DNA from: Ignavibacteriales bacterium
GTDB lineage: Bacteria > Bacteroidota > Ignavibacteria > Ignavibacteriales > SURF-24
NCBI GenBank assembly: GCA_026390815.1
Contig: JAPLFH010000033.1
Location: 186,001-250,000, forward strand
DNA: 64,000 bases
Direction: 5' to 3'
In this document: positions 1 through 64,000 of the stretch, piece by piece
How the letters are laid out: every line of letters starts with the position of its first letter
How positions within the stretch are numbered: the stretch's first letter is position 1
Program-made: the position numbers and the translations under genes
The notes under the pieces: generated by a model
Told to the model about the DNA's origin: nothing
The model's input: the letters and a program-made list of their open reading frames with translations, nothing else
Database searches by the model: none

Positions 1-2951
1 TAGATCATATACATTCCACCGATAAGCGCGAAAGGAACAGAGAGCATTACAACTCCGGCTTCAACATAATTTTTAAGAGTGAAGAAGAGAAGGAAAAAGA
101 TTATCAGGAATACAACCGGCATAATAATTTCAATTGTCTGCTGTGCGCGGACTTTGCTTTCATATTGTCCGCTCCACGTATAAGAATAACCTGCGGGAAG
201 TTTCAATCCATTTTCAATTATTTTTTTTGCATCAACCATTACGCTGCCCATATCACGTCCGCGTGTATTCATAAAAACTATTGATCGGAGCATTCCATTT
301 TCGCTGCTTATCATTGGCGGACCGGTTACTAAGTTTATATCAGCTAATTCAGAAAGAGGTAAATAAGTAACGGCATTTTGATTTACACTCGTGAGCGAAA
401 AATCATTTTGTGTATTAGATGCTTGGGGAATAATGCTTGCCTGGTTTGAACTTCCCATTGAAGAAGACATACCGCCTGAGTTGCCTTTTCCAACTCCACC
501 ACCGCTCATAGAGCTTGAGGAAGATTGTGCCGCCATTGGACCTGCCTGTCCGGCAGGCATGTTTGATAATGCAACAGGTACGATTAGGCTTTTCAGTTCT
601 TCTATGTTATCACGGTAATCTTTTTGATAACGCATTCTAATTGGAAAGCGCATTCTTCCTTCTATAACAATTCCAAGATTTTGTCCGCCTATAGCAGTTT
701 CAATTATATCCTGAAGATCGCGGATGTTAACACCATAACGTGCAGCAATATCGCGTTTGACATTTATGTCCAAGTAATAACCATTCTGGACTCTTTCAGC
801 AACAACATCTGCAGCTCCATTTACTGTCTTCAATAGTTTTTCTGCATTTATTGCGTAAGCTTCTAGGGTATCGAGATTAGGACCGAATATTTTAAATCCA
901 ATATCCGTTCTTACACCAGTGGAAAGCATATTGATTCTATTGATGATCGGTTGAGTCCATCCGTTACGCACACCGGGTATTTGTAATTTGGAATCAAGTT
1001 CTGCAACGATGTCTTGCTTTGTAATACCGGGTCGCCACTCACTTTTTGGTTTTAGCAAAATAATCGTTTCGATCATACTCAATGGGGCATTATCGGTTGC
1101 AGTTTCAGCACGTCCGGTTTTTCCTAATACGTGATGAACTTCTGGAATCGATTTTATAATTTTGTCCTGTTCCTGTAAAATCCTATTCACCTCAGCAATA
1201 GAAGCGCCGGGCAAAGTTACCGGCATATAAAGAATTGAACCTTCATCAAGTGGGGGCATAAACTCACTGCCCGTATTTAGTATCATAGGAATAGTTATTA
1301 AAAGAGCGATTACATTAATTGCAATTGTAATTTTTCTGTGTTTAAGCACCCAATGAATTACCGGCGCATAAAGTTTAATGAAAAAGCGCGTGGTTGGATT
1401 TTTATCTTCCGGCTTGAACTTGCCGCGCATTAGCATCGTCATTAAAACTGGAATTAGAGTAATAACCACCAATGCAGATCCGATTAGTGCAAAAGATTTT
1501 GTGTAAGCCAATGGATGAAATAATTTTCCTTCCTGTCCGGTTAACATAAATACCGGAAGAAAAGAAACCAGAATTATTAATTCTGAAAAGAAAATTGCTC
1601 TACCGACTTGCTTTGCAGAATCAATTGAAATTCTTTTGTATTCATCCGGCGTTAAGCCTTGCTTACCGGCAGGCAGGTGTTTCTTTTCCTCCAACGCTTT
1701 AGCAAGATTGCGGTAGGCGTTTTCCACCAGAACAATTGAGGAATCTACTATCACTCCAACTGCTAAGATTATTCCACCAAGGGACATTATATTGGAGGAG
1801 ATTCCGAAGAGGTACATTAATATGAATGCAATTAGAATTGAAATTGGAAGCTCAATAAGAATTCTTACAATGCTTCTAAAGTGAAGAAGAAAAATCATAA
1901 CCATTATAGAAACCGTGATTGATGCTTCTACCAAAGCTCTTTCCAAAGTTCCAACAGCTTCTTTAATCAGGGTGCTTCTATCATACGAAGTTATTATTTC
2001 AACTCCAGGTGGAAGTCCGGGGGAGATTTCTTTTATCTTCTCTTTAATTCGGTCAATAACTTTTTGAGCATTCTCACCGGTTCGCATAACAACTATACCA
2101 CCAACAACTTCTCCTTCACCGTTCTTTTCCAACGCGCCGCGTCTTATATCGCCTCCTAAAGAAACCGATGCAACATTTTTAATTAGAACTGGAATTCCAT
2201 TAGAAGAAGTTTTTATAACTGTATTCTCTATATCATCTTTAGATTGAATGTAACCCTGTCCACGGACAAAATATTCAGCATCGCTAATTTCCAAAATTTT
2301 CCCGCCAACTTCGTTATTGCTTCTTTGAACAGCATTTACAACATCAGCAACTGTTAAATTATAAGCGCGTAAATCATTCGGGTTAACATCAACCTGATAT
2401 TGTTTTACAAATCCACCGATGCTTGCAACCTCCGCAACTCCATCAACAGAAGAAAGTTTGTAACGGATATACCAATCCTGAACTGCACGAAGTGCACCAA
2501 GATCATATCCTTTTGCTTCAACAGTATACCAATATACGTGTCCAACGCCGGTTCCATCCGGACCAAGAGAAGGAACAACACCGGAAGGTAATTGTGCCTG
2601 AACAGTGTTCATTCTTTCTAAAACGCGGGTTCGTGCAAAGTATGTATCAACTCCATCTTCGAAGATTACAAAGACGAATGACATTCCAAACATTGAAGTT
2701 GCACGAACAGCTTTTACATGAGGCAATCCTTGCAAACCAGATACAATTGGAAATGTAACCTGGTTTTCAATTATTTCCGGAGATCGCCCCATCCATTCTG
2801 TAAAAATGATTACCTGATTCTCCGAAAGATCTGGTATCGCATCAACTGGCAAATTAATTACACTGTAAATACCGAACCCGATGACGAGTACATAAATTAG
2901 AATTACTATGAATCTGTTTTGCGAACTCCATTCAATTATTTTTTCGATCAT
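1..2951 (-). CDS. CusA/CzcA-type heavy-metal efflux RND transporter (C-terminus beyond window)
   Basis: Inner-membrane proton-driven pump of the heavy-metal (HME) RND family, exporting Cu/Ag or Zn/Co/Cd through a tripartite complex. Translation from ATG 2949-2951 (GGAG just upstream) is open for 983 codons to the window edge, against about 1040 for the family, so only the last transmembrane helices are missing. It starts MIEKIIEWSSQNRFIVIL (first membrane segment) and has the family segments WMGRSPEIIENQV, MPPLDEGSILYMP and INMLSTGVRTDIG; the two methionine-containing segments resemble those of CusA. Two oddities: a Ser/Gly/Met-rich periplasmic insertion of about 60 residues (nt ~370-575), and two short palindromic repeats read in frame as NMPAGQAG and HLPAGKQG. 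The HYC_CC_PP-like gene lies 160 nt upstream on the same strand. Metal specificity is not certain. Confidence 0.95.
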   Translation of the reverse strand, partial: MIEKIIEWSSQNRFIVILIYVLVIGFGIYSVINLPVDAIPDLSENQVIIFTEWMGRSPEIIENQVTFPIVSGLQGLPHVKAVRATSMFGMSFVFVIFEDGVDTYFARTRVLERMNTVQAQLPSGVVPSLGPDGTGVGHVYWYTVEAKGYDLGALRAVQDWYIRYKLSSVDGVAEVASIGGFVKQYQVDVNPNDLRAYNLTVADVVNAVQRSNNEVGGKILEISDAEYFVRGQGYIQSKDDIENTVIKTSSNGIPVLIKNVASVSLGGDIRRGALEKNGEGEVVGGIVVMRTGENAQKVIDRIKEKIKEISPGLPPGVEIITSYDRSTLIKEAVGTLERALVEASITVSIMVMIFLLHFRSIVRILIELPISILIAFILMYLFGISSNIMSLGGIILAVGVIVDSSIVLVENAYRNLAKALEEKKHLPAGKQGLTPDEYKRISIDSAKQVGRAIFFSELIILVSFLPVFMLTGQEGKLFHPLAYTKSFALIGSALVVITLIPVLMTMLMRGKFKPEDKNPTTRFFIKLYAPVIHWVLKHRKITIAINVIALLITIPMILNTGSEFMPPLDEGSILYMPVTLPGASIAEVNRILQEQDKIIKSIPEVHHVLGKTGRAETATDNAPLSMIETIILLKPKSEWRPGITKQDIVAELDSKLQIPGVRNGWTQPIINRINMLSTGVRTDIGFKIFGPNLDTLEAYAINAEKLLKTVNGAADVVAERVQNGYYLDINVKRDIAARYGVNIRDLQDIIETAIGGQNLGIVIEGRMRFPIRMRYQKDYRDNIEELKSLIVPVALSNMPAGQAGPMAAQSSSSSMSGGGVGKGNSGGMSSSMGSSNQASIIPQASNTQNDFSLTSVNQNAVTYLPLSELADINLVTGPPMISSENGMLRSIVFMNTRGRDMGSVMVDAKKIIENGLKLPAGYSYTWSGQYESKVRAQQTIEIIMPVVFLIIFFLLFFTLKNYVEAGVVMLSVPFALIGGMYMI
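541..558. repeat. In-frame palindromic repeat, CCTGCCTG family (copy 1)
   Basis: CCTGCC and GGCAGG arms around a short loop. Read on the minus strand inside the RND pump it encodes PAGQAG at the edge of the Ser/Gly/Met-rich insertion. Related copies are at 1657-1677, 19371-19390 and, degenerate, 51885-51903. Confidence 0.75.
1657..1677. repeat. In-frame palindromic repeat, CCTGCCTG family (copy 2)
   Basis: CCTTGCTTACC followed by GGCAGGCAGG, an imperfect palindrome. On the minus strand it encodes LPAGKQG in the cytoplasmic loop of the RND pump, between AKALEEKKH and LTPDEYKR, where homologues normally run straight through. Confidence 0.75.
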
Positions 2952-3111
2952 TGTCTACTCCAAATGCTAAGACTGAGGAAATGTAAAGGGGTAAAACCAG
3001 CCAAAGCCATTTTAAAACATTAATTAAATACCAATCTTTTAAGTAAACTTTTGCCGTTGTATGCAAAAACTTCTTTTCACCTAAAAGAGATTTATGTTTT
3101 ATAAATGAATT

Positions 3112-3516
3112 TTAAATAACTAATTGGAGATTCAGAATGAATAGAGAATTCCCGGGAATTATTGGAGGAGATTTTTCCAAAACATTGATTTTATCTTGAG
3201 TGTAATTGTTATTAGCATAATTAACATCAAGAGGAAATGTGATGATATCAGAAATCCTAATTTGGTCTTGGGAAAATTTTGAAGAAAGATAGTTTTCTGT
3301 TAACGGAGAGGCAGCAATTTTATTATTGCAGCAGTCGTTTATTCCGGAAAACTTAATTTCTTTTTCAGTGTTTGATTTTACAGTGCACATTGAGCAGGAT
3401 TTTAATGATACTTTCCCCATCAGATGACAGAAATGCACAACAACCGGAATTCCAGTTGAAGAAAAAGTAAAGAGAAGTAAAACTACCACGACAATATGTT
3501 TGCTAATCTTGTGCAT
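3112..3516 (-). CDS. Small Cys-rich membrane/exported protein, HYC_CC_PP-like
   Basis: A 134-residue protein with an N-terminal hydrophobic segment (KHIVVVVLLLFTFSSTGIP) that is a signal peptide or membrane anchor, followed by a cysteine pattern: HFC, then CSMC, then DCC. This matches what I know of the HYC_CC_PP family, small proteins of Bacteroidetes-type genomes usually found beside Cus-type metal efflux genes. It lies upstream of the RND pump on the same strand, so the two are probably co-transcribed. The Cys/His set suggests metal binding in the periplasm, but no biochemical role is known to me. Family assignment rests on motif pattern and neighbourhood. Confidence 0.75.
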   Translation of the reverse strand: MHKISKHIVVVVLLLFTFSSTGIPVVVHFCHLMGKVSLKSCSMCTVKSNTEKEIKFSGINDCCNNKIAASPLTENYLSSKFSQDQIRISDIITFPLDVNYANNNYTQDKINVLEKSPPIIPGNSLFILNLQLVI

Positions 3517-3810
3517 CTGCTTAAAAATTACTTATTACAGTTTGTTAAGTCAAGTTACTTATTCTAATACAAATATTTTAGAATTTAAGTTCCTGTTACT
3601 TTACAACTTGGTCAATGAAATTTAATCCGCCAATAAATTTGCCTTAAATGGTTAATGAATTACCACTTTATTTTTCTTATATTTCGTTCAGTTCGATGAT
3701 GAAATTTTATTCTTAACACTATGAAATCCTTTAAAGAGTAATTAACAAGTTATAAAAAATAAATTAAGTAGAAAGATAGGACATAGGTAACTCAAGTTGG
3801 GTAATTGCTG

Positions 3811-3826
3811 TCCCGATTTATCGGAA
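3811..3826. repeat. TCCCGAT palindrome in RNase P RNA, copy 1 (P3 position)
   Basis: TCCCGATTTATCGGAA, a stem of CCGAT/ATCGG with a two-base loop just before the CR-I block, where hairpin P3 is expected. It differs from the repeat consensus only in its last arm. Confidence 0.6.
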
Positions 3827-3876
3827 GAGAGGAAAGTCCGAACTCCCAAGAAAAAAGTGCCGGGTAACGCCCGGGG

Positions 3877-3894
3877 TCCCGGTATATATCGGGA
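3877..3894. repeat. TCCCG palindrome in RNase P RNA, copy 2
   Basis: TCCCGGTATATATCGGGA, arms TCCCG and CGGGA around an AT-rich loop, between CR-I and the CACAGAAAA block. Part of the set of look-alike hairpins in this RNA. Confidence 0.65.
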
Positions 3895-4021
3895 TACGGA
3901 AAGTGCCACAGAAAAAATACTTTCCCGGTTAAAACCAAGTTTTAATTGGGATAAAGGTGAAAAGGCAGGGTAAGAGCCTACCGCTCCGGTAGTAATACCG
4001 GGGGTGTCAATAACATTGGCA

Positions 4022-4038
4022 TCCCGCATTTTGCGGGA
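4022..4038. repeat. TCCCGCA palindrome in RNase P RNA, copy 3
   Basis: TCCCGCATTTTGCGGGA, a 7-bp perfect stem with a three-base loop immediately before the conserved ACGGCAAACCCC block. Confidence 0.65.
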
Positions 4039-4079
4039 CACGGCAAACCCCACTTGGAGCAAGATCAAGTAGGAAAGTA

Positions 4080-4097
4080 TCCCGATTTCGATCGGGA
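4080..4097. repeat. TCCCGAT palindrome in RNase P RNA, copy 4
   Basis: TCCCGATTTCGATCGGGA, a perfect 7-bp stem capped by TTCG, in the region of the P16/P17 or adjacent variable helices. Confidence 0.7.
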
Positions 4098-4177
4098 GAT
4101 AGGCGTTTGCCTTAAATACTTTCCGGGTAGATCGCTTGAATCCCGGAGCAATCCTGGATCTAGATAAATAATTACCG

Positions 4178-4195
4178 TCCCGATTAACATCGGGA
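4178..4195. repeat. TCCCGAT palindrome in RNase P RNA, copy 5
   Basis: TCCCGATTAACATCGGGA, a perfect 7-bp stem with loop TAAC. It sits between TAGATAAATAATTACCG (CR-V region) and ACAAAATTCGGCTTATAG, where well-known RNase P RNAs have only a few bases. Confidence 0.7.
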
Positions 4196-4260
4196 TTACA
4201 AAATTCGGCTTATAGACGTGAGTAACCTATGCTCTTTTTCTACTTTTTGGAATCCATACA

Positions 4261-6012
4261 ATGTTACCAAAACAGTGGAAACTTAGAGAAAGTGCTGATG
4301 AAAATATTATTAAATTACTTACCGATTCATTAAAAATTTCTAATGTATTAGCAAACCTTCTTGCTGCCCGCGGCATTACCAGCTATCAATTAGCTAAAAC
4401 ATTTTTTAGACCCACTCTGGATGAATTGAACAATCCGTTTTTAATGAACGGGATGGAAGAAGCTTCACTTCGTGTTATTAAAGCAATTACCAGCAATGAA
4501 CTTATTTATGTTTATGGTGATTACGATGTTGATGGAACATGTTCTGCTGCGCTGCTTTACTTATTTATAAAAGATCTTGGCGGGAATGCGGAGATTTATA
4601 TTCCCAACCGATTAACTGAAGGTTATGGTTTATCCAAAGCTGGAATTGATGTAATAAAAAGCAAAGGTACATCTTTACTAATTACTGTTGATTGCGGTAT
4701 TACTGCAATTGATGAGACAATTTATGCCAAATCTCTTGGAATGGAAATGATCATTTGCGATCATCATCAACCAGCTAATTCAATTCCTGACGCATTTGCA
4801 GTTCTTGATCCATTAAAGCCAAATTGCAATTATCCCTATAAGCATTTGTCAGGTGCTGGAGTTGCCTTTAAGCTTGCACAAGCTATTTGCGAGCGGATTG
4901 GCAAGCACGAATTGCCCCACAAGTATTTGGACCTTGTAGCAATAGCCGGAGCTGCTGATATTGTTCCGCTTACAAATGAAAACAGAATTCTTGTAAAAAA
5001 AGGATTGGAGTTAGTAAACACTAATCCAAGACCTGGTATTGCTGCACTAATAAAAAGTGCTGGCATGGTACCCGGTAATTTAACTGCCGGACATGTTGTA
5101 TTTACAATTGCTCCACGGATAAATGCAGTTGGAAGATTGGGTGATGCAATCCGTGCTGTTGATCTTTTTATTACAGATGATAAAATAGATGCAATTAAAC
5201 TGGCAGAAGTGCTTGAGGGAGAAAATTATCAGAGAAGAAAGATTGATGAGCTAACTTATTCCCATGCTATTAGTTTGGTGGAAAGTTCAATAAATCTGGA
5301 TGAAGACATTGCAATAGTTTTGCACGAAGAAAATTGGCATCCGGGAGTTATTGGAATAGTAGCTTCTCGTTTAGTGGAAAAATATAATCGTCCAACAGTA
5401 ATGTTAACTACTGTGGATGGAGTAGCTAAAGGTTCTGCAAGAAGTATTGTTGGTTTTAATATTTATGAAGCGCTTAAACAGTGTGAAGATCTGCTGCTTC
5501 AATTCGGTGGACACGAAGCCGCTGCAGGTTTAGCATTAGAATTAAATAAGTTGGAAGAATTCAAGGAGAAGTTTAACAGGATTGTAAAAAATACTGTTAA
5601 TCCTGGGGATGTTAATCCTGAACTTTTAATTGATGATAAAATTACACTTTCCGAAATTACACCAAAATTTTTAAAAATCCTGGATGAGTTTTCACCATTC
5701 GGACCGGGTAATATGCGTCCAATCTTTATTGTTGAAAATGTTGAATTGGTTTATGCTCCAAGAATTGTCGGATCGAACCATATTGTAATTATGATAAAGC
5801 AGAATGGAACAGACAAAATATTTGATACAATTGGATTTAATCTTGGAAGTTTTGCTTCGCTTATTGATAAAGACAAAAATTTGCTGGATATTGCGTTCAC
5901 GATTGAAAAAACTGAGCGCGATGGAAGAACTTTTCCTCAACTGCGACTTAGAGATATAAAAGTAAAACTAAAATTAAGCAGCTTAAAAGAAGAATTGAAA
6001 CTAGAAATTTAA
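4261..6012 (+). CDS. recJ: Single-stranded-DNA-specific exonuclease RecJ
   Basis: A 5'-3' exonuclease acting on single-stranded DNA in recombination and in mismatch and base-excision repair. The 583 residues match the family length. DHH-family motif I is YVYGDYDVDGTCSAA (Asp87, 89, 91). The DHH motif is ICDHHQ (Asp167-His168-His169). SGAGVAFKL and the DHHA1 motif QFGGHEAAAGLALE follow, with an OB-type C-terminal domain ending in RLRDIKVKLK. It starts 29 nt after RNase P RNA and is followed after 15 nt by the yebC-type gene, in line with ruvC and ruvA downstream, so this is a DNA-repair gene run. Confidence 0.96.
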   Translation: MLPKQWKLRESADENIIKLLTDSLKISNVLANLLAARGITSYQLAKTFFRPTLDELNNPFLMNGMEEASLRVIKAITSNELIYVYGDYDVDGTCSAALLYLFIKDLGGNAEIYIPNRLTEGYGLSKAGIDVIKSKGTSLLITVDCGITAIDETIYAKSLGMEMIICDHHQPANSIPDAFAVLDPLKPNCNYPYKHLSGAGVAFKLAQAICERIGKHELPHKYLDLVAIAGAADIVPLTNENRILVKKGLELVNTNPRPGIAALIKSAGMVPGNLTAGHVVFTIAPRINAVGRLGDAIRAVDLFITDDKIDAIKLAEVLEGENYQRRKIDELTYSHAISLVESSINLDEDIAIVLHEENWHPGVIGIVASRLVEKYNRPTVMLTTVDGVAKGSARSIVGFNIYEALKQCEDLLLQFGGHEAAAGLALELNKLEEFKEKFNRIVKNTVNPGDVNPELLIDDKITLSEITPKFLKILDEFSPFGPGNMRPIFIVENVELVYAPRIVGSNHIVIMIKQNGTDKIFDTIGFNLGSFASLIDKDKNLLDIAFTIEKTERDGRTFPQLRLRDIKVKLKLSSLKEELKLEI

Positions 6013-6027
6013 TTAAGGAGAATAAAA

Positions 6028-6765
6028 ATGTCCGGGCATTCAAAGTGGGCAACTATAAAAAGAAAAAAGGGAGCTTTAGATGCAAAGAGAGGAAAACTTT
6101 TTACAAAACTAATTAAAGAAATTACAATTGCTGCAAGAGATGGTGGTGGTGATCCCAATGGAAACCCACGCTTAAGATTAGCAATAGATAACGCTAAAGC
6201 AGCAAATATGCCGGCTGATAATATTGAAAGAGCTATTAAAAAAGCAACAGGTGAACTCGAAGGTGTTCATTATGAAGAAATTATGTATGAAGGATATGCT
6301 CCAGCGGGAATTGCTGTTTTGGTTGAAGTTGTAACTGATAATAAAAAAAGAACGGTAGCGGAAGTACGCCATATGTTTAGTAAAAGCGGCGGTAATATGG
6401 GTGAAGCGGGTTCTGTTGCCTGGATGTTTGATAAGAAAGGTGTTATTACATTACCACTACAGGATAAAACCGAAGATGACATTCTGGAAATAGTTCTTGA
6501 TGCCGGTGCAGATGATCTTCAAACTGAGGAAGAAATTTTTGTTATTCAAACATCAGTGGAATCGTTTGAATCAGTTAGAAAAGCTTTAGTTGATAAAAAA
6601 TTGGCAATAGAAAATGCCTCGATACAAAGAGTTGCAAAAAATCTTGTTGTTGTTTCCGGTGAAGATGCTGAGAAAGTGATGAAGCTGATTGAAGCTCTTG
6701 AAGATAATGATGACGTTCAAAATGTGTATTCTAATGCCGATATTGACGAAGGAGTGATTCAATAG
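6028..6765 (+). CDS. YebC/PmpR family regulator (TACO1 family)
   Basis: A 245-residue YebC-family protein, starting with the family hallmark [22 protein letters not shown] and containing the characteristic [19 protein letters not shown] and [17 protein letters not shown] segments. Members were described as DNA-binding transcription regulators; some now appear to help translation of difficult proline stretches. The RBS AAGGAG precedes ATG 6028. It lies between recJ and ruvC, and a yebC-ruvC-ruvA order is common in bacteria. Full length, with no odd features. Confidence 0.95.
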
Positions 6766-6850
6766 AAAACAGAAATCAGAAAATAGAAATCAGAATTCGG
6801 AAAACAGAAATCGGAAACTAAAACAAGATTAGTCTGAGTTCTGAATTCAA
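6766..6850. repeat. Degenerate CAGAAATCAGAATTC-type intergenic repeat
   Basis: Between yebC and ruvC, units such as AACAGAAATCAGAA, AATCAGAATTCGGAAAACAG and CTGAGTTCTGAATTC recur, partly as an inverted pair. The same vocabulary occurs at 30875-30940 at the end of the DinB-like gene, so this is a dispersed family rather than chance low complexity. Confidence 0.55.
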
Positions 6851-6885
6851 TACCGTACATTTTTATCAAATTAAATTTTTTTAGA

Positions 6886-7422
6886 ATGATAATACTTGGA
6901 GTAGATCCCGGAACAATTTGTACTGGTTTTGGAATTATCAAACAGGATTTGAGCGAGATAAAGATAATTGCTCAAGGTGTAATTAAACCCTCGCCATTCA
7001 AACCACTTCCAATAAAATTAGAAGTAATTTACGACGAACTTGATAAACTAATAAAAAAATTCAGACCAGATGAATTTGCAATAGAAACTGCCTTCTATGG
7101 TAAAAATGTTCAATCGGCAATGAAGATTGGATACGCAAGGGGAGTTTCTCTGCTTGCTGCGGTGCATAATAAAGTTCCGACAACAGAATATTCCCCTCGG
7201 GAAATAAAAAAATCTGTGGTAGGAAATGGTGCTGCTTCAAAGAGCCAGGTTCAATATATGATCACACATTTGCTAAATTTGAAAAAAGAAAAAATGGCAT
7301 TTGATGAAAGCGATGCCCTGGCGGTTGCGGTTTGTCATTCATTTAAAATAAAATCGCTTACTCCTAAAAGCGGAAGCTGGAAAGATTTTATCAAAGCAAA
7401 TCCGGAAAGGGTAATATTATGA
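6886..7422 (+). CDS. ruvC: Crossover junction endodeoxyribonuclease RuvC
   Basis: Holliday-junction resolvase, cutting the branch-migrated junction presented by RuvAB. The four acidic catalytic residues are visible: Asp7 in LGVDPGT, Glu67 in FAIETAFY, and Asp140 and Asp143 in AFDESDALAVA. The DNA-contact segment SPREIKKSVVGNGAASK is intact. The 178 residues are normal for the family. It overlaps ruvA by 4 nt (ATGATTGG), implying translational coupling; ruvB is not in the window. The Shine-Dalgarno signal is weak. Confidence 0.96.
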   Translation: MIILGVDPGTICTGFGIIKQDLSEIKIIAQGVIKPSPFKPLPIKLEVIYDELDKLIKKFRPDEFAIETAFYGKNVQSAMKIGYARGVSLLAAVHNKVPTTEYSPREIKKSVVGNGAASKSQVQYMITHLLNLKKEKMAFDESDALAVAVCHSFKIKSLTPKSGSWKDFIKANPERVIL

Positions 7423-8003
7423 TTGGCTACTTAATCGGCAAAATAATCTCCAAGAAACCAACAAGAATTTTACTTGATGTAAATGGGGTTGGTTATCTTG
7501 TCAATATTTCTCTAAACACATTTGATAAACTTCCTGATGAAGGAAGCAGCACGTCAATTCATACTTTTCTTTCTGTTAAAGAAGACTCTCTTACACTTTT
7601 TGGATTTTCAACAGAAGCTGAAAAACAGATGTTTGAATTGCTGATAAGTGTAAACGGCATCGGACCTAAGCTTGCACAAAATGTTTTATCCGGAATTCAA
7701 ATTGATGATTTGAAGAACGCTTTAAGCATTGGCAATTTAAATAGATTAATAGCTATCCCCGGAATTGGAAGAAAGACAGCGGAGAGAATGCTTGTTGATT
7801 TGAAAGATAAGGTTGACCTGGTTGGTGAAGAAAAGGGATTTTCTGTTCCTAATAAAATAAAAGAAGATGCTGTTGCTGCACTTACAACTCTTGGCTACAA
7901 CCAAAAGATTTCAGAAAAAATTATCCGTGATGTACTTGGTTCAAATCCTGCAATTCAAATTGAAGAATTGATTAAGCAGGCTCTTTTACAGATGAATAGT
8001 TAG
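7419..8003 (+). CDS. ruvA: Holliday junction branch migration protein RuvA
   Basis: Junction-binding tetramer that loads the RuvB motor. The 194 residues show the N-terminal OB fold (MIGYLIGKIISKKPTRILLDVNGVGYLV), then two helix-hairpin-helix motifs (LLISVNGIGPKLAQNVL and LIAIPGIGRKTAERML), a variable linker and the C-terminal RuvB-binding domain (EDAVAALTTLGYNQ). It is co-transcribed with ruvC by a 4-nt overlap and is the last gene of the repair run; the next gene converges on it. Confidence 0.96.
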   Translation: MIGYLIGKIISKKPTRILLDVNGVGYLVNISLNTFDKLPDEGSSTSIHTFLSVKEDSLTLFGFSTEAEKQMFELLISVNGIGPKLAQNVLSGIQIDDLKNALSIGNLNRLIAIPGIGRKTAERMLVDLKDKVDLVGEEKGFSVPNKIKEDAVAALTTLGYNQKISEKIIRDVLGSNPAIQIEELIKQALLQMNS

Positions 8004-8035
8004 GTGAAAGTGGTTGGTATTCTATTTATTGTTTT

Positions 8036-8092
8036 ACCCCGCAATCCCAAATCCGCACTCCTCAATCCGAAAATCCCCATTCCGCAATTAAA
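8036..8092. repeat. Degenerate AATCCGCAATCC-type repeat at convergent gene ends
   Basis: CGCAATCCCAAATCCGCACT then CTCAATCCGAAAATCCCC and ATTCCGCAATT give roughly 10-13 nt units. The tract fills the gap between convergent ruvA and the FAH-family gene and reaches the latter's stop. No clear hairpin terminator is seen. Confidence 0.4.
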
Positions 8093-8744
8093 TTACTTCT
8101 GCCTCAACCTTAGCTATGTGAGTAATTTCTGCTTCAAGTTTATCACCTTTAACAACTCTGCCAACACCGGAAGGTGTGCCGGTAAAAATCAAATCGCCCT
8201 TTTCTAAAACCAAAACTGAAGAAATATATCGTACAATATCAGCCGGCTTAAAAATCATTTTATTTAGTTCGCAATTCTGTTTTATAACTCCGTTTAACTT
8301 AAGAGTAATCTTTTCATCAAAATTAAGCGGATGATCTTTCTTCAAATTTATTTCTGAAATTACTGCAGAAGTATCGAATCCTTTGGAGACCGTCCAAGGA
8401 TGCCCCTTCCTTATTTCTTCTGATTGAATATCTCTCAAAGTCATATCTAAACCAACACCATATCCGGCAATTCCATTTTCAGCAGTTGTTAAATCTACAT
8501 TTTTTAAATCTTCGCCAATCAATAAAACAAGTTCGGCTTCATAATTTAAGTTTTCAGAAAATGTTGGATGTACAATCTTATCTCCGCTGTAAATTAATGC
8601 AGATGTTGGCTTAAGAAAAATCAGTGGGAATTCCGGAACAACATTACCAAGTTCTTCCGCATGCTCTCTATAATTTCTTCCAACACAAATAATCTTGCCA
8701 ATAATGTAGGTTTCATTTGAGTTTTTAATTTTTACTTGTTTCAT
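8088..8744 (-). CDS. Fumarylacetoacetate hydrolase (FAH) family protein
   Basis: Metal-dependent hydrolase or decarboxylase of the FAH fold, typically acting on acylpyruvates or oxaloacetate-like substrates. Seen: the entry motif ICVGRNYREHAEELGN, the metal-binding NYEAELVLLIGE (E-x-E), the third ligand in GYGVGLDMTLRDIQ, KGHPWTVSKGFDTSA and the end motif LIFTGTPSGVGRV. I chose ATG 8742-8744 (MKQVKIKN) because an upstream 19-residue extension lacks family similarity, and AGGAT precedes this ATG. The protein is 218 aa, the usual size for stand-alone acylpyruvase-type members. The physiological substrate cannot be told from the sequence. Confidence 0.9.
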   Translation of the reverse strand: MKQVKIKNSNETYIIGKIICVGRNYREHAEELGNVVPEFPLIFLKPTSALIYSGDKIVHPTFSENLNYEAELVLLIGEDLKNVDLTTAENGIAGYGVGLDMTLRDIQSEEIRKGHPWTVSKGFDTSAVISEINLKKDHPLNFDEKITLKLNGVIKQNCELNKMIFKPADIVRYISSVLVLEKGDLIFTGTPSGVGRVVKGDKLEAEITHIAKVEAEVI

Positions 8745-8894
8745 TTCGATCCTAAAAATTTTGGACTTAATATACTTACTTATTAATAAGCATTCAATCA
8801 CCGGCGAAATGAAATTGCGAAGGTAAGTAACAGAATTATTATTGCCTATTTAAACATTCTAAGTTCTGAACTCTTCACTCTACACTATTATCTA

Positions 8895-10145
8895 TCAGGT
8901 TTTTTGTTTTTTCTTTTTGGCGGCAGGAAACAAAATATTATTCAAAATAAGTCTGTAGCCGGGCGAGTTTTTATACAAGCTTAAATCTGTTGGAGGATCT
9001 TGCACGGCATGCTGATAGTCTTCCGGATCGTGTCCACCATAAAAAGTAAATGTTCCTCTTCCAAAGTTACCGTGCAAATATCTAACTTGATCTGTCCCGG
9101 CTCTTTCCCCAAGAATGATAATAGACTTTTTAATAAATTTCTTATGGAACATTGTAGTTTGCCCCATAAATCCATGAACCACGTTTACATGATCCTGTGT
9201 TAGCATTGTTGGAACAGGATCGTACTTTGCAGAAAAGTCGAACAAAGTAAAATAGTCATTCTCCGGCGAACCAATCTCCAGAAGCTGAACATCAATATCG
9301 CTGTATTCGTAAACATAAGGATTCATTTCAAGATGAAAATTTTCGAAAGCAAATGTTTTGGAAAAATCGAGTTTCTTTTGAGCATCCGGATCTGGTGCAT
9401 CTCCATCGTACATTTTATCACAAATATCTGTGTTCTCCGCAGCCAGCGCAATATCGTAGGAATCAGTTGCCGAGCACATTGCAAACATAAATCCGCCCTG
9501 ACCAATATAATTTTTAATTGTTGTAACAACATCTTTTTCCATCTCGCTAACTTTTCTATAGCCAAGTTTTTTCGCTTCAGTTTCATATAGCATTTGTTGA
9601 TCGACATACCATTGAGCGCTTGCAAAACTTGCATAAAATTTTCCATATTGTCCGGTAAAATCTTCATGGTGAAGATGAAGCCAATCATATTTACTCAACT
9701 CACCTTTAAGAACTTCATCTACCCAAATTTTTGTATAGGGCACTTCGGCATATTCAAGAGCAAGCGTTACCGCATCATCCCAGGGTCTAAATCCTGGTGG
9801 AACATAAACCGCAATGTTAGGGGCTTTCTCCAAGCGCATTACGTCCATATTATTTTCTTCACTTTGAACAAGTGAAAGAATTTCTACGGCTTGAGCACTG
9901 GAAAGAACATCGAATGCAACACCTTTAATCCGGCATTTGGCGGCAAGTTTATCAGAATAATTCAAAAGAAAAGATCCGCCGCGATAGTTGAGTAGCCAAT
10001 CTGCAGTTTCATCTTCCTTCAAATCATTAAAAGTAATTCCATACGCTTTAAGATGATCGGTTTGCTGCAAATCCATGTAAATAAGTATTTTGGATTGAGG
10101 AAATACAATTGAACTAAATAACAGAATAAATAAAAAGCTCTTCAT
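8895..10145 (-). CDS. Secreted protein of the group often labelled 'asparagine synthetase B'; function unknown
   Basis: A 416-residue exported protein: signal peptide MKSFLFILLFSSIVFPQ, then KILIYMDLQQTDHLKAYG and DWLLNYRGGSFLL. From memory, close relatives in Bacteroidetes-type genomes carry the name asparagine synthetase B. I see neither an N-terminal Cys glutaminase domain nor the SGGxDS ATP-pyrophosphatase loop, so that name is not supported. The middle part (YVPPGFRPWDDAVTLALEYA, GQGGFMFAMCSATDSYDIALA) resembles a class-I glutamine-amidotransferase-like fold of the kind found in carbohydrate-active or trimerisation domains. It ends in a basic tail (AAKKKKQKT). It lies downstream of clpX but past a terminator, so it is probably its own unit. 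Confidence 0.6.
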   Translation of the reverse strand: MKSFLFILLFSSIVFPQSKILIYMDLQQTDHLKAYGITFNDLKEDETADWLLNYRGGSFLLNYSDKLAAKCRIKGVAFDVLSSAQAVEILSLVQSEENNMDVMRLEKAPNIAVYVPPGFRPWDDAVTLALEYAEVPYTKIWVDEVLKGELSKYDWLHLHHEDFTGQYGKFYASFASAQWYVDQQMLYETEAKKLGYRKVSEMEKDVVTTIKNYIGQGGFMFAMCSATDSYDIALAAENTDICDKMYDGDAPDPDAQKKLDFSKTFAFENFHLEMNPYVYEYSDIDVQLLEIGSPENDYFTLFDFSAKYDPVPTMLTQDHVNVVHGFMGQTTMFHKKFIKKSIIILGERAGTDQVRYLHGNFGRGTFTFYGGHDPEDYQHAVQDPPTDLSLYKNSPGYRLILNNILFPAAKKKKQKT

Positions 10146-10220
10146 CTTAATCTTATAAAAATTTTTATTGATTGAAAATATTTTATATTATGCCAAAATG
10201 CTACCAGCTTGTATCGTAAA

Positions 10221-10264
10221 GAAAATAAAAAAGCTCCTTATAAAACTATGCTATAAGGAGCTTT
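10221..10264 (-). terminator. Rho-independent terminator after clpX
   Basis: On the minus strand AAAGCTCCTTATA, loop GCATAGTTT, TATAAGGAGCTTT, then TTTTATTTTC: a 13-bp stem followed by a T-run, just beyond the clpX stop at 10283. Confidence 0.9.
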
Positions 10265-10282
10265 GTTCCAGTAGAAAAAAAA

Positions 10283-11536
10283 TTACGCCGATTTTCTATC
10301 AACCTCGTAATAAATTGGTTTTATACCTTCCAGAACGGTATCTCTTGTAACCAAACACTTCTCAACGTTTTCCATTGATGGAAGTTCATACATTATATCA
10401 AGAAGAAAATCTTCAACTATTGATCTAAGCGCTCTGGCTCCGGTTTTTCGTTCCATTGCTTTATCAATAATTGATTCAACAGCCAAAGGATCAAATTCCA
10501 GTTCAACACCTTCCATCAGAAACAACTTTTTGTATTGTTTTAGGATGGCATTTTTAGGTTCAGTAAGAATGTTTGTAAGAGCGTCCCGCGAAAGTGACTG
10601 TAACGGAGCAACTACTGGTAATCGTCCAATAAGCTCGGGGATAAGTCCGTACTTTAATAAATCTTCCGGGTGAACCATACTAATGAAATCATCCTGAGTC
10701 ATATCGTGGCTGCCGGAAATTTCTGAGCCGAAACCCATTTTGTTTTTGTTTACTCTTGAAGCGATAATATTTTCGATGCCGGCAAAAGCACCACCACAAA
10801 TAAATAATATATTTTTAGTATTAATGTTTATTAAACTCTGCTCTGGATGTTTTCTGCCACCTTTCGGTGGAACACCAGCAACAGTTCCTTCCAGAATCTT
10901 TAACAATGCCTGTTGAACACCTTCGCCGGAAACATCTCTTGTTATTGATGCACTCTCGCTCTTTCTGGAAATCTTATCAATCTCATCAATGTAAACAATT
11001 CCTTTTTGAGCTTTTTCCAGATTGTAATCAGCCGATTGAAGCAGTCGGACTAAAATCGTTTCTACATCATCGCCAACATATCCTGCTTCAGTTAGTGTTG
11101 TAGCATCGGCAATTGCAAATGGAACATCAAGAATGCGCGCAAGAGTTTGTGCAAGCAAGGTTTTGCCTACACCAGTTGGACCAATTAACAAAATGTTACT
11201 TTTCTCTATTTCAACGTCATCCAGTTCAAAAAATGTTGAGCGGGATTGAATTCTTTTATAATGATTATATACTGCAACTGATAAAACTTTTTTCGCTCTT
11301 TCCTGGTCAACAACATATTCATCCAAACTTTTTTTAATCATTGCCGGTATAAGCAAATAATCACTTCTGGATTTGCTGTTATATGCCGCAAGATTGTTTT
11401 TTAAGATGTCTACGCTTGTGGTTACACAAATATCGCAGATGTACACATCTGGTCCGGCAACCATGCTGGAAACTTCGCTGCCATCTCTTCCACAAAACGA
11501 GCATTTAACTGATTTTGGATTCGTTTTTTTGTTCAT
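10283..11536 (-). CDS. clpX: ATP-dependent Clp protease ATP-binding subunit ClpX
   Basis: AAA+ unfoldase that delivers substrates to ClpP. The N-terminal zinc-binding domain has Cys12, Cys15, Cys34 and Cys37 (CSFC and CDIC). Walker A is GPTGVGKT at 119-126, Walker B is [10 protein letters not shown], and ELIGRLPVV and [10 protein letters not shown] mark sensor regions. The ClpP-docking loop reads KMGFGSE instead of the more usual IGF. The length of 417 is typical. It overlaps the upstream TPR gene by 4 nt (shared start/stop), so the two are co-transcribed, and it ends at a strong terminator. clpP is not adjacent. Confidence 0.96.
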
Positions 11537-13392
11537 AAATTATTCATTGATTTGTTTTTTAACAGAGTAATGTTTTCTCGAGCGTCATCAAGATAGAGGC
11601 TATTGGGGAAATTTGCAAGTAGATTTTCGTAAGATTCCTGTGCTTTAATATTATCATTAATTCCAAACTGGTATACTTTGCCAAGAAGAAAAAGCGCTTG
11701 GTCCGAGTATATGTTTTTTTCTTTTTGTTCGGAAATATTTTTTAACATTGAAACGGATTCCGGAAGTTTATCTAAACCAATTAGCATTTCTGCACTACGT
11801 AATGATGACAAATCTTTAATAATTAACAAATTTTGATTGTCTGAAAGCGTGGAATAAATTTCTTTTGCTTCGGCATACTTATCCTGCTGAGTAAGCCGTT
11901 CTGCTTTTGCAAATTGAACCAGGCTTAATGAATCATTTTTTGTTGAATTGATTATCAATGATAATTCTATTGCGTCATTTGCATTGTTATCAGAAAGATT
12001 TTTAATAACAATGTTCAATAGCTTTGAAGCGGATGAAAAATTGCCGCGCCAGAATTCAATTTTAGCTTGCATTAATTGAGATTGATTTCTGTCTTCACTT
12101 GTGGCGCGCGGGGCAGAATTAATTTGATTGAAATAATCGAATGCAGCTTGAAGATTGCTCCGGCTTAATTCAATTGATGCCAGTTGATTATATGACAGGA
12201 TTGAAAATCTGGAAAGCAGATTAAGTGTTAGAATTTTTTTAAAATATTTTTCTGCTTCTTCAACTTCACCAAATTTTTCAAAATAAATTAGTCCGATTCT
12301 ATAATATGCTTCAAGCTCTACATCAGAATTTTTATTATTCTGTGTTAACTGCGAATAAGCAGAAATGGCTTCATTGTATTCCGCTGAATTTTTAATCCCC
12401 GGCTTAAAGTAAGGTTTCCAATTGGCAGTACCAAAATCATTTTTTTTATCAAGCATTGCTTCAAATGTTTTTGCATATCCAATTTTAGCGTTTGGTGTAA
12501 AGGGAGAATTCGGATAATCTGCAATTACTTTATTAAAGGCTTTTGCTGCTTCTTTATAATGCTCAGCTTGGTAAGCTTGCTGGGCAAAGCTGAATATATC
12601 GGATCCCCCATTATTACGTTGTGTTTCGATCTCTAAATATTTTTCGTATGCTTTATCAAATTGGTTGTTCTGCATGTAGAGCCAAGCAAGAAGAATTGGG
12701 AAGCTGTTATCGTCAGAATCCTTAGCCCATTTTTCTATTGTTTCAATTGTTGGAATTACAGCTTCCGGTTTATTTATGTAGGCAGACATTCTTGATTGAA
12801 CTACGTTCAACTGCCCCGGTTGTTTTTTAAGTACTGAGCAGAACTCATCGGCAGCCTCTTTATATTGCATCAGAATGGAATAAAGATTTGCAAGCTCATA
12901 GGAAATATAAAAAGTATCATCAGAAAGTTTTTTACCTTTTGATAGAATTTCCACTGCTTTGTTAAAGGCTCTTCTTTCTATTGCGAAGTTGGCAATTACT
13001 CTGTAGTTAACAGTAGTTGGCGGTGATTGCTCAAGTGCATCATCCCAAATTTTAAAAGCTTTCTCTTCTTCATTTTTTAAGTAGTACGTAGCTCCAAGTA
13101 ATCCTTTCAGATTTATATCCTGTGGATAGAAATTTAATCGTGATTCAATTAAAGATATTGATTTATCAAATTCTTTAAGCTGATTATAAATGCGGTTAAG
13201 CGCATCAAAAAACTGAAAATTATCCGGCTCATTTTTAATCAGGTCTTCATAAATTGTTTTTGCTCTCTGCAGATCACCAGCTTGTTCATAACTTTGTCCG
13301 AGCCTGAATCGGTTGAACATATCACCAGTTTGGGCGCTAATGCCGGAAGCAAAAAGTAAGAAGAAAAATATGTCTTTAATTTGTCTATTCAC
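11533..13392 (-). CDS. Exported tetratricopeptide-repeat protein
   Basis: A 619-residue protein with a signal peptide ([21 protein letters not shown]) and many TPR helical pairs over nearly the whole length, such as [40 protein letters not shown] and [19 protein letters not shown] superhelices bind peptides or other proteins; in the periplasm of this group they often scaffold envelope or gliding/secretion complexes. No enzymatic domain is visible. It shares 4 nt with clpX downstream, a linkage I cannot explain functionally. The target is unknown. Confidence 0.85.
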
Positions 13393-13609
13393 TATTTAAA
13401 TATATGGAAACGACAAGATGGATTAAAGGGAAAATACTGTCCTGAATTAAAATCGGTTTTAATTGTAATGGATTGATGAATTGGCTAAGTTGCAATTAAA
13501 ATTTCTGGCATTAGTTAGAATAACTCTGTTAAGCTGAATCGAAATTGGTGAATCATAAATTTATTATAGCGGAATATTTAACAACACATAAAAATTTAAT
13601 TAATTGAAA

Positions 13610-14833
13610 ATGAAAAAAGCTTGTTTATATTTTTTTATCCTGATTGCAATAACTCAATTTTATAATTTACATGCCCAGGAACGAAATATCATAGATCCAT
13701 GTGGATTCCCAGATACATCCGATTTTTCCTTTCAGCTCAAAGCGCTTGGCAATTGGGGTTACGGATACGATTCACTAAAGGCGGATTTAAATAGATGGGG
13801 TAAAAGACCATTTGTAAAAATAGATTCGATAGGTGCAACGGTACAAAGTAGAACTATGTTTATGCTGACAATTCAGGATACTTCTGCAACAGCTACACCG
13901 AGGAAAAGGATTTGGATTCATGCACGAACACATCCGAATGAAGTACAGGGAACTTGGGTTACAAATGAGATTATAAAATTTCTTTTATCGGATTCTTTAT
14001 TGGGCAAAAGGCTACTTGATAGTTGTGTGTTTAACATTGTTCCAATGTATAATCCAGATGGAGTAGAGTTAGGTAAGGGGAGAGAGAATGCGAATGGAAT
14101 AGACATAGAAAGTAATTGGGACAAAAATCCATCGCAGGCAGAGGTTCAGGTTTTACGCAATACTTTTATCAAATTAATGGCTCAGCCAAATCCAATTCTT
14201 GTAGCATTAAATATGCATTCTTCTTATTCCTGTGAAAGATATTTTGTTTTTCACGATTCCACGGGAACGACAAATGAATTTGCCCGGCAGCAGCGGAAGT
14301 TTATTAATCTTGTACGGAATTATTCACCGAATAATTTTCAAACATGGGATTACCTGGTAAGCTGGGTTGGAACTCCTTCAACAAAGTATCCTGAAAGCTG
14401 GTTCTGGCAAAATCACCGCGAGAAAGTTCTTGCACTTACTTATGAAGATATGAATTGTACTGAAAACGGAAAGTACAATATAACTGCTGTTGCAATACTT
14501 AATGGCATTGCAAATTATTTGGAAGTTGGAAATGTAAATGTTGGAGTTTTTGCATCCAACTTAAAAGCGGAATCGTTTCAATTATCTCAGAACTATCCAA
14601 ATCCATTCAATTCAATAACAAACATCCAGTTTCATATAAATTCTGAGTCGATAGTTTCATTTAGAATTTATGACATTCTGGGCAGGGAAGTAGCGTTGTT
14701 AATCAATGATAGAATGAATCCGGGAAGTTATCAAGTAAAATGGGATGCTGGGACACTTGCGAGTGGAATTTATTTTTGTAAGATGAATGCAGGAGAATTT
14801 ACAAGGACGATAAAATTAATACTGAACAAGTAA
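13610..14833 (+). CDS. Secreted M14-type zinc carboxypeptidase with type IX sorting domain
   Basis: Metallopeptidase of the M14 family, predicted to be exported and passed on by type IX secretion. Seen: signal peptide (MKKACLYFFILIAITQFYNLHAQ), zinc ligands in ARTHPNEVQGTW (H..E) and the third His in ALNMHSSYSC, the substrate-binding VPMYNPDGVELG, and a likely catalytic Glu in LALTYEDMNC. The last 85 residues form a type A C-terminal sorting domain: LSQNYPNPFNSITNIQF, VSFRIYDILGREV, ASGIYFCKM. I prefer ATG 13610 over the in-frame TTG 13604. Single gene flanked by oppositely oriented units. The sorting domain implies a type IX machine elsewhere in the genome. Confidence 0.88.
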   Translation: MKKACLYFFILIAITQFYNLHAQERNIIDPCGFPDTSDFSFQLKALGNWGYGYDSLKADLNRWGKRPFVKIDSIGATVQSRTMFMLTIQDTSATATPRKRIWIHARTHPNEVQGTWVTNEIIKFLLSDSLLGKRLLDSCVFNIVPMYNPDGVELGKGRENANGIDIESNWDKNPSQAEVQVLRNTFIKLMAQPNPILVALNMHSSYSCERYFVFHDSTGTTNEFARQQRKFINLVRNYSPNNFQTWDYLVSWVGTPSTKYPESWFWQNHREKVLALTYEDMNCTENGKYNITAVAILNGIANYLEVGNVNVGVFASNLKAESFQLSQNYPNPFNSITNIQFHINSESIVSFRIYDILGREVALLINDRMNPGSYQVKWDAGTLASGIYFCKMNAGEFTRTIKLILNK

Positions 14834-14899
14834 AAGGAATTATAATATTTCGCAAAATTTATTATTTATGGTTCAAGGAGTAGGTTAGATAGTCTTATT

Positions 14900-15982
14900 T
14901 CAATTTATCTTTTTTAGTATTATTATCGAAAGATCATCATGTTGTTTTGCATTTCCAACAAAACGAACAACTGAAGTTAGAATTCTATTTCCTGCTTGTT
15001 CGGCAGATAAGCCACTAAAATTTTTAAGAATAGCATTTAACCGATTGTTCCCATAAAAAGCACCATATTCATTACAGGCTTCAGTTATACCATCTGAATA
15101 TATTACAAGAAAGTTGTCCTTTTCAATTTCCAATGTCTGCTCTGTAAAATGTGCGTTTACCATAATTCCTAAAGCAGCTGAACCGCGGGATAATTCAATT
15201 GTTTCATTTCCTTTAACAATAACAGGTGGAAAATGTCCGGCATTAAAAAATCTTACTTCGCTTGAGTTCCCTTTTACTTCCAGGTAAACTAGAGATGCAA
15301 AAATATTTCTTAGTCCATCACGATGAAATATCCGGTTTACTTTTTCTGCCAATTCAGAAAGTGATTTGAAATCTGAAACTACTGCTCTTAAAGTAGCCTG
15401 CAATTTAGCCATCAGCAGGGCAGCACTTAATCCTTTACCTGCAACATCGCCCAGCGCAAAGCCAAACCTGTTTTCTTCAAGCTTAATAAAATCAACCAGG
15501 TCTCCGCCGACGTCGTTGGCCGATTGTGTATATAGCCAGGCATCCCAGCCTGGAACATCCGGTTTCATTTGGGGTTTAAGCGCATCCTGCACTTTTCTTC
15601 CTGCTTCTAATTCGCTTTTGGCGATCAATTTGTCTTTCAATTCAAGCATAATGATAAAAAGAAGAACCAGTGCTCCTAATTCCAAGAAACTATTCGGCTT
15701 CTCTGGTCTATTGGCTAATACCATTATTAGTCCTAATATTAACAGAATTCGTCTTGTAGGTGTTAGTTTTAAGAAAAGTTCTTTGAGCAGCCAGCCAACA
15801 GAATAAAAAAACCGCTTAAAGCCGTTCATATTCTGCAAACGATTCTTTCGTTCTTCGTGAAGATAAAAATCTTTTAAATCAGAATAATCTTGTTTAACCG
15901 ATTTTTGAAAATCACCTCTACGGAAATCATCAAGAATTGTATGAACTAAGCGCGGATTATTATTTGAACCCTCTTCTGGCAT
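14900..15982 (-). CDS. SpoIIE-type PP2C serine/threonine phosphatase, membrane-anchored
   Basis: A 360-residue protein with a soluble N-terminal stretch, two closely spaced membrane segments (ILLILGLIMVLAN and SFLELGALVLLFIIML), then a SpoIIE/RsbU-like PP2C domain. The family core is clear: ARKVQDALKP-like entry, NDVGGDLVDFIKL, GFALGDVAGKGLSAALLMA, and the metal-binding end YSDGITEACN and AKQHDDLSIIILK. Such phosphatases usually dephosphorylate an anti-sigma-factor antagonist (STAS) in partner switching, or act as general signal outputs. No STAS or RsbW gene is adjacent. It stands alone between convergent and co-oriented neighbours. Confidence 0.9.
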   Translation of the reverse strand: MPEEGSNNNPRLVHTILDDFRRGDFQKSVKQDYSDLKDFYLHEERKNRLQNMNGFKRFFYSVGWLLKELFLKLTPTRRILLILGLIMVLANRPEKPNSFLELGALVLLFIIMLELKDKLIAKSELEAGRKVQDALKPQMKPDVPGWDAWLYTQSANDVGGDLVDFIKLEENRFGFALGDVAGKGLSAALLMAKLQATLRAVVSDFKSLSELAEKVNRIFHRDGLRNIFASLVYLEVKGNSSEVRFFNAGHFPPVIVKGNETIELSRGSAALGIMVNAHFTEQTLEIEKDNFLVIYSDGITEACNEYGAFYGNNRLNAILKNFSGLSAEQAGNRILTSVVRFVGNAKQHDDLSIIILKKIN

Positions 15983-16117
15983 ATATTTCCATTTGTAAAT
16001 TATTACTGTATTCCGTTTGACGAATGCTTTCTATCTAAGTTCCAACTTATTTAAGTGGTTTTTTATTAATTGTTGAATTCGGATTCACACGAACTAATAA
16101 TCTTAAATTATAAATTC

Positions 16118-17536
16118 CTATCCTCTTTTGGGTCTGAAAAGATGTGTGCTCTGTCCATAAAAAACTTCAGCAGATTCCATAATTGTTTCTGATAAAGTTG
16201 GATGAGGATGAATTGAAAGTGCAACATCTTTTGCTAATGCAGCCATCTCTATTGCAAGAACTCCTTCGGAAATCATTTCTCCGGCTCCAACTCCGGCTAT
16301 TGCCATTCCTAAAATTCTTTCAGTTTTAGGATCGATAATCAATTTTGTAACTCCATCATTTCTATCTAAGGTAGTTGCTCTGCCGGAAGCCTGCCACGGA
16401 AACCGGGCAACTTTTATCTCTATGTTTTTTTCTTTTGCTTCCGTTTCAGTTAATCCGCACCATGCAATTTCTGGATCGGTAAAGATAACTGCAGGAATAG
16501 CGGCTGGTTTGAATTCAACTTTATTACCTGCAATTACTTCTGCTGCCACTCTACCTTCGTGGGATGCTTTATGTGCAAGCATAGGATTTCCAACTACATC
16601 ACCAATTGCATAAATATTTGGATCTGCGGTTTGAAGCTGTGAATTTACTTTTATAAATCCACGCTGATCAATTTCCACTTTTGTATTTTCTAAACCAATT
16701 CCTTTTGCATTTGGCGAACGCCCTACAGAAACCAGAACTTTTTCGAATACCTGTTCCGGTTCTTTAACACCTTCACCATCAAATTTAACTTTTATACCGC
16801 CATCAATTTCCTTCATCTCAATTACGCGCGTATTAACCATAATCGATTTCATCTTACGGTCAAGTGATTTTGCTAATATGTTCACTAAATCCCTATCTGC
16901 TCCGGGCAGTAAGCCCGGCATCATTTCAACAACTGTAACCTGTGTTCCCAATGCTGAATAAACACTCCCCAGTTCTAAACCAATGTAACCACCTCCAACA
17001 ACCAACATCGATTTGGGAATATCTTTTAGCGCAAGCGCTCCGGTTGAATCTATAACCCGCTCAGAATCTAAATTAAAAGCCGGTATTTTTGTGGGAACTG
17101 ACCCAGTAGCAACAATCGCTTTTTCAAATTCTATTTCTTCTGTACCGCCAGCAAGCAGCTCCACGCTTAGTTTGGAAGAATTAATAAAAGCAGCTCTTCC
17201 CTGGAGATAATTTATTTTATGTTGCTTGGCTAATTGTCCTGTACCGCCGGTTAATTTATCAACTACACTTTCTTTAAACTTTCGAAGTTTATCTAAGTCA
17301 ATTTTCGGTTCACCGAATTCGATTCCCCATTTTTTTGCTTCCGCTGCTTCTGTAATTAATTTAGCAATATGAAGCAATGCTTTAGAGGGTATGCATCCGC
17401 GGTAAAGACAAACACCACCCGGATATTTTTCTAATTCAATTAATGTTACTTGCATTCCCAAGTCTGCTGCCAGAAATGCTGCGGCATACCCGCCTGGTCC
17501 GCCACCAATAATTGCTAATTGAGTTTTTAACGTCAT
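16118..17536 (-). CDS. lpdA: Dihydrolipoyl dehydrogenase (E3)
   Basis: FAD-dependent E3 that reoxidises dihydrolipoyl groups on E2 and makes NADH. FAD motif QLAIIGGGPGGYAAA, redox disulphide GGVCLYRGCIPSK, NAD motif LVVGGGYIGLELGSVY, second FAD contact YAIGDVVGNPMLAHKA, and the catalytic His/Glu segment SIHPHPTLSETIMES. I start at ATG 17534-17536 (MTLKTQL, preceded by GGAG); an upstream 12-residue extension adds nothing conserved. The protein is 472 aa. It is the third gene of the aceE-aceF-lpdA unit, separated from aceF by a repeat-filled 173-nt gap that could form strong hairpins. Confidence 0.95.
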   Translation of the reverse strand: MTLKTQLAIIGGGPGGYAAAFLAADLGMQVTLIELEKYPGGVCLYRGCIPSKALLHIAKLITEAAEAKKWGIEFGEPKIDLDKLRKFKESVVDKLTGGTGQLAKQHKINYLQGRAAFINSSKLSVELLAGGTEEIEFEKAIVATGSVPTKIPAFNLDSERVIDSTGALALKDIPKSMLVVGGGYIGLELGSVYSALGTQVTVVEMMPGLLPGADRDLVNILAKSLDRKMKSIMVNTRVIEMKEIDGGIKVKFDGEGVKEPEQVFEKVLVSVGRSPNAKGIGLENTKVEIDQRGFIKVNSQLQTADPNIYAIGDVVGNPMLAHKASHEGRVAAEVIAGNKVEFKPAAIPAVIFTDPEIAWCGLTETEAKEKNIEIKVARFPWQASGRATTLDRNDGVTKLIIDPKTERILGMAIAGVGAGEMISEGVLAIEMAALAKDVALSIHPHPTLSETIMESAEVFYGQSTHLFRPKRG

Positions 17537-17571
17537 AATTATTTCTCCAAACTTTATTAATTGTACTTGCA

Positions 17572-17679
17572 AGAGTAAGATTATGATTAAGAGTAAGAAA
17601 GTATTTTCATTCTCTTACTCTTAATCTTACTCCCTTCTATTCGTTTAAATAGAGTAAGATTATGATTAAGAGTAAGAAA
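17572..17679. repeat. AGTAAGATTAAGAGTAAGA repeat cluster between aceF and lpdA
   Basis: A unit beginning AGAGTAAGATTATGATTAAG occurs at 17572-17600 and again identically at 17651-17679. Between them (17610-17636) is an inverted relative, CTTACTCTTAATCTTACTC. Adjacent arms GATTAAGAGTAAGA and TCTTACTCTTAATC can fold into a hairpin in the intercistronic mRNA. A further copy lies inside aceE at 20001-20028. Confidence 0.75.
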
Positions 17680-17709
17680 TGAATTCAGGTTTTTCTCATT
17701 CGACTATAA

Positions 17710-19344
17710 TCAACCTTCCAATGCCATAAGGAATGGCTGCTGTATCGCACCGATAATCCATCTTAAAAATCGGATGGCATCTGCACCATCTATTATTCTA
17801 TGATCATATGATAAAGATAATGGAAGCATCTGGCGAGGTTCAAATTTACCATCAATGTAAACCTGTTCTAAGCTGCCGCGCGACACGCCAAGTATTGCAA
17901 CCTCAGGCGAATTAATTATTGGAGTAAAATATGTTCCACCAATACCGCCTAAGTTTGTAATTGTAAATGTTCCGCCATTCATTTCTTCTAAAGATAATTT
18001 CTTGTTTCTTGCTTTTTCCGCGAGTAGATTCATCTCCACAGAAAGCTCGATAATATTTTTTCTGTCGGCATTTTTTATAACAGGAACGAGTAATCCGAAT
18101 TCGGTATCAACCGCAACTCCAATATTAAAATACTTTTTATAGATGACCGTATTATTAGCTATGTCTATACTTGAGTTAAACTGTGGGAAAGTTTTAAGTG
18201 CGGAAGTAATTATTTTAATTAGTACGGCAGTAACCGTTAGCTTGCCGCCTGCATTTTCCACGTGCTTGGAATACATCTTTCGAAGTTTCTCAAGTTCGGT
18301 TATATCTGCTTTATCAAATTGTGTAACGTGCGGAATTGTTGCCCATGCAAAACTTAAATGTTCCGCAGTTTTGCGCCGGATGTTACCCATTTCTTTCTTT
18401 TCAATCTCACCCCATTTTGAAAAATCCGGTATTTGTTCAGTTATAATACCACCATAAAATTTTTGTTCCGGTTTTGCTTCTTTTTGTCTATTCAGTTCTT
18501 GTGAAAAAGCTTTAACATCGTTGATGGATATTCTTCCACCAGGACCGGAGCCAATAACTTTATTTATATCAACTCCAATCTCTCTAGCAAACCTTCTTAC
18601 AGTTGGGGCAGCAGGAGCTATTTTACTTGGGTCAACTGATGGTTTCTCTTCAATGTAAACTTTTTGTGTACCTGCTTTGGTTTCCGTTTGTACTTTAATT
18701 TCTTCGTTTATTGGTGAAAGTGGGTTAACCTCGTTAGCTTTTTCTATAATTATTGAGCCAGCAGTTTCAATAGTTAGAACATCTTGTCCAACTTTTACTT
18801 TGTCGCCTGCTTTAATATGAATTTCCTTTACTACTCCGGCAATATCAGAAGGTACTTCCACAGTTGCTTTATCAGTTTCTATTTCCAAAACAACCTGGTC
18901 TTTTTCCAGCTTATCACCAACCGCAACTTTCACTGATAGAACATCAGCAGACAAGATGTTCTCACCAAGCTCGGGTAACTTAAATTTTACCAATCCCGCT
19001 GTTACTGAAGTTTTAGATCCAGGTTTATTTTCAGTTTCTGTTTTTTTAACAGACTCAATTTTAACATCTTTCTGTTCTTGTTTTTCGCTCTTATCTTCAT
19101 TTGCAGAATTAACATCTTCCAAAGTAAAAATCACTTGTCCGACTTTTGCTTTGTCGCCTTGCTTTACAAAAACCTCTTTTACAATTCCGGTAACATCAGA
19201 AGGGACTTCGATTGTTGCTTTGTCAGTTTCGATTTCAAGAACCACCTGATCTTGCTTAATTTTATCTCCGGCAGAAACAAGAACTTTTAATACATCTGCA
19301 GTTGTAATGTTTTCTCCCAGTTCGGGAAGTTTAAAATCTTTCAT
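17710..19344 (-). CDS. aceF: Pyruvate dehydrogenase E2, dihydrolipoamide acetyltransferase (two lipoyl domains)
   Basis: Core acetyltransferase of the pyruvate dehydrogenase complex, moving acetyl from E1 to CoA. The 544 residues show two N-terminal lipoyl domains, each with the lipoylated Lys in EIETDKAT (first at about residue 43, second near 158), separated by a charged/Pro linker. Next comes the E1/E3-binding domain (APTVRRFAREIGVDINKVIG, GRISINDVKAF), and then the catalytic domain ending in SYDHRIIDGADAIRFLRW with the HxxxDG active site. It lies between aceE and lpdA on the same strand, so one operon encodes the whole complex. A palindromic repeat sits in its 5' leader. Confidence 0.95.
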   Translation of the reverse strand: MKDFKLPELGENITTADVLKVLVSAGDKIKQDQVVLEIETDKATIEVPSDVTGIVKEVFVKQGDKAKVGQVIFTLEDVNSANEDKSEKQEQKDVKIESVKKTETENKPGSKTSVTAGLVKFKLPELGENILSADVLSVKVAVGDKLEKDQVVLEIETDKATVEVPSDIAGVVKEIHIKAGDKVKVGQDVLTIETAGSIIIEKANEVNPLSPINEEIKVQTETKAGTQKVYIEEKPSVDPSKIAPAAPTVRRFAREIGVDINKVIGSGPGGRISINDVKAFSQELNRQKEAKPEQKFYGGIITEQIPDFSKWGEIEKKEMGNIRRKTAEHLSFAWATIPHVTQFDKADITELEKLRKMYSKHVENAGGKLTVTAVLIKIITSALKTFPQFNSSIDIANNTVIYKKYFNIGVAVDTEFGLLVPVIKNADRKNIIELSVEMNLLAEKARNKKLSLEEMNGGTFTITNLGGIGGTYFTPIINSPEVAILGVSRGSLEQVYIDGKFEPRQMLPLSLSYDHRIIDGADAIRFLRWIIGAIQQPFLMALEG

Positions 19345-19357
19345 AGCCTACTCCCAA

Positions 19358-19398
19358 CCCTCTCCCCAAGCCTGCCTGCCGGTAGGCAGGGGAGAGGG
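19358..19398. repeat. Composite hairpin in aceF leader, CCTGCCTG family (copy 3)
   Basis: A core CCTGCCTGCCGGTAGGCAGG (19371-19390) is flanked by outer arms CCCTCTCC (19358-19365) and GGAGAGGG (19391-19398), so the whole region folds as one long hairpin just upstream of aceF. This is an intergenic relative of the two in-frame copies in the RND pump. Confidence 0.75.
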
Positions 19399-19469
19399 AA
19401 TTAAATATAAAAGGAATATTTTTTTATTTCTTTCACTTAAATCGCAGTTTATCAATTCCGCTTTTTCCT

Positions 19470-19491
19470 TAAGTCCCCCTTAGGGGGATTT
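19470..19491. repeat. TAAATCCCCC/GGGGGACTTAA palindrome after aceE
   Basis: AAGTCCCCCT followed directly by TAGGGGGATTT, a tight inverted repeat 7 nt past the aceE stop. It may attenuate aceE transcription, but no T-run follows on the minus strand, so I read it as a repeat element rather than a proper terminator. Confidence 0.6.
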
Positions 19492-19497
19492 AGGAAG

Positions 19498-22182
19498 CTA
19501 TGATTTAATTGGATTTAGTTTATCCGGATTTATTCCCAAATCAATCATTGCTTTTTTAAGAGTTTGCGGCTTTACTTTTTTATCCTTAGCCAGCGAAACC
19601 AATGTTGCCCAAACAATATGCTTTGCATCTACTTCAAAGAAGTCTCGCAAACTTGCCCTGTCCTCGCTTAACCCGAATCCAAAAGTACCGAGTGTTACAA
19701 TTGGTTTAGGTAAATATTTGGAAAGAGAATCTGCCAGTATTTGAACATAATCCGATGCAGAAACAATTACACCCTCCGTTTTGCCGAGTTGTTGTTTAAT
19801 AAAAGGAATTTTCTGCTCCTGTTCCGGATGAAGCATATTCCACCTTTCTGTTTCCATCGCTTCTGTATGAAGCTGTTTATAGCTTGTTACGCTCCAGACA
19901 TCAACCGCAATATTATATTTCTCTTCCAAAATCTCCGAAGCTTTTAAAACTTCATTCATTATTGCACCGCTACCTAAAAGATTTGCTTTAGCCAGGTTAT
20001 CATTCTTGCTCTTAATCTTACTCTCCTTAAAGAGATACAGTCCTTTCAGAATTCCCTCTTTGGCTTCTTTCGGCATTGGAGGCATTGCATAATTTTCATT
20101 CATCACAGTTAAGTAATAATAAATATCTTCCTGATCGACATACATTCTTTTTATTCCATCCTGTATAATCACTGCAATTTCATAAGCAAATGCTGGATCA
20201 TAAGCCATTAAGTTTGGAATTGGATAAGCAAGCAGATGGCTGTTTCCATCCTGATGCTGCAAACCTTCGCCGGCTAAAGTTGTTCTGCCGGCAGTTCCTC
20301 CAACTAAAAATCCTTTGCAGCGAATATCTCCGGCTAACCAGGTAAGATCGCCGATCCGCTGGAAACCAAACATTGAATAGTAAATAAAAAATGGAATTGT
20401 GTTTATTCCATGAGTGGCGTAAGCAGTTCCTGCAGCAATGAATGACGACATTGAACCCGCTTCATTAATTCCTTCTTCAAGAATTTGTCCGTCGATTGCC
20501 TCTTTATAATAAAGCAAACTTTCTTTATCGACCGGATCATATAACTGTCCAACGTGAGAATAAATTCCAACCTGTCGGAATAATGCTTCCATTCCAAATG
20601 TGCGTGCTTCATCTGGAACAATAGGAACAACAAAATTACCTATTTCCTTATCCCGAAGAAGTTTTGCAAGAATTCTTACAAACACCATCGTTGTAGAGGC
20701 TTCTCGTCCTTCGGTACCAGCATAAAATTCTTCAAACAATTCATCATTTAGTGGTTTGATCGGTTTGGCTTTTACAGTTCGATTTGGTACAAATCCGCCA
20801 AGAGCTTTTCGCTTTTCCATTAAGTATTTAATTTCAGCGCTTTCTTTAGATGGTCTGTAAAATGGGGCTTCAGCAACTTCATCATCAGAAATTGGAATTC
20901 CAAACCTTGTTCTAAAAATTCTCAATTCGTCTTCGTTAAGCTTTTTTTGTTGGTGAGTAATATTCTTTCCTTCACCGGCTTCACCGAGTCCGTAACCTTT
21001 AATTGTTCTGGCAAGAATAACAGTGGGTTGTCCTTTATGTTCAACTGCTGCCTGGAACGCAGTATAAACTTTTTCGGGATCATGTCCGCCTCGCTTCATT
21101 TTAGCAATCTGTTCATCAGAAAGATGCTTTACCATTTCTTTAAGCTCTGGATATTTACCCCAGAAATGGTTACGAATATAATCACCATTTTCCACAATAT
21201 ATTTCTGTGATTCACCATCAAGAATTTCATTCATTCTTTTCAACAACCAGCCGCCGTTATCTTTATCAAGGAATGGATCCCACTCACCACCCCAGACTAT
21301 TTTAATTACATTCCATCCCGCACCACGGAAATTTGCTTCAAGTTCCTGGATGATATTTCCATTACCACGTACCGGTCCATCCAGCCGCTGCAAATTACAG
21401 TTAATAACAAATATCAGGTTATCAAGTTTTTCTCTTGAAGCAAGTGAAATTGCACCGAGTGTTTCGGGCTCATCTGTTTCACCATCGCCAAGGAAAGCCC
21501 AAACTTTGCCATTGCCTTGCTGCTTTAATCCCCTGTCTTCAAGATAACGGTTAAAACGCGCCTGGTAAATTGATAGAATTGGTCCTAAGCCCATGGACAC
21601 CGTTGGAAACTGCCAGAAGTCAGGCATAAGCCATGGATGCGGATAAGAAGATAAACCGCCACCTGGGCGAAGTTCTCTTCTGAAGTTTTTCAATTGTTCT
21701 TCAGAAATTCTTCCTTCAAGAAAAGCGCGGGCGTAAATACCGGGTGAAGCATGTCCCTGAAAATAAATTTGATCACCACCACTTTGATCATCTTTCCCTT
21801 TAAAAAAATGATTAAAACCAATCTCATACAAAGTTGCTGCAGAGGCATAAGTGGAAATATGTCCGCCAATTCCTGGCGATTTGCGATTTGCTCTAACAAC
21901 CATTGCCATAGCATTCCAGCGGATTAAACTTTTAATTCTTCTTTCAATTTCTCTGCTTCCCGGAAATGGCGGTTGCTTATCTGCAGCAATTGTATTGATG
22001 TACGGAGTGTTTGCAGTAAATGGAATTTCAACCCCGTTCTTATGTGCATGAATCTGAAGTTCTTTCAGCAATTGCTGAACTCTTTCCGGACCGTTATGGT
22101 ATAGGACATAATCTAACGAATCGCGCCATTCTTTGGTTTCTAACTTTTCAAGTTCCTTTCGATCAAAATTATTATCACACAT
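19498..22182 (-). CDS. aceE: Pyruvate dehydrogenase E1, homodimeric type
   Basis: Thiamine-diphosphate-dependent decarboxylase of the homodimeric (E. coli AceE) type, 894 residues against about 887. Seen: FQGHASPGIYARAFLEGR, the ThDP motif AFLGDGETDEPETLGA ending in NLIFVINCNLQRLDGPV, and later GTAYATHGINTIPFFIYYSMFG and GRTTLAGEGLQHQDGNSH. First gene of the PDH operon with aceF and lpdA. Around residues 718-727 the segment ESKIKSKND is encoded by a copy of the AGTAAGATTAAGAGTAAGA repeat and appears as an extra loop before LLGSGAI, which looks like a tolerated insertion. Confidence 0.96.
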   Translation of the reverse strand: MCDNNFDRKELEKLETKEWRDSLDYVLYHNGPERVQQLLKELQIHAHKNGVEIPFTANTPYINTIAADKQPPFPGSREIERRIKSLIRWNAMAMVVRANRKSPGIGGHISTYASAATLYEIGFNHFFKGKDDQSGGDQIYFQGHASPGIYARAFLEGRISEEQLKNFRRELRPGGGLSSYPHPWLMPDFWQFPTVSMGLGPILSIYQARFNRYLEDRGLKQQGNGKVWAFLGDGETDEPETLGAISLASREKLDNLIFVINCNLQRLDGPVRGNGNIIQELEANFRGAGWNVIKIVWGGEWDPFLDKDNGGWLLKRMNEILDGESQKYIVENGDYIRNHFWGKYPELKEMVKHLSDEQIAKMKRGGHDPEKVYTAFQAAVEHKGQPTVILARTIKGYGLGEAGEGKNITHQQKKLNEDELRIFRTRFGIPISDDEVAEAPFYRPSKESAEIKYLMEKRKALGGFVPNRTVKAKPIKPLNDELFEEFYAGTEGREASTTMVFVRILAKLLRDKEIGNFVVPIVPDEARTFGMEALFRQVGIYSHVGQLYDPVDKESLLYYKEAIDGQILEEGINEAGSMSSFIAAGTAYATHGINTIPFFIYYSMFGFQRIGDLTWLAGDIRCKGFLVGGTAGRTTLAGEGLQHQDGNSHLLAYPIPNLMAYDPAFAYEIAVIIQDGIKRMYVDQEDIYYYLTVMNENYAMPPMPKEAKEGILKGLYLFKESKIKSKNDNLAKANLLGSGAIMNEVLKASEILEEKYNIAVDVWSVTSYKQLHTEAMETERWNMLHPEQEQKIPFIKQQLGKTEGVIVSASDYVQILADSLSKYLPKPIVTLGTFGFGLSEDRASLRDFFEVDAKHIVWATLVSLAKDKKVKPQTLKKAMIDLGINPDKLNPIKS
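20001..20028. repeat. AGTAAGATTAAGAGTAAGA repeat inside the aceE frame
   Basis: CTTGCTCTTAATCTTACTCT on the plus strand closely matches the intergenic unit CTTACTCTTAATCTTACTC at 17610-17636. Read by aceE on the minus strand it gives KESKIKSKND. Confidence 0.65.
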
Positions 22183-22549
22183 TTTCTAAAAATCCTTAAT
22201 TCATTAACGAAGTTTGACTTTCTTCTGATTCTAACAAAAAAAAAACCTTTTGCATTCCATTAATTTAGATTTTTTTCTATTCTAACAGTTCAAATTATAA
22301 TAGATTTACCAAGAAAAAGCAAAATTAAATGCTATCCAACAAATAATTGCAGAAGTATAGCTCCTGTTCACATTGTAAATTATTGCTGGAATTTATCCGG
22401 TTATTACAAAATTGAATTGAAATAATTTGTTGTTTTGCTATCTTGAGAATAAAATTTTATTTTAACTTAAGAATTTAATAGAAAATACTTTGTTACCACT
22501 TAAACGATTTATAATCGTACTTACTAAATAAATATAGGAGGGAGAAAAT
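22183..22549. other. Intergenic region between divergent aceE and the toxin-antitoxin pair
   Basis: 367 nt, strongly A+T-rich. It must hold the promoters of aceE (leftward) and of the antitoxin gene (rightward). I see no gene, no convincing hairpin and no clear operator; only the strong AGGAGGG ribosome site for the antitoxin stands out at its right end. Confidence 0.5.
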
Positions 22550-22789
22550 ATGACAAGGATAATACTTGAGTCTAAGAATTATAATGATGTATTATTGATT
22601 AAAGAATTGGCAAATAGATTAAATATCAAAATTGCTATACAGGATTTATCAGAACAAAGCAAAAATATTGACCAACTTTCAGTAAATGCTGATAAAATTA
22701 TTGCTAAAGGTGTAGATATTTCTAACTTTGGCGACCCAACGGTATGGCAGAGTGAAGTTAGACAGAGTAGAAATTTTAATTTTGATTAA
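22550..22789 (+). CDS. Antitoxin-like protein paired with PIN toxin (VapB-like role)
   Basis: A 79-residue protein with the strong site AGGAGGG before ATG 22550. The N-terminal part (MTRIILESKNYNDVLLIKELANRLNI) resembles small antitoxins of Bacteroidetes-type toxin-antitoxin pairs, and the end GDPTVWQSEVRQSRNFNFD resembles the tail that such proteins insert into a toxin. Its stop is one base before the toxin ATG, giving tight coupling. No AbrB, MazE or ribbon-helix-helix signature is certain to my eye, so the call leans on size, order and the downstream PIN protein. Confidence 0.7.
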   Translation: MTRIILESKNYNDVLLIKELANRLNIKIAIQDLSEQSKNIDQLSVNADKIIAKGVDISNFGDPTVWQSEVRQSRNFNFD

Positions 22790-22790
22790 T

Positions 22791-23162
22791 ATGAAACTTG
22801 TTGACAGCAATATTATTATTTATTCAGCAAAAACTGAATTTGCTTTTATACGAGAGTTATTTAAGGAAGAAAAAATATTTGCTTCAGAAATTTCTCGTCT
22901 TGAAGTTATGGGTTATCCGAAGATAACAGAAGAACAAATTTTGTATTTCAGCGCTGTATTTTCGCTAATTACTATAATCCCGGTTAATTCATTTGTAATT
23001 GATGAAGCCATTATATTAAGAAGAAAATATAATTTATCAGTTGGTGATGCAATTATTTCTGCAACCGCCTCAATTAAAAACCTTATTCTAATTACCAACA
23101 ACACAAAGGATTTTGAAAAAGTAAAAGAAATTGAATTGAACAATCCATTGCTTATTGGTTAA
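22791..23162 (+). CDS. PIN-domain ribonuclease toxin (VapC-like)
   Basis: A 123-residue PIN-domain protein, predicted RNase and toxin of the pair. The start is ATG 22791 (MKLVDSNIIIYSAK), immediately after the antitoxin stop; a longer frame upstream overlaps the antitoxin and is not used. PIN acidic residues visible: Asp5 in LVDSN, Glu in SRLEVMG, Asp in LSVGDAIISATA, and Asp in ITNNTKDFEKV, completing the usual four. VapC enzymes cleave tRNA or rRNA and are held by the antitoxin. The gene ends 6 nt before the convergent mfd stop. Confidence 0.85.
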   Translation: MKLVDSNIIIYSAKTEFAFIRELFKEEKIFASEISRLEVMGYPKITEEQILYFSAVFSLITIIPVNSFVIDEAIILRRKYNLSVGDAIISATASIKNLILITNNTKDFEKVKEIELNNPLLIG

Positions 23163-23168
23163 ATAAAC

Positions 23169-26100
23169 TTATAAATTATTTACAACACCCCGCACTCTCC
23201 TGCAAAACTCAAATAAATACTCATAAATTTTTTCTGGATTTTCAAACCTGTTCGGAATTATCAACTTCAATGTTTCTTTCTGCTGGTCAAATTTAATCTC
23301 GTTAAAATAATTTTCCAGAATAAATTTCATCAGTGCAGTGAATCTTTCTTTGTAATAATCTTCATTTGCGCCTTTCGGAAGAATTATCAAAATGTTTTTC
23401 TGCTGGATAATTATTCTTTCGAACAAAGCAAAGGAGGCATAGTATTTTAGAATTGCAGTTGCCACCAGTCTTTCTACAAAGATCGGAGGTTTTCCAAATC
23501 TATCTCTCAATTCATCTGTAATTTCTTTTGCTTCTTCCAGATTCTTTATGGAAAATAAAGCTGTGTAAAAGCTTAATCTATCGGCTTGATCTGGCATGTA
23601 AGCTTTAGGAATTCCAATTTCAAAATAAGCATCGATTGTTGGATCGGTTCTCAATTTTGGTTTTGGAAGTTCTTTAAAAACTTCAGCAAATTCCAAGCGC
23701 TTTAATTCTTCTACTGCCTCATCCAAAAGTTTTACATACATCTCAAAACCAACTGCATCAATAAAACCGGTTTGTTCTGTTCCCAAAAGATTACCTGCTC
23801 CGCGAATTTCCAGATCGCGCATTGAAAGATTAAATCCCGCACCAACATCAGTAAATTCTTCAATCGCCTGAAGTCTTCGTACTGATTTTTTATTTATAGA
23901 ATCCAGCGAAGGAACAAGAAAATATGCATAAGCCTGCCGATCAGATCTTCCAACTCTGCCGCGTAATTGATGAAGTTCCGCCAGACCAAAACGATCAGCA
24001 CGGTTAACAATGATTGTGTTAACGTTTGGAATGTCTATTCCTGATTCGATAATTTTTGTACAAAGAAGAACATCATATTTGCGGTTAAGAAAATCATAAA
24101 TAACATTTTCCAATTGAAGCGGTTTCATCTGTCCATGTGCGATTCCAATTTTTATCTCGGGAATATATTTGTTCAGATAGTCGGCTATTTTATTTATTGA
24201 TTGCACTCTATCGTGAACAAAGTAAACCTGTCCGGCGCGTTTTAATTCGTTCATTATCCATTCTCTAACTTTTTGAACATCAAAAGTTTGAACCAGAGTA
24301 TAGATTGGTTGGCGGTTGGGCGGAGGTGTTGCAATGATTGATAGATCTCTTGCACCAAGCAATGAAAGATTAAGAGTTCTTGGAATCGGTGTTGCAGTTA
24401 AGGTAAGAGTATCAACATTCACTCTAAAATTTTTCAATTTCTCTTTTGCCATTACTCCAAATCGATGCTCTTCATCTATTATTAAAAGACCGAGATCTTT
24501 GAACTGTACATCCTTTGAAAGCAAACGGTGTGTTCCGATGATTACATCAACTTTACCTTCTCCTAATTCTTTTACAACATCTTTTTGTTTTGCTTTACCA
24601 TGAAATCGCGAAAGTACTTCAACCTTAACCGGGAATTGTGAAAGCCTATCCTTGAATGTATTCAAATGCTGTTCGGCAAGGATTGTAGTTGGTACAAGCA
24701 AGGCAGTTTGCTTTCCATCGTTTGCCGCTTTAAAAGCCGCACGAACCGCAATTTCTGTTTTTCCAAATCCAACATCACCGCATACAAGCCGGTCCATGGG
24801 ACTTTTGGATTCCATATCATTCTTTACTTCGTCACTTACTTTGGATTGATCTGGAGTATCCTCATAGATGAATGAAGCTTCCAACTCTTTTTGCCAGATA
24901 GTATCAGCACTAAATGTAAAACCTTGTGATGCTTTTCGTTTGGCATATAGTTGAATAAGTTCGCGTGCAGCTTCTTTTATTTTCTTCTTAACTTTCTTTT
25001 TTGTTGAATCCCATTCGCCGCTGCTAAGTGAATTTAATTTTGGTTCTTCACCTTCTTTAGAAGAGAATTTTTTTACAAGATTGAAATAGTTTAGATTGAC
25101 ATAAACAATTCCACCTTCAGCATAGAGAATTTTTATGCTTTCCTGGCTTACTTCACCGATTTTAATTGTTTCAAGTCCAACGTACTGTCCAATTCCAAAA
25201 TTTTCGTGAACAACAAAATCTCCTTTTTTAATAGAAGCAAAATCTTTTGTTCTTGATTTCTTTTCTCTTTGAATAGAAGAAATTTTTGATCGGTACGGTT
25301 TGTTGAAAATCTGGTAATCAGTAAGCACAAGCAATTTTTCGTTACGTAAGATGAATCCCTTTCTTAATGCCAGCGTTTCTATTTTAACTTTTCCAGTTTC
25401 AATCAGTTCGGCAAGCTCTTCTTTGTAATCTGCAAGCAAGTCATATAATCGCTTCGATTGAAACTCATTCTCGGATGTAATTATGATTTTATAATCTTTA
25501 TTTGAAAAATCCTGTAGTGTATTAAACAACCGATCAAAGTTGGAATTTATGGTTGGCGGTTCTGTTATATTCAGATTTATTTTTTCAACTACATCATCAA
25601 ACGGATTTTCTATCAGCCATCTTGCTCTCTTCTTTAAGAGCGAGCTGAGATCGGTGCTTTCTTTAAGGTTATTCCTTTTTCCATCATCAATTTTAATTTC
25701 TGCTGGTTTAATATTGCCAAGCAGTTCTTGTGCAAGTTCAATATCTTCAATTACAATTCCATCAAAAGCCGATGGTAAGACTATTTCGGTTTTTTTGAAA
25801 AGAGAATTCAAATCGTACTTATTTGCAATAACCAGTGGATTGTCTAAATAATCAAATATGTCTGAAGTAAAAATTGTTTCCGCATTTTCAAAATTACCTG
25901 CAAGTGAAACAACTTCTGTTTTATCTGCGGAGCGCTGACTTTCAGAATCAAAGTGGCGTATCGATTCGATGAAGTCGCCATCAAACTCTATTCTGCAAGG
26001 ATTCGCTTCGCTATACGACCAAAAATCTACGATGGAACCACGAATTGCATAATCGCCAACTCCTTCAACAAATTTTGTTTTCTGATAATTTAATAGGTTG

Positions 26101-26525
26101 AGGTATTCTATCAGTTCATCATATGTAATTCCTCCGCCAAGTTGAATTTTAGTTGTTCGATTATCTAATTGATTTTTAGCGGGAAGGGATACTTTTATAA
26201 TTTCATAAGTCGAAAGCAGAATAAACTTTTTTTTATTACTGATAAGAGTCAACTTTTCCTGGAGCGAATCAATTTTATTATCTTCAACCGATACTAAATA
26301 ATTACCGCAGCCAAGAAGCTCCAGTTCTACTTTTATTTCATTTACAGTTTGAACATCGGGGAGAAGGAGAAGTATTTGGTCCTCCTTTTCATTGAAAAAC
26401 TTAACAAGTATTGTTTTTAAGGAACCAGAAAGTGGAGAAATGTAGTTGAGTTTTTCTTTCTTTGAAATCAGTAATTTATTTATTCCTTCGGATGATTCTA
26501 ATAGTTTTAGCAGGGACATATTCAA
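23169..26525 (-). CDS. mfd: Transcription-repair coupling factor Mfd
   Basis: Superfamily-2 translocase that removes stalled RNA polymerase and recruits UvrA. The 1118 residues include an N-terminal UvrB-like part (RGSIVDFWSYSEANPCRIEFDGD), the RNA-polymerase-interacting domain (GDFVVHENFGIGQYVGLETI), Walker A GDVGFGKTEIAVRAAF, the DEEH box LLIIDEEHRFGV, TLTATPIPRTLNLSL, and motif VI HQLRGRVGRSDRQAYAYF, with a C-terminal TRCF domain. The length is slightly under the E. coli protein but complete. The start could be ATG 26525 or 26519. It is transcribed towards, and nearly touches, the PIN toxin gene. Confidence 0.96.
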   Translation of the reverse strand: MNMSLLKLLESSEGINKLLISKKEKLNYISPLSGSLKTILVKFFNEKEDQILLLLPDVQTVNEIKVELELLGCGNYLVSVEDNKIDSLQEKLTLISNKKKFILLSTYEIIKVSLPAKNQLDNRTTKIQLGGGITYDELIEYLNLLNYQKTKFVEGVGDYAIRGSIVDFWSYSEANPCRIEFDGDFIESIRHFDSESQRSADKTEVVSLAGNFENAETIFTSDIFDYLDNPLVIANKYDLNSLFKKTEIVLPSAFDGIVIEDIELAQELLGNIKPAEIKIDDGKRNNLKESTDLSSLLKKRARWLIENPFDDVVEKINLNITEPPTINSNFDRLFNTLQDFSNKDYKIIITSENEFQSKRLYDLLADYKEELAELIETGKVKIETLALRKGFILRNEKLLVLTDYQIFNKPYRSKISSIQREKKSRTKDFASIKKGDFVVHENFGIGQYVGLETIKIGEVSQESIKILYAEGGIVYVNLNYFNLVKKFSSKEGEEPKLNSLSSGEWDSTKKKVKKKIKEAARELIQLYAKRKASQGFTFSADTIWQKELEASFIYEDTPDQSKVSDEVKNDMESKSPMDRLVCGDVGFGKTEIAVRAAFKAANDGKQTALLVPTTILAEQHLNTFKDRLSQFPVKVEVLSRFHGKAKQKDVVKELGEGKVDVIIGTHRLLSKDVQFKDLGLLIIDEEHRFGVMAKEKLKNFRVNVDTLTLTATPIPRTLNLSLLGARDLSIIATPPPNRQPIYTLVQTFDVQKVREWIMNELKRAGQVYFVHDRVQSINKIADYLNKYIPEIKIGIAHGQMKPLQLENVIYDFLNRKYDVLLCTKIIESGIDIPNVNTIIVNRADRFGLAELHQLRGRVGRSDRQAYAYFLVPSLDSINKKSVRRLQAIEEFTDVGAGFNLSMRDLEIRGAGNLLGTEQTGFIDAVGFEMYVKLLDEAVEELKRLEFAEVFKELPKPKLRTDPTIDAYFEIGIPKAYMPDQADRLSFYTALFSIKNLEEAKEITDELRDRFGKPPIFVERLVATAILKYYASFALFERIIIQQKNILIILPKGANEDYYKERFTALMKFILENYFNEIKFDQQKETLKLIIPNRFENPEKIYEYLFEFCRRVRGVVNNL

Positions 26526-26720
26526 TCTTTCTTTTTAAAATAAATATACCAAACCACCTCCACCAGGTGGCAAATAAATTATTTGTCTCATTCAAATGGA
26601 TAGACAAATAATCTCTAACAGAAAAATATAGTTTTAATATGAAAGATTCTTGGACTAAATCCATCTTATTCAAGTTGTCTGAATTTTTTAAAAAACAGTT
26701 AGTTATTGCTCTCCAGGTTA

Positions 26721-26757
26721 GTTCTAAAAAAAGCTCACATACTAAATGTGAGCTTTA
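26721..26757 (-). terminator. Rho-independent terminator after the sigma/DUF4097 operon
   Basis: On the minus strand AAGCTCACAT, loop TTAGT, ATGTGAGCTT, then TTTTTAGAAC: a 10-bp stem with a T-run, 50 nt beyond the stop of the last DUF4097 gene. Confidence 0.88.
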
Positions 26758-26805
26758 TAGAGATTGAGATTATGTTAGGGGAAAAGTTTAATCAATTTTA
26801 ACTGG

Positions 26806-28014
26806 TTACTTAGCTTTCTTTAAGTAGATATTTCCATTTACAGTTTCTATAACCACCTTGTTTTTTGCACCATTAAGGTTAGCTTTTCCGTAAATATATT
26901 TTCTGTCTGAACCTTTGGTTTCATCCCACTTTTTTGTTTTTTCTTTTGATAAATCAAAATCGCTGATTATATCATAATTGGTTTTATTGTTTCTTGTATA
27001 GGTTAAAGTAATATCAACATTCATAGAAAAATTTTCGGGAACAACTAAAGTTATATCACCGCCCATTGATTTTAGCTTAACATCATGATTTTCATTTTTA
27101 AGTTCGTCAATTAGTTTTACAGATACATCTCCACCCATTGTTGTAGCTTCAGTCCATCCATCAATCTCATCTATTTTTATATCGCCACCCATTGTAGTAG
27201 CTTTTACAAACTTCTTTGCGTTGCCTACTGTTATATCACCACCCATAGTGTGGAGTTTAGCACCAGCAGGAGCATTATCAATATTTAATTCTCCTCCCAT
27301 CGTGGAAATATCAATTCCTTCGCCAGTCGATACTCCGTTTTTGTTAACTATGTTTTTATAGCTGACATCTCCTCCCATTGATTTACCTTTTATATCGCCA
27401 CTAACATTTTCGATTGATACATCACCGCCCATAGTTGTTACAGAACCATCAACTGAAGAATTTGTTAATTTTATATCACCACCCATTGTGGAAAGAGATA
27501 ATTTACCTTTTAGATTGCTTAGTGTTAAATCACCACCTTTAGTTTCCCCTTTTAACTCACCTTCAATTTTTTCAAGATTAATATCTCCACCCAAAGTTTG
27601 AAGATCTAAATTACATTTTTCTGGTACCTGAATTTCAAGTTTGCAATCACCATTATGATTATCATGCCCTGATTCATCAAATTTATTTGTAATTTTTATC
27701 CCACCGGAAACTTCTTCAATATTAAGTACAGAGTTCGGATCCTCTTTACCATCAACCAAAATTTTGATTGATAATTTTTCTTTATCCCAGCCAGTAATTT
27801 TTATTGAACTACCACTCATCATATTAACTTCAAGATTTTTGCCCATTCCAAGGTTATAATCCTTTTCGGCATTCCTTTCATCAGAATCAAATTGTAATCC
27901 AATGATAGGTAAACCTATTAGGTAACTTGAATAATTTAAAGAAGCAGCGGCATTGGAATTTGAATTAAGGCACATTAAGAGTGCTGCTAAAGCTATTGGA
28001 AAAATATTTTTCAT
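26806..28014 (-). CDS. DUF4097-family exported beta-repeat protein (ten TMGGD-type repeats)
   Basis: A 402-residue protein with a signal peptide (MKNIFPIALAALLMCLNSNSNA) and a long right-handed beta-solenoid-like region. Ten short repeats share a [T/S]-[M/L/K]-G-G-[D/E]-[I/V/L] core, from TLGGDINLEKI through TMGGDIKIDEI to SMGGDITLVVP, at roughly 17-25-residue spacing. DUF4097 proteins are predicted cell-surface or adhesin-like; no function is proven. It is the last gene of a unit beginning with an ECF sigma factor, overlapping the previous gene by 4 nt, so it is probably controlled by that sigma factor. Confidence 0.85.
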   Translation of the reverse strand: MKNIFPIALAALLMCLNSNSNAAASLNYSSYLIGLPIIGLQFDSDERNAEKDYNLGMGKNLEVNMMSGSSIKITGWDKEKLSIKILVDGKEDPNSVLNIEEVSGGIKITNKFDESGHDNHNGDCKLEIQVPEKCNLDLQTLGGDINLEKIEGELKGETKGGDLTLSNLKGKLSLSTMGGDIKLTNSSVDGSVTTMGGDVSIENVSGDIKGKSMGGDVSYKNIVNKNGVSTGEGIDISTMGGELNIDNAPAGAKLHTMGGDITVGNAKKFVKATTMGGDIKIDEIDGWTEATTMGGDVSVKLIDELKNENHDVKLKSMGGDITLVVPENFSMNVDITLTYTRNNKTNYDIISDFDLSKEKTKKWDETKGSDRKYIYGKANLNGAKNKVVIETVNGNIYLKKAK

Positions 28015-29186
28015 AATTGCCCTGTTGATAATTTTTTATTATATAATTTTTTAATTTCAATAGTTGAATTTATTGTTTGCAGGTAGATTTTTTCTCCGCC
28101 TCCATTAAGAATATACTTTGCTCTAATTTCTCCCCGTCTGCTATCTTTTTCATAACTCTGTGTTTTAAAATCCGATTTTATTACAAGACCAGTCTCATCA
28201 TCATTATTCCATAAATCAGCATCTTTAATAACGGCATCAATTTCTGCGCGTGAATTTTCAGGGACCATTAATTTAATATCACCGCTGCCGGATGTAATTC
28301 TGCTTTTACCAGTACCGCCTGGTTGAAGCTGAACAGATATATCGCCACCACCAGTGGAAGCATTTACAGATCCGGTTAATTTCTGTAATTTAATATTGCC
28401 GCCGCCGGTTTTAGCAATTATTAACCCGTTTGCACCGGTTAATGTAATATCACCGCCATAAGTATTTAGCTTTGCATTACCTGCTATATCTTTAACATAT
28501 AAATCGCCGCCAAAGGTAAACAATTCCGCACTTCCCCCAATTTTTTCAATAGTAATATCCCCGCCATTTGTTTTTGCGTTAACATAATTACCAACAACAC
28601 CAATTTTTATATCGCCACCATAAGTAAAAATATCTGCATCTCTGCTAACGGAATTTAAGGATAGATTTCCACCTGCACTTTTAACTATAGCATTGCCGAT
28701 AACATCACCTGTAACTATATCCCCGCCAGAAGTATTTAAATTTACTTTTCCAGTTATCTTTCCGGTATGTATTTCTCCTCCATATGATAAAGCTGTTACA
28801 TCACCTTCCAGCGCACCCTTTAATTTAACATCACCACTGTTGGTTTTAAGATTTAGATTAAATTTTGAAGGAACGCTAATTATAAATTTTGCATCGTCAT
28901 CAGAACTCCAACCGCCATCAGTAATAGTTATAACATTACCGGATTGTTCAAAAACAATATTTTCAAATTCATTTTCATTGAATCCTCTTACATTTAAATT
29001 AACCTCGTTCTTTTCCCAAACATTCACTTCTAAATTAGCTGAGCCAGAAAGAATACTTACTTCCAATGTTCCGCCCCTGCTAACATTAAATGATTTTGAT
29101 TTACTTCCCTGGTCCGTAGTAGAAGCAAAAGATAATACCGTTGAAAAAACCAGTATTGAAACTAAAGGTTTAAAAAAGACTTTCAT
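28011..29186 (-). CDS. DUF4097-family exported beta-repeat protein (paralogue)
   Basis: A 391-residue paralogue of the downstream gene, with a signal peptide (MKVFFKPLVSILVFSTVLSFA) and about eleven Gly-Gly-Asp/Glu/Asn repeats: YGGEIHTGKI, SGGDIVTGDV, YGGDIKIGVV, NGGDITIEKI, FGGDLYVKDI, GGGDISVQLQ and others. Here the residue before GG varies (Y, S, N, F, G), whereas the neighbour almost always has Met, so the two have diverged after duplication. The stretch after the repeats (SGSGDIKLMVPENSRAEIDA) matches the neighbour's SMGGDITLVVPENFSMNVDI. It overlaps the genes on both sides by 4 nt. Likely located in the periplasm or on the outer surface. Confidence 0.85.
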   Translation of the reverse strand: MKVFFKPLVSILVFSTVLSFASTTDQGSKSKSFNVSRGGTLEVSILSGSANLEVNVWEKNEVNLNVRGFNENEFENIVFEQSGNVITITDGGWSSDDDAKFIISVPSKFNLNLKTNSGDVKLKGALEGDVTALSYGGEIHTGKITGKVNLNTSGGDIVTGDVIGNAIVKSAGGNLSLNSVSRDADIFTYGGDIKIGVVGNYVNAKTNGGDITIEKIGGSAELFTFGGDLYVKDIAGNAKLNTYGGDITLTGANGLIIAKTGGGNIKLQKLTGSVNASTGGGDISVQLQPGGTGKSRITSGSGDIKLMVPENSRAEIDAVIKDADLWNNDDETGLVIKSDFKTQSYEKDSRRGEIRAKYILNGGGEKIYLQTINSTIEIKKLYNKKLSTGQL

Positions 29187-30163
29187 TGCTGAACAACCTC
29201 CTGCAAAATTGATTTAGCACGTATCCGAACGTACTGATTCTCATCTTCACGACTCCTTTGTTGAAGCAATTCCAGCATTTCTTTTGAAAGATTTTTTTCG
29301 CTTATTTTGTCATCACTAAGGCTGTTGATTGCAGCAACACGCAAACCTGAGTTTTTATCATTCTTCAATACAAAAAGAAGCGCTTCAATAATATCTTCAT
29401 CAACAGGAAATTTCTTTAATACTACAAGTGCTTCACGTCTTACACCGGCATTACTATCAAATTTTAATGCAGAAATAAGCGCAACTTTAACTTTTGCATC
29501 TGGTTTCTTTTTATTTTCCGTCTGTGCTGAAATTGCATTTAATGTTCTTAACCTAACTCCATCATTCTGTTCATTAACAAGAGAATGAGCAAGAACTTTT
29601 TGAATCAATTCATCGCCAATTTTTCCTTTCATCTTTACCGATTTTACCGCTTCAAAAGAAAAAGAAACTTCATTATTGCCGGATGGAGAATTATTAAACT
29701 GAAGGTTTCTGATCTTGATATCATTCCTTTCAAATGGATCAGTTTGCGATGCATTGATAAATTGCGAAGTGTCAATTACATCCGATTTGGTAAAGAGTAA
29801 ATAACCGATCCCAATTCCAACTAAAACCATAACTGCGCCAGACATGGCAACTCGTATATTAGATGATAGAAATTGATTCAATCTTTCAATTGAAATTTCC
29901 CACAAGGATTTCTTCGATTGCTCAATCTGGATATTGCTTCTCAATTCCCTGCGGGCATCAGATAAAAGTTGTTCGCCAGGTTCTGTTGTTTTTAACCCGT
30001 TAAGTACAAGACGGAGCTTTTCGACTTTTTCAAATTCACTTTTACAATCAGTGCAGGAAACAATATGTTTATTAAGCTCGCGGCTTTCCTCTTCTGTCAG
30101 TTCATTGTATAGTGATAAGTCAATCCATTCTTTATATTTTTCGTGTTCCATTTTACCAACCAT
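29183..30163 (-). CDS. Anti-sigma factor: zinc-finger (zf-HC2) domain fused to HEAT repeats
   Basis: A 326-residue membrane protein. The N-terminus carries a zinc-finger anti-sigma domain (NKHIVSCTDCKSEFEKVEKL, with the H-x3-C-x2-C pattern). A single membrane segment follows (VAMSGAVMVLVGIGIGYLLF), and the periplasmic part ends in HEAT-like repeats (VKVALISALKFDSNAGVRREALVVLK, LKNDKNSGLRVAAINSLSDD, SREDENQYVRIRAKSILQE). It should hold the ECF sigma factor encoded 17 nt upstream until a periplasmic signal releases it. The true start may be ATG 30151 (MEHEKYK) instead of 30163; neither has a strong ribosome site. It overlaps the DUF4097 gene by 4 nt. Confidence 0.88.
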   Translation of the reverse strand: MVGKMEHEKYKEWIDLSLYNELTEEESRELNKHIVSCTDCKSEFEKVEKLRLVLNGLKTTEPGEQLLSDARRELRSNIQIEQSKKSLWEISIERLNQFLSSNIRVAMSGAVMVLVGIGIGYLLFTKSDVIDTSQFINASQTDPFERNDIKIRNLQFNNSPSGNNEVSFSFEAVKSVKMKGKIGDELIQKVLAHSLVNEQNDGVRLRTLNAISAQTENKKKPDAKVKVALISALKFDSNAGVRREALVVLKKFPVDEDIIEALLFVLKNDKNSGLRVAAINSLSDDKISEKNLSKEMLELLQQRSREDENQYVRIRAKSILQEVVQQ

Positions 30164-30179
30164 TTATCAATTTGATTTT

Positions 30180-30752
30180 TTATACTAAATGTTTTAGTTG
30201 TTCTCTAAGTTTTCTTGTAGCTGTAAACAGATATTTTTTAATTGCGCCTTCAGAGCAATTCATCATCACGGCAATCTCTTTTATTTTATGATCGTTTAAG
30301 TATTTGTAAGTAAAAGCTAACTTCTGCTGTGGGGATAATGTTTCAACCGCCAGCCACATTTTTTTTGATATTTCATTATTGTTTAACTGATCGTCAGCTT
30401 GATGTCCGGAAACAAGCGAATCACTTACCGGGCTATAATTATCATCGTCATCATAATCCTGGTTGATTGATACGTGCTCATGTTTTTTTTGACTTCTTTT
30501 AAATGAAATACAAACATTGGTAACAATGCGATACAGCCATGTAGAAAATTCACTTTTACCTTCAAAATATTTCAAACCTTTGTAAACCCGCATAAAAACT
30601 TCCTGGTAAATGTCTTTTGCATCTTCCCGGTTATTCCTGAATTTATAAGAAATAGCAAGAACATGTTTATCGTACCGATAAATCAGTTCTTCAAAAGCGG
30701 CCGTATTACCCTGCCTGGCTTTAAGTATTAATTGGTTTTCTTCAGCTGTCAT
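30180..30752 (-). CDS. ECF-type RNA polymerase sigma factor
   Basis: A 190-residue ECF (group 4) sigma factor. Region 2: ALSYKFRNNREDAKDIYQEV-like segment and FEGKSEFSTWLYRIVTNVC. Region 4: LSPQQKLAFTYKYLNDHKIK, then EIAVMMNCSEGAIKKYLFTA as the -35-binding helix-turn-helix. First gene of a four-gene unit with its membrane anti-sigma factor and two DUF4097 envelope proteins. This implies an envelope-signal regulon that probably includes the operon itself. Confidence 0.93.
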   Translation of the reverse strand: MTAEENQLILKARQGNTAAFEELIYRYDKHVLAISYKFRNNREDAKDIYQEVFMRVYKGLKYFEGKSEFSTWLYRIVTNVCISFKRSQKKHEHVSINQDYDDDDNYSPVSDSLVSGHQADDQLNNNEISKKMWLAVETLSPQQKLAFTYKYLNDHKIKEIAVMMNCSEGAIKKYLFTATRKLREQLKHLV

Positions 30753-30874
30753 TAACTCTATTGTTTATTTGCCGGTCACATAAGTTTAGACTTTGTAAAA
30801 ATGAAATGGTTGTGGATAGACATGAAATTTTTCATGTAAAGTATTTCAAGGCGAAGAATACAAAAAACTGAACC

Positions 30875-30940
30875 CAGAAAACAGAATTCCGGAAACGGAG
30901 GCTGGGGAATTTTTAATTCTGCGTTCTGTTTTCTGAATTC
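30875..30940. repeat. CAGAAAACAGAATTC inverted repeat at the end of the DinB-like gene
   Basis: CAGAAAACAGAA (30876-30887) pairs with TTCTGTTTTCTG (30924-30935), with related words (GAATTCCGG, GAATTC, AATTCTG) around them. The right arm is inside the DinB-like reading frame and supplies its last residues. It shares its vocabulary with 6766-6850. Confidence 0.65.
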
Positions 30941-31443
30941 TTAATTCTGCTTTGATATGTTCTTTTCATTTGTGCAATGTGAACTGGAATATGGTTTTCG
31001 TAAATTTTCAACCAGTCATCCATAGTCATAAGCCCGTTTTCTGAATGTTCAACAACATTTGCCCAAACTTTTTGAGGAAGATCTTTTATTAAATTGTAAC
31101 TCATCAATCTTAAATATTTGAATAGCGCTAAAGCATCATCTGTACTTTGATTGTGGTAGTTTAAAGAATTTGCCCATAAATCCTGATCGTATCCTAACAC
31201 GCCACTACCAGGTTCGGCAATAAATCTACGGCAGCGGGTGTAACTATTTGCTTCACTATCAGCAAGATGAATAATTATTTCGTGGATGCTCCACTCTGCA
31301 GGTGATGGTTTGTACTTCCACATTTCCTTTGGAAACTGTTTAAGCGCTTCTTCTAAATTATCGTATGCTTTTCCATACGATTCAATTTTTTCTTTTCTTT
31401 CTTCAGGTGTCATCTCTTCCTCCAATTTTTCTCTCTTCATCAT
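30913..31443 (-). CDS. DinB-family protein (four-helix metal-binding fold)
   Basis: A 176-residue DinB/YfiT-like protein. The three-His metal site is suggested by WSIHEIIIHLADSE and YENHIPVHIAQMKR. Relatives are thiol- or metal-dependent transferases or simply uncharacterised stress proteins, so no substrate is proposed. The start may be the first or second Met (MMKREKLEEE). The natural protein probably ends near MKRTYQSRI; the last nine residues (KNSENRTQN) are encoded by the CAGAATTAAGAATTCAG-type repeat, so the stop codon lies in repeat DNA. Single gene. Confidence 0.85.
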   Translation of the reverse strand: MMKREKLEEEMTPEERKEKIESYGKAYDNLEEALKQFPKEMWKYKPSPAEWSIHEIIIHLADSEANSYTRCRRFIAEPGSGVLGYDQDLWANSLNYHNQSTDDALALFKYLRLMSYNLIKDLPQKVWANVVEHSENGLMTMDDWLKIYENHIPVHIAQMKRTYQSRIKNSENRTQN

Positions 31444-31548
31444 ACAAAAAAGAAAAATATTTTACAAGATAGATTTTGCAGTTTTTATTTATCTTGATAA
31501 TTAATAGTGTTGTATTTAGATTGCAACACGTCTATAGGATTGTTTATT

Positions 31549-31812
31549 ATGCCTACAGTTTTATTTTATCTGGGTTGGCGGTTCTTCTTTTTTGCTAACG
31601 AAGGAAATGAACCTATTCACATACATGCGGAAAAAGCTGATAAAAGTTGTAAATTTTGGTTAGATGTTGAAAGTTATGATATACTTCCTTCGGTTTCATA
31701 TAAAATGAACCAAGGAGATTTAAATGAAGTAAGAAAAATAATATTCAAACACTTTGATCTTATAGTTGAAGCCTGGGAAGTATTTCAACGGAGAAGAAAA
31801 AATGAACAATAA
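31549..31812 (+). CDS. DUF4160-domain protein, possible toxin-antitoxin partner
   Basis: An 87-residue DUF4160 protein: MPTVLFYLGWRFFFFANEGN, then EPIHIHAEKADKSCKFWLD, matching the family's pattern PxHxHV-like and its end motif. I start at ATG 31549 (AGGA upstream) rather than at an upstream Met with unrelated sequence. It overlaps the DUF2442 gene by 11 nt. DUF4160/DUF2442 pairs recur in bacteria and are suspected toxin-antitoxin or nucleic-acid-binding modules, but I know of no firm demonstration. It opens the accessory-looking cluster ending in a nuclease-methyltransferase fusion. Confidence 0.85.
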   Translation: MPTVLFYLGWRFFFFANEGNEPIHIHAEKADKSCKFWLDVESYDILPSVSYKMNQGDLNEVRKIIFKHFDLIVEAWEVFQRRRKNEQ

Positions 31813-32152
31813 AAAATTTCATATTATTAAGAATCTTCATTTTGAAAACGATATAATGAATATTGAGGTTGATGGAATAAGACACACCTTTAATTTAAAA
31901 AAGATTTCTAAACTTTTGCTTAATGCAAGCTGGATTGAACGAAATGCTTTCAAAATACACGAATCGGGTTATGGAATACACTGGCCCTTAATAGATGAGG
32001 ATTTATCAATTGACGGATTACTTGCAGTTAAATCCAAACAACATCAATCGGCAAAACGAAAACACTCAAAGAGAAACAAATCGGGGGAAAAGTCCACAGA
32101 ACAATTTATTGTTAAAGAAAAGGGAACTAGGTATTCGGGTAAGAAAGATTGA
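31802..32152 (+). CDS. DUF2442-domain protein with basic C-terminal tail
   Basis: A 116-residue DUF2442 protein starting at ATG 31802 inside the end of the DUF4160 gene. The family core is present: IEVDGIRHTFNLKKISKLLL, ASWIERNAFKIHESGYGIHW, PLIDEDLSIDGLLA. It continues into a Lys/Arg-rich tail (KSKQHQSAKRKHSKRNKSGE) of unclear purpose that could bind nucleic acid. The 11-nt overlap with DUF4160 implies coupled translation. The methyltransferase-fusion gene starts 23 nt after its stop, so all three may form one transcript. Confidence 0.85.
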   Translation: MNNKKFHIIKNLHFENDIMNIEVDGIRHTFNLKKISKLLLNASWIERNAFKIHESGYGIHWPLIDEDLSIDGLLAVKSKQHQSAKRKHSKRNKSGEKSTEQFIVKEKGTRYSGKKD

Positions 32153-32175
32153 TTCATTAACTTTCATTAAAATAA

Positions 32176-34422
32176 ATGCAGCACCAAAATTCAACTCTAT
32201 TTGCCAATTTCGATTTTACACAACTTAACTCTCCTGATTTTAAAGAAGATAGCGTTAGAGAAGTAATAATACTTCCAATTCTTAACCGGCTTGGTTATGA
32301 TGACAAGAACATCGTCCGAAGTAAATCGCTCCTGCATCCATTCTTGAAGATCGGTTCCAAGAAACGTCCAGTTAATGTTATTCCAGATTATCTTCTTAAA
32401 GTTACAGATTATAATTATGCCTGGGTGCTTGATGCAAAGTCGCCTACAGAAGAAATTAAAACAGGCGATAACGTCGAACAGATTTTTAGTTATGCCATTC
32501 ATCCGGAAATAAGAACAAAATATTTTGCATTGTGTAACGGAAAAGAATTTGTACTTTTCCGGCAGGATACAGAAAGACCATTAATTTATTTTGACGTTTC
32601 TGAAATCAATCGTTATTGGGAAAGACTTGAGACTTATCTCTCACCCGATTCCTTCCAAATTGGAAAAACAATTTCTTATAGTACAGTAAGAGAAGGCCAA
32701 ATATCGTATGATGAGGATAAGTTTGATTATCTTAATCGCCCTTTGTTGAATGAAATTAAAGTTCAGAAACAAGCGGCTAAACGACACTTTGGCGTTCATG
32801 GATATTTTACTAAACAAGCATGGAATGTAGTACGAACTTATATAAATAATTTTTCTAAACCAGGTGATTTAGTATTGGATCCTTTTGGTGGAAGTGGCGT
32901 TACTGCTGTTGAAGCCTTAATGACAGACCGGAAAGCAATACACATCGACTTAAATCCAATGTCGGTTTTTATTGTTGAAAATATGATTGCCCCGGTAGAG
33001 ATTCATAAATTATCTGAAGCGTTTGATAGAGTTAAAAATTCATTCGAGAAAGATTGTCCAACTACTAAAGCCGAAATTAAAAAAGCTCTTCAAACATATC
33101 CTTATCCAAAAGGATTTCAACTTCCTGGTGGTTCGGACGTACCGACAATTGAAAAACTTTTCAGCGAAAAACAATTGGCTCAGCTTGCTTTTTTAAAGCA
33201 TTTAATTCTAAAAGAGAAAAATGAGAACATCAGGAAAAGTTTATTGCTCGCTTTTTCAAGTACTTTAACTGTTTCAAATTTAACTACTCACGCCGGTGAA
33301 AGTGGTGGTCCAAATTCTGGAGCTTTTGCATATTACAGATATAGAATTGCAAAAAAACCATCTGAATTTGAAGTTATCAATAGCTTCGAATCCAAATTCA
33401 AACGTGTTCTTGCAGCCAAAAAAGAAGTTGAAGTTAGGATCACTGAAGATACAATTAGCAATGGTCAAATAATAAAAGGTACCGCAACAGATTTGCATTG
33501 GATAAAATCCGAAAGTGTGGATTACATTTATACTGATCCTCCATACGGAAAGAAAATTCCGTATCTCGATTTATCAGTTATGTGGAATGCCTGGCTCGAT
33601 TTGGATGTAACGGAAGAAGATTACCAGCAAGAAGCTATTGAAGGCGGTGAAAGAAATAAAACTAAAGATCAATATAGCAGTTTAATTTCTCAATCAATTC
33701 AGGAAATGTTCCGGGTTTTAAAATTTGATAGATGGATGAGTTTTGTTTTTGCTCATAAAGATCCGGAGTTCTGGCATTTGATTTTAGATACTGCAGAACG
33801 AGCCGGATTTGAATATGCCGGCGCAGTTAAGCAAGCAAACGGACAGACAAGTTTTAAGAAACGACAAAATCCATTTACTGTTTTATCAGGTCAACTGATT
33901 ATCAACTTCAAAAAAGTTCGTAAACCTAAAACAATTCTTAAAGCAAACCTTGGAATGAACATAAGTGATATTGTTATGCAAACCATTGAGGGTATTATTG
34001 CAAAAAATAATGGCGCAAGTCTGGAACAAATAAACGATGAACTGATAATTAAAGGGCTTGAACTCGGATTCCTGGATTTATTGAAAAAGGAATACACAGA
34101 TTTGACTCCGCTTTTATTGGATAGCTTTGATTATAATGATGAGACTGAGACATTTCATATTAGGCTTGATAAAAGATTTACAACTCACATCGATATAAAT
34201 CTTAGAATTCAATACTATCTCATTTCTTTTCTTAGACGGCAACAGTTGGAGAACAAAACTCCAGCTTTTGATGAAATTATTTTTCATATAATGCCATTAC
34301 TTCGGAACGGAGTTACACCGGAGAAACAGACTATCTTAAATGTTTTGGAAGACATTGCCGAAAGAATTGGGCTCGATTGTTGGCAGTTAAAACGAACCGG
34401 GCAATTAAAATTATTTATGTAA
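32176..34422 (+). CDS. Nuclease-DNA methyltransferase fusion (HsdR-N-like + N6A/N4C methylase)
   Basis: A 748-residue fusion. Residues ~20-145 resemble the N-terminal nuclease part of type I restriction subunits: NVIPDYLL (Asp71) and VLDAKSP (Asp86-x-Lys88), a PD-(D/E)xK arrangement. Then a DNA methylase: the AdoMet-binding motif DLVLDPFGGSGVTAVEALM (235-241), a ~210-residue insertion holding a likely target-recognition region, and the catalytic DPPY (454-457) in YIYTDPPYGKK. DPPY points to amino-methylation of A or C. A ~200-residue C-terminal part has no recognised domain. It could be a self-contained type II restriction-modification enzyme or a defence methylase; no specificity subunit or helicase is adjacent. 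Confidence 0.85.
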   Translation: MQHQNSTLFANFDFTQLNSPDFKEDSVREVIILPILNRLGYDDKNIVRSKSLLHPFLKIGSKKRPVNVIPDYLLKVTDYNYAWVLDAKSPTEEIKTGDNVEQIFSYAIHPEIRTKYFALCNGKEFVLFRQDTERPLIYFDVSEINRYWERLETYLSPDSFQIGKTISYSTVREGQISYDEDKFDYLNRPLLNEIKVQKQAAKRHFGVHGYFTKQAWNVVRTYINNFSKPGDLVLDPFGGSGVTAVEALMTDRKAIHIDLNPMSVFIVENMIAPVEIHKLSEAFDRVKNSFEKDCPTTKAEIKKALQTYPYPKGFQLPGGSDVPTIEKLFSEKQLAQLAFLKHLILKEKNENIRKSLLLAFSSTLTVSNLTTHAGESGGPNSGAFAYYRYRIAKKPSEFEVINSFESKFKRVLAAKKEVEVRITEDTISNGQIIKGTATDLHWIKSESVDYIYTDPPYGKKIPYLDLSVMWNAWLDLDVTEEDYQQEAIEGGERNKTKDQYSSLISQSIQEMFRVLKFDRWMSFVFAHKDPEFWHLILDTAERAGFEYAGAVKQANGQTSFKKRQNPFTVLSGQLIINFKKVRKPKTILKANLGMNISDIVMQTIEGIIAKNNGASLEQINDELIIKGLELGFLDLLKKEYTDLTPLLLDSFDYNDETETFHIRLDKRFTTHIDINLRIQYYLISFLRRQQLENKTPAFDEIIFHIMPLLRNGVTPEKQTILNVLEDIAERIGLDCWQLKRTGQLKLFM

Positions 34423-34509
34423 TTTCAAAACCATTAAAATTGTCCATCTATAGTGGAGCGGTTTATTCCAATTCCCACAGATGAATCTGTGAGCTGCAGA
34501 TCGAAAAAA

Positions 34510-36207
34510 CTAACACGGATTTTGATTTCTTATAATTTTTCCCATCATTGCACCTGTGTGCTCACCATCTTTAATTACAAATTCTCCATTCATTATTACA
34601 AATGGAATTCCTTCCGGATATTGATGCGGTTGCAGGAATGTAGCTTTGTCTTGGATTTTATTGTAATCGAAAAGAACCAGGTCGGCAATCTTTCCTTTTT
34701 CAATTCTTCCACGGTTAGAAAAATTTAATTTGTCCGCCGGCATCGAGGTCATCTTCTTAATCATTTCTTCAAGAGTGCAGATTTTTCTTTCCCGTACATA
34801 CTTTGCAATTACACGTGGAAATGTTCCGTATGCCCGCGGATGTGCAATATTTTTTGTCATCGGTGGATAAGGTGCATGCGCTCCTGCATCAGAAGCGATC
34901 ATAACGCGTGGATGAGCTAAAATTTGTTCGGTGGATTTTTCTTCCATTCCAAATCCAACCATCATACAATTATTTTCCGAATCATTTATTACTTTTACCG
35001 CAGCATCATAAGAATCAATACCGAATTCTTTACCAATCTGCTCAATTGTCTTCCCCTGGTAATTTTTAAATTCATTTTTACCAATACCGGAAATCAAAAC
35101 TCCGTTCCAGTCTCCATCAAGATTACTGATTTTTTTCTCGGCAAATTCTCTAAGTTTGCTATCAAGCGATTTATCTTTTAATCGTTCCAGAAATTTTTCT
35201 GTTCCACCATCTCTTGCCCAAAGTGGAAATAAGTTGGAGAGATTTGTATGATACGCAACATAAGGATAGCGATCCGCATGAACATCCAATCCTTCTTTAA
35301 CTGCATTATCAATTTTTTCTAATGCTTTATCTGCTTTGTACCAATTGGATTTACCTGAAACTTTAAGATGAGAAATTAAAAGCCGCGATTCGGAATCTTT
35401 TGCAATTTTAATCGCTTCATCAATTGCTTCAAGAACTGTGTTGTCTTCATTTCGCATATGTGTGGAGTAAAGACGAAAATTCTTAGGAGCAGCTTTGCAG
35501 AGTAGAATTAATTCATCGGTTGAGGCAAAGCTGCCCGGAGTGTATTCCAATCCAGTTGAAACTCCGATGGCTCCCTGTTCAATTGCTTTAACAACTTCGT
35601 CTTGCATTCGTTTAATTTCATCAGCTGTCGCAAGGCGGTCATCAACACCAACAACATATTCCCGGACGGTTCCTAATCCAACCAAAGTAGCAATATTAAC
35701 CGAAAACTTCTTTGCAGTAAAAGCGTTTAAAAATTCGCCCATACTTCGCCAATTAATGTCTTCGCCATATTCCTCTTTAAAAATTTTCAACTTACGATCT
35801 AACTCTGGTCCCCCAAATGGTCCCCACGAATCGCCATCCTGCCCTGCAATTTCTGTTGTTACTCCTTGTCGGATTTTACTTTCTGCTTTTGGATTTATTA
35901 TCAGATCAACATCGGTGTGTGAATGAATATCAATAAATCCAGGAACGACTTTTAATCCTTTTGCATCGATAACTGAAAGAGCATTTTCTTCTGAGAATTT
36001 TCCAATTTCAAAAATCTTTCCATCTTTAATTCCAACATCGGCAAGGAATTCTGGTTTGCCGGTTCCGTCAATCACATTTCCATTTTTTATAAGAAGATCA
36101 AATTCTTTTGAACGTAAAAATGTTGATGACGAGCAGGCATTTAGAAAAACTGTGGATACGCCAGCAATTGCCGAGCTTTGGATAAATTTTCTTCTGCTGA
36201 TTTTCAT
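34510..36207 (-). CDS. Tat-exported lipoprotein amidohydrolase, D-aminoacylase-like
   Basis: A 565-residue member of the amidohydrolase superfamily, closest to N-acyl-D-amino-acid deacylases. It starts with a twin-arginine signal (SRRKFIQSS) and a lipobox-like VFLNACSS, so it is probably exported folded and lipid-anchored. Metal-site motifs: VPGFIDIHSHTDVD (HxH), LLISHLKVSG, VHADRYPY and MIASDAGAHAPYP (catalytic Asp). The C-terminus has the usual IEKGKIADLVLFDYN. Such enzymes remove acyl groups from D-amino acids, possibly for peptidoglycan-peptide scavenging. The gene stands with the thioredoxin-like gene upstream on the same strand. Confidence 0.9.
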   Translation of the reverse strand: MKISRRKFIQSSAIAGVSTVFLNACSSSTFLRSKEFDLLIKNGNVIDGTGKPEFLADVGIKDGKIFEIGKFSEENALSVIDAKGLKVVPGFIDIHSHTDVDLIINPKAESKIRQGVTTEIAGQDGDSWGPFGGPELDRKLKIFKEEYGEDINWRSMGEFLNAFTAKKFSVNIATLVGLGTVREYVVGVDDRLATADEIKRMQDEVVKAIEQGAIGVSTGLEYTPGSFASTDELILLCKAAPKNFRLYSTHMRNEDNTVLEAIDEAIKIAKDSESRLLISHLKVSGKSNWYKADKALEKIDNAVKEGLDVHADRYPYVAYHTNLSNLFPLWARDGGTEKFLERLKDKSLDSKLREFAEKKISNLDGDWNGVLISGIGKNEFKNYQGKTIEQIGKEFGIDSYDAAVKVINDSENNCMMVGFGMEEKSTEQILAHPRVMIASDAGAHAPYPPMTKNIAHPRAYGTFPRVIAKYVRERKICTLEEMIKKMTSMPADKLNFSNRGRIEKGKIADLVLFDYNKIQDKATFLQPHQYPEGIPFVIMNGEFVIKDGEHTGAMMGKIIRNQNPC

Positions 36208-36249
36208 TATTTATTTCGTTTTATAAAAAATTTAAAAAATAATTATTTG

Positions 36250-36759
36250 TCATTTATCTTTTTTCAAATCATTCTTAACCGGTGCCCATTCCTTTAAGAA
36301 CGCAAACACCTTATCGTGATCGTGTCCTTTTCCAGCTTCCAATTTTCCAGTATCTTGCGAATGCAGAAACTTGCCATCCTTCTCGAGTACAAAAAGATGC
36401 GGATAGCCAGGCACTTTTGGATATTTGGAAAGAAATTTTTCGTTTTTATTTTCCGGGCTAAAGTTTACTTTCATTACCACAAAATTCTTTTGAAGGAAAT
36501 CGTTCACATCTTTATTATCTATAAAAAATTTATCTAATCTGTGGCACCAGATGCACCACTCGCCTCCAACGTCCAGGAGAATTCTTTTATCAGTTTTTTG
36601 CGCAACAGAAATTGTTTGCTTCAAATCTGTTTCTGGATTGCGGGAAGGATCGAATTTGACTTCGTGTGTTACCTTACTAACAGTGTCTTGTTCCTGTGCT
36701 TTGCAGAAATTAATGCTTATAAAAATTATTGCTGTAATTAGATATATAAATTGTTTCAA
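36250..36759 (-). CDS. Exported thioredoxin-like protein
   Basis: A 169-residue protein with a signal peptide (MKQFIYLITAIIFISINFCKA) and a thioredoxin fold of the YbbN/DUF255-like type. The active site is DVGGEWCIWCHRLDKFF, a CxxC with Trp on both sides, followed by FVVMKVNFSPENKN and the cis-Pro segment VPGYPHLFVLEKDGKF. It is predicted to act in the periplasm on disulphides or c-type cytochrome maturation. It lies 42 nt upstream of the amidohydrolase on the same strand, so the two may be co-transcribed. Confidence 0.9.
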   Translation of the reverse strand: MKQFIYLITAIIFISINFCKAQEQDTVSKVTHEVKFDPSRNPETDLKQTISVAQKTDKRILLDVGGEWCIWCHRLDKFFIDNKDVNDFLQKNFVVMKVNFSPENKNEKFLSKYPKVPGYPHLFVLEKDGKFLHSQDTGKLEAGKGHDHDKVFAFLKEWAPVKNDLKKDK

Positions 36760-37145
36760 CTTAGAATCCTATAAAATGTTACTTTAGATTTCCGGCAAAA
36801 TTAAATGAATAATATTATCAATCCAACAGAAAAATATTTATTACTGGAAAATATTCGTTTTAAAATATGGCAATTAATTTTGTTCTTTCATCTTCATTAT
36901 ATATACCATAATAAAACATTGGTGTACTTCCTTTATTCTCAGGCATATTCAGATTTTGCCCGCTTTATAAATTTTTAGGAATCGATAGTCTGATGAATGA
37001 TGTTTGAACCATATTTTTCAATCATAACTTTTTCTCTTTAAGACTTGCTTCACGGGTAATAATCCATCTTTTCCCACCAGAAAAATTTATCTGTTTGCAG
37101 AACAATATTATTTGTTTTATTTTTTAACCAAAAATCCGGGGTCAA
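36760..37145. other. Intergenic region between divergent thioredoxin and OmpA genes
   Basis: 386 nt of A+T-rich DNA holding the two divergent promoter regions. I see no open gene, hairpin or repeat that stands out. Confidence 0.5.
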
Positions 37146-38570
37146 ATGAAAAGGTTAATAATAATAAGCATTGTATTTCTTACAACCCTTACATTTCCGC
37201 AAAAAAGAACCCATACCAGAGATCATGCATTTTCCGGAACCGTTGTAATTTCTTTGGAAGGTGGCTCAACTTACGGTTATACCGATTATTATGATTTTAT
37301 TTTGGATTATGCTGGAAGAGGAATGATAGAATATTTTATCCCAACTTCCTCAGCAGGTTCTTTGGGTTTACGTGCTTTTACCGGTGGCGGTTATCTTTCT
37401 GGAAAAGATGGTCACAATTTGCCGGATAAATTCAGAACGGATTTATTTTTTGCTGGCGGGGGATTAGTTTACACTCTTTCTCTTGGTAATGTTATTTTTC
37501 CTTATATCTTTGGTGGAGTTTCATATCTTCATTTCAATCCTAAAAATACTTTTGGTGATCTGCTGGTAAATAATAATCTTGGTGCATATGAAAAAACTGC
37601 TCTCAATTTTAATGGTGAGTTTGGATTTCGCTTTTTACTTTCCCAGGATTTAAGTTTTAATATAAACGGAGCTGTATATATAAATCCGAACGATAACCTT
37701 GATGATGGAAAATTTAAAATAGCTGACCGCAATAATGATTTATTTTTTACCGGAATGGCAGGTGTTTCTTTTTCTTTATTTGGCAAAAGAGATTCTGATG
37801 GCGATGGTATTTACAACGGGGATGATAAATGCCCAGACCAGCCGGAGGATTATGATGGCTTTATGGATGAAGATGGCTGCACTGACTATGATAATGATAA
37901 TGATGGAATTAAAGATCGGGTAGATCAATGCCCTAACAGACAAGAAGATTTTGACGGCTTTATGGATGAAGATGGTTGCCCCGATGTAGATAATGATGGT
38001 GATGGTATTCTTGATTTTAACGATCAGTGCCCAAATGAACCGGAAGATTTTGATGGGTTCCAGGATACTGATGGCTGCCCTGATTTTGATAATGATAATG
38101 ACGGAATTCTGGATAAATATGATAAATGTCCAAACGCATCTGAAAAATTTAATGGTTATGAGGATGAAGATGGTTGTCCGGATGAAGTTCCCGCACCAAA
38201 GATAGAACAACCTAAAACCGAACCTGTTAGAGAAATTATTTTAAGTGCTGGCACAACTTTCGAAATTGGAAAATCAACATTAAGCTCTTATGCTTTTGAA
38301 GAGCTTGATAAAATTGTTGAAGTAATTAAAAATAATCCGGGTTCAAATTGGCGCATAGAAGGACATACTGATAACACTGGGTCTAATAAAACAAATAAGA
38401 AAATATCGCTTGCGCGCGCAAATGCTGTTCTTCAATATTTTCTTTCTAAAGGATTAGTTAAAAATCGATTTGAAGTTGTTGGATTGGGGAAAGATTTTCC
38501 AGTTGCTGAAAATAGAACAGAAGCCGGAAGAGCTAAAAATAGGAGAGTTGTAATTCTTAGAGTAAATTAA
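37146..38570 (+). CDS. OmpA-family outer-membrane protein with thrombospondin type-3 repeats
   Basis: A 474-residue envelope protein. Signal peptide MKRLIIISIVFLTTLTFPQ, an N-terminal beta-barrel-like region to about residue 215, then four calcium-binding TSP3-type repeats of ~36 residues (DSDGDGIYNGDDKCPD, DNDNDGIKDRVDQCPN, DNDGDGILDFNDQCPN, DNDNDGILDKYDKCPN). The C-terminal OmpA-like domain has NWRIEGHTDNTGSNKTNKKI and AGRAKNRRVV, the peptidoglycan-binding signatures. It anchors the outer membrane to the wall. The TSP3 block (37790-38190) is visibly repetitive at DNA level. A small exported protein gene follows after 24 nt. Confidence 0.93.
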   Translation: MKRLIIISIVFLTTLTFPQKRTHTRDHAFSGTVVISLEGGSTYGYTDYYDFILDYAGRGMIEYFIPTSSAGSLGLRAFTGGGYLSGKDGHNLPDKFRTDLFFAGGGLVYTLSLGNVIFPYIFGGVSYLHFNPKNTFGDLLVNNNLGAYEKTALNFNGEFGFRFLLSQDLSFNINGAVYINPNDNLDDGKFKIADRNNDLFFTGMAGVSFSLFGKRDSDGDGIYNGDDKCPDQPEDYDGFMDEDGCTDYDNDNDGIKDRVDQCPNRQEDFDGFMDEDGCPDVDNDGDGILDFNDQCPNEPEDFDGFQDTDGCPDFDNDNDGILDKYDKCPNASEKFNGYEDEDGCPDEVPAPKIEQPKTEPVREIILSAGTTFEIGKSTLSSYAFEELDKIVEVIKNNPGSNWRIEGHTDNTGSNKTNKKISLARANAVLQYFLSKGLVKNRFEVVGLGKDFPVAENRTEAGRAKNRRVVILRVN

Positions 38571-38594
38571 CATTTATCATAAACAATAAATCTT

Positions 38595-39200
38595 ATGAAA
38601 AAGCAAAAAGCAATTTTTACATTTTTACTTATTCTAAGTTCAACAATTATTTGCCAGGACCGATTTGAATTTATTGATTCAATTGACAAAGGATTACTTG
38701 AATACGAATTACATGGAAATGATAATTCCACCGGTGCTGCTGTTGAAGGAACAATAAAAAATGTAGGAACCGAAATCATCCAGGTTGAAGTAAATTTAGA
38801 TAAACCACTTTTTCTTGAAAACAATTCAGTTGGACAGAATTTGATTTTATTCCAGATTTATTATTCAAATGGAAAATATTTGCGGGATGAATTTACCACG
38901 TACCTTGAATTTAAACCTGATACGGTTTATAACATTGTTGGTAACGTGTTGTGTAATAATTTTGAAAAGCCAAATCCAGTTGAAACAGAAAAATTCACTG
39001 TTAAGCCGCTCTCAGATTCTTTAAAGGCATATGATTTCATAATAAAAATGAAAAACCCGATTATTAAGCGTGAATGTAAAATGAAACAAGCACAATGCGC
39101 TTTGTGGTACATTCAGGGTGAAAGTTTAGAAAAGATAAACACAAAATTTGAAATTGAATTAGATGAGTTGGAAGAAGTACGTGAATTGATTGATAAGTAA
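38595..39200 (+). CDS. Exported protein of unknown function
   Basis: A 201-residue protein with a signal peptide (MKKQKAIFTFLLILSSTIICQ). The middle reads as a beta-rich domain (YELHGNDNSTGAAVEGTIKN, IQVEVNLDKPLFLENNSVGQ) that could be a FxLYD- or Ig-like fold. The C-terminus has a cysteine pair (KRECKMKQAQCALWYI) and ends in acidic helices. I do not recognise the family. It starts 24 nt after the OmpA/TSP3 gene on the same strand, so a shared transcript and a role in the same envelope layer are plausible. Confidence 0.65.
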   Translation: MKKQKAIFTFLLILSSTIICQDRFEFIDSIDKGLLEYELHGNDNSTGAAVEGTIKNVGTEIIQVEVNLDKPLFLENNSVGQNLILFQIYYSNGKYLRDEFTTYLEFKPDTVYNIVGNVLCNNFEKPNPVETEKFTVKPLSDSLKAYDFIIKMKNPIIKRECKMKQAQCALWYIQGESLEKINTKFEIELDELEEVRELIDK

Positions 39201-39475
39201 ACGTACTTTTACTTTTAGGTAAAGTAAAGCAGTTGTATTAAAAAGTGTTGATAGTCTCACTCTTTTTAGTATATCCAAGAAATATTATCGGATTTTATTG
39301 CGGTGATTAAAACTATCGAATTGGCATTTGGGTAATAATTACCAGTAAACTTTTCTTTCTATATCATCGATAATCTTTTGAGGGTGTTAAAAAGCAATAA
39401 TTTTCAACTATTTTAATCGCATAATATTTGTTATAAATCTATTGGTAAAAATATTTTAAAAACTACAAAAAGAAT

Positions 39476-39997
39476 ATGAATACAGGGCAATTATTATTAA
39501 CGGTTGGTGGTATGTTTCTTTTAGCCATGGTTATTTTAAGGGTTAATAATAATTTTTTATTAACAAATAAGATCATGCTGAATACAAAATTTGGAGTTCT
39601 GGCAGTTTCTCTCGGAACTTCAGTTGTAGAAGAAGCAAGTGGTAAAAAATTTGATGCAGCCACAGATACTACTTCTATTTCCGATATGAACCTTTTAACT
39701 TCTCCAGGTAGCCTTGGACCAAAAAGCGGGGAAGTATATCCTAACTTTAGTGATTTTGATGATTTTAATGGATTTACCAAAGTCGATAGTACAATGCCCT
39801 CAGCTATTTTTTATATTAAATGTAGGGTTTGCTATGTAGAGCCAAATACTACTTCGGGCAAAATAGTTGAGGTTAATAAAAGAACATGGCATAAAAAAAT
39901 TGAAGTTCGGGTAACCAGTCCATCAATGGTAGATGCCAGGGGAATAAAAGATACAGTAAAACTTTCTTCAATTTATAGTTATTGGTTTGCAAGATAA
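39476..39997 (+). CDS. Pilin-like membrane protein A of a three-gene operon; function unknown
   Basis: A 173-residue protein with one N-terminal hydrophobic helix (LLLTVGGMFLLAMVILRV) and no cleavable Sec signal; the short leader MNTG before the helix recalls a prepilin G/x processing site. The rest (FGVLAVSLGTSVVEEASG, SIYSYWFAR at the end) is soluble and predicted periplasmic. Two similarly built genes follow at 9-nt gaps. The set (short leader ending in Gly, hydrophobic N-helix, globular domain) suggests minor pilins or pseudopilins, but no pilus assembly gene is present in the window. No family is recognised. Confidence 0.65.
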   Translation: MNTGQLLLTVGGMFLLAMVILRVNNNFLLTNKIMLNTKFGVLAVSLGTSVVEEASGKKFDAATDTTSISDMNLLTSPGSLGPKSGEVYPNFSDFDDFNGFTKVDSTMPSAIFYIKCRVCYVEPNTTSGKIVEVNKRTWHKKIEVRVTSPSMVDARGIKDTVKLSSIYSYWFAR

Positions 39998-40006
39998 GAG
40001 GCGAAT

Positions 40007-40654
40007 ATGGGCTTTTCTACGTTAATTGATTTACTTGGTTCTATTGTTGTTGGCGGATTACTTTTTTTGATTTTGTTACGAATGAATGATACCGCCACTG
40101 CCAATACCTACGTTTATGGTGGGGAATTGCTTGTACAAAAAAATCTGGTTGCTGTTGTTCAATTGATACAATATGATTTCCGGAAAATAGGATATTGTGC
40201 AAATCAATCTCAAATAGATCCGATTAGATCAATACTACAAGCAGATTCAACAAGTATTAAATTTGTAACTGATCTTGCATCACCCGGACATAATTTTGGT
40301 GATGGCATTATGGATACGTTGAGATATTATTTAGGTCCTACCAGCGAACTAACTGGTACTCCCAATCCATATGACAGGAAACTTTACCGAGTGGTTAATT
40401 CTGAAACAGCTCGAAGTTCCAATTTAGGAATCACGCATTTTTATATTACTTACTTCAATTCATTAGGTGATTCAATTCCATGTCCAATTGCAAGCCCTGG
40501 TGAAATTCAGACAATGCAAATTGATTTGAAGATAGAGAATACCGCTGTATATAATCAAAGGAATGTATACGAAAGAGATAGACACGAAAGCCAATATACC
40601 AGTGCTTTCTGGCGGCAAATAAGATTAGCAGCAAGAAATTTACGAAACAGATAG
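40007..40654 (+). CDS. Prepilin-like protein B of the three-gene operon
   Basis: A 215-residue protein with the best pilin-like N-terminus of the three: MG, then FSTLIDLLGSIVVGGLLF, recalling the G/F processing site and FTLIELL motif of type IV prepilins, but with Asp one position later than the usual Glu5. A globular part follows with YDFRKIGYCAN and NPYDRKLYRVVNSE, which resembles PilW/PulJ-type minor pilins. An AGGCG site precedes ATG 40007. It sits between genes A and C with 9-nt gaps, clearly one transcript. Substrate or partner unknown. Confidence 0.68.
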   Translation: MGFSTLIDLLGSIVVGGLLFLILLRMNDTATANTYVYGGELLVQKNLVAVVQLIQYDFRKIGYCANQSQIDPIRSILQADSTSIKFVTDLASPGHNFGDGIMDTLRYYLGPTSELTGTPNPYDRKLYRVVNSETARSSNLGITHFYITYFNSLGDSIPCPIASPGEIQTMQIDLKIENTAVYNQRNVYERDRHESQYTSAFWRQIRLAARNLRNR

Positions 40655-40663
40655 GAGTAAAAA

Positions 40664-41968
40664 ATGGGCGGCAAAGCAAGTTTATATATGGTTTTGGGGT
40701 TCAGTTTAATCTTTATGATAGTTGGGTATAATTTCAGCTCTTTAACCAGAAGGGCTGTTAATAATGAGTTTAACTATTATAATGAAACTATGGCTCACGA
40801 TATTACAGTGAGCGGTGCAAATATGGCTTCAAATCAAATCTTTATGGATAAAACCTGGGATGATGGATATTCCAACCTTAGTTTTAATGGAGGGACTATA
40901 AATGTTGCAGTAAGCAGTTATGCAATCAATAAAGTTAAAGTCTTTGCTATTGGTACATACGGGAACGCCAGCGATACAATTCAAATTTTACTTCAGCCAA
41001 GCAGCTTTGCAAAGTTTGCGTACTACATGAACATTTTTCCGGGCAATTTATTTTTCTATACCGGGGATACTGTTTCCGGTCCGTTTCATACTCAACAAAA
41101 ACTTTCTGTTAAAGGAAGACCCGTATTTTATGGTAAGGCATCAGCAAAAAACGGATTGCAATTAGTAAACAATAATCCCAAAACTAATCCTGAGTTTAAT
41201 GGTGGATTCGAAAGTGGAATTGATATTCCTTTAGTAACCGATTTTAATACAACAAAAACTGCTGCCCAAGCCGGCGGAGCTGTTATTAAAAACAATAGTG
41301 GTGGTAAAATAGATGTTAAAATGACCTTTAATGCAGACGGGACTATGACCTTTAAAAAATCAACAAACAGCGGCAGTTCGTGGAGTGCTGATACAACTGT
41401 AAATTTAGCAACGTTTGCACCAAACGGAGTTATTTTTGTTGATAAGGGTAATGCTTATATCCAGGGTGTAGTAAACGGACAATATACAGTTGCAGTGGAT
41501 CAATCATCTGGTTCTGGATCCGGAAATGTTTATTTAGAGGGCGACATTACTTACCATAATCCTCTTGTATACAATCCTGTTACGCATCTTTATGATGTTC
41601 AGGGGAATGACATGCTTGGTATTGTTGCTTCTAACAATGTACAAATTGTAGATAATGCAGCTAACAGAAGCAATATTAATATACACGCATCCATTCTTTC
41701 AATGAAAGGTGGATTGGGCTTAACTAATAATAATATGCCAGCAAGCGGGTCTATCAAATTAGTTGGTGGATTAATTGAATATCAATCGCAGATTACCGGG
41801 ACAATAAATGGTTCTGGCACATTAACAAATGGGTACAATGAAAAAATTTATTTCGATCAGAGATTTAAAGATTCTGCTCCGCCATATTTTCCTACAACAG
41901 GTAAGTTAGAGGTTATTGCTTGGTATGAATCCACCTGGGTGCCAGATCCAAAAGATGACTGGAAATAG
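40664..41968 (+). CDS. Pilin-like large protein C of the three-gene operon
   Basis: A 434-residue protein with an N-terminal helix (LYMVLGFSLIFMIVGYNF after leader MGGKAS), then a large domain rich in Gly, Asn and Ser, probably beta-structured (FYTGDTVSGPFHTQQKL, GNVYLEGDITYHNPLVY, KGGLGLTNNNMPASGSIK). The FHTQQKLSVKGRPVFYG segment and later SNNVQIVDNAANRSNINIHA recall the extracellular beta-helix part of PilX-like or adhesive minor pilins. The AGGAG site lies 6 nt before the start. It ends against the convergent epimerase gene. It may be the tip or adhesive subunit; the family is not recognised. Confidence 0.65.
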   Translation: MGGKASLYMVLGFSLIFMIVGYNFSSLTRRAVNNEFNYYNETMAHDITVSGANMASNQIFMDKTWDDGYSNLSFNGGTINVAVSSYAINKVKVFAIGTYGNASDTIQILLQPSSFAKFAYYMNIFPGNLFFYTGDTVSGPFHTQQKLSVKGRPVFYGKASAKNGLQLVNNNPKTNPEFNGGFESGIDIPLVTDFNTTKTAAQAGGAVIKNNSGGKIDVKMTFNADGTMTFKKSTNSGSSWSADTTVNLATFAPNGVIFVDKGNAYIQGVVNGQYTVAVDQSSGSGSGNVYLEGDITYHNPLVYNPVTHLYDVQGNDMLGIVASNNVQIVDNAANRSNINIHASILSMKGGLGLTNNNMPASGSIKLVGGLIEYQSQITGTINGSGTLTNGYNEKIYFDQRFKDSAPPYFPTTGKLEVIAWYESTWVPDPKDDWK

Positions 41969-41972
41969 GATT

Positions 41973-42893
41973 TTATTTGCACAATAAATTTTTTAGAGCA
42001 TCATTTAAATTGTTGTACTTAAATTGATAGCCATTTTGTAATAATTTTTGCGGTATAACTTTTTGTCCTGTTGTTATTAATTTTGATGCTTCACCAAAAA
42101 ATATTTTAAATACAAATTCCGGAATATTTAAATAAGCAGGGCGATGTATTGCTTCACCAATCATTCGTGAAAATTCCTTCATTGTAACAAAATTTGGCGC
42201 CACTGCATTTACTGGTCCGGAAAAATTTTCATCGTCAAGGCACTTCAGATAAATGTTAACCAAATCTTTAATATGAATCCAGGAAATCCACTGTTTACCG
42301 CTGCCTAAAGGACCACCAATAAATAATTGATACGGCAAAATCATTTTTGCAAGTGCTCCTTCATTTTTTCCAAATACAAGACCGGTGCGAATGTTTACTC
42401 TTCTTATTCCAAAATTTTCCACTCGGGCTGCCGCTTCCTCCCATTTTTTACAAACATCAGCTAAAAAATCTGTTCCCCCTGGACTTTCTTCTGTAAATAT
42501 ATTTGAATCTGATGCGCCATAATATCCAATAGCGGAAGCGCATATTAAAACTTCTGGTCTATTTTCTACTTTACCAATTGCAGTTACCAATTCTTGTGTG
42601 CTTCTAATTCTACTTTCAATTATTTCCGCTTTTATATTTTTAGTCCATCTTCTACCACCAATTGCAGCGCCAGCTAAATGAATTATTGCGCCTTTGCCAT
42701 CAATTATTTTTTCCCAATTGATCGGTTTTAAATAGTCCCATTCAATATAAGCAACTGCATCTGGGAGTATCTTTTTAGCTGCCGCCGGATTACGAACAAA
42801 GACTGTTATTTCATCACCGCGTATTTTTAATTCATTAAAAAGATATTTTCCGACTAATCCCGTAGCACCGGTAAGAATAACTTTCTTTTGCAT
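41973..42893 (-). CDS. TIGR01777-family NAD(P)-dependent epimerase (YfcH/SulA-like)
   Basis: A 306-residue short-chain dehydrogenase/epimerase-like protein. NAD-binding motif VILTGATGLVGKYLF, then INWEKIIDGKGAIIHLAGAAIGGRRW and the family-specific CASAIGYYGASDSNIFTEES with Tyr-x-Tyr in the active-site area. KQWISWIHIKDLVNIYL and GPVNAVAPNFVTMKEFS also match the TIGR01777 group. Its C-terminal DUF1731-like part closes with ITTGQKVIPQKLLQNGYQFK. The physiological substrate of this group is unknown. Convergent with the pilin-like operon, 4 nt apart. Confidence 0.92.
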   Translation of the reverse strand: MQKKVILTGATGLVGKYLFNELKIRGDEITVFVRNPAAAKKILPDAVAYIEWDYLKPINWEKIIDGKGAIIHLAGAAIGGRRWTKNIKAEIIESRIRSTQELVTAIGKVENRPEVLICASAIGYYGASDSNIFTEESPGGTDFLADVCKKWEEAAARVENFGIRRVNIRTGLVFGKNEGALAKMILPYQLFIGGPLGSGKQWISWIHIKDLVNIYLKCLDDENFSGPVNAVAPNFVTMKEFSRMIGEAIHRPAYLNIPEFVFKIFFGEASKLITTGQKVIPQKLLQNGYQFKYNNLNDALKNLLCK

Positions 42894-43026
42894 TTAATCG
42901 CTCACTGGTTATCAACAACTAAATTAAAATAAAATTTATTCCAATAAAAGATTAGAAACCTTGAAAGTTTAAATAAACATTAGATAAATTTGTGCAGGAA
43001 AATTTCACATCAATTAAGGATAGTAA

Positions 43027-45450
43027 TTGAAAACATTCATTGTACCTATTTTGTTCTTTATACTTTGCGGCGTCATTTTCCCACAGCAATTTCATTTGGA
43101 GGGAAAAGTATTTGGTGAAAAGAAAAGTAACCCGCTTAGTTTTGTAAATGTACGGGTATTAAATTCGATGTATGGCACAACCACAAACAGTGAAGGAAAA
43201 TATCAGCTAAAACTAAAAGCCGGAAACTACAAATTGGTTGCTTCATTTATTGGATACATTTCTGATACAATATCGCTAAACGTGAACAAAAATTTTTCAG
43301 AAGTTGATTTCTATCTTAAACCGACTTCTCTTCACACTGAAGAAGTAGTTGTATTACCAGGAAAAAATCCTGCTCTTGAAATTATCCGGAAAGCAATTGA
43401 AAAGAAAAATTCCAGAATTGCAAAAATTAATAGCTATGAATTTCTGGCTTACACCAAAGGAGTAATCCGTTCAGATCAAGATATGAATGCTGGGGATAAT
43501 TCCGTTTCACTTGGTTTGGGAAGAAGTTCAGACACATCCAAACTGAACATACAGGGAATATTAGAAAACCAGAGCCATGGATTTTTTAAGAAACCAGATT
43601 ATTATAAAGAATTTATTATTGCCCAAAAGCAAAGTTCTAACTTTCCAGCGTCTGTTAATACACTTACCGGTGGAAGAATAATCCAAAACTTTTACAGCAA
43701 CGATATAAAGTTTTTTAATCGCCCTCTAACCAGTCCACTGGCAGATAATGCGTTGAAGTATTATTACTATTACATTTACGATACGCTTGCCATCGATAAG
43801 GAAAAAGTTTTTCAAATTTATTTTGAGCCGGATTATAAAAGTGATCCCGGATTTACAGGATATCTTTTTATTACCGATAGCACATTTAACTTAATCAAGG
43901 TAGATGTTGAGTTAAACAGAGCAGCCAACGTAGGTGGAATTTTCGAAAAGGTAAATATCTTTCAACAGTTTGTACCTTATGGTGATGATATTTATATGCC
44001 GATAGATTACCGGCTTTTTATTAAGGCTAATGTTTTAGGATTGGTAAGAATTGGTTTAGAAGTAAATACAATTCTTTACGATTACAAAATTAACTCCGAA
44101 ATAACAGACAACTTTTTTGATAAAGCAATTCTTACTGTGGAAACCGGCGCCGATAAAAAAGATTCCACTTATTGGAAGAATTCGTTAACAATTCCAACTA
44201 CAGATGAAGAACTTAAAGCTTACAAAGCTATTGATAGCATCAAATCAATTCCAAAAAGTTTTTGGGATAATTTTCCCGGTAATTTGCTTAGCACACAAAT
44301 AAATCTTAATGATAATTTTTCAATCAGTGGTCCGCTTTCATTTTACCATTTTAACCGGGTAGAAGGGCACGCTTTAGATTTTGGATTTTACTCCAGCCAG
44401 CTTTTTGATAAACGTTTTAATTCGAACCTGAATTTTAATTATGGCTTTTCTGATAAAAAATTTAAAACGGATTTAGCTGCATCATATCTTCTTGGAGATT
44501 ACAGAACTTATAAACTTTCTTTTAACGCATTTAACAAGATGGCTGTACTTTTTCCAGAATCTGATGAATACAACGATCTGACTTCAACTGTGCTGGCATT
44601 ATTCAGCAAATATGAATTCAGAAATTATTATTACACAAAAGGAATAGATTTTAAAATTTCCGGCGAGGTTTTTCCAATCTTGAATTTAGGACTTGGTTTT
44701 ATCGCTCACAAAGATGATAGTGCTCAAGTTAATACTAATTATTCATTCTTTAGAAAAGATAAAAAGTGGAAAGACAACCAGAAAATTTATAATACAAACA
44801 TCAATGCGGTAACTTTCAGTTTCGGTTTGGATTTCAGAAACTTTATTGAAGATGGTTACTTCCGCAGGAGAGTTTCCCAGGGGAATTCATATATTAAAAT
44901 CGGTGGAGATGTTTTAATTAGCGATTCCAAAACTCTTAAGAGTGATATGGATTTTAAGAAATATTCTTTAACTATTGATGGAACGTTAAATACATTTAAT
45001 TCAGCAAAATTTGTCTTCAAATATTTTACAAATTATTCTTATGGACCAGTTCCGTCTCAAATGATGTATGCCTTACCTGGCAATATTGATATCGTTTCTA
45101 AGAATTGGACATTTAGAACTGTTGGTGTTGGAGAATATTTTGGAGATAGGGTAACTACATTATTTATTGAGCATCAATTCGGAGATGAATTATTCAGACT
45201 TCTAAGGATCCCAACGATAGAGGATCTTGAACTTCAGCTTACTGGATTTTTTAACGTCGGGTGGATTGATGTTTCGTCTGAATCAAAAAATATTTTACCA
45301 AGCGTTAACAAATCGTTCATCAAACCGCTGATGGAAGCTGGATTTAGTATTGGACATGTTTTATTTCCGTTACGGCTGGAATTTACCTGGCGATTGAATT
45401 ATACAGAAAAGAATAAATTTGTAATCGGGTTGAACACATTTATTTTTTAA
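43027..45450 (+). CDS. DUF5686 / carboxypeptidase-regulatory-like outer-membrane protein
   Basis: An 807-residue protein of the Bacteroidetes DUF5686 family. It begins with TTG 43027, since an in-frame stop lies just before it and AAGGAT is 6 nt upstream; the TTG-initiated signal peptide MKTFIVPILFFILCGVIFPQ makes sense. Next comes a CarboxypepD_reg-like domain (LEGKVFGEKKSNPLSFVNVR, ASFIGYISDTISLNV), then the DUF5686 region (ALEIIRKAIEKKNSRIAKIN) and a long beta-barrel ending in aromatic GLNTFIF. Relatives are putative outer-membrane channels or receptors of unknown cargo. The final Phe is the usual outer-membrane sorting signal. Confidence 0.87.
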   Translation: MKTFIVPILFFILCGVIFPQQFHLEGKVFGEKKSNPLSFVNVRVLNSMYGTTTNSEGKYQLKLKAGNYKLVASFIGYISDTISLNVNKNFSEVDFYLKPTSLHTEEVVVLPGKNPALEIIRKAIEKKNSRIAKINSYEFLAYTKGVIRSDQDMNAGDNSVSLGLGRSSDTSKLNIQGILENQSHGFFKKPDYYKEFIIAQKQSSNFPASVNTLTGGRIIQNFYSNDIKFFNRPLTSPLADNALKYYYYYIYDTLAIDKEKVFQIYFEPDYKSDPGFTGYLFITDSTFNLIKVDVELNRAANVGGIFEKVNIFQQFVPYGDDIYMPIDYRLFIKANVLGLVRIGLEVNTILYDYKINSEITDNFFDKAILTVETGADKKDSTYWKNSLTIPTTDEELKAYKAIDSIKSIPKSFWDNFPGNLLSTQINLNDNFSISGPLSFYHFNRVEGHALDFGFYSSQLFDKRFNSNLNFNYGFSDKKFKTDLAASYLLGDYRTYKLSFNAFNKMAVLFPESDEYNDLTSTVLALFSKYEFRNYYYTKGIDFKISGEVFPILNLGLGFIAHKDDSAQVNTNYSFFRKDKKWKDNQKIYNTNINAVTFSFGLDFRNFIEDGYFRRRVSQGNSYIKIGGDVLISDSKTLKSDMDFKKYSLTIDGTLNTFNSAKFVFKYFTNYSYGPVPSQMMYALPGNIDIVSKNWTFRTVGVGEYFGDRVTTLFIEHQFGDELFRLLRIPTIEDLELQLTGFFNVGWIDVSSESKNILPSVNKSFIKPLMEAGFSIGHVLFPLRLEFTWRLNYTEKNKFVIGLNTFIF

Positions 45451-45455
45451 AATAA

Positions 45456-45484
45456 AAAAGTCCCGATAAAAACCGGGACCCAAT
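45456..45484 (-). terminator. Rho-independent terminator of the RRM gene
   Basis: On the minus strand GGTCCCGGTTTTTATCGGGAC, then TTTTTTATTTT: a GTCCCG/CGGGAC stem and a T-run, 22 nt beyond the RRM stop. Its TCCCG arm resembles the repeats inside RNase P RNA. Confidence 0.82.
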
Positions 45485-45505
45485 AATGCAGCTAATTAAA
45501 ATTTT

Positions 45506-45757
45506 TTATTTCTGAGGTTTTGCTTCGTTAACGATAATATTACGGCCGCTAAGCATACTACCATTTAAAGCTTTAATTGCAGCATTTGATTCGGTTTCGT
45601 TTGGCATTTCTACAAATCCGAATCCCCTTGATTTTCCGGTCTGACGATCGGTAACAACTTTTGCTGAAACAACTTCACCAAAAGGCTCAAATGCAGTCTT
45701 TAAGATTTCGTCATTTACAGCCCACGGGAGATTTCCCACAAAGAGCTTAGTACTCAT
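45506..45757 (-). CDS. Small RNA-binding protein (single RRM, cold-inducible Rbp type)
   Basis: An 83-residue single RRM. RNP2 is KLFVGNLPW and RNP1 is KSRGFGFVEM; the sheet continues to the end with LSGRNIIVNEAKPQK. Such proteins in cyanobacteria and Bacteroidetes-type bacteria bind RNA and are often induced by cold. It is a single gene with its own terminator, and the leader is short. No glycine tail is present. Confidence 0.93.
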   Translation of the reverse strand: MSTKLFVGNLPWAVNDEILKTAFEPFGEVVSAKVVTDRQTGKSRGFGFVEMPNETESNAAIKALNGSMLSGRNIIVNEAKPQK

Positions 45758-45869
45758 TAAACCAATACCTCTAAAAAGTTGAAAAAACAGTGTGCTATAT
45801 ACAGTGAGAAATATACTTTTAATTTTTTAAAAATCAAACAAATCATGTGGAGTGTTTCTTAGTAGTGTA

Positions 45870-47225
45870 TCACACAAGCACTTTGTCTATTGCTTCAGAT
45901 AGGTTTGATACTGGGATTACTTTTATCTTTCCTTTTACCAAAAGTGATTTAAAATTTTTATTTGGAATTATGATATAGTTAAATCCAAGCTTTTCCGCTT
46001 CCTGAATTCTTTTCTCGATGTTGCCGATACTTCTAACTTCACCGCCCAAACCAACTTCGCCAACCAAAACAAATTCTTTATTAACACTTCTTTCTAACAA
46101 ACTGGAGGCAATGGCACAGCAAACAGCAAGATCAACTGCGGGCTCATCAATTTTAATTCCTCCAGCCATGTTTAAGAAAACATTATTGGCAGAAAGACGA
46201 AAGCCAGCGCGCTTTTCTAATACTGCAAGCAAAATGGAAAGTCGGCGGTAATCAAAACCAGTTGCTACTCTCTGCGGATTTCCAAAATTGGAAGGAGTAA
46301 CTAATGCCTGAACTTCCAGAAGGATTGGTCTTGTGCCTTCCATACTTGATGTAACTGCTGAACCAGTTGTTTGATTATCTCTTTCGCTTAAAAATATTTC
46401 GCTGGGATTTTTAACTTCACTTAATCCAGTATCGTGCATTTCAAAAATTCCAATTTCATTTGTGCTGCCAAAGCGATTCTTTTCTGCGCGAAGTATTCGG
46501 TAGCTGTGGTGTCTTTCTCCTTCGAATTGAAGAACTGTATCAACTATATGCTCCAAAACTTTTGGACCGGCAATAATTCCTTCCTTGGTTACATGACCGA
46601 TTAAAATCATAACCTGCTGTGTTGCTTTTGCAATTTGCATCAACGCCGAGGTGCATTCCCTTAATTGGGTTACTGTTCCCGCAGCATTGTCTAAAGATGA
46701 ATTATAAACGGTTTGGATTGAATCTACAATAATAACATCCGGTGCAAGATTTTGAATTGCTGAAAGAATAATATCCAAATCAGTTTCTGCAAGTATGAAA
46801 AAATTTTCAGAATTAATTTTTAATCGTGTGGCTCTCAATTTTATCTGCTTGTTAGATTCTTCGCCGGTAACATAAAGAACTTTCCCTTTAATTTTATCAG
46901 CCGCCTGCATAACCAAAGTTGATTTCCCAATCCCCGGGTTGCCGCCAATTAAAATAACAGAGCCGGGCATTAAACCACCGCCCAAAACTCTATCAAACTC
47001 ATTTATGTTTGTAGTTAATCTATCTTCTTCAGTTGATGAAATATCAACAAGCTTGTTAATTGTAAAACCTACTTTGAAAGAAGATTTTTTTTGTTTGTTA
47101 GTTTCCACCAATTCTTCTGCAAAAGTGTCCCATGCTTCGCACTCAGGGCACTTACCAATCCACTTAACTGATTCAAATCCGCAGTTTGAGCAGACATATT
47201 TGGTTTTAGTTTTTGTCTTATTCAT
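45870..47225 (-). CDS. radA: DNA repair protein RadA (Sms)
   Basis: A 451-residue RecA-like ATPase and Lon-like-domain protein that extends branched DNA in recombination. N-terminal C4 zinc finger (CSNCGFESVKWIGKCPECEAW), Walker A GGNPGIGKST, the RadA-specific KNRFGSTNEIGIFEM, and the C-terminal Lon-protease-like domain with VFLNMAGGIKIDEPAVDLAV, here without a functional protease role. It lies 118 nt after the mlaF-like gene's start side on the same strand, with no shared operon obvious. Confidence 0.96.
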   Translation of the reverse strand: MNKTKTKTKYVCSNCGFESVKWIGKCPECEAWDTFAEELVETNKQKKSSFKVGFTINKLVDISSTEEDRLTTNINEFDRVLGGGLMPGSVILIGGNPGIGKSTLVMQAADKIKGKVLYVTGEESNKQIKLRATRLKINSENFFILAETDLDIILSAIQNLAPDVIIVDSIQTVYNSSLDNAAGTVTQLRECTSALMQIAKATQQVMILIGHVTKEGIIAGPKVLEHIVDTVLQFEGERHHSYRILRAEKNRFGSTNEIGIFEMHDTGLSEVKNPSEIFLSERDNQTTGSAVTSSMEGTRPILLEVQALVTPSNFGNPQRVATGFDYRRLSILLAVLEKRAGFRLSANNVFLNMAGGIKIDEPAVDLAVCCAIASSLLERSVNKEFVLVGEVGLGGEVRSIGNIEKRIQEAEKLGFNYIIIPNKNFKSLLVKGKIKVIPVSNLSEAIDKVLV

Positions 47226-47342
47226 ATATTCTAAAAGTTAAATCCTTGGGTAGCAAGATGATTTTTAAAAACAGAGAGATCACAAAATTATTATTAAGTT
47301 CTGCTTCGGATTCTAAAAATTTTTCTGTCTCAAAGTTAGTTG

Positions 47343-48074
47343 TTAAAATCCTGTTCTTTTAATAAAATTATCAATCACCCTATCGTTGGAATTAAGCATC
47401 TGTTCCGGTGTTCCTTCAAAATAAATTTTTCCATCATGAATCATTGCGACTTTGTCGGCAACATTCCTAACAGTTACAATATCGTGTGTAACAACTATCG
47501 AGGTTACTTTCAATTTTGTGTTAAGCTCTTTTATCAAATCATCAATTGAATCGGACATAATGGGATCCAGCCCGGTTGTTGGTTCATCATATAAAATATA
47601 ATCTGGATCGGTTACCAAAGCCCGTGCAAGCCCAACACGTTTTTTCATACCGCCAGAAAGTTCGGAAGGTTTTAATCCTTGAATATTAGATAGCCCCACA
47701 AGGTTCAACTTATGTTCAACGATTTTCTTTACATCAGGTTCTGCAATATCATGATTGTTTTCAACGATTGGGAGCGCTACATTTTCACCAACAGTCATCG
47801 AATCGAATAAAGCTGCACCTTGAAACAAGAATCCAAATTTTCTTCTTACCGCAAACAAATCGTTCCTGCTTAACTCAGAAATATTTTGATTATCAACTTT
47901 AACGAAACCTTCGTCCGGAAAGAGTAATCCAACGATATGTTTAATTAAAACACTTTTTCCGCAACCACTTCTGCCAATAATAGCAATCGTTTTACCGGTT
48001 TCAATAGTAAGATCAATTCCCAGTAAAACTTTTTTTTCTTTAAATTTCTTATGAAGATTATTAATTTCAATCAT
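47343..48074 (-). CDS. ABC transporter ATP-binding protein, MlaF-like
   Basis: A 243-residue ATPase. Walker A GRSGCGKSVLIKHIVG, Q-loop GFLFQGAALFDSMTVGENV, signature LSGGMKKRVGLARAL, Walker B YILYDEPTTGLDP and His-switch VVTHDIVTVRNVADKVA. The SGGMKKR and ALFDSMTVGENVA wording is typical of MlaF, the ATPase for phospholipid traffic between the membranes (and of related Mce systems). The permease MlaE and the MCE protein are not adjacent, so the partner genes are elsewhere. Single gene here. Confidence 0.9.
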   Translation of the reverse strand: MIEINNLHKKFKEKKVLLGIDLTIETGKTIAIIGRSGCGKSVLIKHIVGLLFPDEGFVKVDNQNISELSRNDLFAVRRKFGFLFQGAALFDSMTVGENVALPIVENNHDIAEPDVKKIVEHKLNLVGLSNIQGLKPSELSGGMKKRVGLARALVTDPDYILYDEPTTGLDPIMSDSIDDLIKELNTKLKVTSIVVTHDIVTVRNVADKVAMIHDGKIYFEGTPEQMLNSNDRVIDNFIKRTGF

Positions 48075-48227
48075 CGTGTAAAATAAGCTGCTCCAAATTC
48101 ATTGGTAAATATAAATGAATTTTGGGAAAGTTATTTGAGTGATTCTATGTGGCGCATACTTGTTATTGGATGATGAATCCAAAGTTGGATGTAAAACAAG
48201 CAATTCTTTTTTTTAATTTTGGTGGAA

Positions 48228-48695
48228 ATGTCTAAAACAAACGCAATAAGGATTCTTGAGGCAAATGGAATAAAACATTCTACTTATTCTTATGAATTTA
48301 GTGAAGATGAAATTGATGCATTATCTGTTGCAAAAAAAATTGAAGCAGATCCGGAATCGGTTTTTAAAACTTTAGTAACACGCGGGGATAAAAACGGGAT
48401 TAACGTTTTTTGCATACCGGCAACTGCCGAACTTAATTTAAAGAAAGCAGCACTTGCCAGTGGGAATAAAAGTATAGAAATGATAAAGATGAAAGAAATA
48501 CTTCCGCTTACTGGTTACATTCGCGGAGGCTGCTCCCCAATTGGTCTAAAGAAGGATTACCCAACTTACATTGATGAAACAGCGCAGCTTTTTGATGAAA
48601 TATTTATTAGTGCCGGTATAAGAGGTATGCAAATAAAATTGTCACCAATTGATATTAAAGATTTGATTGAAGCAAAATTTGAAGATTTAATTTAG
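48228..48695 (+). CDS. ybaK: Cys-tRNA(Pro)/Cys-tRNA(Cys) deacylase YbaK
   Basis: A 155-residue trans-editing deacylase (YbaK/EbsC) that clears Cys-tRNA(Pro). The family core shows SVAKKIEADPESVFKTLVTRG (catalytic Lys in FKTL), FCIPATAELNLKKAALASG and GYIRGGCSPIGLKKDYPTYI, the conserved GGxSPxG loop. The start is ATG 48228 with GGTGG upstream; an in-frame TTG 9 nt earlier is not needed. Single gene between divergent mlaF and the GAF protein. Confidence 0.94.
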   Translation: MSKTNAIRILEANGIKHSTYSYEFSEDEIDALSVAKKIEADPESVFKTLVTRGDKNGINVFCIPATAELNLKKAALASGNKSIEMIKMKEILPLTGYIRGGCSPIGLKKDYPTYIDETAQLFDEIFISAGIRGMQIKLSPIDIKDLIEAKFEDLI

Positions 48696-48787
48696 AATTA
48701 ACAAATTATTTTATTCAGTTATGTTACGCATCGTTTGAAATTGGCAAAGGCTTTTTCTACTTTTAATAAAATGAAAGTGATATTGGT

Positions 48788-49978
48788 ATGGTAGATCCAA
48801 AAACTATTTTAATTTTTTCAGATGATCCTGAAAGTATTAGCTTGTATCAAGCTACTTCTTCAGAATTGGGAAAGCAATTACTCTTTAAAAGCAAAAGCCT
48901 GGATTCGCTTCGGATTTTGTCAATTCAAAAATTTGATTTAATAATTTATGAATTTCAAAAACCCAATTTTTCTGAAATAGATTTTTTTGATTCACTTTAT
49001 AGAATCGCCGTTGGAATTCCCATTTGCATTATTAGCGAATTTTTTTACGATACAAGGAATATTGTATTTGGAAATAAACCTGCTGCGTTTATTCTTAAAC
49101 CACTTAACCTGGATAAAGTTATGTCACTTTTTGAAAATATTTTCGAACAGCCATATTCAATGGAATCCTTGTCCAACAAGGAAACTCAAATTCAATTTTC
49201 ACTTCAGGCAAAAAAACTTTCGGTCTTATTAGAAATTTCAAAAAGAATAAACTCTAAGACCGATCTTGACGATTTGCTAAATACTATCATTAGCATTTCT
49301 TTAGATATTTTAAATGCTGAACGAGCAACTTTATTTATTCTTGATAAAGGAAAAAATCAACTTTGGTCCAGGGTAGGTACCAATATAAATTATAGTGAAA
49401 TAAGATTTCCTTCTGATCAGGGAATTGCTGGAGAAGTAGCCATTACAGGCGCCTCACAAATAATAGATAGTCCGTATCTTCATCCAAAATTTAATAAAGA
49501 GATTGACGCTCAAACAGGATTTGTAACCCGGAATATTCTTTGTGTTCCTTTGAAAAACTTAAAAGGCGATATAATTGGTGTATTCGAAACGATAAATAAA
49601 AAAGAAGGAAATTTTACTAAAGACGATGAGGATTTCATTAATATTCTGGCTGTAAATACTGGTATCTCTTTAGAAAACACATTACTTCAGGAAAAACTTG
49701 TTAAACAATTTAAGGAGCTTCAACATTCGTATGAGGAGTTGTACATTTCGCAAAAAGTAATGATAAAGGAGGCTAAGTTTTCTACTTTATCGGAAATACA
49801 CGGATATATTAAGAATGAAAATAATGCTTTAACTATATCCCGTGAATTAGAAGAAATTAAATCTGAAATTCCGGAAAACTTGAAATTAAGGAAAAACATT
49901 TCAAGCGTAGCAGAATCGTTAAAGAGTTCATTTAAAAGATTAGAAAATTATTTAGATTCAATGAAGAAAAATCTTTGA
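48788..49978 (+). CDS. Receiver-like + GAF signalling protein
   Basis: A 396-residue cytoplasmic protein. Residues 1-115 fold like a response-regulator receiver (TILIFSDDPESISLYQATSS, ending in FILKPLNLDKVMSLFENIF with the conserved Lys-Pro), but the phosphoacceptor position falls in LIIYEFQKP and lacks the expected Asp. A GAF domain follows (ISLDILNAERATLFILDKGK, GIAGEVAITGASQIIDSPY, NILCVPLKNLKGDIIGVFET). The last ~90 residues are coiled-coil helices without a kinase or cyclase domain. Probably a ligand-sensing adaptor in a signalling pathway. Isolated gene. Confidence 0.82.
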   Translation: MVDPKTILIFSDDPESISLYQATSSELGKQLLFKSKSLDSLRILSIQKFDLIIYEFQKPNFSEIDFFDSLYRIAVGIPICIISEFFYDTRNIVFGNKPAAFILKPLNLDKVMSLFENIFEQPYSMESLSNKETQIQFSLQAKKLSVLLEISKRINSKTDLDDLLNTIISISLDILNAERATLFILDKGKNQLWSRVGTNINYSEIRFPSDQGIAGEVAITGASQIIDSPYLHPKFNKEIDAQTGFVTRNILCVPLKNLKGDIIGVFETINKKEGNFTKDDEDFINILAVNTGISLENTLLQEKLVKQFKELQHSYEELYISQKVMIKEAKFSTLSEIHGYIKNENNALTISRELEEIKSEIPENLKLRKNISSVAESLKSSFKRLENYLDSMKKNL

Positions 49979-50021
49979 TTTGAATTACATTCCTTAAAAC
50001 AATTGTTCTAAGAACGATAGT

Positions 50022-50705
50022 TTATTTCCTGGCGAAAATCCTACGCAAAATTTTTTCATTTGTCAATTCTTTTAATGCATCTTTTGCAATCCACTTTGCG
50101 GATTTGGAATCAATTGTAAGTATTTGATTAGCAACTTCTATTGCTTTTTGATTAAGAAAAACGCTGCGCTTTCCTATTTGACGCAATGCCCAATTAACGG
50201 CTTTCCTAACAAAATTTCTTTCGTCTGTTGCCTCTCTTATTATAATCGGGAAAAATTTTTCAAATTCCTTGTCATCATCCTTTTTATTGTGAATAGAGAG
50301 TGTAGCCATCAAAACAAACCCTGCACGTTTTACAAATTCTTCTTCTCTTTCACTCCATTCAAATGCTTTTTGATAAGCAAAGCTGGTTTTATCAAATAAG
50401 TTGCTGCAGCATTGGTCGCAAATATCCCACGACTTGAATTCTTTTACCCACTTTTCCATTTGCTTTTCAGTAACCTTATCCGGCTCATCTATCATTGTAG
50501 CAAGCAAGCGGGCTTCGTGAATTTTAGTCTTCCATAATTCTAAAGAAAGACGATGATTCTTACCAATCAGTTTTGCAAACGGTCTCAGTTTATTAATTGT
50601 AACCCCATAAATGATTGGCGAACTGATTGCAAATCGTGCCATTCCTTCAACTGCTTTTGGATTGGCGTTGCTCTTAATCCATTTTAAAACTTGTTCTAAT
50701 TCCAT
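50022..50705 (-). CDS. DNA alkylation repair protein (AlkD-like HEAT fold)
   Basis: A 227-residue all-helical protein of the AlkD family, base-excision glycosylases that remove positively charged alkylated bases. Seen: MARFAISSPIIYGVTINKLRP, WKTKIHEARLLATMIDEPDK, WVKEFKSWDICDQCCSNLFD and FVRKAVNWALRQIGKRS. The SWD segment carries the Trp-Asp of AlkD's active site. The length is right for the small bacterial form. Single gene, no operon. Confidence 0.9.
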   Translation of the reverse strand: MELEQVLKWIKSNANPKAVEGMARFAISSPIIYGVTINKLRPFAKLIGKNHRLSLELWKTKIHEARLLATMIDEPDKVTEKQMEKWVKEFKSWDICDQCCSNLFDKTSFAYQKAFEWSEREEEFVKRAGFVLMATLSIHNKKDDDKEFEKFFPIIIREATDERNFVRKAVNWALRQIGKRSVFLNQKAIEVANQILTIDSKSAKWIAKDALKELTNEKILRRIFARK

Positions 50706-50847
50706 TATTTCATTTAAATAGTTTTAACTTAAAAGAGGTCAAAAATTATTGATTTGTGTCACTTTATAAAGATTTTTCTTCCATGTAACAAAATATTTCT
50801 TTACCAATAATATAGATGCGGACATAAAAAATTGACGTGGAGGAAAA

Positions 50848-51081
50848 ATGAAAAAACTTGCAGCACGACTTTACTTTTGGATAATTTTGACTTTAATTGT
50901 TTTTTTGTTTTTAATGATTGGAAACCTGAATACAAGCGAAAATAATAATCAGCTTCATATCAGTCCCATATTAAAAGCAAATGATTCATTGTTTAAGAAA
51001 CAGACTGATACAACTAATTACCAGTTAACAAAAAACATCTCAAATGAAAAAAATAGATCCTTATCTGAAATTAAACGATAG
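50848..51081 (+). CDS. Small single-pass membrane protein, unknown
   Basis: A 77-residue protein with the strong site GGAGGAAAA before ATG 50848. A hydrophobic segment (LYFWIILTLIVFLFLMIGN) is followed by a short polar tail (SLFKKQTDTTNYQLTKNISN). It could be a membrane anchor or a small peptide with a signal sequence. The good ribosome site argues that it is real. No family is recognised. Confidence 0.55.
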   Translation: MKKLAARLYFWIILTLIVFLFLMIGNLNTSENNNQLHISPILKANDSLFKKQTDTTNYQLTKNISNEKNRSLSEIKR

Positions 51082-51098
51082 AATTTATAAAATCTCTT

Positions 51099-51659
51099 TT
51101 ATTCTTTTTGCTGTTTCTGTCGTTTATATTTACCCATCAACTGTCCTTGCGCAAGAATGTGACCTTTCATTGCATCAAGAAGTTCATTTTTAGTTGCACC
51201 GGCTTTAAGATGAAGAACTACATCGAGCGCATAGATTTTAAAGTAATAATGATGAATACCGGAAGGAGGACAGGGACCACCGTAAGTTATCGTGTGAAAA
51301 TTATTGGTGCCCATCAGTGCTTCGTCTGGTAAATTTCGGTTTGCACTTGTTTCTTCTCTTAACGCGAATATACTTGGTGGAATATTAAAAACCACCCAAT
51401 GGACCCAGTCGCCCGAAGGTGCATCCGGATCATCAGATATCAAGGAAAAGGATTTTATTCCTTTTGCTTCTGTCCGCCAAGTAATAGGAGGAGATACATT
51501 TTTTCCATCGCAAGTATATTTGGATGGAATCATCTCTCCTTCTTTGAAGGCAGAACTTGTAACTTTGATTTCCATTTTCTTTCCTTTTAAAACAGTTTGT
51601 GAAAAAGAAATGCAAGTAATTATTGAAAGAGATATAAAAAGAAAGATACTTTTATACAT
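51099..51659 (-). CDS. YbhB/YbcL-family (PEBP-like) protein, exported
   Basis: A 186-residue phosphatidylethanolamine-binding-protein-like fold. Signal peptide MYKSIFLFISLSIITCISFSQ, then the family motifs MIPSKYTCDGKNVSPPITW, LISDDPDAPSGDWVHWVVFNIPP and YGGPCPPSGIHHYYFKIYALD, which line the small ligand pocket. The bacterial function is unknown; the Raf-kinase-inhibitor name is only homology. Convergent with the small membrane protein. Confidence 0.93.
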   Translation of the reverse strand: MYKSIFLFISLSIITCISFSQTVLKGKKMEIKVTSSAFKEGEMIPSKYTCDGKNVSPPITWRTEAKGIKSFSLISDDPDAPSGDWVHWVVFNIPPSIFALREETSANRNLPDEALMGTNNFHTITYGGPCPPSGIHHYYFKIYALDVVLHLKAGATKNELLDAMKGHILAQGQLMGKYKRQKQQKE

Positions 51660-52098
51660 ACTTTCTCACTAAACTTAAATTGCACTTTTTTGGATCGATT
51701 GAAATATATAATATTCCACGACAAGAGCAAAGTTAAGTTTTAGGTAATGCGCCCAATTACTAAGCTGTATTTATTAAGAGGTTCTTGAAAAATGCTTTTT
51801 AGCTTAATATTAAAGCAATATGAAAGTTTCGTTATTAATAATCTCATAAATGAGTCCACTCTAAAAAGGGCATTCCCGTTAAAACCTGCTTGCAGCAGGC
51901 AAGCGGGAATCCAAAAACCTTTATAAATAAAATAGATTCCCGCTCCCACCTACCGCTGGCAGGTTTGTGGGGATGACAACTGGGCAATATTAGCTTATTA
52001 GACCGGACTCATTAATCAAAACTGAACTTTTCATTTAATTTTTTATTTTTTATTGGTAATTTTGTCTATCTTCTTTTAGATAATAAATGTGGTAAAGC
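51660..52098. other. Repeat-bearing intergenic region before the motility block
   Basis: 439 nt between the YbhB-like gene and the histidine kinase. It holds the composite palindromic element at 51872-51975 and no gene. The 3' part (52020-52098) is A+T-rich and must include the kinase's upstream region, but I recognise no promoter there. Confidence 0.5.
51872..51975. repeat. Composite element with ATTCCCGC arms and CCTGC palindromes
   Basis: Left unit: CATTCCCG, inner CCTGCTTGCAGCAGGC, then AAGCGGGAATCC (about 51871-51912). Right unit: GATTCCCGC, inner CCTACCGCTGGCAGG, then GTGGGGATGAC (about 51935-51976). Each unit is an inverted repeat enclosing a relative of the CCTGCCTG palindrome. Two repeat families therefore appear nested. 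Confidence 0.6.
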
Positions 52099-52800
52099 TT
52101 GGAAACAAATATTCAAAATAATAAATTAGAATTATTGGGTAAATTAGCCGCAACGCTTTCGCACGAAATTAGAAATCCGCTTTCTGTACTTAAACTAAAT
52201 CTGCATTATCTTAAAACATATATCGAAAATCTTAATGAAGAAAATGTTGAGTTGATAACTACTTGTGAAATTTCACTTGATAGAATTACAAACCTGGTAG
52301 AAAACATTCTGGAATTTTCTAGACGCCCGGTTGATGACCTCGAAGTAATTTCATTAAAAGAAATAATTGATCAGGCACTGATAGTTCTCAATCCAATTAT
52401 TATGCGTCAATCAATAAGTATAATAAAAGAATTTGAAGAAAATACTAATCCACTTCGATTAAACAGGAATAAAATTTTGCAGGTTGTTTTGAACTTGCTT
52501 TCCAACGCAATTGAGGCAAGTACCAGGGGAAGCAAAATAATTTTATGCACATACAGAATAGAAATGAATGGAAGCAGTTATGTCATTGTAGAGTTTCAGG
52601 ATTTTGGTGTTGGAATTTCTGATTCAGATAAAGAAAAAATATTTCAGGAATTTTTTACTAAAAAGGTACAGGGTACCGGTTTAGGGCTTAGTGTTTGCAA
52701 AACAATTCTTAAGGAATTTAATGCTGAAATTTACTTTGAATCAATGCTTGGCTCAGGAACTAAATTCTTTTTAAAATTTCCTTTAGATGATAATAGGTAA
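52099..52800 (+). CDS. Soluble histidine kinase (FlgS/NtrB-like)
   Basis: A 233-residue kinase with no sensor or membrane domain. His22 lies in LAATLSHEIRNPLSVLKLN (H box), followed by the N box ILQVVLNLLSNAIEAS, G1 DFGVGISDSDK and G2 GTGLGLSVCKTIL. The start is TTG 52099: an in-frame stop lies two codons before it, and no ATG occurs before the H box. It overlaps the next gene's region and is followed within 5 nt by its ATG, so kinase and regulator form a pair. By layout and size it resembles FlgS, the soluble kinase of flagellar sigma-54 control. Confidence 0.9.
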   Translation: METNIQNNKLELLGKLAATLSHEIRNPLSVLKLNLHYLKTYIENLNEENVELITTCEISLDRITNLVENILEFSRRPVDDLEVISLKEIIDQALIVLNPIIMRQSISIIKEFEENTNPLRLNRNKILQVVLNLLSNAIEASTRGSKIILCTYRIEMNGSSYVIVEFQDFGVGISDSDKEKIFQEFFTKKVQGTGLGLSVCKTILKEFNAEIYFESMLGSGTKFFLKFPLDDNR

Positions 52801-52804
52801 CTTT

Positions 52805-54199
52805 ATGAATTATCGTATTCTAATAGTTGATGATGACGATCTTTTTTCTGTTGCGCTAAAGCGAATCTTAGAAAAGATGAATTATGATGTACAAATTTGT
52901 CTGGATGCCAGCAGAACTTTTAACATCGTGGAATCTTTTGAACCGGATTTAATATTATTAGATATTTATCTTACTACGCACGATGGAATAGAAATATTAA
53001 AGGAACTTCAAAAAGCTCACTCTCAAATTCCGGTAATTATGATAACTGGTTACTCCGATGTTAAAATAGCAGTTAAAGCAATGAAGCTTGGTGCATACGA
53101 TTTTCTGCTTAAACCTATCGATCTGGATCAGTTGAACAGTGCGCTCGCAAAAATAATTTCGCATATCGATCTTAAAAATGAAGTAATGATGTTCCGGACA
53201 ATACTTTCATCGGAACAAGAAATTAAAAAAGAATTCTTTGGCAAAAGCAGAAGTATCTCAAAAGTAATTCATTCAGTGGAAAAGTTGGCTGCGAGTGATA
53301 ATACCACCATCCTTCTTGAAGGTGAAAGCGGGACCGGTAAAGAAGTGTTTGCCCAATTCATTCATCAAAAAAGTCCGCGTAACAGCCGTGTATTTATTCC
53401 TGTAAACTGTGCTACCATTACCAAGGAACTTGCTGAAAGTGAATTATTTGGACACGAGAGAGGAGCGTTCACCGGTGCAGCACAAAAAACAAAACTTGGT
53501 AAGTTCGAACTTGCAAACGGAGGAACAATTTTACTTGATGAAATTGGCGAGCTTAACTTAGATCTTCAGGTAAAGCTGCTTAGAGTATTACAGGAAAAAA
53601 AATTTTACAGGCTTGGTGGCGAAAAGGAGATATCAGTTGATGTAAGAATACTTGCTGCTACAAATAGAAATTTAGAAGAAGAAGTTCAGAAAGGAAATTT
53701 TAGAGAAGATTTATTTTACAGGTTAAATGTTGCCCGCATAATTATTCCTCCATTGAGAGAAAGAAGGGAGGATATACCAATCCTTGTTTATTCTTTTATG
53801 AATGAATTTTCCCAAAAGTTTTCTAAAAAAATTACAGGCATCGAAGGTGGCGCGCTGGAATTCCTTCAGAATCAGTACTGGAAAGGTAATGTGCGCGAGC
53901 TAAGAAACGCTATGGAAAGAGCAATTTTAATGATGGATGATGGGGAATTGAAACTTGTACAATTTAATTTCTTAACAGAAGAAGGGAAAGGGAAAGGAAG
54001 AGACGAAGATAAATTTGTGCTTAAAATTCCAAGACAAGGTGTTTCAATTGATTCAGTAATTAAATTCTTAATTCTTCAAACACTCGACATTACAAAGGGT
54101 AATCAGGTAAGAGCAGCAAAAGTGCTTGGGCTTTCGCGTTCAAAATTACGATACCGGATGACACAGCTTGGAATTGAGGTTACTAAAAAAGTTAGTTGA
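52805..54199 (+). CDS. NtrC-type sigma-54 response regulator (FlgR-like)
   Basis: A 464-residue regulator. The receiver has Asp53 in DLILLDIYLTTHDG and Lys in FLLKPIDL. The AAA+ domain has Walker A GESGTGKEVFAQF, the sigma-54-contacting GAFTGA, Walker B GGTILLDEIGEL and LREDLFYRLNVARIIIPPLRERR-type end. The C-terminal HTH is NQVRAAKVLGLSRSKLRYRM (Fis-like). I start at ATG 52805 (TAGGTAA upstream) rather than 52787. It is coupled to the kinase upstream. Its probable targets are the sigma-54-like sites before the che and flg units in this window. Confidence 0.93.
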   Translation: MNYRILIVDDDDLFSVALKRILEKMNYDVQICLDASRTFNIVESFEPDLILLDIYLTTHDGIEILKELQKAHSQIPVIMITGYSDVKIAVKAMKLGAYDFLLKPIDLDQLNSALAKIISHIDLKNEVMMFRTILSSEQEIKKEFFGKSRSISKVIHSVEKLAASDNTTILLEGESGTGKEVFAQFIHQKSPRNSRVFIPVNCATITKELAESELFGHERGAFTGAAQKTKLGKFELANGGTILLDEIGELNLDLQVKLLRVLQEKKFYRLGGEKEISVDVRILAATNRNLEEEVQKGNFREDLFYRLNVARIIIPPLRERREDIPILVYSFMNEFSQKFSKKITGIEGGALEFLQNQYWKGNVRELRNAMERAILMMDDGELKLVQFNFLTEEGKGKGRDEDKFVLKIPRQGVSIDSVIKFLILQTLDITKGNQVRAAKVLGLSRSKLRYRMTQLGIEVTKKVS

Positions 54200-54598
54200 A
54201 GAGTTATCGGTTATAAAAATTGCAAAACGCATTTCCTCAACTCGGAACCAAATATCAAAACTCCAAATCTAAAAATCCAAATTGACGTACACGTTTGTTT
54301 GATTACGATTTGTGCCATTGACATTTACAATTTGATTGATTCTATTACCTCAAAGCGAGAAAATTTTCCGCCATATAATTTACCTGGTTTATTAAAACAA
54401 CTAAGTTGAAACTAACAGCAACCCATTCTTATTGGTGTTAATCCAATCCAATTGGCTAATATTCCACATTTTCATTTCAATTAAATGTATTAAATACTAA
54501 AAAAATATGGGCATTATTATTGTCCATCCCCTCTAAGTTTGAAAATAATATTCGATAATAATTTTGAATATCATTTAAATCGCATCATAGGAATAGAA
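54200..54598. other. Leader region between FlgR-like regulator and che operon
   Basis: 399 nt. Its first half has short degenerate repeats (CAAAACTCCAAATCTAAAAA, then TCCAAATT). Its second half holds the candidate sigma-54 promoter at 54508-54526. An in-frame TTG at 54539 could extend the next gene, but it would lie at the predicted transcript start, so I treat 54527-54598 as leader. Confidence 0.5.
54508..54526 (+). promoter_or_regulatory. Candidate sigma-54 promoter of the che operon
   Basis: TGGGCATTATTATTGTCC contains GG (54510-54511), exactly ten bases, then GT (54522-54523), fitting the GG-N10-GC/GT sigma-54 layout with TTGTCC like the flgB site. Predicted transcription starts near 54534, leaving a 65-nt leader to ATG 54599. 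Confidence 0.4.
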
Positions 54599-55981
54599 AT
54601 GCAAGAAGTAATGGACACTTATCAAGACGATATATTGAGGCTAAATTCTGATGATCCGGCTACACGCCGGGAAGCCGCTGAAAAGTATTTGACGGAAGAT
54701 TTGCCCGATGAATTAGCAAAGCTGTTATGTACAAAAATGTCTGATGAAGATAAAGGATTTAGAGACGTTGTTGGTTTTGCTTTAACATTCAGCAACAATC
54801 CGCAAATCCCCGTGTTCTTAGTTCCTTATATCTCGTCTCCGGATATTTCCGTAAGAAATCTTGCCGGGGAAATTCTTATAAAAAGAGGAAGCGGTTCTAT
54901 AGATGCATTACTGCGATATCTTAAAGAAGGTGATGATGATGACAAAAAATTTATTATAGATATTTTGGGTTTGATTGGTGACTCCGCCCCAGCCGATGTA
55001 ATACAAAATCTTTTACACGAATCCCCGAACGAAAATGTTATATTAGCCTGCATTGAAGCACTTGGTAACATCCAAAGGTTGGAAGCGCTTGATGATATTA
55101 TGTCGTTCTATGATAAAAATGAATTGTTCCGCCCAACAGTTATTGAGGCAATAGGTAAAGTTGGTGAAAATAAATCGTTAGAATTTATTTTAGATAAATA
55201 TAATTTAGCTGATGATCTGACCAAATTTTCTATGCTGGAAATATTAGGAAGAATTGGTGATGAAACTACTTTCTTTTTCCTTTTAGCTGAACTTGGTAAC
55301 ATTACTGCACCGCTTACCTGGGCTGCAATAACATCCATTAAAAATTTAAAAGAAAAGCTTTCGCTTGATGTTCCTTATGATGAATCCACAAAGAATGCAA
55401 TTTTAAGCACACTTCATCATGGGGAAATTGATTATCAGCGAGCCGCATCCGCCCTACTAACTTTTTTTAAGGACAAAGATATTCTTGCTGCAAGTTTTAA
55501 AATCTATGGTTTCGATCCGGAAATTGATGAGAATATAAAAGCGAACTTCTTTATTAATAAAAAAATTTTCTTCTCGGAAATTATCAACTATATAAAACCA
55601 AATTCAGTAAATCTAAAACAACTGCTCGATCTTATTAAACAAATGACTGATATAGATGGTGATGAGTTTGGAAAATTATCTCAATTAGAACAACATAATT
55701 TTTGCTCTTCATTAGCCGATCTTCTTTCCCATTCGGATGAAGAAGTAAGAAGAATTTCGATGGAACTGATTTTTGCTCTGGACGAATCCACGGCATTTAT
55801 CTTTATAGATCTCTTATGTTCAGATAGCAATGTATGGAATAAGATGAAACTGTTGGATATTCTGGAAAATATTTTTAATGAAGAAGCCAATAAGGCGCTT
55901 AAAACTTTGATTAACGATGAAGAAGAAATGGTGAAAGAAAGAGCCATAATGGCATTAAATCAAAGAAGGATTTTAAATTAA
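54599..55981 (+). CDS. HEAT-repeat protein at the head of the che operon
   Basis: A 460-residue helical-repeat protein with no other domain. HEAT-like units recur: DPATRREAAEKYLTEDLPDE, SPDISVRNLAGEILIKRGSG, KKFIIDILGLIGDSAPADVI, NENVILACIEALGNIQRLEA and, near the end, HSDEEVRRISMELIFALDES. The start ATG 54599 has AGGA upstream. It is the first gene before cheR (15-nt gap) and in the same direction, so it is probably a scaffold or regulator of the chemotaxis or motility machinery, but no such member is known to me. HEAT proteins can otherwise serve many binding roles. Confidence 0.78.
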   Translation: MQEVMDTYQDDILRLNSDDPATRREAAEKYLTEDLPDELAKLLCTKMSDEDKGFRDVVGFALTFSNNPQIPVFLVPYISSPDISVRNLAGEILIKRGSGSIDALLRYLKEGDDDDKKFIIDILGLIGDSAPADVIQNLLHESPNENVILACIEALGNIQRLEALDDIMSFYDKNELFRPTVIEAIGKVGENKSLEFILDKYNLADDLTKFSMLEILGRIGDETTFFFLLAELGNITAPLTWAAITSIKNLKEKLSLDVPYDESTKNAILSTLHHGEIDYQRAASALLTFFKDKDILAASFKIYGFDPEIDENIKANFFINKKIFFSEIINYIKPNSVNLKQLLDLIKQMTDIDGDEFGKLSQLEQHNFCSSLADLLSHSDEEVRRISMELIFALDESTAFIFIDLLCSDSNVWNKMKLLDILENIFNEEANKALKTLINDEEEMVKERAIMALNQRRILN

Positions 55982-55996
55982 TGCAGGGATTGCAGA

Positions 55997-56899
55997 ATGT
56001 TAAACCAGTATAACGCCGCGCCTGTACCCAATAACGTTTATCCCAACTTTAAGTTGAAAAATGATAATGTTCTTTCAGACAAATCGTTTGAAGAATGGCG
56101 GCAATACATCTACAGTTTATGTGGAATTTATTTTCAAGACAATAAAAAATATTTGCTTGAAAGCAGACTGCAGAAAAGGATGACGCATATTGGGATAGAA
56201 GATTTTGAGAAGTACCTTGAATATTTGAAGTTTGGTACTAATAGAATGAACGAACAGAAATATATGTTCGAGGCAATAACTATAAATGAAACTTACTTTT
56301 TCCGGAACCAACCACAGTTAGATGCACTTGTTTCTAACATTGTACCGGATATTTATTCTTTCAAATCGAAGATTTCTAATAATAAAATTAGAATCTGGAG
56401 CGCAGCAAGTTCATCTGGTGAAGAAGCATATTCCATTGCCGTAGTTCTAAATGAACTGATTAAACCTAAATATCCATCTTTGGAATTTGAGATTGTTGGT
56501 ACCGATATAAATAATGCAGTTGTTGAAACAGCAAAGAAAGGTATTTACAGAGATTATTCAATAAGGAATGCCCCGGCATATTATCTTAAAAAATATTTTA
56601 AATCAAATAACGGTTATTTTGAATTTGATCCTACCCTGAAACAGAGAGTAAGCTTTAAGATTGTGAACCTGTTAGATGATATAGCAATGAGAGCAATGGC
56701 AAATTTTGATGTTATCTTCTGCGCAAATGTACTTATATATTTCGATCTGAGAGCCAAAATTAAGGTAATATCTAAGTTGTATGATTCATTAAACAAAAAC
56801 GGATATTTGTTTATTGGTTATTCAGAAACCTTACACGGAGTATCTAAAGCGTTTAAATTGGTTAGTTATCCTAAAACAATAGGTTATAAAAAGGAGTAG
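55997..56899 (+). CDS. cheR: Chemotaxis protein methyltransferase CheR
   Basis: A 300-residue AdoMet-dependent methylase that modifies glutamates on chemoreceptors. The N-terminal helical domain (EEWRQYIYSLCGIYFQDNKK, LESRLQKRM) is followed by FEAITINETYFFRNQPQLD, the AdoMet-binding IRIWSAASSSGEEAYSIAVV, and the end motifs FDVIFCANVLIYF and GYLFIGYSETL. No receptor-binding tail is evident. Its partner CheB is encoded later in the same run. It is followed after 4 nt by the first cheY. Confidence 0.94.
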   Translation: MLNQYNAAPVPNNVYPNFKLKNDNVLSDKSFEEWRQYIYSLCGIYFQDNKKYLLESRLQKRMTHIGIEDFEKYLEYLKFGTNRMNEQKYMFEAITINETYFFRNQPQLDALVSNIVPDIYSFKSKISNNKIRIWSAASSSGEEAYSIAVVLNELIKPKYPSLEFEIVGTDINNAVVETAKKGIYRDYSIRNAPAYYLKKYFKSNNGYFEFDPTLKQRVSFKIVNLLDDIAMRAMANFDVIFCANVLIYFDLRAKIKVISKLYDSLNKNGYLFIGYSETLHGVSKAFKLVSYPKTIGYKKE

Positions 56900-56903
56900 G
56901 TTA

Positions 56904-57269
56904 ATGAAAAAGGTGATACTCATCGCCGACGATTCACCTACGATAAGAAAATTCGTAAGTGTAGCTTTAAGCATTAGAGGATTTGAGGTTGTTTCAGCTT
57001 CCGACGGAATGGAAGCGGTTGAAAAGCTTCCTCTGCAAAACATCGATCTTGTAATAACAGATTTGAATATGCCGAACATCGATGGTTATGAATTAATTAA
57101 AACAATTCGGCAAGACGTAAGATATAAGGAAACACCAATTATTATTCTTTCTTCACTTTCTAAAAGTGCAGAAATAGAAAAAGGATTGGCGTCCGGTGCA
57201 AACTCGTATCTTATTAAACCATTCGATCCTAAAAGAATTCAATATGAAGTTGCCAAATACTTGAATTAG
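56904..57269 (+). CDS. cheY: CheY-type response regulator (first copy)
   Basis: A 121-residue single receiver. Acidic pocket Asp9/Asp10 in LIADDSPTIRKF, phosphoacceptor Asp53 in LVITDLNMPNIDG, Ser in IIILSSLS and Lys in YLIKPFDP. An AGGAG site precedes it. No output domain, so it probably acts by binding a partner such as FliM or a phosphatase. The two receivers here are not identical in their switch residues, so they may have separate roles. Confidence 0.92.
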   Translation: MKKVILIADDSPTIRKFVSVALSIRGFEVVSASDGMEAVEKLPLQNIDLVITDLNMPNIDGYELIKTIRQDVRYKETPIIILSSLSKSAEIEKGLASGANSYLIKPFDPKRIQYEVAKYLN

Positions 57270-57283
57270 AAAAAGGGAAAAAG

Positions 57284-57661
57284 ATGTCCATTAAATTTTT
57301 AGTAGTAGATGACTCAGTTACAATGCGCAGGATAGTAACAAACTCACTTAAAACACTTGGGTACGATAGTTTTATAGAAGCCTGCGACGGTAGAGAAGCA
57401 ATTGGTAAACTGGCGGTAGAACGCGATATAAATTTTGTTATTACTGATTGGAATATGCCGGTATTAAGCGGGCTGGAATTAACCAAGTCAATACGCAGCG
57501 ATCCTGCCACAGAAAAAATTCCTATTCTTATGGTAACAACCCGCGGTGTTAAAGAAGATATAATTGAAGCTTTACAGGCGCGGGTTTCCAATTACATTGT
57601 TAAACCATTTACACCACAGATTCTTAAAGAAAAGATTGATCAAATTTTAGCGGCAATCTGA
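57284..57661 (+). CDS. cheY: CheY-type response regulator (second copy)
   Basis: A 125-residue receiver. Asp9/Asp10 in LVVDDSVTMRR, phosphoacceptor Asp55 in FVITDWNMPVLSG, Thr in ILMVTTRGVKED and Lys in YIVKPFTP. The DWNMP motif and overall wording are the classical motor CheY type, so this copy is the best candidate to bind FliM. It sits between the first cheY and the CheZ-like gene, all at short gaps. Confidence 0.93.
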   Translation: MSIKFLVVDDSVTMRRIVTNSLKTLGYDSFIEACDGREAIGKLAVERDINFVITDWNMPVLSGLELTKSIRSDPATEKIPILMVTTRGVKEDIIEALQARVSNYIVKPFTPQILKEKIDQILAAI

Positions 57662-57672
57662 ACGAGGATTTT

Positions 57673-58437
57673 ATGAACACATCACCAACAAATATGAATT
57701 CGCTTTTTGAAAAACTTAATGATTTGAAATCTATATTCAAGTTTACAGAAAAAGTTGTCCCAATAATTCAAAGTCTAACAGAATTTATGAAGGAGGTTGT
57801 TCCACTTCTTGAAAATATAAACACCTCCATAGCAGACAGCACATCAAAAATACCACAGGCGTCTAATCAAATTAAAAATGTAACCAGCGCTACAGAACTT
57901 GCTACCACAGAAATATTAGATCTTGTTGATGAAATTACCGGCAATCTTAAAAAATCAGAAACTATCCTAAATAACGTAATGGTAAATTGGAAACAAGAAA
58001 ATCAAACGCTGGTTCAGTTACGTGCTCTTGTAAAAGATAATGAGAAAGCAGCAAAACTTTTGGAAGAATATGTTTCTGAAAACGATTATACCAATCAGTT
58101 AAAAGATGTTATAAAGATTCTTGTAAAATCTAATAACGACACTTATAAAATAACACTCTCATTACAAGTTCAGGATATAACAGCCCAACAACTTGCTGCC
58201 GTAAATCATCTTATTCAATCAGTCCATGCAAAACTGGCATCTTTAATAGATAATATTGAGCATGCCGAATTGGATGATGATATTAAGATTATTAAACAAG
58301 AACTTGATGAACAGGCGCATTATGATCCTAACGCATCTTACCTTAACTCTGCTGGAAAACAAAATGAAGTTGATGAAATAATAAACCTGCAAGGTGCAAA
58401 AACATCACAGGAAGAAATAGATAAGCTTTTTAGATAA
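57673..58437 (+). CDS. cheZ: CheZ-like CheY-P phosphatase
   Basis: A 254-residue, mostly helical protein. The segment LSLQVQDITAQQLAAVNHLI carries the CheZ-type catalytic pattern Q-D-x-T-x-Q (Asp and Gln of E. coli CheZ at 143 and 147), and ATTEILDLVDEITGNL resembles the preceding CheZ helix. The very end, TSQEEIDKLFR, resembles the CheY-P-binding tail of CheZ and also the N-terminal SQxEIDxLL of FliM. It follows the two cheY genes and precedes cheA, which is where a CheZ would be useful. CheZ outside Proteobacteria is uncommon in my knowledge, so identification rests on these motifs and place. Confidence 0.75.
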   Translation: MNTSPTNMNSLFEKLNDLKSIFKFTEKVVPIIQSLTEFMKEVVPLLENINTSIADSTSKIPQASNQIKNVTSATELATTEILDLVDEITGNLKKSETILNNVMVNWKQENQTLVQLRALVKDNEKAAKLLEEYVSENDYTNQLKDVIKILVKSNNDTYKITLSLQVQDITAQQLAAVNHLIQSVHAKLASLIDNIEHAELDDDIKIIKQELDEQAHYDPNASYLNSAGKQNEVDEIINLQGAKTSQEEIDKLFR

Positions 58438-58441
58438 TACT

Positions 58442-60238
58442 ATGGAGAATGAATTACAATTTAGCTTGTTGAATGATCCGGATATGAAAGAGATTTTTGA
58501 AAGTTTTGTTATTGAAACTAAGGAAATTCTTGAAAAGCTGGATCTCAACCTTGTTGATCTGGAAAAACGATCCCAGGATACAGAACTTCTTAACGATATT
58601 TTCAGATCATTCCATACCGTTAAAGGCACGGCTGGATTTCTGGGTTTAGATAAACTTACTTTCCTAACTCATCATGCGGAAGATATTTTAAATAAACTAC
58701 GCAAGCTTGAAGTATTGTTAGATGATGAAATTATGAATGCCATACTTCTTGCATATGACAGTATGAAAGAACTTGTTTTGCACATTGAATCGAACAAGAA
58801 TGAAGAAATTAATGTTGATGAAGCAGTTGAAGCATTAAAGATTGTTCTCTCCAGATGCGAAAGTAAAAGTGCAGCCCAATCGGATATTGAAATTGAAACA
58901 CAAACCACAGCAATTCAATCGGGGGAAATTCAGAATAAAGTATCGGAATTAGTTGAAGTAGATGAAATACCGGATTTAACTTGTGAAATTACTCCGGAAA
59001 AAATAAATATTTCCAAGCAAGAAAAAATAATTGAAGCGGCACATAAAAAGGGTGATAATACAATCCGTGTTGATGTAGAGCGCCTGGATGAATTGGTGAA
59101 TATTGTTTCTGAATTAGTTCTTGGCAGAAATCGTTTAAGCCAAATATATCACGAAGCTTCCATTGATTATGAAGGTACTAAATTATCGCGCGATCTTGCA
59201 GAAACTTCCCGGCATATGGATTTGATGACAACTGAACTTCAGCTTGCAGTTATGAAAACAAGAATGATAAAGATTGGCAAAGTATTTAATAAATTTCCCC
59301 GGCTTGTACGCGACTTAAGCAAAGAAACAAAAAAAGATATTGAACTTGTTATCCATGGAGAAGAAACTGAACTTGATAAAACTTTAATAGAAGAAATAAA
59401 TGATCCGCTTGTTCACCTTGTCCGCAATTCTATTGATCATGGAGTAGAACTTCCGGAAGATAGAATCAAAAAACAAAAGCCGGCTAAGGGAACCATAACT
59501 TTAGCCGCAGAGCACGAAGGCAATAACATCATCATTACAATTCAGGATGATGGTAAAGGAATTGACCCTGAAAAGATAAAAGAAAAAGCGATTGAAAAAG
59601 GACTTCTTAATAAAGAAAGAGCTAAGGAGTTAACAAAGCAGGAAATTTTTAATCTTATTTTCTTGCCCGGATTTTCTACCGCAGAAAAAGTAACAAACAT
59701 CTCCGGGCGTGGTGTTGGAATGGACGTTGTAAAAACCAACATTACAAAATTGCGTGGAATTATTAATGTTGATTCGGAAGTTGATAAAGGAACAAAGATA
59801 ATCCTAAAGTTGCCTTTAACGCTTGCAATAATTCAAGGCTTACTGGTTGGAATAAACAAGGAAACAGTTATCATTCCATTGAATTCAGTAATCGAAGTAG
59901 TTCGTGTTTCTTCTGAACAAATCCATACAATAAACAAAAAAGAAGTAATCCAATTAAGGGATTCAGTTCTTCCGCTAATAAATATTCATAAACTATTGTT
60001 TAAATTTGCAAGTAATGGACACGATAGAACCTGGCAATATGTGGTTGTTGTAGGAATTGCGGAAAAACGGTTCGGAATAAAAGTCGATATGCTGCTTGGT
60101 CAAAAAGAAGTAGTAATTAAATCACTTGGAAGTTATTTGGGAAACATACAAGGAATAGCTGGCTCTACAATTATGGGTGATGGAAAAGTAGTTGTAATAT
60201 TGGATCTGGCTGAGCTAATTAACAACTTAAGAGAATAA
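58442..60238 (+). CDS. cheA: Chemotaxis histidine kinase CheA
   Basis: A 598-residue kinase. P1 HPt domain with His58 in FRSFHTVKGTAGFLGLD. A linker with no clear P2. P3 dimerisation (LSRDLAETSRHMDLMTTELQ). P4 ATP domain: N box LVHLVRNSIDHGVELP, G1 IQDDGKGIDPEK, F box FLPGFSTAEKV, G2 GRGVGMDVVKT. P5 CheW-like domain (IQGLLVGINKETVIIPLNSV, DGKVVVILDLAELI). It overlaps the cheB start by one base (TAATG). It receives signal through CheW, which is not found in the window, and passes phosphate to the receivers upstream and to CheB. Confidence 0.96.
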   Translation: MENELQFSLLNDPDMKEIFESFVIETKEILEKLDLNLVDLEKRSQDTELLNDIFRSFHTVKGTAGFLGLDKLTFLTHHAEDILNKLRKLEVLLDDEIMNAILLAYDSMKELVLHIESNKNEEINVDEAVEALKIVLSRCESKSAAQSDIEIETQTTAIQSGEIQNKVSELVEVDEIPDLTCEITPEKINISKQEKIIEAAHKKGDNTIRVDVERLDELVNIVSELVLGRNRLSQIYHEASIDYEGTKLSRDLAETSRHMDLMTTELQLAVMKTRMIKIGKVFNKFPRLVRDLSKETKKDIELVIHGEETELDKTLIEEINDPLVHLVRNSIDHGVELPEDRIKKQKPAKGTITLAAEHEGNNIIITIQDDGKGIDPEKIKEKAIEKGLLNKERAKELTKQEIFNLIFLPGFSTAEKVTNISGRGVGMDVVKTNITKLRGIINVDSEVDKGTKIILKLPLTLAIIQGLLVGINKETVIIPLNSVIEVVRVSSEQIHTINKKEVIQLRDSVLPLINIHKLLFKFASNGHDRTWQYVVVVGIAEKRFGIKVDMLLGQKEVVIKSLGSYLGNIQGIAGSTIMGDGKVVVILDLAELINNLRE

Positions 60239-61311
60239 TGATAACAAGAAAAATAAAAGTTCTTGTTGTTGATGATTCCGCATTTATGCGCAAATCATTA
60301 AGTATGATGTTGGAATCTGATCCGGAGATTGAAGTAATTGCTACGGCAAGGGATGGTCTGGAAGGGATTGAATTAGCAAAACGATTATCACCAGATCTGA
60401 TTACCCTTGATATTGAAATGCCAAAGATGGATGGGCTGACAGCGCTGCAAAGAATAATGGCAGAACATCCAACTGCAGTTATGATGGTAAGTTCTTTAAC
60501 AACTGATGGAGCTGATGCAACATTAAAAGCTCTGGAGCTTGGCGCAATTGATTTTATTCCAAAGGAAATGTCTTTTGTTAGCGTTAATATCGTTAAGATA
60601 AAATTAGATCTTATTCAAAAAGTAAAATCGATTGTAAGACAGCAAGAACATAAAGCCCGGTTAGTACGTTTAAGAGAAATTACTCACAAAATCCAGGTTG
60701 ATGTTGTTCCGCCAACAAAGTCGGAAAAACTTCCATCTAAATTTTATAAGGCAATTGCGCTCGGTATTTCTACCGGTGGTCCATTATCACTTCAGAAAGT
60801 AATTCCGCAGCTATCAAAAAAAGTTAATTGCCCTATTTTTATAGTACAGCATATGCCGCCAAAGTTTACAAAGTCGCTGGCAGATCGATTAAATGGACTG
60901 AGTGCCCTTGAAGTAAAGGAAGCCGAAAATGCAGAGACTGTAAAAGGCGGAATAGTATATATTGCACCGGGTGGTTTTCATATGCACATAGAAAATGGTT
61001 CCTTTAGTTCGATTAAAATAAGAATCTCAGAAGAGCCGGCAGATACACTCCATCGCCCATCTGTTGATGTAATGATGGATTCGGTTGTTAAAGTGTATGG
61101 CAAGAGTACGCTTGGAATAATTATGACCGGTATGGGTAAAGATGGTTTTGAAGCAATGAAAGAATTGAAAAGTTTGGGTGGAAATACAATTGCGCAAGAT
61201 GAAGATAGTAGTGTTGTTTATGGCATGCCAAAAGCAATTGTTGATGGCGGGTTAGCAGATTTAATTTTGCCATTGGAAAGAATTTCAGAAATTATAAACA
61301 TGGCGTTTTAA
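60238..61311 (+). CDS. cheB: Chemotaxis response regulator-methylesterase CheB
   Basis: A 357-residue protein with an N-terminal receiver (Asp58 in LITLDIEMPKMDG) and a C-terminal methylesterase domain. The catalytic triad is visible: Ser178 in LGISTGGPLSLQ, His205 in VQHMPPKF and Asp302 in IMTGMGKDG. It removes methyl groups added by CheR from chemoreceptor glutamates. The CheA gene's stop and its start overlap (TAATG). It belongs to the same run, so adaptation enzymes are complete except for receptors and CheW, which lie elsewhere. Confidence 0.96.
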   Translation: MITRKIKVLVVDDSAFMRKSLSMMLESDPEIEVIATARDGLEGIELAKRLSPDLITLDIEMPKMDGLTALQRIMAEHPTAVMMVSSLTTDGADATLKALELGAIDFIPKEMSFVSVNIVKIKLDLIQKVKSIVRQQEHKARLVRLREITHKIQVDVVPPTKSEKLPSKFYKAIALGISTGGPLSLQKVIPQLSKKVNCPIFIVQHMPPKFTKSLADRLNGLSALEVKEAENAETVKGGIVYIAPGGFHMHIENGSFSSIKIRISEEPADTLHRPSVDVMMDSVVKVYGKSTLGIIMTGMGKDGFEAMKELKSLGGNTIAQDEDSSVVYGMPKAIVDGGLADLILPLERISEIINMAF

Positions 61312-61312
61312 T

Positions 61313-61558
61313 ATGAATGATTCATTTGAAAATTTTGCATTTACTGAAATTGATATTAAGGGAACTGGTTCCAGAAATATTATAAAATCTAAGGATGTAA
61401 ATATTTTGGGCAAAGCGGTTATCACTATTGATGAAGAAAGCAATAATGGAGTTAAAATAATTCTAAAAAAGGATGACAAAGAAAATATTAAAGAGATTAA
61501 GTTTGTTTGTTCCTGCGGGGAAACAAAGTCCGTTATTCTGGATTATTCTGACGAATAA
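61313..61558 (+). CDS. Small conserved-looking protein after cheB, unknown
   Basis: An 81-residue protein beginning one base after the cheB stop, implying coupling. It has a beta-rich look (DVNILGKAVITIDEESNNGV) and one cysteine pair in KFVCSCGETKSVILDY, which could bind metal if dimerised. No family is recognised. It is the last gene before the flagellar promoter region, so it belongs to the che transcript. Confidence 0.65.
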   Translation: MNDSFENFAFTEIDIKGTGSRNIIKSKDVNILGKAVITIDEESNNGVKIILKKDDKENIKEIKFVCSCGETKSVILDYSDE

Positions 61559-61632
61559 TTTACACCTGCACACATTTAGCCATTCTTTTATTCCGATTAC
61601 TAAATTTAGTTCATAGATTCTGAATATATCTG

Positions 61633-61649
61633 CTGGCACCACATTTGTC
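61633..61649 (+). promoter_or_regulatory. Candidate sigma-54 promoter of flgB
   Basis: CTGGCACCACATTTGTC matches the -24/-12 layout TGGCAC-N5-TTGC with GG (61635-61636), ten bases, then GT (61647-61648). It lies about 32 nt before ATG 61681, as expected for rod-gene transcription under sigma-54, and the NtrC-type activator is encoded in the same block. Confidence 0.5.
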
Positions 61650-61680
61650 CTTTTTGCTTTAACTTAAAAGCAAAAGCAAT

Positions 61681-62073
61681 ATGCCAGAACCAACGATAAA
61701 AGTTTTAGAAAGACTGATTTCATATTCAGCGTTACGGCAAAAAGTAATCAGTAAAAACATCGCTAATATTTCTACGCAAAATTACCAGCGCGAAGAAGTT
61801 AAATTTAACGATCTACTTACGGAAGGCATAAATGCAAATCTAAAAGCCACAGAAACCCAGCATTTTCAAAGTAAAAATTTATCATCAGCAGATCCATCAG
61901 AGTTTACCGTGGTAAAAGATACTGAGACAGAAATGTTATCCGGTATTAACAACGTTAATATCGATAAAGAAATGGCTGACCTGGCAGAAAATTCAATAAT
62001 GTATAAATTCGCTGCAAAAAAATTACAATTATATTTTAGATCTCTGCAAGAAGTAATTAAAGGACAAAGATAA
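61681..62073 (+). CDS. flgB: Flagellar basal-body rod protein FlgB
   Basis: A 130-residue proximal-rod subunit. N-terminal rod motif LERLISYSALRQKVISKNIANISTQNYQ, then a variable middle, and the C-terminal NVNIDKEMADLAENSIMYKF helix. Export is by the flagellar type III system without cleavage. It opens the rod gene run flgB-flgC-orf-fliE-fliF, each at very short spacing, and the candidate sigma-54 promoter lies directly upstream. Confidence 0.95.
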   Translation: MPEPTIKVLERLISYSALRQKVISKNIANISTQNYQREEVKFNDLLTEGINANLKATETQHFQSKNLSSADPSEFTVVKDTETEMLSGINNVNIDKEMADLAENSIMYKFAAKKLQLYFRSLQEVIKGQR

Positions 62074-62076
62074 AAT

Positions 62077-62568
62077 ATGAAGGTAGGTTTGAACTTCAAT
62101 GGTTTTAATATCAGCGCAAAAGGAATGAGCATCCAAAGAAAAAAAATGGATCTGGTTGCAGAAAATATTGCAAACATGGATACTACTAAGGCTGAAAATG
62201 GTAAACCTTACCAAAGGAAATTTCTTATTGTAAACTCCGAAAATAAATTACCCGGCATTGAATTAAATAAGAATTCAATTCAATTAAGAACAACTGACAT
62301 TGAGCATATCCGGCAGGAAGTTGTATTAGTGCCGGAAAATAATTCGGATTTACAAATAAATGGTAAGGAAATTGAAGACTCATCTACAGGTAGCCAAGTC
62401 TTTATGCCAGAACATCCGGATGCAAATGAAAAAGGTTATGTAACAATGCCTAATGTAAATATAATTACAGAAATGGTTGATATGATTGCTGCCTCCAGAG
62501 GATATGAATCGAACTTAACAGCTTTCAATGCTTCAAAACAAATGGCTAAAGATTCACTGGAGATATGA
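62077..62568 (+). CDS. flgC: Flagellar basal-body rod protein FlgC
   Basis: A 163-residue rod subunit. The N-terminal FNISAKGMSIQRKKMDLVAENIANMDT is the flagellar rod motif, and the C-terminal VTMPNVNIITEMVDMIAASRGYESNLTAF is the FlgC/FlgG-type end. It is 4 nt after flgB and overlaps the next small gene by 4 nt. Length and motifs are standard. Confidence 0.95.
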   Translation: MKVGLNFNGFNISAKGMSIQRKKMDLVAENIANMDTTKAENGKPYQRKFLIVNSENKLPGIELNKNSIQLRTTDIEHIRQEVVLVPENNSDLQINGKEIEDSSTGSQVFMPEHPDANEKGYVTMPNVNIITEMVDMIAASRGYESNLTAFNASKQMAKDSLEI

Positions 62569-62807
62569 GAATGAAAATTTCTACTAATGCAATTGGAAAT
62601 TATAATCCCTATCAAATTAATAATACGCTAAAAACAAACAGTGCTGCTCCAACCACAAAAGTTGATGCGGTAACAAAAGAAGAGAAAGAATTTTTTGTAC
62701 AGCTTTATCCGGAAAACAAAAAAGAAATAATGGATTATCATTTTTACAAATCTACAGGCAAAATGTCCGGTGTTGCCCTGGGATCAATTTTCGATAGAAG
62801 AGGTTAA
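62565..62807 (+). CDS. Small protein between flgC and fliE, unknown
   Basis: An 80-residue protein starting within the flgC stop (ATGA overlap), so coupled. It reads KISTNAIGNYNPYQINNTLK, then KEEKEFFVQLYPENKKEIMD, and ends TGKMSGVALGSIFDRRG. No known flagellar family is obvious; the position between rod genes suggests a rod-assembly or export-related protein. The fliE start follows immediately (1-nt gap). Confidence 0.68.
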   Translation: MRMKISTNAIGNYNPYQINNTLKTNSAAPTTKVDAVTKEEKEFFVQLYPENKKEIMDYHFYKSTGKMSGVALGSIFDRRG

Positions 62808-62808
62808 C

Positions 62809-63093
62809 ATGGGAATTGAAGGAATAGCCGGTTCAATAAAATTAATTTCACCGGAAAATACAATTGATAAAAGCAGCAGCCCGGGATTCGGAAATGTTTT
62901 TTCCGATTTTATGAAACAGGTAAACGAAGACCAGGCAACATCTAGCAGGATGTTAAATGATTTTGCTTCCGGAAATGGTGTGGAAATTCACGAAGTAATG
63001 ATAGCTGGTGAAAAAGCCAAAACCAGTTTAGACCTGCTTATGGAAATACGAAATAAATCAATTGATATGTTCAAAGAATTAAGTAGAATTTAA
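62809..63093 (+). CDS. fliE: Flagellar hook-basal body protein FliE
   Basis: A 94-residue MS-ring/rod junction protein. The C-terminal part has the family core SSRMLNDFASGNGVEIHEVMIAGEKAKTSLDLLMEIRNK-like pattern, seen as VEIHEVMIAGEKAKTSLDLL and EIRNKSIDMFKELSR. The start is ATG 62809 (AGAGG upstream); an in-frame Met 13 codons earlier overlaps the previous gene. It is followed by fliF after 4 nt. Confidence 0.93.
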   Translation: MGIEGIAGSIKLISPENTIDKSSSPGFGNVFSDFMKQVNEDQATSSRMLNDFASGNGVEIHEVMIAGEKAKTSLDLLMEIRNKSIDMFKELSRI

Positions 63094-63097
63094 AAAC

Positions 63098-64000
63098 GTG
63101 GAACAGAAAAATTCTTATCTTCAAAATATTTTTCAAATCTTTAATAAACTCTCCATCCAGCAGCGTTTGCTAATTGGTGGGGTTTTTATTGTTTCAATGT
63201 TCCTTTTTATACTCGTCCTTTTCTTTTTAAACGAACCCAACTATCAGGCATTGTATACAAACCTTGCCCAGGAAGATGCTTCTAAGGTTGTAGAATATCT
63301 TACCTCCCAAAAGATTCCGTATAAGATAGAAGATAATGGTCAAACCATCCGCGTTGCAAAAGAAAAAGTATATGAAGCGCGTTTAGCTCTTGCCGGCAAA
63401 GGCATTCCAAATAGCGGAATTGTTGGTTACGAAATTTTCGATAAGACAACAATGGGAATGTCTGAGTTCATGCAAAAACTTAACTACAAGAGGGCGCTCG
63501 AAGGTGAATTATCCAGAACAATAACCCAGCAGAATGGAATTGTTGGGGCAAGAGTACACATTGTTTTTCCTGCAAAATCTGTTTTTAAAGAAGAGCAAAA
63601 AGAACCAACTGCATCTGTGGTGCTAAAAATAAATCAATCGTTCGAGCTAACGCAGAATAATGTTTTAGCCATTTCTCATTTGATTGCCAGCAGCGTTGAA
63701 GGATTAACGCCAGCACGCGTTACCATAGTTGATACAAAGGGTAGATTACTATCAAAAGAATTGAATGATAATGCACTAAATGGATTTACAAGCAAACAAT
63801 ATGAAGTTAAGACAAACGTAGAGAATTATCTTGCAGGAAAAGCACAGAACATTCTGGATAATGTTTTGGGTTATGGCAATGCAATTGTAAAAGTTAATGC
63901 CGAACTGGATTTCAACCAGGTTGAAAAAACGATGGAACAATACGATCCGGAGTCTCAGGTAGCAATTAGTGAACAGACAAATAAAGCGGCAAGCGGCGGA
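63098..64000 (+). CDS. fliF: Flagellar MS-ring protein FliF (C-terminal part beyond window)
   Basis: Translation starts with GTG 63098 (MEQKNSYLQNIFQIFNKLS) and runs open for 301 codons to the window end, about half of the usual ~550 residues. An N-terminal membrane segment (LLIGGVFIVSMFLFILVLFF) is followed by the ring-building RBM domains: YQALYTNLAQEDASKVVEYL, ARLALAGKGIPNSGIVGYEI, ALEGELSRTITQQNGIVGAR and VTIVDTKGRLLSKEL. The 3' half with the second membrane helix and the FliG-binding end is missing. The only start available is GTG, 4 nt after fliE. Confidence 0.95.
   Translation, partial: MEQKNSYLQNIFQIFNKLSIQQRLLIGGVFIVSMFLFILVLFFLNEPNYQALYTNLAQEDASKVVEYLTSQKIPYKIEDNGQTIRVAKEKVYEARLALAGKGIPNSGIVGYEIFDKTTMGMSEFMQKLNYKRALEGELSRTITQQNGIVGARVHIVFPAKSVFKEEQKEPTASVVLKINQSFELTQNNVLAISHLIASSVEGLTPARVTIVDTKGRLLSKELNDNALNGFTSKQYEVKTNVENYLAGKAQNILDNVLGYGNAIVKVNAELDFNQVEKTMEQYDPESQVAISEQTNKAASGG

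Follow-up and report, generated by a model that had tools for sequence, protein, structure and literature searches.

A short dispersed palindrome that appears to have repeatedly overwritten tolerant hairpins of RNase P RNA in Ignavibacteriales

In the RNase P RNA gene (rnpB) of an Ignavibacteriales bacterium, at least four of the outer stems, and probably six, are short hairpins of nearly identical sequence. On balance, we favour the explanation that tolerant hairpins of this RNA have been repeatedly overwritten by one short dispersed palindrome, TCCCG-N3-10-CGGGA, which is common in Ignavibacteriales and occurs also elsewhere in Bacteroidota. The peripheral helices P3, P9, P12, the P14 extension, P16.1 and P19 would then have been replaced hairpin for hairpin.

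The window, i.e., the whole 64-kb stretch of DNA that was analysed, contains one class A RNase P RNA at 3789-4228, found by cmscan with the RF00010 covariance model (244.9 bits, compared to a gathering score of 100; E 1.7e-78). The model was covered over its full length and the conserved regions are present; by covariance-model criteria, this is predicted to be a normal class A RNase P RNA gene. It is followed by an ORF of 583 aa, which we take to be RecJ-like. The helix names used here are our reading of the structure line of the covariance model. The features in the window are as follows.

3789..4228, + strand: rnpB, class A RNase P RNA (RF00010, model positions 1-367)
3811..3826, + strand: P3 hairpin TCCCGATTTATCGGAA, an imperfect member with pairing limited to the core (covariance-model alignment)
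3877..3894, + strand: P9 hairpin TCCCGGTATATATCGGGA, with a perfect 7-bp stem
3923..3951, + strand: P12 hairpin TCCCGGTTAAAACCAAGTTTTAATTGGGA, probably a decayed sixth member (two G-U pairs)
4022..4038, + strand: second hairpin of the P14 extension, TCCCGCATTTTGCGGGA; the extension is missing from many relatives
4080..4097, + strand: hairpin between P16 and P17 (P16.1 by position), TCCCGATTTCGATCGGGA (covariance-model alignment)
4178..4195, + strand: P19 hairpin TCCCGATTAACATCGGGA, between the 3' strand of P2 and CR-V (covariance-model alignment)
45461..45478, + strand: the sole other TCCCG..CGGGA palindrome in the window, outside rnpB, TCCCGATAAAAACCGGGA; the other strand reads TCCCGGTTTTTATCGGGA

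The initial annotation of this DNA had listed about five TCCCG...CGGGA hairpins in the RNase P RNA and had proposed their placement with a covariance model. The alignment placed them in P3, P9, the P14 extension, P16.1 and P19. Four are perfect (3877, 4022, 4080 and 4178), and those at 4080 and 4178 have, as had been noticed, identical TCCCGAT/ATCGGGA arms, for which there is no other such match in the window. The hairpin at 3811 is present but is an imperfect member of the family. The list of copies was real; however, it overlooked P12, the sequence of which (TCCCGGTTAAAACcaaGTTTTAATTGGGA) starts with TCCCGG and finishes with TTGGGA, where CCGGGA would be expected. P12 still pairs along its whole length, two of the pairs being G-U, and is therefore probably a decayed sixth member. 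The copies lie at separate helices, spaced 58-145 bases. There are five perfect TCCCG..CGGGA matches in the window, four of them inside rnpB, compared to a mean of 0.14 and a maximum of 1 in the shuffled window.

We compared rnpB from 58 genomes of the order, our own included, using segments cut at the conserved blocks. Relatives already have these helices, but with unrelated sequences: all palindrome sites are ordinary peripheral helices, at which relatives in the order hold unrelated stems of similar length. At P3, P9, P12, P16-P17 and P19, a helix of at least 4 bp is found in nearly all relatives (at least 51 of 53-54), and at five of the six sites segments that carry the palindrome are no different in length from those that do not (p 0.12-0.94). 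The P14 extension is the sole presence/absence trait (about 31 versus 55-77 nt), and unrelated stems occur there, too. The annotation had named unrelated stems of equal length at the same places as an observation that would count against entry of a mobile palindrome, and this is what the comparison showed. Its statement that the RNA is longer than usual (~450 nt) holds only to a moderate degree, since the gene has 440 nt, compared to an order median of 419 nt, with 46 of the 58 genes being shorter. Likewise, the site beside CR-V, described as normally having a few bases, is P19. Both P19 and P16.1 are among the helices listed for bacterial class A RNAs, and P19 is known in class B as well (PMC2858038); thus, neither is a new site.

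It should be noted that some rnpB genes of the order are unusual in other ways. The P19 region is ~143 nt long at loci L036 and L053 (genomes G016 and G029), with CR-V and P1 at about +483, so that the Rfam match stops early, and P19 of G052 carries an extra 64 nt. The gene at L079 (G045 C387) has no conserved GGTGCAAGGTCAAGCAGAAG segment (P15 region), which is present in the sister genome G011; this is either an assembly error or a damaged gene. G014, although 99% complete, is alone among 59 genomes of the order in having no RF00010 match.

The sharing of arms goes far beyond what chance would give. Across the order, no other 5-bp arm is as frequent in rnpB as TCCCG, with 65 hairpins in 37 of the 58 genomes, whereas each permutation of TCCCG occurs at most 6 times as an arm, and the arms TCCGG, TCCGC and TCCCC occur 13, 6 and 2 times, respectively. 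Outside of the order, the preference is weaker: three hairpins in 1 of 17 genomes from other orders of the class, and 12 hairpins in 9 of 45 genomes from other classes.

The palindrome is over-represented genome-wide, which the annotation had proposed to check by counting the motif elsewhere in the genome. A lack of such over-representation was the other refuting observation that it had named, and the counts show the opposite. Our own genome has TCCCG-N3-10-CGGGA at 57 places and the backwards control, likewise an inverted repeat built from the same bases, at 0. Each of the 59 genomes compared shows an excess of the palindrome, consistent with the earlier view of the hairpins as one repeat family. 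The copies are 15-20 bp long, with a density of about 13 copies per Mb, and 4 of the 57 lie within the 440 bases of rnpB. In 764 kb (contigs C33, C6 and C9), TCCCG and its extensions rank with the strongest outliers when all hairpin arms are compared. Because half-sites on their own show no enrichment and there are only about 13 copies per Mb, a drive similar to that of uptake signals was rejected. Other over-represented arms in the same 764 kb are CCTGCC(T)/(A)GGCAGG and AATACGTATT-like; P19 of G050 and a tRNA copy of G014 contain CCTGCC palindromes.

Some tRNA gene copies and one protein paralogue have been partly overwritten by the palindrome. In a copy of tRNA-Pro the flanks are kept, while the 17-nt anticodon arm has become TCCCGATCAGAAATCGGGA and five T-loop bases have become TCCCGACTAAGTCGGGA; 5' of the intact gene there is a second altered copy. 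The same exchange is found in the same genome in copies of tRNA-Ala and tRNA-Pro(TGG) and in two copies of tRNA-Asp. Spare copies of tRNA-Pro, Ala, Asp and Asn adjoin the intact gene, with the palindrome as the anticodon arm and, sometimes, as part of the T arm. In our own genome (G000), spare tRNA copies are located as follows.

C9:82396-82454 (L002): spare tRNA copy
C41:65205-65313 (L154): spare tRNA copy
C9:104815 (L003): spare tRNA copy
C12:177549 (L005): spare tRNA copy

Those of other genomes are at loci L161-L190. Of 247 genomes searched in the phylum, 12 (our own included) have palindrome/tRNA junctions, 30 in total. At 12 loci that were scanned, an intact tRNA is close by in all except L171, mostly of the matching kind. 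In several genomes the altered copies are in tandem, with five at a spacing of 90 bp (G006) and three at 77 bp (G036).

Small ORFs of GIY-YIG nucleases are located between the intact tRNA and the altered copy at L002, L163, L164, L166, L168 and L190. The ORF at L002 (PF01541, E 8e-19) is on the minus strand (1772-1524) and starts 3 nt after the tRNA; at L163, L164 and L166 the palindrome encodes the C-terminus of the ORF (LVRVPHLRD-stop). Such ORFs were found in 6 of 11-12 genomes with altered tRNA copies, compared to 2 of 200 control windows. We consider them to be a lead, not evidence.

Among sorting-domain paralogues, some have LVNEEKPAGNYEVEF, whereas others have LVNEEIPLSGIAGNYEVEF, with the palindrome in frame. 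Sorting-domain-like paralogues at L107 (G000 C6:200311-210381) have in-frame IPLSG/IPLGG between NEE and GNYEVEF, and their neighbours have NEEKPAGNYEVEF. In the tRNA and paralogue cases, bases were exchanged, not simply added: about 5-17 target bases were swapped for 15-19, and no target duplication, which MITE insertions would leave, was detected by eye in these few cases. A separate observation is a transposase-like ORF at L001 (1501-1517; G000 C6:143084), in which the palindrome is in frame (SRLNRE, in the context PHQ-SRLNRE-HVDIKYV). Related proteins usually read HWH at this place. An empty copy of this transposase was not found in the own-genome sequence examined.

As the palindrome overwrote spare tRNA copies, it probably replaces existing stems and does not add new ones. 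The annotation had allowed that the palindrome "entered, or replaced" helices; replacement survives, whereas entry at new sites with lengthening was unsupported. We infer that the copying behind the tRNA and protein cases, and not convergence, also gave rise to the rnpB hairpins. It would be a short-tract replacement, with no target duplication seen; template switching or gene conversion between hairpins would be expected to leave this pattern, and cut-and-paste transposition would not. Copies may persist in rnpB because one hairpin of 5-7 bp can substitute for another.

Genomes of the same genus can differ in rnpB by whole hairpins. In the pair G006/G054, P16.1 is TCCCGATTCATCGGGA in G006 and an unrelated stem, 22 nt longer, in G054, the genes being otherwise similar; the pair G011/G045 shows a whole-hairpin difference at P12. 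The 17-mer TCCCGCCTAAAGCGGGA is P19 in G011 and P12 in the sister genome G045, and its reverse complement is found in a tRNA copy of G014. Among the genomes compared, the nearest relatives belong to other genera, and no rnpB event was found between near-identical strains.

Convergence is the serious rival to overwriting, although we regard it as less likely. It assumes free compensatory drift together with a lineage-specific mutational or folding preference for UCCCG/CGGGA, with no DNA copied between sites. Many helix differences between sister genomes are compatible with ordinary compensatory change, several being pair-by-pair, and each site was already a variable helix and has kept its length, which favours this explanation. 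Closing UCC/GGA pairs recur at P12, the P14 extension and P19 across the order, and TCCCG may therefore be a local optimum; nevertheless, arms of the same composition, those closing with TCC included, are 5-30 times rarer. Two further results speak for convergence. A dose effect is absent, i.e., the genomic density of the palindrome does not predict its copy number in rnpB (rho 0.14, p 0.29), and the four perfect hairpins of our own rnpB have no exact full-length match among the own-genome copies listed. Against it, the palindrome is also in excess in tRNA copies and protein genes, on which selection for ribozyme folding cannot act, and loops are common to rnpB and other places beyond the null expectation. 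The inner sequences of 14 of the 63 complete rnpB hairpins recur outside of rnpB, among the matches listed, compared to 4.5 on average and at most 13 when loops were redrawn 2000 times. This test is taken as supporting evidence only, because sister genomes are non-independent and the pool outside of rnpB consists of the matches listed.

The strong form of the initial proposal, in which a mobile palindrome was inserted several times, producing new hairpins and a longer RNA, is improbable. It would suit the variable presence of the P14 extension (~30 nt) in relatives and the status of P19 as a length hot spot, evident in G016, G029 and G052; yet the extension can also consist of unrelated stems, both P19 and P16.1 are established helices, and the equal helix lengths with or without the palindrome at five of six sites largely refute this form.

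Mobilization of REP-type elements by a TnpAREP (RAYT) transposase is still less credible. Short palindromes are dispersed in our own genome, which has six Y1_Tnp matches, and TnpAREP genes and REPs occur in Bacteroidetes (PMC6006769). However, no CCCG..CGGG hairpin was found within about 1.5 kb on each side of the six Y1_Tnp genes, and copies of the palindrome also lie within genes. The three strong Y1_Tnp matches have the Y motifs YIKNQ, YIRDQ and YIMNQ and are similar to subclass 1.2, not to the NP type; subclass 1.2 transposases are listed without flanking hairpins, whereas the Y motif of TnpAREP is of the NP type (PMC6006769). That the copies are merely chance hairpins or act as intrinsic transcription terminators deserves practically no credence: two copies (after 5S rRNA in L008, and in L004) are followed by T-rich sequence, but most copies have no T runs (46 flanks), several are in genes or tRNA copies, the four copies inside an essential RNA already refute termination for rnpB, and chance is ruled out by the window shuffles and the genome-wide backwards control.

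If repeated overwriting is right, peripheral helices of an essential ribozyme not only drift but can also be exchanged, in a single event, for copies of a palindrome found throughout the genome. This would bias rnpB phylogenies and covariation analysis, would provide a natural experiment on the exchangeability of RNase P stems, and would point to an unrecognized process of short-tract copying that also reshapes tRNA gene copies across Bacteroidota. A broader and more tentative proposal is that a self-spreading Bacteroidota palindrome of 15-20 bp might overwrite existing RNA stem-loops, each hairpin by another, in rnpB and in spare tRNA copies by short-tract copying; several of the tRNA cases adjoin a small gene for a GIY-YIG nuclease. 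Unrelated RNA genes could then trade hairpins as interchangeable parts.

Several known systems are comparable. Rickettsia palindromic elements occupy intergenic sites, protein genes, where they are in frame, and RNA genes, among them those of the RNase P RNA and tmRNA; they are 105-146 bp long and were described as insertions (PMC2229807). The palindrome studied here is similarly dispersed, in frame in sorting-domain paralogues and in a transposase ORF, and present in rnpB; unlike the Rickettsia elements, it is 15-20 bp long, replaces existing stems, has several copies in one rnpB, belongs to another phylum, and is found in tRNA copies, too. In 1997, Vioque reportedly described short tandem repeats (STRR) in rnpB of heterocyst-forming cyanobacteria. 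These are likewise a genomic repeat family within rnpB; however, the title of that work calls them tandem, whereas here single palindromic hairpins lie at separate helices, not head-to-tail. REPs share short size and dispersal with our palindrome, which differs in lacking a link to a Y1 transposase (for the six Y1_Tnp of our own genome) and in lying inside functional RNA genes. Mobile hairpins of mitochondria (yeast GC clusters and the repetitive hairpin-forming elements of sponges) spread within a genome, some of them in rRNA genes (PMC4478555, PMC2800124). They are similar as short palindromes spreading within one genome, some inside RNA genes, but they are organellar, and GC42 is 42 nt long with an AG target duplication, none being seen for the palindrome here. 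A literature search, mostly of papers available without subscription, found no paper with TCCCGATAGCTATCGGGA or with these tRNA copies. Palindromic elements in rnpB of Rickettsia are thus a known precedent, as repeats in cyanobacterial rnpB are known; within the literature searched, the very short size, the replacement instead of insertion, the four perfect copies within one ribozyme, and the parallel in tRNA copies are new.
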